Below are positions 1 through 15,001 of a stretch of 15,001 bases of DNA, in pieces. The translations under genes were made by a program, and so were the position numbers. Location: contig JAFNWZ010000452.1 in assembly GCA_017379255.1 (NCBI GenBank), positions 1 to 15,001 of the forward strand, in the 5' to 3' direction. Below the pieces are notes generated by a model. The model saw only the letters and a list, made by a program, of their open reading frames with translations. It made no database searches and was not told the origin of the DNA. The stretch's first letter is position 1. Each line of letters starts with the position of its first letter. This stretch comes from Akkermansia sp. (GTDB lineage: Bacteria > Verrucomicrobiota > Verrucomicrobiia > Verrucomicrobiales > Akkermansiaceae).

Positions 1-75
1 GAGCGCGAGAGAGTAGCAGAGGCAGAAGAGAATTTAGCAACATTGAAACAACAAATTAAGGAGCATACATTATGA
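1..75 (+). CDS. 3' end of an upstream gene, function unknown (partial)
   Basis: Frame 1 is open from the first base and ends at TGA 73-75, giving 24 visible residues (it begins ERERVAEAEENLATL). The piece is charged, rich in Glu and Ala, and heptad-like, so a C-terminal coiled coil is plausible. Its stop overlaps the start of the scaffold gene by an ATGA (72-75), which indicates translational coupling within one operon. The position just before scaffold and capsid would suit a portal or small structural gene in many phages. The portal is elsewhere in this window, however, and too little is visible to assign a function. Confidence 0.55.
   Translation, partial: ERERVAEAEENLATLKQQIKEHTL
58..63 (+). 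promoter_or_regulatory. Ribosome binding site of the scaffold gene
   Basis: AAGGAG lies 8 bases before the ATG at 72. It is one of the few clear Shine-Dalgarno sequences in the window. It supports starting the scaffold gene at 72, upstream of the in-frame TAG at 168, rather than at the GTG at 171 after it. Confidence 0.7.
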
Positions 76-731
76 GTGACGAATCAATAGAGTCCCCCCA
101 AGTACCCGAGGTAATGACAGAGACGGAGTCGAATCCATTTGCATTTACCGAGAGCGATATCGAGCAATAGGTGGAAGAAACCGAGAAGACGACGGGAGAA
201 GAAAACACCAACGGTGGCGAGTATGAATTCAACCTGGGCGAGGATAGCAGCATACCGCAACATCTGCACGGAGGCCTGGCAGAACGAGCCCAGCAGCTGG
301 GGCTGGACGGCAGCAAGGCAGCCGAATACCTGAATGCCGCCATGAGCTATGCCCAGGAGATGGAAGCACAGGCAGCAAGGGAAAGCGGAGCAGCCTTGCG
401 CCAGGAATGGGGAAGCGAGTTCGATGCCAAGGTGAATGCCACCAAGCAATTCATGGTGCGTATGAGCCAGAAAGCAGGACTGAGCGCTGAGCAGATGAGC
501 GTGCTGATGAGCCCGAACGGATTCCGCTTGATGAACGCGATACGCCAGGCGAGCGGAGGAGAGAATGTGCGCTACGCAGGCAATCCGCAGAGCGCACCGA
601 AGATGACACCGGAGCAAGAGCTAGAAGAGATTTACTCTGACCCGGTGAAATACCACGCCCTCATCACCCCGGGAGATCCCCAACACAAGATAGTCAACCG
701 AAGAGTCAATGAACTCCTAGGGATATAGTAA
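72..731 (+). CDS. Capsid scaffolding-like protein, two in-frame TAG codons
   Basis: With TAG read as an amino acid this is a 219-residue protein from ATG 72 to TAA 729-731. In-frame TAGs are codon 33 (168-170) and codon 219 (726-728), the latter directly before the TAA. The N-terminal third is acidic and probably disordered. The middle is helical and rich in Ala, Glu and Gln (for example EYLNAAMSYAQEMEAQAARE), followed by a GLSAEQMSVLMSPNGF segment. The C-terminus is short and basic (KIVNRRVNELLGI). This layout, size and position directly before the major capsid gene are typical of podovirus scaffolding proteins, which guide procapsid assembly and then leave. Under the standard code the product would be a 32-residue peptide, or a GTG-started protein beginning right after the TAG with no Shine-Dalgarno sequence. 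The start at 72 has a good ribosome binding site and an ATGA overlap. The scaffold role is inferred from composition and context; I see no sequence-diagnostic motif. Confidence 0.75.
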
Positions 732-757
732 GCCCGGTCACTTTACGGGATATTTAG

Positions 758-786
758 TTAAAAGTGTAATATGTTAATATGTAATC
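758..786 (+). promoter_or_regulatory. AT-rich doubled-octamer element upstream of the capsid gene
   Basis: The 55-base gap before the capsid gene contains TAATATGT twice in perfect tandem (767-774 and 775-782), then AATC and the ATG at 787. A near copy sits upstream of the tail-tube A gene (11203-11220). There is no Shine-Dalgarno sequence here. The element could be a phage late promoter with a very short or absent leader, a regulator-binding site, or a translation element. An additional weak pairing, CACTTT (739-744) with AAAGTG (761-766), lies just upstream. The function is inferred from recurrence and position only. Confidence 0.5.
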
Positions 787-1839
787 ATGGGTAATGATAT
801 ATTGAAGAGCAATATAGATGGATAGTACGGAGTTAAGTACACGAAAGTCTTGCAGCGCATGTTGCAGCAGGACTCCTCGCTAGTCACCCCCTACTTCACC
901 GTTATGAACGGTTGTGCAGGCAAGTCGGTAGAGATACCGTACAACGGCATGGCCGCGATGAAAGAACGCACGCAACGTGCAGAACCAATAACCAACCGCA
1001 GCGAGCTCCAATTCGGCAATCGCCACATGCGACCACGACACTTTCTCAACGTGTCGCAGTTCTCACATGACGACAAGATGTTCAACACGAACATTGATTT
1101 CTCTGTGAGCAACATCATCACCGAAGTACGCGCCGCCATCAACCGAACCCGAGATGAGGTGCTCATGGGTGTGGTCTATGACCCGGTAGATAAGTGCTAC
1201 CGCAAGCTCACCGTGGCGGAAGCCAGCAAGAACCTATACACCGGCATCGGAGGAGGACTACTTGCGACCAACTACACCGGGTTGGACGGCACAGGTCTTG
1301 AAGACTTAGGAGATGAGGATACCGGCAATGATTTGACCACAAACGTTGTGCCGTTCGATTTCAAGTACAGCGGCACCAAGACAGCCACGGGAGCAGTGCT
1401 CGACAAGATTGTACGCGGTATCGAGCTATTGAAGAAGCGCCAGGCATACAAAAAAGGCGTGAATACCTGTGTGCTAGCGCTAACGGCACGCCAGCTCGCG
1501 GAAATTCAGATGTGGGAGCAGGCGCAGAACAAGAACTATGGGTTCGGCGACCTAGTGAACGGCTACCAGAACCGCATTTTGGGCATCAATATCCTAGAGA
1601 CAGAGATGCTCCCCTTTGCGAAAGTAGGACCGAACCAGGTAGAAGCCAGAATCTGCCCGATGTGGGTCAAGGAGGATGCCATCTATGGTGTGTGGGACGA
1701 TGTCAAGGTACGCATCGACAGCAATTTGTAGGACTTTGTAGATTTGGGGCAAGTAGTGACCACATGTTCACTAGGTGCTAGCCGCAAGTACAAAGAGGCA
1801 GTAATACAGTTGCAGTGTGTTGAAAACATTGCATCGTAA
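787..1839 (+). CDS. Major capsid protein (DUF4043 / N4-gp56-like), two in-frame TAG codons
   Basis: Reading TAG as sense gives a 350-residue protein from ATG 787 to TAA 1837-1839. The TAGs are codon 13 (823-825) and codon 315 (1729-1731). Recognisable features are the N-terminal segment with KVLQRMLQQ, the early NGCAGKSVEIPYNGM strand, the TNRSELQFGNRHMRPRHF stretch, and the C-terminal WVKEDAIYGVWDDVKVRIDS. These resemble HK97-fold capsid proteins of the N4-gp56/DUF4043 group. Residues 315-350, present only if the second TAG is read through, contain TCSLGASRKYKEAVIQLQCV. This resembles the strand region that usually closes such capsid proteins, so the extension looks native rather than random. 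Size and position after the scaffold gene fit the family. Under the standard code only a fragment starting at TTG 850 and ending at 1731 would be called, lacking both termini. The family assignment comes from recall and has not been tested by a search. Confidence 0.85.
1754..1773 (+). other. Weak hairpin just downstream of the second capsid TAG
   Basis: TAGTGA (1754-1759) can pair with TCACTA (1768-1773) around an 8-base loop, about 25 bases after TAG 1729-1731 and inside the capsid coding frame. The pairing is short. It is listed because a downstream structure could affect readthrough, but chance is an equally good explanation. Confidence 0.2.
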
Positions 1840-1878
1840 GGAATGAACAAAGACGGGCGGGTGGGCAGGAAATAAAGG

Positions 1879-3984
1879 ATGCTGAACTTTTTAGGAATTT
1901 CGGAGAATCTATCGGTACTGGCAGACAGCAGATGGGTCAGTACCTTTCTGTTTACCGATGAGGTAACCGGAGCGACCGCGAACCTGGACGGAGTGACCTT
2001 TGAGGGTACGGTGAGCGTGGACGGACAGGAGGAATACGCCATCAGCTTCACCCGCAGCAGCGGAGACAGCCAGGCACATATCGTCGAAGTGGAACTTCCT
2101 CCGCTCCCGGAGGGACGCTGGAAATACTCCATCTTTGTGACCCACGAGACGGGAGAGAAATCCCGACTGATGTATGGGTATGTGACCGCCGTTGGGGCGT
2201 TCATCGACATGAGCGGCCACAGCTATGCGAACCGCACGCTGGAAGTGAAGCTACCAGGCGATGCGGCGAGACGTGTCCAGCTGGAGTGGCAGGCAAGCAC
2301 CGTAGCCCAGCAGGCAGCCAAGAATGCACTAGATGCCGCGGAACGAGTAGCGGACTTGCAGGAGACGGCAGAGGATGCCGTGACCAAGGCTACCGAAGCC
2401 CTGGGCAAACTGGACAAGGTAGAGGAACTGGTGGAAAATGCAGAGACAGCCGCAGGCGAAGCCCAGGAAGCCGCGAACCAGGCACAGGAAATCGTGGATT
2501 CCGCGCCGAGAGAATACATCCCGACCATCGTTGGTGGGTACTGGTATATCAACGGGCAGAATACCGGCGTGAAAGCCGAGGGTGAAGACGGCCTGGATGG
2601 TAGTCGAGTTGTGCGCCATCTGATACACAGCGTGGATGAGCTACCGAGCAGCGGAGCCACCTGCAACCCCGGGCACATCTATTATCTGGGGCTGCCAGAT
2701 ACTCTGCACACCCTGGATGATGCGCCAGACAACAGCGGAGAATGGAACGCCTGGAGCGTCTCCGCAGATTTAGTGCCCCACGGGGTGACGCTGAGCGGGC
2801 TGGTCGTACCGAGCGTCGGCAACAGTTGCAGTACGCCACAGTACATCGGGGTGTATCTGCAAGAGAACAACGTGAGACGCGGCTTGCTGACCAAGAGCAC
2901 CGCCAGCAAGACCTGGACAAAAGGGCAAGACGTGCGCTGGGACTTTGCCATTCCCTTTGAAGTGCCTGACGGTGCGGGGATAGAAGTATACCTGGCAGCC
3001 AACGAGGAAGACATCGGCGAGGCCAGCGTACCTGGTCCAGGAATACACATCATGAGCCCGTACCTGAATGAGGGCATCAGTTCATGCCGCTACGGAGCCA
3101 TGTGGTACGGGGGACGCAGCCCGTATCTTGGATTCACCAGTCCGAACGCAGGCCAGGTCATCGTGTATGAATGGTTCGATGGGCACGGCTGGGTAAGTCT
3201 GGCAGGGAATGCCGCCCAGATGATACGCCCGGCGAGTGCGAGTGTGGACGGTGTAGTGAAACTGGGCAGCGACCAGGTTCTGGAAGACGGGGCACCCGTA
3301 TGCACGAATGCCGAGGGACAGATGCAAGTGCCCAGGGCAACCGCAGCACGAGCAGGCGCGGTACTTCTGAGCCGGAGCACGCCCATCACCACAGGAGCGC
3401 CGATAGGCTATGACAGCAGCGGACGCCTGGTAGCCGATGCGGCAGAACTGGACGGACGCAGAGCCACCCTGACACAGTTCGGCGTTGTTAAGCTGGGCTC
3501 CGAATGGAAAGAGGGACTGGAGATACCCTATCTCGTGGGCATAGGCTCCACCGAAGACGGGCGACTGAGCAACAACCTACTGCACCGAGGCGCATTGAAA
3601 CATATGCAGCATGCAGGGTGGACGGAAACCGGCATGACCTGGACAAGCAACAGCTCATTCCTGGACGAGAGCAGCTATTACCTGGGACTGCACACCAGCC
3701 CCAGTTTCCGCCAGAGCGAAGCGAGTGGCCTGGAACTACTGCATGCCACGAGCAGCAGAATCGGCGGTGTTACCCTGACATCGAATGCTTACGATGAGAA
3801 CAGCGCCCGTGTACTGGACGCATCGGCACTGCGCCGCAACTATGCCCCACGCCCGGAACTGGCAGACATGCTTGCCGCTTACATCAAGACCAACACCACG
3901 CTGCTGAGCATCAAGGTGCTGACCCAGGAGGATTACGACAAGCTGACCACCATCGAAGCCCACACCCTTTACCTGGTATACTGA
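1879..3984 (+). CDS. Tail fibre / receptor-binding protein
   Basis: This is a 701-residue modular protein starting at ATG 1879, with AGGA at 1868-1871 as a ribosome site. Residues 1-130 form a beta-rich N-terminal domain, probably the virion-attachment part. Residues about 141-209 are an Ala/Glu-rich coiled coil, a usual trimerisation stalk. It is followed by a YIPTIVGGYWYINGQNTG module at about 212 and a region of beta-structured segments. The C-terminal part repeats a fibre-like motif, GVVKLGS, near residues 459 and 539, with a diverged GVTLTS near 630. Such repeats resemble the short repeats of phage tail-fibre shafts. The extreme C-terminus, IKVLTQEDYDKL followed by HTLYLVY, is a common ending of tail appendage proteins. 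It probably adsorbs the phage to host surface glycan or protein. Placement directly after the capsid gene is unusual. No TAG codon occurs within it. Confidence 0.78.
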   Translation: MLNFLGISENLSVLADSRWVSTFLFTDEVTGATANLDGVTFEGTVSVDGQEEYAISFTRSSGDSQAHIVEVELPPLPEGRWKYSIFVTHETGEKSRLMYGYVTAVGAFIDMSGHSYANRTLEVKLPGDAARRVQLEWQASTVAQQAAKNALDAAERVADLQETAEDAVTKATEALGKLDKVEELVENAETAAGEAQEAANQAQEIVDSAPREYIPTIVGGYWYINGQNTGVKAEGEDGLDGSRVVRHLIHSVDELPSSGATCNPGHIYYLGLPDTLHTLDDAPDNSGEWNAWSVSADLVPHGVTLSGLVVPSVGNSCSTPQYIGVYLQENNVRRGLLTKSTASKTWTKGQDVRWDFAIPFEVPDGAGIEVYLAANEEDIGEASVPGPGIHIMSPYLNEGISSCRYGAMWYGGRSPYLGFTSPNAGQVIVYEWFDGHGWVSLAGNAAQMIRPASASVDGVVKLGSDQVLEDGAPVCTNAEGQMQVPRATAARAGAVLLSRSTPITTGAPIGYDSSGRLVADAAELDGRRATLTQFGVVKLGSEWKEGLEIPYLVGIGSTEDGRLSNNLLHRGALKHMQHAGWTETGMTWTSNSSFLDESSYYLGLHTSPSFRQSEASGLELLHATSSRIGGVTLTSNAYDENSARVLDASALRRNYAPRPELADMLAAYIKTNTTLLSIKVLTQEDYDKLTTIEAHTLYLVY

Positions 3985-3985
3985 T

Positions 3986-4801
3986 ATGAAGATACGACTT
4001 GGAAGCATGACCGGCAGCCCCGGCGAAAGTGGGGGCGTAGACGGCTCAGGAGTGTATTTCAGCTTAGACAGCGGTCGAGACGGGCTGCAAGGCCTGAACG
4101 CCATCTACTACGGCGTGAAAGACGGCAAGGCGGTAAAGATATGGCCTGGAGAGGGTATGTACCGCATCACCGCGCTGGTGCTGAACCTGGCAGACAACCT
4201 ATCGAGCCTGCTGCACCAGTATGCGGTATCGACCAACGATTTCAAGGTGGGGAACGGCAGTCTGAAAGTAAGCATCAACGGGCGAACCTGGACACGCAAT
4301 CAGAAACGAAGCGACATCCGATGGGACAGCAACGCCAACACCCTTTACTTCGAGAACAACAGCGGGCCCTTTGCGGATTTCCTGAAACGCGGCGACTACC
4401 TGAACATCGAAGTCCGCATGGAAGCCTGGGGAAAGACCCTGGTACTGACTGAGGACTCCACCAGTGAATTCGTGAAAGTGAGCGATTTTAATCCCGTGAC
4501 CACCTGCGATATCTACATCGGCGCAGACTGGAAAGGAGACATCGCCAACGCTGCCGCCATTTGCAAGCAGGACGGCACCATTGCTGCCAAGGCCGAGGCA
4601 CAGATGGCCAGCAGTAAGAAGAAGAAGAAAGGCGGGAGCAAGAAATACGGCCAGGAGCAGACCGTGCAAGGCATTAGTTATCCCGGCTACATCGTGCTGC
4701 GGGGCGTGGCAGATTCGAAGGTGTTGCAATCACGCATCAGCTACCCAGCAGCGAGTCAGAGTATCACCGCCCGAGTAATGGAAATACATGTGAAAGAATG
4801 A
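3986..4801 (+). CDS. Uncharacterised virion or fibre-associated protein
   Basis: This is a 271-residue protein whose ATG follows the fibre stop by one base, so it is almost certainly cotranslated with the fibre. The N-terminus is Gly/Ser-rich (GSMTGSPGESGGVDGSG) and runs into an LNAIYYGVKDGKAVKIWPG segment that resembles short modules seen in appendage proteins. The middle is beta-rich with many aromatic and Asn residues (SDIRWDSNANTLYFENNSG). Residues about 211-220 form a lysine-rich linker, SSKKKKKGGSKK, encoded by AAG repeats and dividing the protein into two parts. A hydrophobic, Ser/Tyr-rich C-terminal portion follows. I see no catalytic motif. The neighbourhood suggests a fibre accessory, chaperone or capsid decoration role, but I do not recognise the family. 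It ends with TGA four bases before the next start. Confidence 0.6.
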   Translation: MKIRLGSMTGSPGESGGVDGSGVYFSLDSGRDGLQGLNAIYYGVKDGKAVKIWPGEGMYRITALVLNLADNLSSLLHQYAVSTNDFKVGNGSLKVSINGRTWTRNQKRSDIRWDSNANTLYFENNSGPFADFLKRGDYLNIEVRMEAWGKTLVLTEDSTSEFVKVSDFNPVTTCDIYIGADWKGDIANAAAICKQDGTIAAKAEAQMASSKKKKKGGSKKYGQEQTVQGISYPGYIVLRGVADSKVLQSRISYPAASQSITARVMEIHVKE

Positions 4802-4804
4802 GAT

Positions 4805-5023
4805 ATGTGCAAGACAGCAAAAGACTATCTGGGGGTGGTAAGAGAATACACCCGTGAAGTAATCACCTTTGGAGGATTCGGCCTGGCAGTACTCGTGTAC
4901 AGCGATTTTAAGGCTATGGTGACCGACCTGGCTGCCAGTAACGCGCGTACCGCAGAGATACTGCGAGACATTGATGTGAGGCTAAGCAACTTAGAACGAC
5001 GACAAGGAAAGGAGAAGAAGTGA
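4805..5023 (+). CDS. Small holin-like / membrane-anchored coiled-coil protein
   Basis: This is a 72-residue protein with a short hydrophobic stretch near residues 20-33 (ITFGGFGLAVLVYS), preceded by charged residues. An amphipathic helix follows (ASNARTAEILRDIDVRLSN) and a basic tail (ERRQGKEKK). A single weak membrane segment plus a coiled coil and a basic C-terminus fits small lysis proteins of the holin or XhlA type. It could equally be a small membrane-associated structural protein. The hydrophobic segment is short for a transmembrane helix. The gene starts three bases after the previous stop and lies directly upstream of the recoded small gene. No endolysin is visible nearby, so a lysis role is only a suggestion. 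Confidence 0.5.
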   Translation: MCKTAKDYLGVVREYTREVITFGGFGLAVLVYSDFKAMVTDLAASNARTAEILRDIDVRLSNLERRQGKEKK

Positions 5024-5024
5024 T

Positions 5025-5369
5025 ATGGGAAGTTCGGCAGGATGGAAATCCGTATTGGGAGGCGTAGCAAACATCGCCACGATGGGGTACTACGGGTAGT
5101 ATACGTCATCGAAGAAAATTGCCAAGGCACAGCAGCAGGCAGCAGCCGCGTATGCAGCGAGCAATGAAAAGGTTGCAGCAGCCATTGAAAGCAGCAGCCA
5201 GGCAACGCCGACGGCAGTACAGGCAACGACAAACGCCCCACAGCAAGCCGCAGAGGCTAACGTGTACTCCGCGCAGAAGCGCAAGCGCACCATAGCCAGC
5301 ACCGCCAACAAGACTTATGCCCGGACGAACAATGTTCTGGGCAGCATGGGAGGACGCAGCACACTATGA
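5025..5369 (+). CDS. Small pre-portal protein with in-frame TAG (hidden under the standard code)
   Basis: ATG 5025 opens a frame that runs to TGA 5367-5369, interrupted only by TAG at 5097-5099 (codon 25). Read through, it gives 114 residues. AAAGGAG at 5008-5014 is a good ribosome site, and its stop overlaps the portal start by ATGA. The protein begins with a small hydrophobic, Gly-rich segment (GWKSVLGGVANIATMGYYG). An Ala/Gln helix (KKIAKAQQQAAAAYAASNEK) follows, and the C-terminus is basic (AQKRKRTIAST and ending GSMGGRSTL). A basic C-terminus ending in a Gly-Arg-x-x-Leu type motif is typical of small proteins encoded beside portals in gut podoviruses; their role is not known to me. Under the standard code the product would be a 24-residue peptide. 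The continuous coding potential after the TAG and the exact overlap with the portal gene are strong evidence that this is real. Confidence 0.75.
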
Positions 5370-7027
5370 ATGAAGAGAACAATGCAGAAATCAGGCGAGT
5401 GTGTGAAACGCTGTTTGACACCTATACCCAGGTGGCAGCGAACGATGTGGACGAATTGCAGCGACTCATTGACCCGCGAGGGTACACCAAAGGGAAGCTG
5501 CACCAAGAGAACGTGCGATACCGTCATTGTCCACAGGCGAAAGCCGCGCTCGATGTGTTGGTATCGGCGCACAGCACCTACATCAGCCCGAGCGGGCAAA
5601 AGTGGTTCAGTCTGAAAAGCAGGCTCAACCAGCTGACCCCGTACGGCAAGAAGAACAAGATAAGCGACTGGTACAACAAGTGCACCGAAATCACCAACAA
5701 CGAGCTGAGCGACAGCAATTTCTACACCACCCTGCAAGAAGTCTACACCGACCGATGCCTGGGAGGGACAGGGGCATGCTACATAGGCGGCGATGAAACG
5801 AAGCCGCTGCACTTTGTGCACGTGCCGCTGGGCAGTTTTGCCATAGCCGAGGATGCGCACGGCACCGTGAACATGCTGGTGCGAAAATTCCGCTATACAC
5901 CCCACCAGGCAGCGAGTCAATGGGGCCTGGAGAACCTGCCCGAGCATGTGAAAGATGCCTATCTGGACTTACACCGCCGGTACACCGAGAAGATAGAATT
6001 CGTGCACCTGGTGAGACCCAAGGAGAACGGCATCAAAGGAGCGCAGGATATCCCGGAAGAGATGCGTGAATATGAAGGAATCTACGCCGACACCAGGAAC
6101 TACCATGTGATTCAGCGTGAGGGGTACTTCGAGTTCCCCTACCTGGTGACACGATTCCTGAAAGGCAACGACAGCGCGTATGGTGTAGCCCCGGGGCTGG
6201 GAGTCATCCCCATCATCCGCCAGCTGATGAAGCTGGAGCGCCTGCTTGATACCCAGGCAGAAGTGGCAACATTCCCACGCGTGCTGCAACTGGCAGGCCA
6301 GAATCGGCAGGTTGACATGCGAGCGGGAGGTATCACCACCATTACCCCAGATGAAGCCAGCCTGGGATATCCGCGAGAATGGGGCACCCAGGGCAGATAC
6401 GACATCGGGCTGGACAGAATCAAGGCCAAGGAGGAAATCATCAACCAGGCCTATTACGTCAACATGCTCAACGCCATCAGCAGCGTGGACAGACAGATGA
6501 CCGCGACAGAAATCAACGCCCGAGAATCAGAAAAGGTGCTGGCATTCAGTCCATCGTTCACGCTGTTCATCGCTGACTTCCGACCAGCCATGCGGCGCAT
6601 TATCTCCATCCTGTACCGTAAGGGATTACTGCCCAAGGAGGGTATGCCCGACGAGCTGTTCCGGGTGGACAGCAACGGGAACATCTGTGTGATGAACCCG
6701 AATGTGAGCTACCTGGGGAAGATAGCCCAGGCCATAGAACGAGTGCAGCGACGCGGCATTGACCAGGCATTGGAAACCATCATCGGGTACACGCAGGCCA
6801 CAGGAGACGGGAGCATGCTGCAAGCCCTGCAACCGCGACAGATAGCGAGATACGTGGTGGAGGCATCGGGTGCGCCCTATGACATCCTGCGAACGGACGT
6901 GGAGCTGGAAGCCATGGATGCCCAGGCAGCCCAGATGCAGATGGCACAGCTGGAGGCAGAGCAGCAGCAGATGCAGATGGCAGCAGCAGATAAAGGAGCA
7001 AGCGCGATACAGAAACTGAGCAAATGA
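5366..7027 (+). CDS. Portal (head-tail connector) protein, T7 gp8-like
   Basis: This 553-residue protein is of normal size for the head-to-tail connecting family (Pfam head-tail connector, T7 gp8 group). It forms the dodecameric ring at the capsid vertex through which DNA passes, and docks the terminase and tail. Typical stretches are SAHSTYISPSGQKWFSL near residues 67-83, a TTLQEVYTDRCLGGTGACYI block near 121-140, and AYGVAPGLGVIPIIRQLMKL near 271-290. Also seen is an SVDRQMTATEINAR stretch near 370, matching the helix-rich clip/stem region. The C-terminal 40 residues are Gln/Met/Ala-rich and probably form a barrel-like coiled coil. The start overlaps the upstream gene by ATGA, and the end overlaps the tail-tube B gene by ATGA. 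No in-frame TAG is present. GGAGGA at 5349-5354 may be its ribosome site, with a somewhat long spacer. Confidence 0.88.
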   Translation: MNEENNAEIRRVCETLFDTYTQVAANDVDELQRLIDPRGYTKGKLHQENVRYRHCPQAKAALDVLVSAHSTYISPSGQKWFSLKSRLNQLTPYGKKNKISDWYNKCTEITNNELSDSNFYTTLQEVYTDRCLGGTGACYIGGDETKPLHFVHVPLGSFAIAEDAHGTVNMLVRKFRYTPHQAASQWGLENLPEHVKDAYLDLHRRYTEKIEFVHLVRPKENGIKGAQDIPEEMREYEGIYADTRNYHVIQREGYFEFPYLVTRFLKGNDSAYGVAPGLGVIPIIRQLMKLERLLDTQAEVATFPRVLQLAGQNRQVDMRAGGITTITPDEASLGYPREWGTQGRYDIGLDRIKAKEEIINQAYYVNMLNAISSVDRQMTATEINARESEKVLAFSPSFTLFIADFRPAMRRIISILYRKGLLPKEGMPDELFRVDSNGNICVMNPNVSYLGKIAQAIERVQRRGIDQALETIIGYTQATGDGSMLQALQPRQIARYVVEASGAPYDILRTDVELEAMDAQAAQMQMAQLEAEQQQMQMAAADKGASAIQKLSK

Positions 7028-9555
7028 TACGCAATTCATTCAATGGAGGAGTGCTGAGCCCGAGTATCAGCATGCGCGAAGACCTGGACGTATTCCGCCG
7101 AGGGTGCAGCGTGCTAGAAAACTTTGACGTGGGACAGGCCGGGGGCATCCGCAGGAGAAGAGGATTCCGACGAGTGGCAGAGGCTCAGAACCAGCACAGC
7201 CGATTGTTTGCTTACAAGTACCGCAACGACGTACGCTACCTGGTGGAAATCGGGACGGAGTACATCCGCGTGTACCGAGCCAACGGCGAACTGGCCTGGG
7301 AAACAGAGAGCCCCTATATGGCCGAAGTGCTGCCGACCGTACGCACCTTGCAAGTGAATGCCCTGCTGCTGGTGATGAGTAGGTATCTGCCACCGATGCA
7401 GTTACGGTGTGACGGAGACGGAACCTGGAGCTGGGAACTGTTCGAGTACAGCGTACCGCCATGGAGATACAGCGAATATCGGGAGCTGCCCGTGACCGTG
7501 AGTCGCCGAAGTGACGGCTATTACAGCGTTGCATTTGATGATGAGGAAGATGAGGAAGAGGCCCAGGCCGAAGCACGCGAGGTGCTGCGAGCGAGTTACT
7601 ACACAGACGCCCAGCAGATACAGATGGCACAGGCCAGCATCCATGCGAAAGTGACCGCCCGCTACGAGGCAGGATTCATCACCGCCGACACCAACATCAG
7701 CAAGGGAACGGTGTTTGCCGTGCGGCAGAAACCGGAGTATTCCGTGTATTCGGTGGTCGAAGAGTTTACCGGGGAGACCATGTTCGTGCAAGGCCTCATC
7801 GACCCGGCGAACTACACCGGCAACTTCCAGCTGGCCAGCGATGCCACCACGCATGATTTCAGTATATCCGAACTGACCAAGAGCAGCAGCTACACCAAGG
7901 GACAGCGGGTGCGGTTCGAGGCCGGGTACTGGGATATCTATACCTGCATCAGCGACTTCAAGGGGACGTCCGATTACTACAGGGAGGGCATAGAACCGAG
8001 TGACTACCCCGGGCATTTTGTGCGCGGTGTGATGCTGGGTGCAGCCCCGTGCAAGGGCGCGTGGCATCTGTACGTGAGCGGTACGTGGGCGGGCAGTTAC
8101 GAGGTGCGCGCCAGTTACACCGGGAAAAGTCAATACGATGACTGGGAGTACCGAGGCGAGAGCTTTTCACGCATCATTGCCCCGAGCAATAACCTGCTGG
8201 CAGGCGATGAAAGCAGCGAGGAATGCTATGTGAGCCTGTGGCTGACCCGGGCGCGAGCCTATGGGAACAGCTGGACAGCCCGCAATATGCCAGCCGACAG
8301 TTGCGGCAATGTGCTCAGCGTGAGCTCCTACAAGCATGACCTTATCTTGCAGCATCAAGTAGTTGCAGATGAAAGCAGTGGTGAGGTAGTGGACTCATAT
8401 TACATCCTGCGCGACCCCATCAAGACGACCTGGTACGGCAACATCACCACCCAGGACTGGAGCTGGTGTGCGTTCAGCAGCAAGTACGGATTCCCCAGGC
8501 TGGCGTGCATCTTCAACCAGCGGCTTGTGTTTGCCGGAACGGAATCGCAGCCGCAGACCATCTGGCTGAGCAGGACGGACGATATCGACAACTTCGATAT
8601 GGTGCAGCAGGATGACGGAGCCATGGCCTTAACCATGAGCAGTCAGACCCAAGACCCCATCCGCTGGATGATGTGCGTGAACAACCGAATCATGCTGGGC
8701 ACGGCAGAGGGCGAGAGCATCATCCAGAGCGGCAACGGAAGCAGCACCATGACCTACGCGAACGCGACCATCGTCACGCATGGATTCGTAGGCTCCGCAG
8801 ACGTGGATGCCATTGCCTGCAACGACAAGACCGTGTACTTTGAGCGTGGCGGAGCCCGAGCCATGCAGTTCGGGTACAGCTATGAGCAGGATGCCTACCT
8901 GAGCACCGACCTGAGCATCTTCGCAGAGCATATACTCAGAGATGGGGGTGGAGTAGTGGGGGGAACTTTCCTACGCAAGCCAGATGCAAAGGCAGTACTG
9001 GTACTGAGGGACGGCAGCATTGCCTGTATGACCTATAATAGCCAGCACCAAGTGAACGCCTGGCATCACTACTCCACCCCTGGCACGTTCCATGAGGTGT
9101 GTATGCTGCCCAACGGCAACCAGGCCGACAGCCTGTATGCAGTGGTCGGACGAGATGAAGTGCGCGAAATAAGCGGCGGTCTGTCAGATCCAGAAGACAC
9201 CGAGCGCGTGTACAGTATCGAATGCCTGGATGAAAGCAGCGATTTCTGCGATGCGGGCGATAGGGATTACGAATCCGTGATGATGACCAATGCCCTGACC
9301 ACGACCAGTGTACGCGGCAGCAAGCAGAGCACCGGCCCGGTGATGATGTACCTGAACGGCAGCACCAAATCGGCAGGCGTGGAAGTCAGCAGCGATGGCG
9401 GCAAGACCTGGAGCAGACCCGACAAGAGCGCCAGGGGCATGTTCTCCGCCGGGTGGAATAAGCTGGTGGGATATGGCAATAACCAGTACGACCAGATTGT
9501 AGGGGTTCGCGTCAGGGGTAACCAGGACTTTCAAATGTTAGCGATACAGGCATGA
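7024..9555 (+). CDS. Tail tubular protein B-like tail nozzle protein (T7 gp12 type)
   Basis: This is an 843-residue protein. The first 50 residues carry the signature of the podovirus tail tube B/stabilisation group: FNGGVLSPSISMREDLDVF, then ENFDVGQAGGIRRRRGFRR. This is the pattern F..G.LSP.(L)..R.DL......G...L.N..V...GG..RR.G. The rest is beta-rich with many Trp and Tyr residues, as expected for the beta-propeller-like nozzle. A short acidic run (DDEEDEEEAQAEAREVL) lies near residue 172-188. Near residue 500 there is a CIFNQRLVFAGT segment, and TIWLSRTDDIDNF follows, both matching the propeller blades of this group. It would form the distal tail tube on the adaptor. It overlaps the portal and the terminase by ATGA at either end. 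No TAG codon occurs in its 843 codons. Confidence 0.85.
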   Translation: MIRNSFNGGVLSPSISMREDLDVFRRGCSVLENFDVGQAGGIRRRRGFRRVAEAQNQHSRLFAYKYRNDVRYLVEIGTEYIRVYRANGELAWETESPYMAEVLPTVRTLQVNALLLVMSRYLPPMQLRCDGDGTWSWELFEYSVPPWRYSEYRELPVTVSRRSDGYYSVAFDDEEDEEEAQAEAREVLRASYYTDAQQIQMAQASIHAKVTARYEAGFITADTNISKGTVFAVRQKPEYSVYSVVEEFTGETMFVQGLIDPANYTGNFQLASDATTHDFSISELTKSSSYTKGQRVRFEAGYWDIYTCISDFKGTSDYYREGIEPSDYPGHFVRGVMLGAAPCKGAWHLYVSGTWAGSYEVRASYTGKSQYDDWEYRGESFSRIIAPSNNLLAGDESSEECYVSLWLTRARAYGNSWTARNMPADSCGNVLSVSSYKHDLILQHQVVADESSGEVVDSYYILRDPIKTTWYGNITTQDWSWCAFSSKYGFPRLACIFNQRLVFAGTESQPQTIWLSRTDDIDNFDMVQQDDGAMALTMSSQTQDPIRWMMCVNNRIMLGTAEGESIIQSGNGSSTMTYANATIVTHGFVGSADVDAIACNDKTVYFERGGARAMQFGYSYEQDAYLSTDLSIFAEHILRDGGGVVGGTFLRKPDAKAVLVLRDGSIACMTYNSQHQVNAWHHYSTPGTFHEVCMLPNGNQADSLYAVVGRDEVREISGGLSDPEDTERVYSIECLDESSDFCDAGDRDYESVMMTNALTTTSVRGSKQSTGPVMMYLNGSTKSAGVEVSSDGGKTWSRPDKSARGMFSAGWNKLVGYGNNQYDQIVGVRVRGNQDFQMLAIQA

Positions 9556-11180
9556 ACGACAAGGAGTAGATAAAGAAGCTGGTGGCTGACCCGTACTGGA
9601 GGTTGAATAACCTGTACTGGGTGCAGAACAAAGAGGGCAAAGTGGTGCGATTCCGCTTCAACTTTGCCCAGGAGGAACTGTACCACAGCATGCACAACCG
9701 CAACGAGGTGCTGAAAGCCCGCCAGCTGGGCATCAGTACCTTTGTGGCCTTGCTGATGCTGGACAGATGCCTATTCACGCATCACTTCAACGCCGGTATT
9801 GTGGACAAGAGCGTGGACGAAGCCAAGAAGAAACTGGGGAAGGCCCTGTTTGCCTACGATTGCCTGGACTATGTGCCCCCGGAAGCAAGTGACCGCGACC
9901 GCGCCCTGGCAGCCATTGGTGGAGAAATCAAACGGCAAGCGGTACTCAGCAAGAGGTCGGTGACATCGGTTGAGTGGAAGAACGGGAGCGTCATCAACGT
10001 GGGAGCCACCATGCGTGGCGGCACCTTACAGATGCTGCATGTGAGCGAGCTTGCGTATGTGGCGAACCACAACCCGGTACGCGCAAAGGAAATCCGCACC
10101 GGTGCCCTGCAAGCCGTGTCCAAGGAATGCTGCGTATTCAAAGAGAGTACACACGAGGGTGGACGTGCGGGTATCAACTATGAGATGGTCGTGCAGGCCA
10201 TGAACAACAGCGGGCACAAGCTGAGCCCCCTGGACTATAAGTTCTTTTTCTTCGCGTGGCATCAGAACCCCGAGTATGAACTTGATGCCGACTACTGGGA
10301 CGTGCTGCCTGATGAGCCCAGCCCAGGGTGGCTGAAAGAACGCCAGGAACAGGAGGAGTATTTCTCCGGACTGGAAGCTCAGGGAATTGTGCTGAACAGC
10401 AGGAAGAAAGCCTGGTACGCCACGCAGAGGCGCACCCTGGGATATGCGGTCAGACAGGAGTTTCCGAGCAACCCGGAAGAAGCATTTGAAACCATGGCCG
10501 AGCATGCCATCTATGCCCACCAGATAACGAGGTTGAAGCTGGATGGACGCTTGAACGTAGAGTATGAAGCCGACGCCATGCTGCCGACCTTTACATCCTG
10601 GGACATCGGCATGGGGGATTCCACATCCATCTTCCTATGGCAGGCAGGCGCAGATGGCATCTGGCGCGTACTGGACCACTACGCCGCAAGCGATATGCCG
10701 CTGAGCCACTACGTCGGCATCGTGCGAGCCTGGGAGGGTAAGTACGGCGTGAGCATTGCGCGGCACTTTCTGCCCCATGATGCGCAGAAGCGCGACTGGG
10801 AGGGATGCAGCTTTGCGGAACGGCTGCGCCGCACCGGTCTATGTGTGAGCGTGGTGCCGAGAACGCCTGACATCTGGGCGGGCATCCAAGCGACACGCCA
10901 GCTGCTGCCCCATTGTCTGTTCCATGCCCGGGTGGGAGACCCGATACAATGCCAAGGCAAAGAATACCCAAGCGGCTTGCAAGCCCTGGAGAACTACCAG
11001 ACCGCACCCGATGGGAACAACGGTGTGCAGAAAGCCGCACCGCTGCATGACCGATACAGTCACTCGGCGGATGCGTTCCGAATGTTTGCCGAAGCCGTGG
11101 CCGCGAACATAGTGCCCCTGCATGGGAACAATACATCCCAAGCGCCGATTCGAGCCATTGGTGCTGAATGGATGTCATGA
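9552..11180 (+). CDS. terL: Terminase large subunit with in-frame TAG at codon 6
   Basis: With TAG 9567-9569 read as sense, the gene starts at ATG 9552 (ATGA overlap with the tail-tube gene) and gives 542 residues. It is the ATP-driven DNA packaging motor and headful nuclease. The N-terminal segment DPYWRLNNLYWV is typical of podovirus large terminases. The ATPase domain carries LKARQLGIST (about residues 54-63, Walker A-like) and LHVSELAYV (about 162-170, Walker B with E166). The nuclease domain has acidic residues in SWDIGMGDSTS (D351), FLPHDAQ (D410) and HDRYSHSADAFR (D507), matching the three-Asp RNase-H-like centre. Starting at GTG 9582 instead would drop ten residues and leave the gene without a start overlap or ribosome site. 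The stop is TGA. No small terminase subunit is recognisable in the window. Confidence 0.9.
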
Positions 11181-11195
11181 TGTGGGACGTATCGG

Positions 11196-11224
11196 GAAAG
11201 GTTAATATGTGCTAAGATGTAAGC
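11196..11224 (+). promoter_or_regulatory. Second copy of the doubled-octamer element, before the tail-tube A gene
   Basis: TAATATGT (11203-11210), GC, TAAGATGT (11213-11220), then AAGC and ATG 11225. This matches the capsid-gene element (767-786) almost base for base apart from a two-base spacer and one substitution. Both copies end exactly four bases before ATGG. There is no Shine-Dalgarno sequence. It is probably a shared promoter or translation control site for virion genes. Confidence 0.5.
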
Positions 11225-11791
11225 ATGGACAAGAGCACTGTGTGTAATATGGCGTTGCGCTTGCTGGGAGAGCATGAATATGTCGCTGATACCCCAGGGT
11301 ATGAGACGACCGAGCTATTCTTTGCGTAGTGCTATCGGGAGTTGCTGGCAGCACATGACTGGAGCTTTGCCAGGAGGAGAAAAGAATTGCAGGCTAACGA
11401 ACGGGGAGAGTATGAACTACCGCCGGACTGCCTGCGCATCATTGAGCTGCGAGGATTACGGAACTGGAGGAAGTACGGGCGCATGATACGCCCAGAGAGC
11501 CTGGACAACAGCCAGGGGATAGAACTCATCTACACCAGCAGTTCCCTTGCGAACCGAGGTGAAGTGCCCGAGGAAGTGCCGGAATTTGTACGCGCCCTGG
11601 TAACGCAGCTTGCCGCATGTGCGGCGATCCCCATCTGCAATGACGCCCAGAGAGCCCAGGGATTGATGCGAGAAGCCAGGGAACAATGCTACCAAGCCAT
11701 GACGCATGATACGCAGCAGGACAACAGCAATGACCAGCACCCGCTGGATAGGATATTGAACCACAGCATCACAAACGAATATGGGGGTTGA
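11225..11791 (+). CDS. Tail tubular protein A-like head-tail adaptor with in-frame TAG at codon 35
   Basis: Reading TAG 11327-11329 as sense gives 188 residues from ATG 11225 to TGA 11789-11791. The diagnostic block is CYRELLAAHDWSFARRRKEL near residues 36-55, which matches the conserved core of the T7 gp11/P22 gp4 adaptor group (pattern R.E.L..HPW.FA.RR). The TAG immediately precedes this block, inside FFA-TAG-CYRELL, so translation from the ATG needs readthrough. Family members as I recall them often have Gln at this position (FYEQCRDEVL), which supports glutamine. The protein would form the ring between portal and tail nozzle. The remaining C-terminal part is helical. The only starts downstream of the TAG are TTG-type, beginning at 11342 inside the conserved block. 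It overlaps the next gene by 11 bases. Confidence 0.85.
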
Positions 11792-12479
11792 AAATTACGG
11801 GGCATACCAACAGAACAAGACCCAGGCGAGCATTACCAGGAGTAATGCCCGCATAGCCGCAGCCCAGGGGAAAGCCGCACGAGGTAAAGCCTACGGGCAA
11901 GCCGCACGCATTGAAGCAGAAAACGAAGTGGCTGGCCGCAACACAGCAGAGAACCTAGAGAGACTGAGAGAGGCTGAAACCCAAGCCCAGGGAGCAGCCG
12001 TAGCTAAGCGAGGCAGCAGCGGATTCACCGCCCAGGGAAGCGGGAGCCTGGAGGAAATCAGCGTGCTGGAGCAGTTTGAGCAACGAGCACAAGATATGGC
12101 ATACGCCCGGAGCCTGCAAGATGTGGGCGCAAGATTCAGCGCTGCCATGAGTAGGCAGGCCGGTGACTTGGAAGAGATGCAGAGCCAGGCCGAGAGTGAC
12201 TATCTCCAAGCACAAGCCCGGGTCTATGACCGGATGGCCAAGAATGCCAAGCATGCGATGGTAACATCCATCATCGGCCAGGTGGGCGGTGCGATAGTAG
12301 GCGGGATATTTGGCGGGCCCGCAGGCGCACAGATGGGAGCCCAGATAGGCGGCGGAATAGCCAGCCAGAGCAACCGGGGACTTGTTGGAAGTTATGAAAG
12401 CCAGAACGGAGGAGACCAATACCAGGAAGGAGTAAGCAACGCATGGATGAGCAATCAAATGAGCAAATGGATGAGGTAA
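11781..12479 (+). CDS. Internal virion protein, T7 gp14-like
   Basis: This is a 232-residue protein rich in Ala, Gln and Gly. Residues 1-70 are helical and Ala/Arg/Glu-rich. The middle has KRGSSGFTAQGSGSLEEISV near 76-95, resembling the conserved SSG....GS segment of gp14-like core proteins, followed by a helical segment of about 60 residues. Near residues 160-195 there is a long Gly-rich hydrophobic stretch (VTSIIGQVGGAIVGGIFGGP and more), which could insert into a membrane. T7 gp14 is ejected into the outer membrane to help form the DNA channel, so a comparable role is inferred. The start overlaps the adaptor gene by 11 bases and has no clear ribosome site. The 3' end overlaps the following gene by 37 bases. 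Confidence 0.72.
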   Translation: MGVENYGAYQQNKTQASITRSNARIAAAQGKAARGKAYGQAARIEAENEVAGRNTAENLERLREAETQAQGAAVAKRGSSGFTAQGSGSLEEISVLEQFEQRAQDMAYARSLQDVGARFSAAMSRQAGDLEEMQSQAESDYLQAQARVYDRMAKNAKHAMVTSIIGQVGGAIVGGIFGGPAGAQMGAQIGGGIASQSNRGLVGSYESQNGGDQYQEGVSNAWMSNQMSKWMR

Positions 12480-12820
12480 ACGCAACCATCGAGGGATTGC
12501 GTCTACTGGAAGAAGTAGAAGGAGTGGGAGAAGCCAGCGACTGGCTGACCATGTGCATCGCCAACGGAGGCGTGGTATGTGCCACGCCCTGGCTGTTGTT
12601 CATGGGATTCCCGAAGACAGGCGAGGAAAGCACGCTATATGTGAGCTATCTATACGGCACAGCGCGTAGCGTGGCGGACTTCTCGAAACTCATACTGGAC
12701 ACCGGGCGATTTACGCATGTGGAGTTCCGGAAGAACTTTTTGAAGAGTGGAGACAGCGCAGAAAAGCCGTACCGCTTTGATGGACGCTTTGTGGAAAAAC
12801 TATGGAGACTAACACGATGA
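12443..12820 (+). CDS. Small virion-module protein, first of a related tandem pair
   Basis: This is a 125-residue protein with AGGAAGGAG at 12424-12432 as a ribosome site for ATG 12443. It begins with a Glu-rich helix and then a compact region with NGGVVCATPWLLFMGFPKTG and further on FTHVEFRKNFLKSG and FVEKLWRLTR. By position it corresponds to T7 gp13, a small internal protein, but I cannot confirm homology. It aligns with the next protein over most of its length (see the tandem-pair finding). Its TGA overlaps the next ATG (12817-12820). No TAG is present. Confidence 0.6.
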   Translation: MDEQSNEQMDEVNATIEGLRLLEEVEGVGEASDWLTMCIANGGVVCATPWLLFMGFPKTGEESTLYVSYLYGTARSVADFSKLILDTGRFTHVEFRKNFLKSGDSAEKPYRFDGRFVEKLWRLTR

Positions 12821-13128
12821 ACGCCAGCCAGAAAGCCTACGAGTACCTGGAAAGCCACCAGCCGGGCATGTATGCCGAGCTGGTGGAATGCGTCCTGGAG
12901 AACGGGGGGAGCATGATACAAACGCCAGAGTACTTTGCAGCCTACATCGTAAGAGACGGGGAGGCACATGTGCTGTACGCCTGCGGGAACCTGGCAGGAC
13001 TACTGCGATATGCCAGGGACAATGCCGAGAGCATGGGGTATGACCGCATCAGTTGGGAACGCAGCATCGCAGGCAAGCACCGAAACATCACCACCTACAC
13101 CCTGGAGACACTATGCCGCAAGAAGTAA
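12817..13128 (+). CDS. Small virion-module protein, second of a related tandem pair
   Basis: This is a 103-residue protein. I choose ATG 12817 rather than 12802: it forms the ATGA overlap with the preceding stop, and GGAG at 12804-12807 lies at good spacing, whereas that GGAG would sit inside the start codon region of the 12802 choice. It contains ENGGSMIQTPEYFAAYIVRDG, which lines up with ANGGVVCATPWLLFMGFPKTG in the protein before it, and RISWERSIAGKHRNITTYTL and LETLCRKK near the C-terminus. Probably a gp13-like internal or assembly protein; the function is not established. The 3' end overlaps the next gene by 16 bases. Confidence 0.6.
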   Translation: MNASQKAYEYLESHQPGMYAELVECVLENGGSMIQTPEYFAAYIVRDGEAHVLYACGNLAGLLRYARDNAESMGYDRISWERSIAGKHRNITTYTLETLCRKK

Positions 13129-13829
13129 ATTACCGAGAATCCCAGCTGGAACTGAGCCAGGCCGCCATGGGCAGCATGAGCCCCAGGCAGGCCACAGCCT
13201 TTGCCCAGGAAGAAGCCGCAGCAATGAACCGAAGCAGCACCCAGGCGCACCAGGCATTCACACAGACGCTGAGTAAAACCCTGGACTACAAGAGAAGTGC
13301 CGAAGCACAGATGAACATGAAACGGCATGCCATCGATGCCAAGAATGAGCTGCAACAGGGGCTGGACGCCGCGCCAGGAACGCCGAAGAGCTTTTACTAC
13401 GAGAGCGGTGACATCGACCAGAGCAAAGTGGAAGAGTTCCTGACCAAGTACAACGACCTGTACGACAGTGAATCCCCCATCATTACCGACCCGGAGATGC
13501 GGGCAGAGTTCATGCGTGAACGTGATGAGGCCAAGATGCTACTGGGGGCACAGCTGATGGGACAGGTGAACCTGCACGAAGCGAAGCAAGTACGGCGCGT
13601 GGGAAAAGCCGTGCTGAATGAATATGCTGCTGCCGGTGACTGGACCGGGTATGAACGCGAAGTAGAGCGCCAGAGAACCGCAGGGATATGCACCGCTCCC
13701 GAAGCCCGAGAGATGCAGAGACGAGCCCGAGCCGCAGCCACACACAAGAGAGGAACCAGCACCCGAGCCCCTGAGCTGGCCGTACCCCGCAAGAAGCAAG
13801 GGGCAGCACATGAAGAAGTAGAGTTTTAA
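13113..13829 (+). CDS. Helical internal-virion protein candidate
   Basis: This is a 238-residue protein starting at ATG 13113, with GGAG at 13104-13107 upstream. An earlier in-frame ATG at 13053 would overlap the preceding gene by 76 bases and add a His-rich stretch unlike the rest, so I reject it. The sequence is almost all helix, rich in Gln, Glu, Ala and Arg, with EPEMRAEFMRERDEAK-like coils near the middle and a basic tail (RGTSTRAPELAVPRKK). By position it sits where T7 encodes gp15, a core protein that ejects with DNA, but there is no diagnostic motif and gp15 is much longer. It stops at TAA three bases before the next gene. Confidence 0.55.
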   Translation: MPQEVNYRESQLELSQAAMGSMSPRQATAFAQEEAAAMNRSSTQAHQAFTQTLSKTLDYKRSAEAQMNMKRHAIDAKNELQQGLDAAPGTPKSFYYESGDIDQSKVEEFLTKYNDLYDSESPIITDPEMRAEFMRERDEAKMLLGAQLMGQVNLHEAKQVRRVGKAVLNEYAAAGDWTGYEREVERQRTAGICTAPEAREMQRRARAAATHKRGTSTRAPELAVPRKKQGAAHEEVEF

Positions 13830-13832
13830 CCC

Positions 13833-15001
13833 ATGGAAGAACAGACAGAAACGAACACACACCCGCCAGCCGTGGACAATGACCCGCAGGCCATGAGCCC
13901 GGAGCAGCTACGCGAAGTACAGGCCGCACAGCTGGCACAGGCACAGCGATTGCAACGCGTACAGCAGGCAGATGGGACATACCGGTATGAGGCACCGTTC
14001 AATGCCAGCCGAGGGCAACGAGTGGCCGCAGCCAGAGCCAATGCCAACCGCGGTATGATGGCGCGTGAGGACTACCGCACCCTTATCATGGACATTGCCC
14101 TGACCAGGAGCAGCGCCTACGATGGAAACAACGATGCCCTTATCAGCGACAACGTATTCCGGGAGGTGTGGTTCGAGGGAGCGCAGAGCGTGCTGGGGTA
14201 TGCAGAGGACAACAAGGCCGAGGCCAAGCGTGAGGTGAATGACCTGATACGTTATGTGATGGAACGCAGCGGAGCTGCACCCCAGGCCGTGAAGAGTGAC
14301 CAGACCCGTATATCAGAGATAGTGCAGCAGACAGACGAAGCCCTGCGCTTATCGCAACGAAACACCTACGGGCGCCTGATGCAGACCGTGTATGCCGGTG
14401 GAAACATATCCGCCAGCGCCGCCCAGAACAGCGCAGACCTTTACAACCTATACCACGGGCGCCGGTTCCGGAACGGACGGCTCACCCAAGTACCCGCCCT
14501 GCGGGATGAATACCTGGCAACCCTGGAAGAAAAGCCAGACAGTACCGAGTTCAGCGAGCATGCGGTCGACTTTGCGGCCTGGTTGTATGAGAGAGCGCAA
14601 AGGGAGAACAAACTGTATACGGAACGCTGGAGGCACATCGCCACCATGGAAATCATGCGCCGCCTGTACAATGCCCGAGGCGAGGAGCTGAGCTTCAATG
14701 ACGAGCAACGCATCATCAACGCGGTGCTGCAAGGGATAGACGGCCAGCAACCCGGAACATACGATGACCCGCACCAGTGGCCCAGCTATTTATCCCAGGA
14801 AGAAGATGACGCCAGCCGATACCTGGTAGCAGGGTGCTACGCCGCCCGCAATCCGCGCGATGCCGAGTTCATCGACCGAGCTGTGGAAGAGAGTACCGCG
14901 CCCATTGACCTTGCCCGCCAGAATGCAGCCAGGGCGAATGCTGAGAAGAAATCGAAGAGCGAAAGACGCGAAGAAACCCCGGAAGAACAAGCCCCACGAG
15001 C
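13833..15001 (+). CDS. Large internal-virion protein (5' part; runs off the right edge)
   Basis: ATG 13833 (after TAA 13827-13829) opens a frame that stays open to the last base, about 389 codons, with no TAG. It has no stop in the window. The N-terminus is Glu/Gln/Ala-rich, followed by a long run of helices (QRVQQADGTYRYEAPFNAS region near 45) and Arg/Glu-rich segments. It continues to the region near 15000 with a charged stretch (EKKSKSERREETPEEQAPR). As the last and longest gene after the smaller internal proteins, it occupies the place of T7 gp15/gp16, the DNA-ejection core proteins. I see no lysozyme or transglycosylase motif in the visible part, though one could lie downstream. The start at 13833 has no clear ribosome site but is adjacent to the previous stop. 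Confidence 0.65.
   Translation, partial: MEEQTETNTHPPAVDNDPQAMSPEQLREVQAAQLAQAQRLQRVQQADGTYRYEAPFNASRGQRVAAARANANRGMMAREDYRTLIMDIALTRSSAYDGNNDALISDNVFREVWFEGAQSVLGYAEDNKAEAKREVNDLIRYVMERSGAAPQAVKSDQTRISEIVQQTDEALRLSQRNTYGRLMQTVYAGGNISASAAQNSADLYNLYHGRRFRNGRLTQVPALRDEYLATLEEKPDSTEFSEHAVDFAAWLYERAQRENKLYTERWRHIATMEIMRRLYNARGEELSFNDEQRIINAVLQGIDGQQPGTYDDPHQWPSYLSQEEDDASRYLVAGCYAARNPRDAEFIDRAVEESTAPIDLARQNAARANAEKKSKSERREETPEEQAPR

Follow-up and report, generated by a model that had tools for sequence, protein, structure and literature searches.

Late region of a podovirus-like phage

The window analysed here is an entire contig (C450, 15,001 bp) of a metagenome-assembled Akkermansia genome (2.5 Mb in 457 contigs, completeness 90, contamination 4). 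It carries the late region of a podovirus-like phage, with genes for a protein at the scaffold position (g1), the major capsid protein, a fibre-like protein (g3), g4 to g6, the portal, tail tube B, the large terminase (TerL), tail tube A and more. All genes and codons described below are on the forward strand. The g1 gene (72..731), read through a TAG at 168 and up to a TAA at 729, matched phrog_3742 (E 2e-9), and its homologues, with 50-89% identity, have their start and end in common with it. The major capsid protein gene (787..1839) contains two TAGs; its product scored 82.8 bits against PF19821 (cut-off 25) and has 15 homologues. The small gene g6 (5025..5369) lies 5' of the portal gene and has homologues at the related loci L057, L119 and L120. 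The portal gene (5366..7027; PF12236, 274.8 bits) and the tail tube B gene (7024..9555; phrog_376, E 9e-95) are free of TAG. TerL (9552..11180) was identified by phrog_2 (E 4e-22) and other families and has 50 related loci, and tail tube A (11225..11791) was identified by phrog_394 (E 1e-22).

The closest syntenic relative in the genus, L057 (G043:C67), shows 29-53% identity gene by gene. Its contig also carries a RecT-like protein, an exonuclease, a replication initiator and an integrase; the last is close to a tRNA-Ser gene, indicating that the lineage includes temperate members. The window phage is probably a temperate, podovirus-like phage of a bacterium with the standard code. Searches of IMG/VR with the capsid and with P0054 returned no near relatives, and the best matches there were 30% for profile A1, 45% for TerL and 48% for profile A2. 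Among GenBank phages there was no match by megablast or with P0001, and TerL and tail tube B found distant matches alone, all below 60%. A search of the genome contig collection with TerL gave a single relative, in Thermomonas, with 34% identity. None of the TerL and tail tube B matches listed in genus relatives has an in-frame TAG.

Seven in-frame TAG codons in five late genes

Seven TAG codons lie in frame, at 168, 726, 823, 1729, 5097, 9567 and 11327, in five late genes. The 15 reading frames of the window (4947 codons) contain no in-frame TAA or TGA, and no frameshift either. A sequence-only reading of this DNA had reported the same seven codons, and each was confirmed to be in frame. It had also placed them in five virion genes; the number of genes is right, but TerL is a packaging gene, so four could be virion genes. 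Homology flanks the TAG clearly on both sides at four sites in three genes and probably at two more, and one site is uninformative.

The evidence is strong at both capsid sites. The TAG at 823..825 is capsid codon 13, where 10 of the 15 homologues have Gln, two Phe, two Asn and one Arg. The TAG at 1729..1731 is codon 315 of 350, with Gln in 11 and Glu in 4 of the 15 homologues, and invariant residues follow downstream. The g6 site (5097..5099, codon 25) is also strong, with homology on both sides and a gap in the relatives at the TAG column itself; the L119 protein shares the N terminus that precedes the TAG in the window. The fourth strong site is codon 35 of tail tube A (11327..11329), where 20 of the 28 homologues with a residue in this column have Gln, the others having Leu (4), Pro (2), His (1) or Val (1).

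The two moderate sites are in g1 and TerL. The TAG at 168..170 (g1 codon 33) is followed by a GTG at 171 and lies within homologous coding sequence, as the g1 homologues match both the start and the residues next to the TAG; the column is mostly Pro in the six homologues. In TerL, the TAG at 9567..9569 is codon 6, and a GTG at 9582 is a possible start. Across the 50 related TerL loci this column holds a residue in 19 and a gap in one, and it was not reached in the remaining 30. The TAG at 726..728 (g1 codon 219) directly precedes the TAA at 729. Since the g1 homologues end at the next codon, one residue past Ile-218, with Pro there in 4 of the 6, the TAA is the ancestral stop and this TAG is uninformative. 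The TAG at 726 could itself act as a terminator.

The amino acid at the TAG positions

The sequence-only reading had inferred glutamine, in part from the context of the tail tube A site, and three homologue columns (capsid 13 and 315, tail tube A 35) now favour that assignment. The tail tube A alignment used 29 of 36 matches, leaving out P0045-P0051 (33-38% identical), and one of the 29, P0019, has no residue at column 35. The counts in the three columns were the same when the TAGs were aligned as X. The closest capsid protein, P0001 (95% identity), has Gln at both TAG positions, although these could in principle be translated TAGs, the gene caller and code behind database proteins not being given. 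The three closest long tail tube A proteins (84-87%) also have Gln at the TAG column.

Other columns did not follow this pattern. Taking the commonest residue would likewise point to Pro at columns 33 and 219 of g1, where most of the six homologues have it, column 33 being in a variable linker and column 219 being the last residue; the TerL column is variable and the g6 column is a gap. The proposal that all seven TAGs derive from a Gln codon is therefore contradicted in g1. Judged by the homologue columns, Gln is the best reading of TAG.

A strain variant of tail tube A (P0019, 98% identity, two residues differing) was likewise called only from a start after the TAG, and the stop is probably present in this variant as well.

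Terminators and the all-TAG composition

Of the genes whose ends lie in the window, 14 in all, nine terminate with TGA, five with TAA and none with TAG. The earlier count of nine TGA and six TAA agrees in the lack of TAG, but its sixth TAA must belong to the leading fragment of the contig. Read in frame 3 this fragment ends with a TAA at 57, whereas in frame 1 it ends with a TGA at 73 in an ATGA overlap with g1. Frame 1 looks more protein-like and would change the count to 10 TGA and 5 TAA. TAG ends 9 of 87 genes in related phages (8 of 87 before the tail tube A stop of L080 was corrected from TAA to TAG), with two of 89 gene ends running off a contig and L002 and L003 being near-duplicates, and it ends 14 of 189 host ORFs. 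The probability of finding no TAG among 14 terminators is thus 0.26 from the relatives (~0.22 with 9 of 87) and 0.34 from the host ORFs. TAG stops being rare in both, their absence from the window, which had been offered as evidence of recoding, is not beyond chance and carries little weight.

The composition of the in-frame stops, on the other hand, exceeds chance. The window has 190 CAG, 66 CAA, 77 CGA and 73 TGG codons from which a stop could arise. Under random nonsense mutation over the window codons, the probability that all seven are TAG is 0.005-0.009; it is 0.02 for C-to-T changes only and 0.05-0.07 with the four strong sites alone.

Sparse use of TAG and its position in genes

TAG makes up 7 of the 263 Gln-type codons in the window (2.7%), beside 256 CAA or CAG, and it is absent beside 108 Gln codons in C55, a second contig described below. 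TAG is thus no regular part of Gln codon use, and its low share fits only a sparse or incipient form of code 15. The earlier description of the recoding as recent or limited agrees with this share, with Gln at both sites of the 95%-identical capsid and with the lack of TAG in the 2155 codons of C55.

Relative to their genes, five TAGs fall within the first 35 codons and the remaining two within the last 36. When seven codons were picked at random from the 190 CAG, the probability of at least five falling in the first 35 codons was 0.0001 and that of all seven falling at gene ends 0.00002 (0.004 and 0.003 with the four strong sites only), values that are post hoc, the 35-codon limit having been chosen after the sites were seen. 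A codon-bias scan for coding-flanked stops did not flag the window TAGs, most of which are too near a gene end for the scan windows, and it provides no evidence for the phage.

We compared this distribution with that of the Lak-A1 megaphage (MK250016), in which TAG also occurs within ORFs. Across five stretches of 50 kb, 85 of 191 ORFs contained it, the ORFs being called by our own ATG rule as the record has no annotation. Lak-A1 has 538 TAG beside 1600 CAA or CAG (25%, 538/2138), as opposed to 7 beside 256 in the window. Only 65 of its 538 TAGs are in the first 35 codons, against five of seven in the window (Fisher, P 5e-4), and 94 of 538 are at either gene end (P 6e-6); a slight start excess exists in Lak-A1 too (65 of 538 TAGs vs 142 of 1600 Gln codons). 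With its low TAG share and its end bias, both unlike Lak-A1, the window phage is not an instance of settled code 15. The bias may reflect either a young recoding, with TAGs surviving at positions where a failure to read through does the least harm, or a role of early TAGs as gates on late genes.

Host code and search for a suppressor

The bin encodes an intact RF1 on C162 (residues 10-359 of 361, 463.7 bits, above the cut-off) and one RF2-like gene; the host code is therefore standard. Recoding in the host by RF1 loss or by sense use of TAG was rejected, given the intact RF1, the host ORFs that end at TAG and 33 ABC-domain matches in the bin with no TAG inside (one has a TGA). Two secretins of the bin matched the Amuc_1098 family best, though below its threshold (the full-length protein scored 647 of the 750 bits required), which would suggest a verrucomicrobial host, perhaps Akkermansia.

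The sequence-only reading had called for a tRNA with a CUA anticodon. None was found among the 38 tRNAs of the bin, nor with the E-value limit raised to 10, nor in the window, C403, C55, C242 or C192; the sequence searched lacks the early region of the phage. Its absence is not decisive, since the survey in PMC11210395 found a Sup-CTA tRNA in no more than 375 of the 715 phages for which table 15 was predicted. A tRNA with a TCA anticodon on C428 was not relevant, being a changed copy of a tRNA-Gly. No Rfam family was detected in the window or C403 up to E = 1. Folding of the seven sites for a read-through hairpin 3' of the TAGs showed no common element (z -1.77 to 0.54).

In codon usage, the contig C55 (6.8 kb) is nearer to the window than any other of the 34 sequences compared (0.051; next 0.082), and one of its ORFs is a homologue of the L057 giant gene (40% across 1377 aligned positions). 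By its codon usage and gene content, C55 is likely a continuation of the window phage, with no sequence overlap found between the two. At the TAG rate of the window, a TAG-free C55 has a probability of ~0.05. C403 and C242 are alike in codon usage (0.055) and seem to belong to a second phage in the bin. The one in-frame TAG of C403 is in its g3 homologue; C242 has none in 3594 codons of long ORFs. As C242 is the likely continuation of C403, we did not take this lone codon to prove that the second phage is recoded. The exonuclease of L057 was not found in the bin. Its integrase had a match on C192 (83%), which was not tied to the window phage.

Explanations for the in-frame TAGs

The explanation we favour, with moderate confidence, is a recent and sparse recoding of the code-15 type, in which TAG is read as Gln in the window phage. 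TAGs in late genes would be translated as glutamine by a suppressor, most likely a phage-borne CUA tRNA on a part of the genome outside the sequence in hand, that would compete with host RF1 while the late genes are made. The change would be recent and incomplete, with few codons converted to TAG and each of them close to one end of its gene, where a failure to read through may do the least harm. Recoding to Gln survives as the best explanation, with the homologue columns in its favour, but its terminator argument has weakened. The missing CUA tRNA, the sparseness of TAG, the TAG-free C55, the two Pro columns in g1, the all-TAG probability of 0.05-0.07 for the four strong sites and the lack of in-frame TAG in the listed TerL and tail tube B matches of genus relatives count against it. 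So does the crowding of TAGs at gene ends, since a plain synonym of the Gln codons would not be expected to cluster there. That crowding would suit TAGs that act as gates instead of synonyms, with a suppressible TAG within codons 6-35 of the capsid, TerL, tail tube A, g1 and g6 genes aborting translation early and cheaply until a suppressor tRNA appears late in infection, a scheme we regard as quite unlikely.

Decay of a prophage is an unlikely explanation but the chief competitor. The TAGs would be ordinary nonsense mutations, several late genes would be dead, and the all-TAG composition would be luck, helped by the many CAG codons, the commonest precursor. The genus is rich in prophages of this family (TerL relatives in 55 of the 97 genomes searched), and the lack of a suppressor in the contigs searched and the single in-frame TAG of C403 also agree with decay. 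However, 15 genes without a TAA, TGA or frameshift and an all-TAG probability of 0.005-0.02 argue against it. It leaves the gene-end bias unexplained, and the stop seems to be kept in the strain variant P0019. Two further explanations do without a recoding system in the phage. A host suppressor tRNA or leaky reading of UAG might give enough full-length protein; the TAG in C403, on a second phage contig of the same bin, would fit, and widespread bacterial read-through of in-frame stops is argued for in the part of PMC7918605 concerned. This is very unlikely in view of the intact RF1, the 38 tRNAs without a CUA anticodon, the TAG-free ABC domains and the absence of a common hairpin. Moreover, TAG is not over-represented among the coding-flanked stops of 277 kb of host contigs (4 of 54 at a threshold of 0.3), and the capsid would need two read-through events. 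The TAGs might otherwise be ordinary stops, with no read-through at all, if the true starts are downstream of those TAGs that come early in a gene and if the late ones cost the protein little of its length. Start codons do lie downstream (GTG 171, TTG 850, GTG 9582, TTG 11342), five TAGs are in the first 35 codons and the one at 726 adjoins the ancestral stop. This explanation is highly improbable, since the TAG at 1729 would remove the last 36 capsid residues, including invariant positions, and conserved N-terminal residues would be lost from the capsid (G15, K17, T19) and tail tube A (A10, G15, Y19). In addition, g6 of L119 has the same start, before the TAG.

Relation to known recoded phages and implications

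Reading TAG as Gln is already known; what is new here is its probable occurrence in a sparse, perhaps early form, with all seven TAGs near gene ends. According to the sections of PMC7886860, PMC9523058 and PMC10607447 on code-15 gut phages (crAss-like phages and phAss-1), these share with the window phage late and mostly structural TAGs, Gln columns and a standard-code host. They have many TAGs, however (in phAss-1, 41 ORFs), and frequently carry a Sup-CTA tRNA, going by the same sections, whereas the window has seven TAGs in five genes and no such tRNA was found. The window phage also differs from crAss-like phages and phAss-1 in belonging to a podovirus-like lineage with a temperate relative and in being from another bacterial group. 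Another parallel in the crAss-like account of PMC7886860 is OFRY01000050, of the beta group, which gained a TAG suppressor tRNA and, unlike its closest relatives, began accumulating TAGs in conserved genes such as TerL. The window phage would resemble it in this incipient accumulation of TAG in conserved genes. They differ in that the passage on OFRY01000050 in PMC7886860 reports the suppressor tRNA and does not mention a gene-end bias, while the window phage has the bias and its tRNA was not found.

Among the entries listed by our searches of the open-access literature, none described an Akkermansia or Verrucomicrobiota phage with recoded TAG. Of two candidate papers, one dealt with a UGA-recoded verrucomicrobial endosymbiont and the other was a general review. 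Control of late genes by recoding was reportedly put forward by Borges et al. 2022. Proposals of this kind are found in the pertinent parts of PMC9523058 and PMC10879173.

A gene caller set to the standard code would split or truncate the capsid, tail tube A and g6 genes of this phage, and perhaps those for TerL and g1. The window may catch stop-codon recoding early; our searches listed no report for this phage lineage, nor probably for the phylum of its host. Such early cases can show whether a suppressor, a timing switch or the positions that first tolerate a TAG come at the beginning. If the end bias recurs in other phages with sparse TAGs, it would support either a translational gate or selection under incomplete suppression. 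Should the gate reading be true, a temperate phage would block the translation of its capsid and packaging genes by changing only a handful of codons, and this minimal amber switch would be a design different from wholesale code 15.

In-frame TAG codons in the second phage and in tail tube A

A contig of the same metagenome-assembled genome (L119, G000:C403) carries a second phage that is 43 to 57% identical. It contained one in-frame TAG, at 6690 on the minus strand in the homologue of the fibre-like gene g3, and homology was found on both sides of the codon. The codon usage of another contig, C242 (L285), matches that of C403, and no TAG was found across 3594 codons of C242. For tail tube A, in which the TAG lies at codon 35, the sole record of a variant with 98% identity (P0019) is a protein of 134 residues that begins downstream of the TAG position, and its protein cluster includes a contig with a length of up to 27.8 kb. 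A stop probably persists in this variant too.

Apparent TGA recoding and the tRNA with anticodon TCA

Distant relatives of the large terminase (TerL), with 32 to 35% identity, were found on three IMG/VR contigs (L007, 1480-2544; L009, 2140-3120; L010, 1661-2641), each with 18 to 20 in-frame TGAs. Glycine lies opposite the in-frame TGA in 9 to 12 cases, and long ORFs cover 76 to 82% of these contigs only when TGA is read as sense. They look like TGA-to-Gly phages of the table 25 type. Among the genus matches listed, a single TerL match (G039:C4:44349-45911) had an internal stop, one TGA.

A 71-nt tRNA with anticodon TCA was located on the minus strand of contig C428 (L255, 4985-5055), upstream of genes resembling an exopolysaccharide operon. 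It shows 92% identity to a tRNA-Gly(TCC) of the bin, from which it departs in the D loop and T stem as well as in the anticodon; the five other loci compared had anticodon TCC or were the C428 locus itself. It may be a copy of tRNA-Gly that is drifting, or else a tRNA-Gly that reads opal codons.

The giant late gene and the prophage end

The giant late gene of the nearest syntenic relative in the genus (G043:C67:56152-66375) has 3407 codons, and that on C55, the likely continuation of the window's phage, has at least 2155 (L284, 348-6814) and is open at the contig end. On C192 (L286, 6642-8626), an integrase gene with 83% identity to the integrase of the relative adjoins tRNA-Ser(TGA), and the terminal part of a giant-gene homologue is adjacent. 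This region is a predicted prophage end in the bin.
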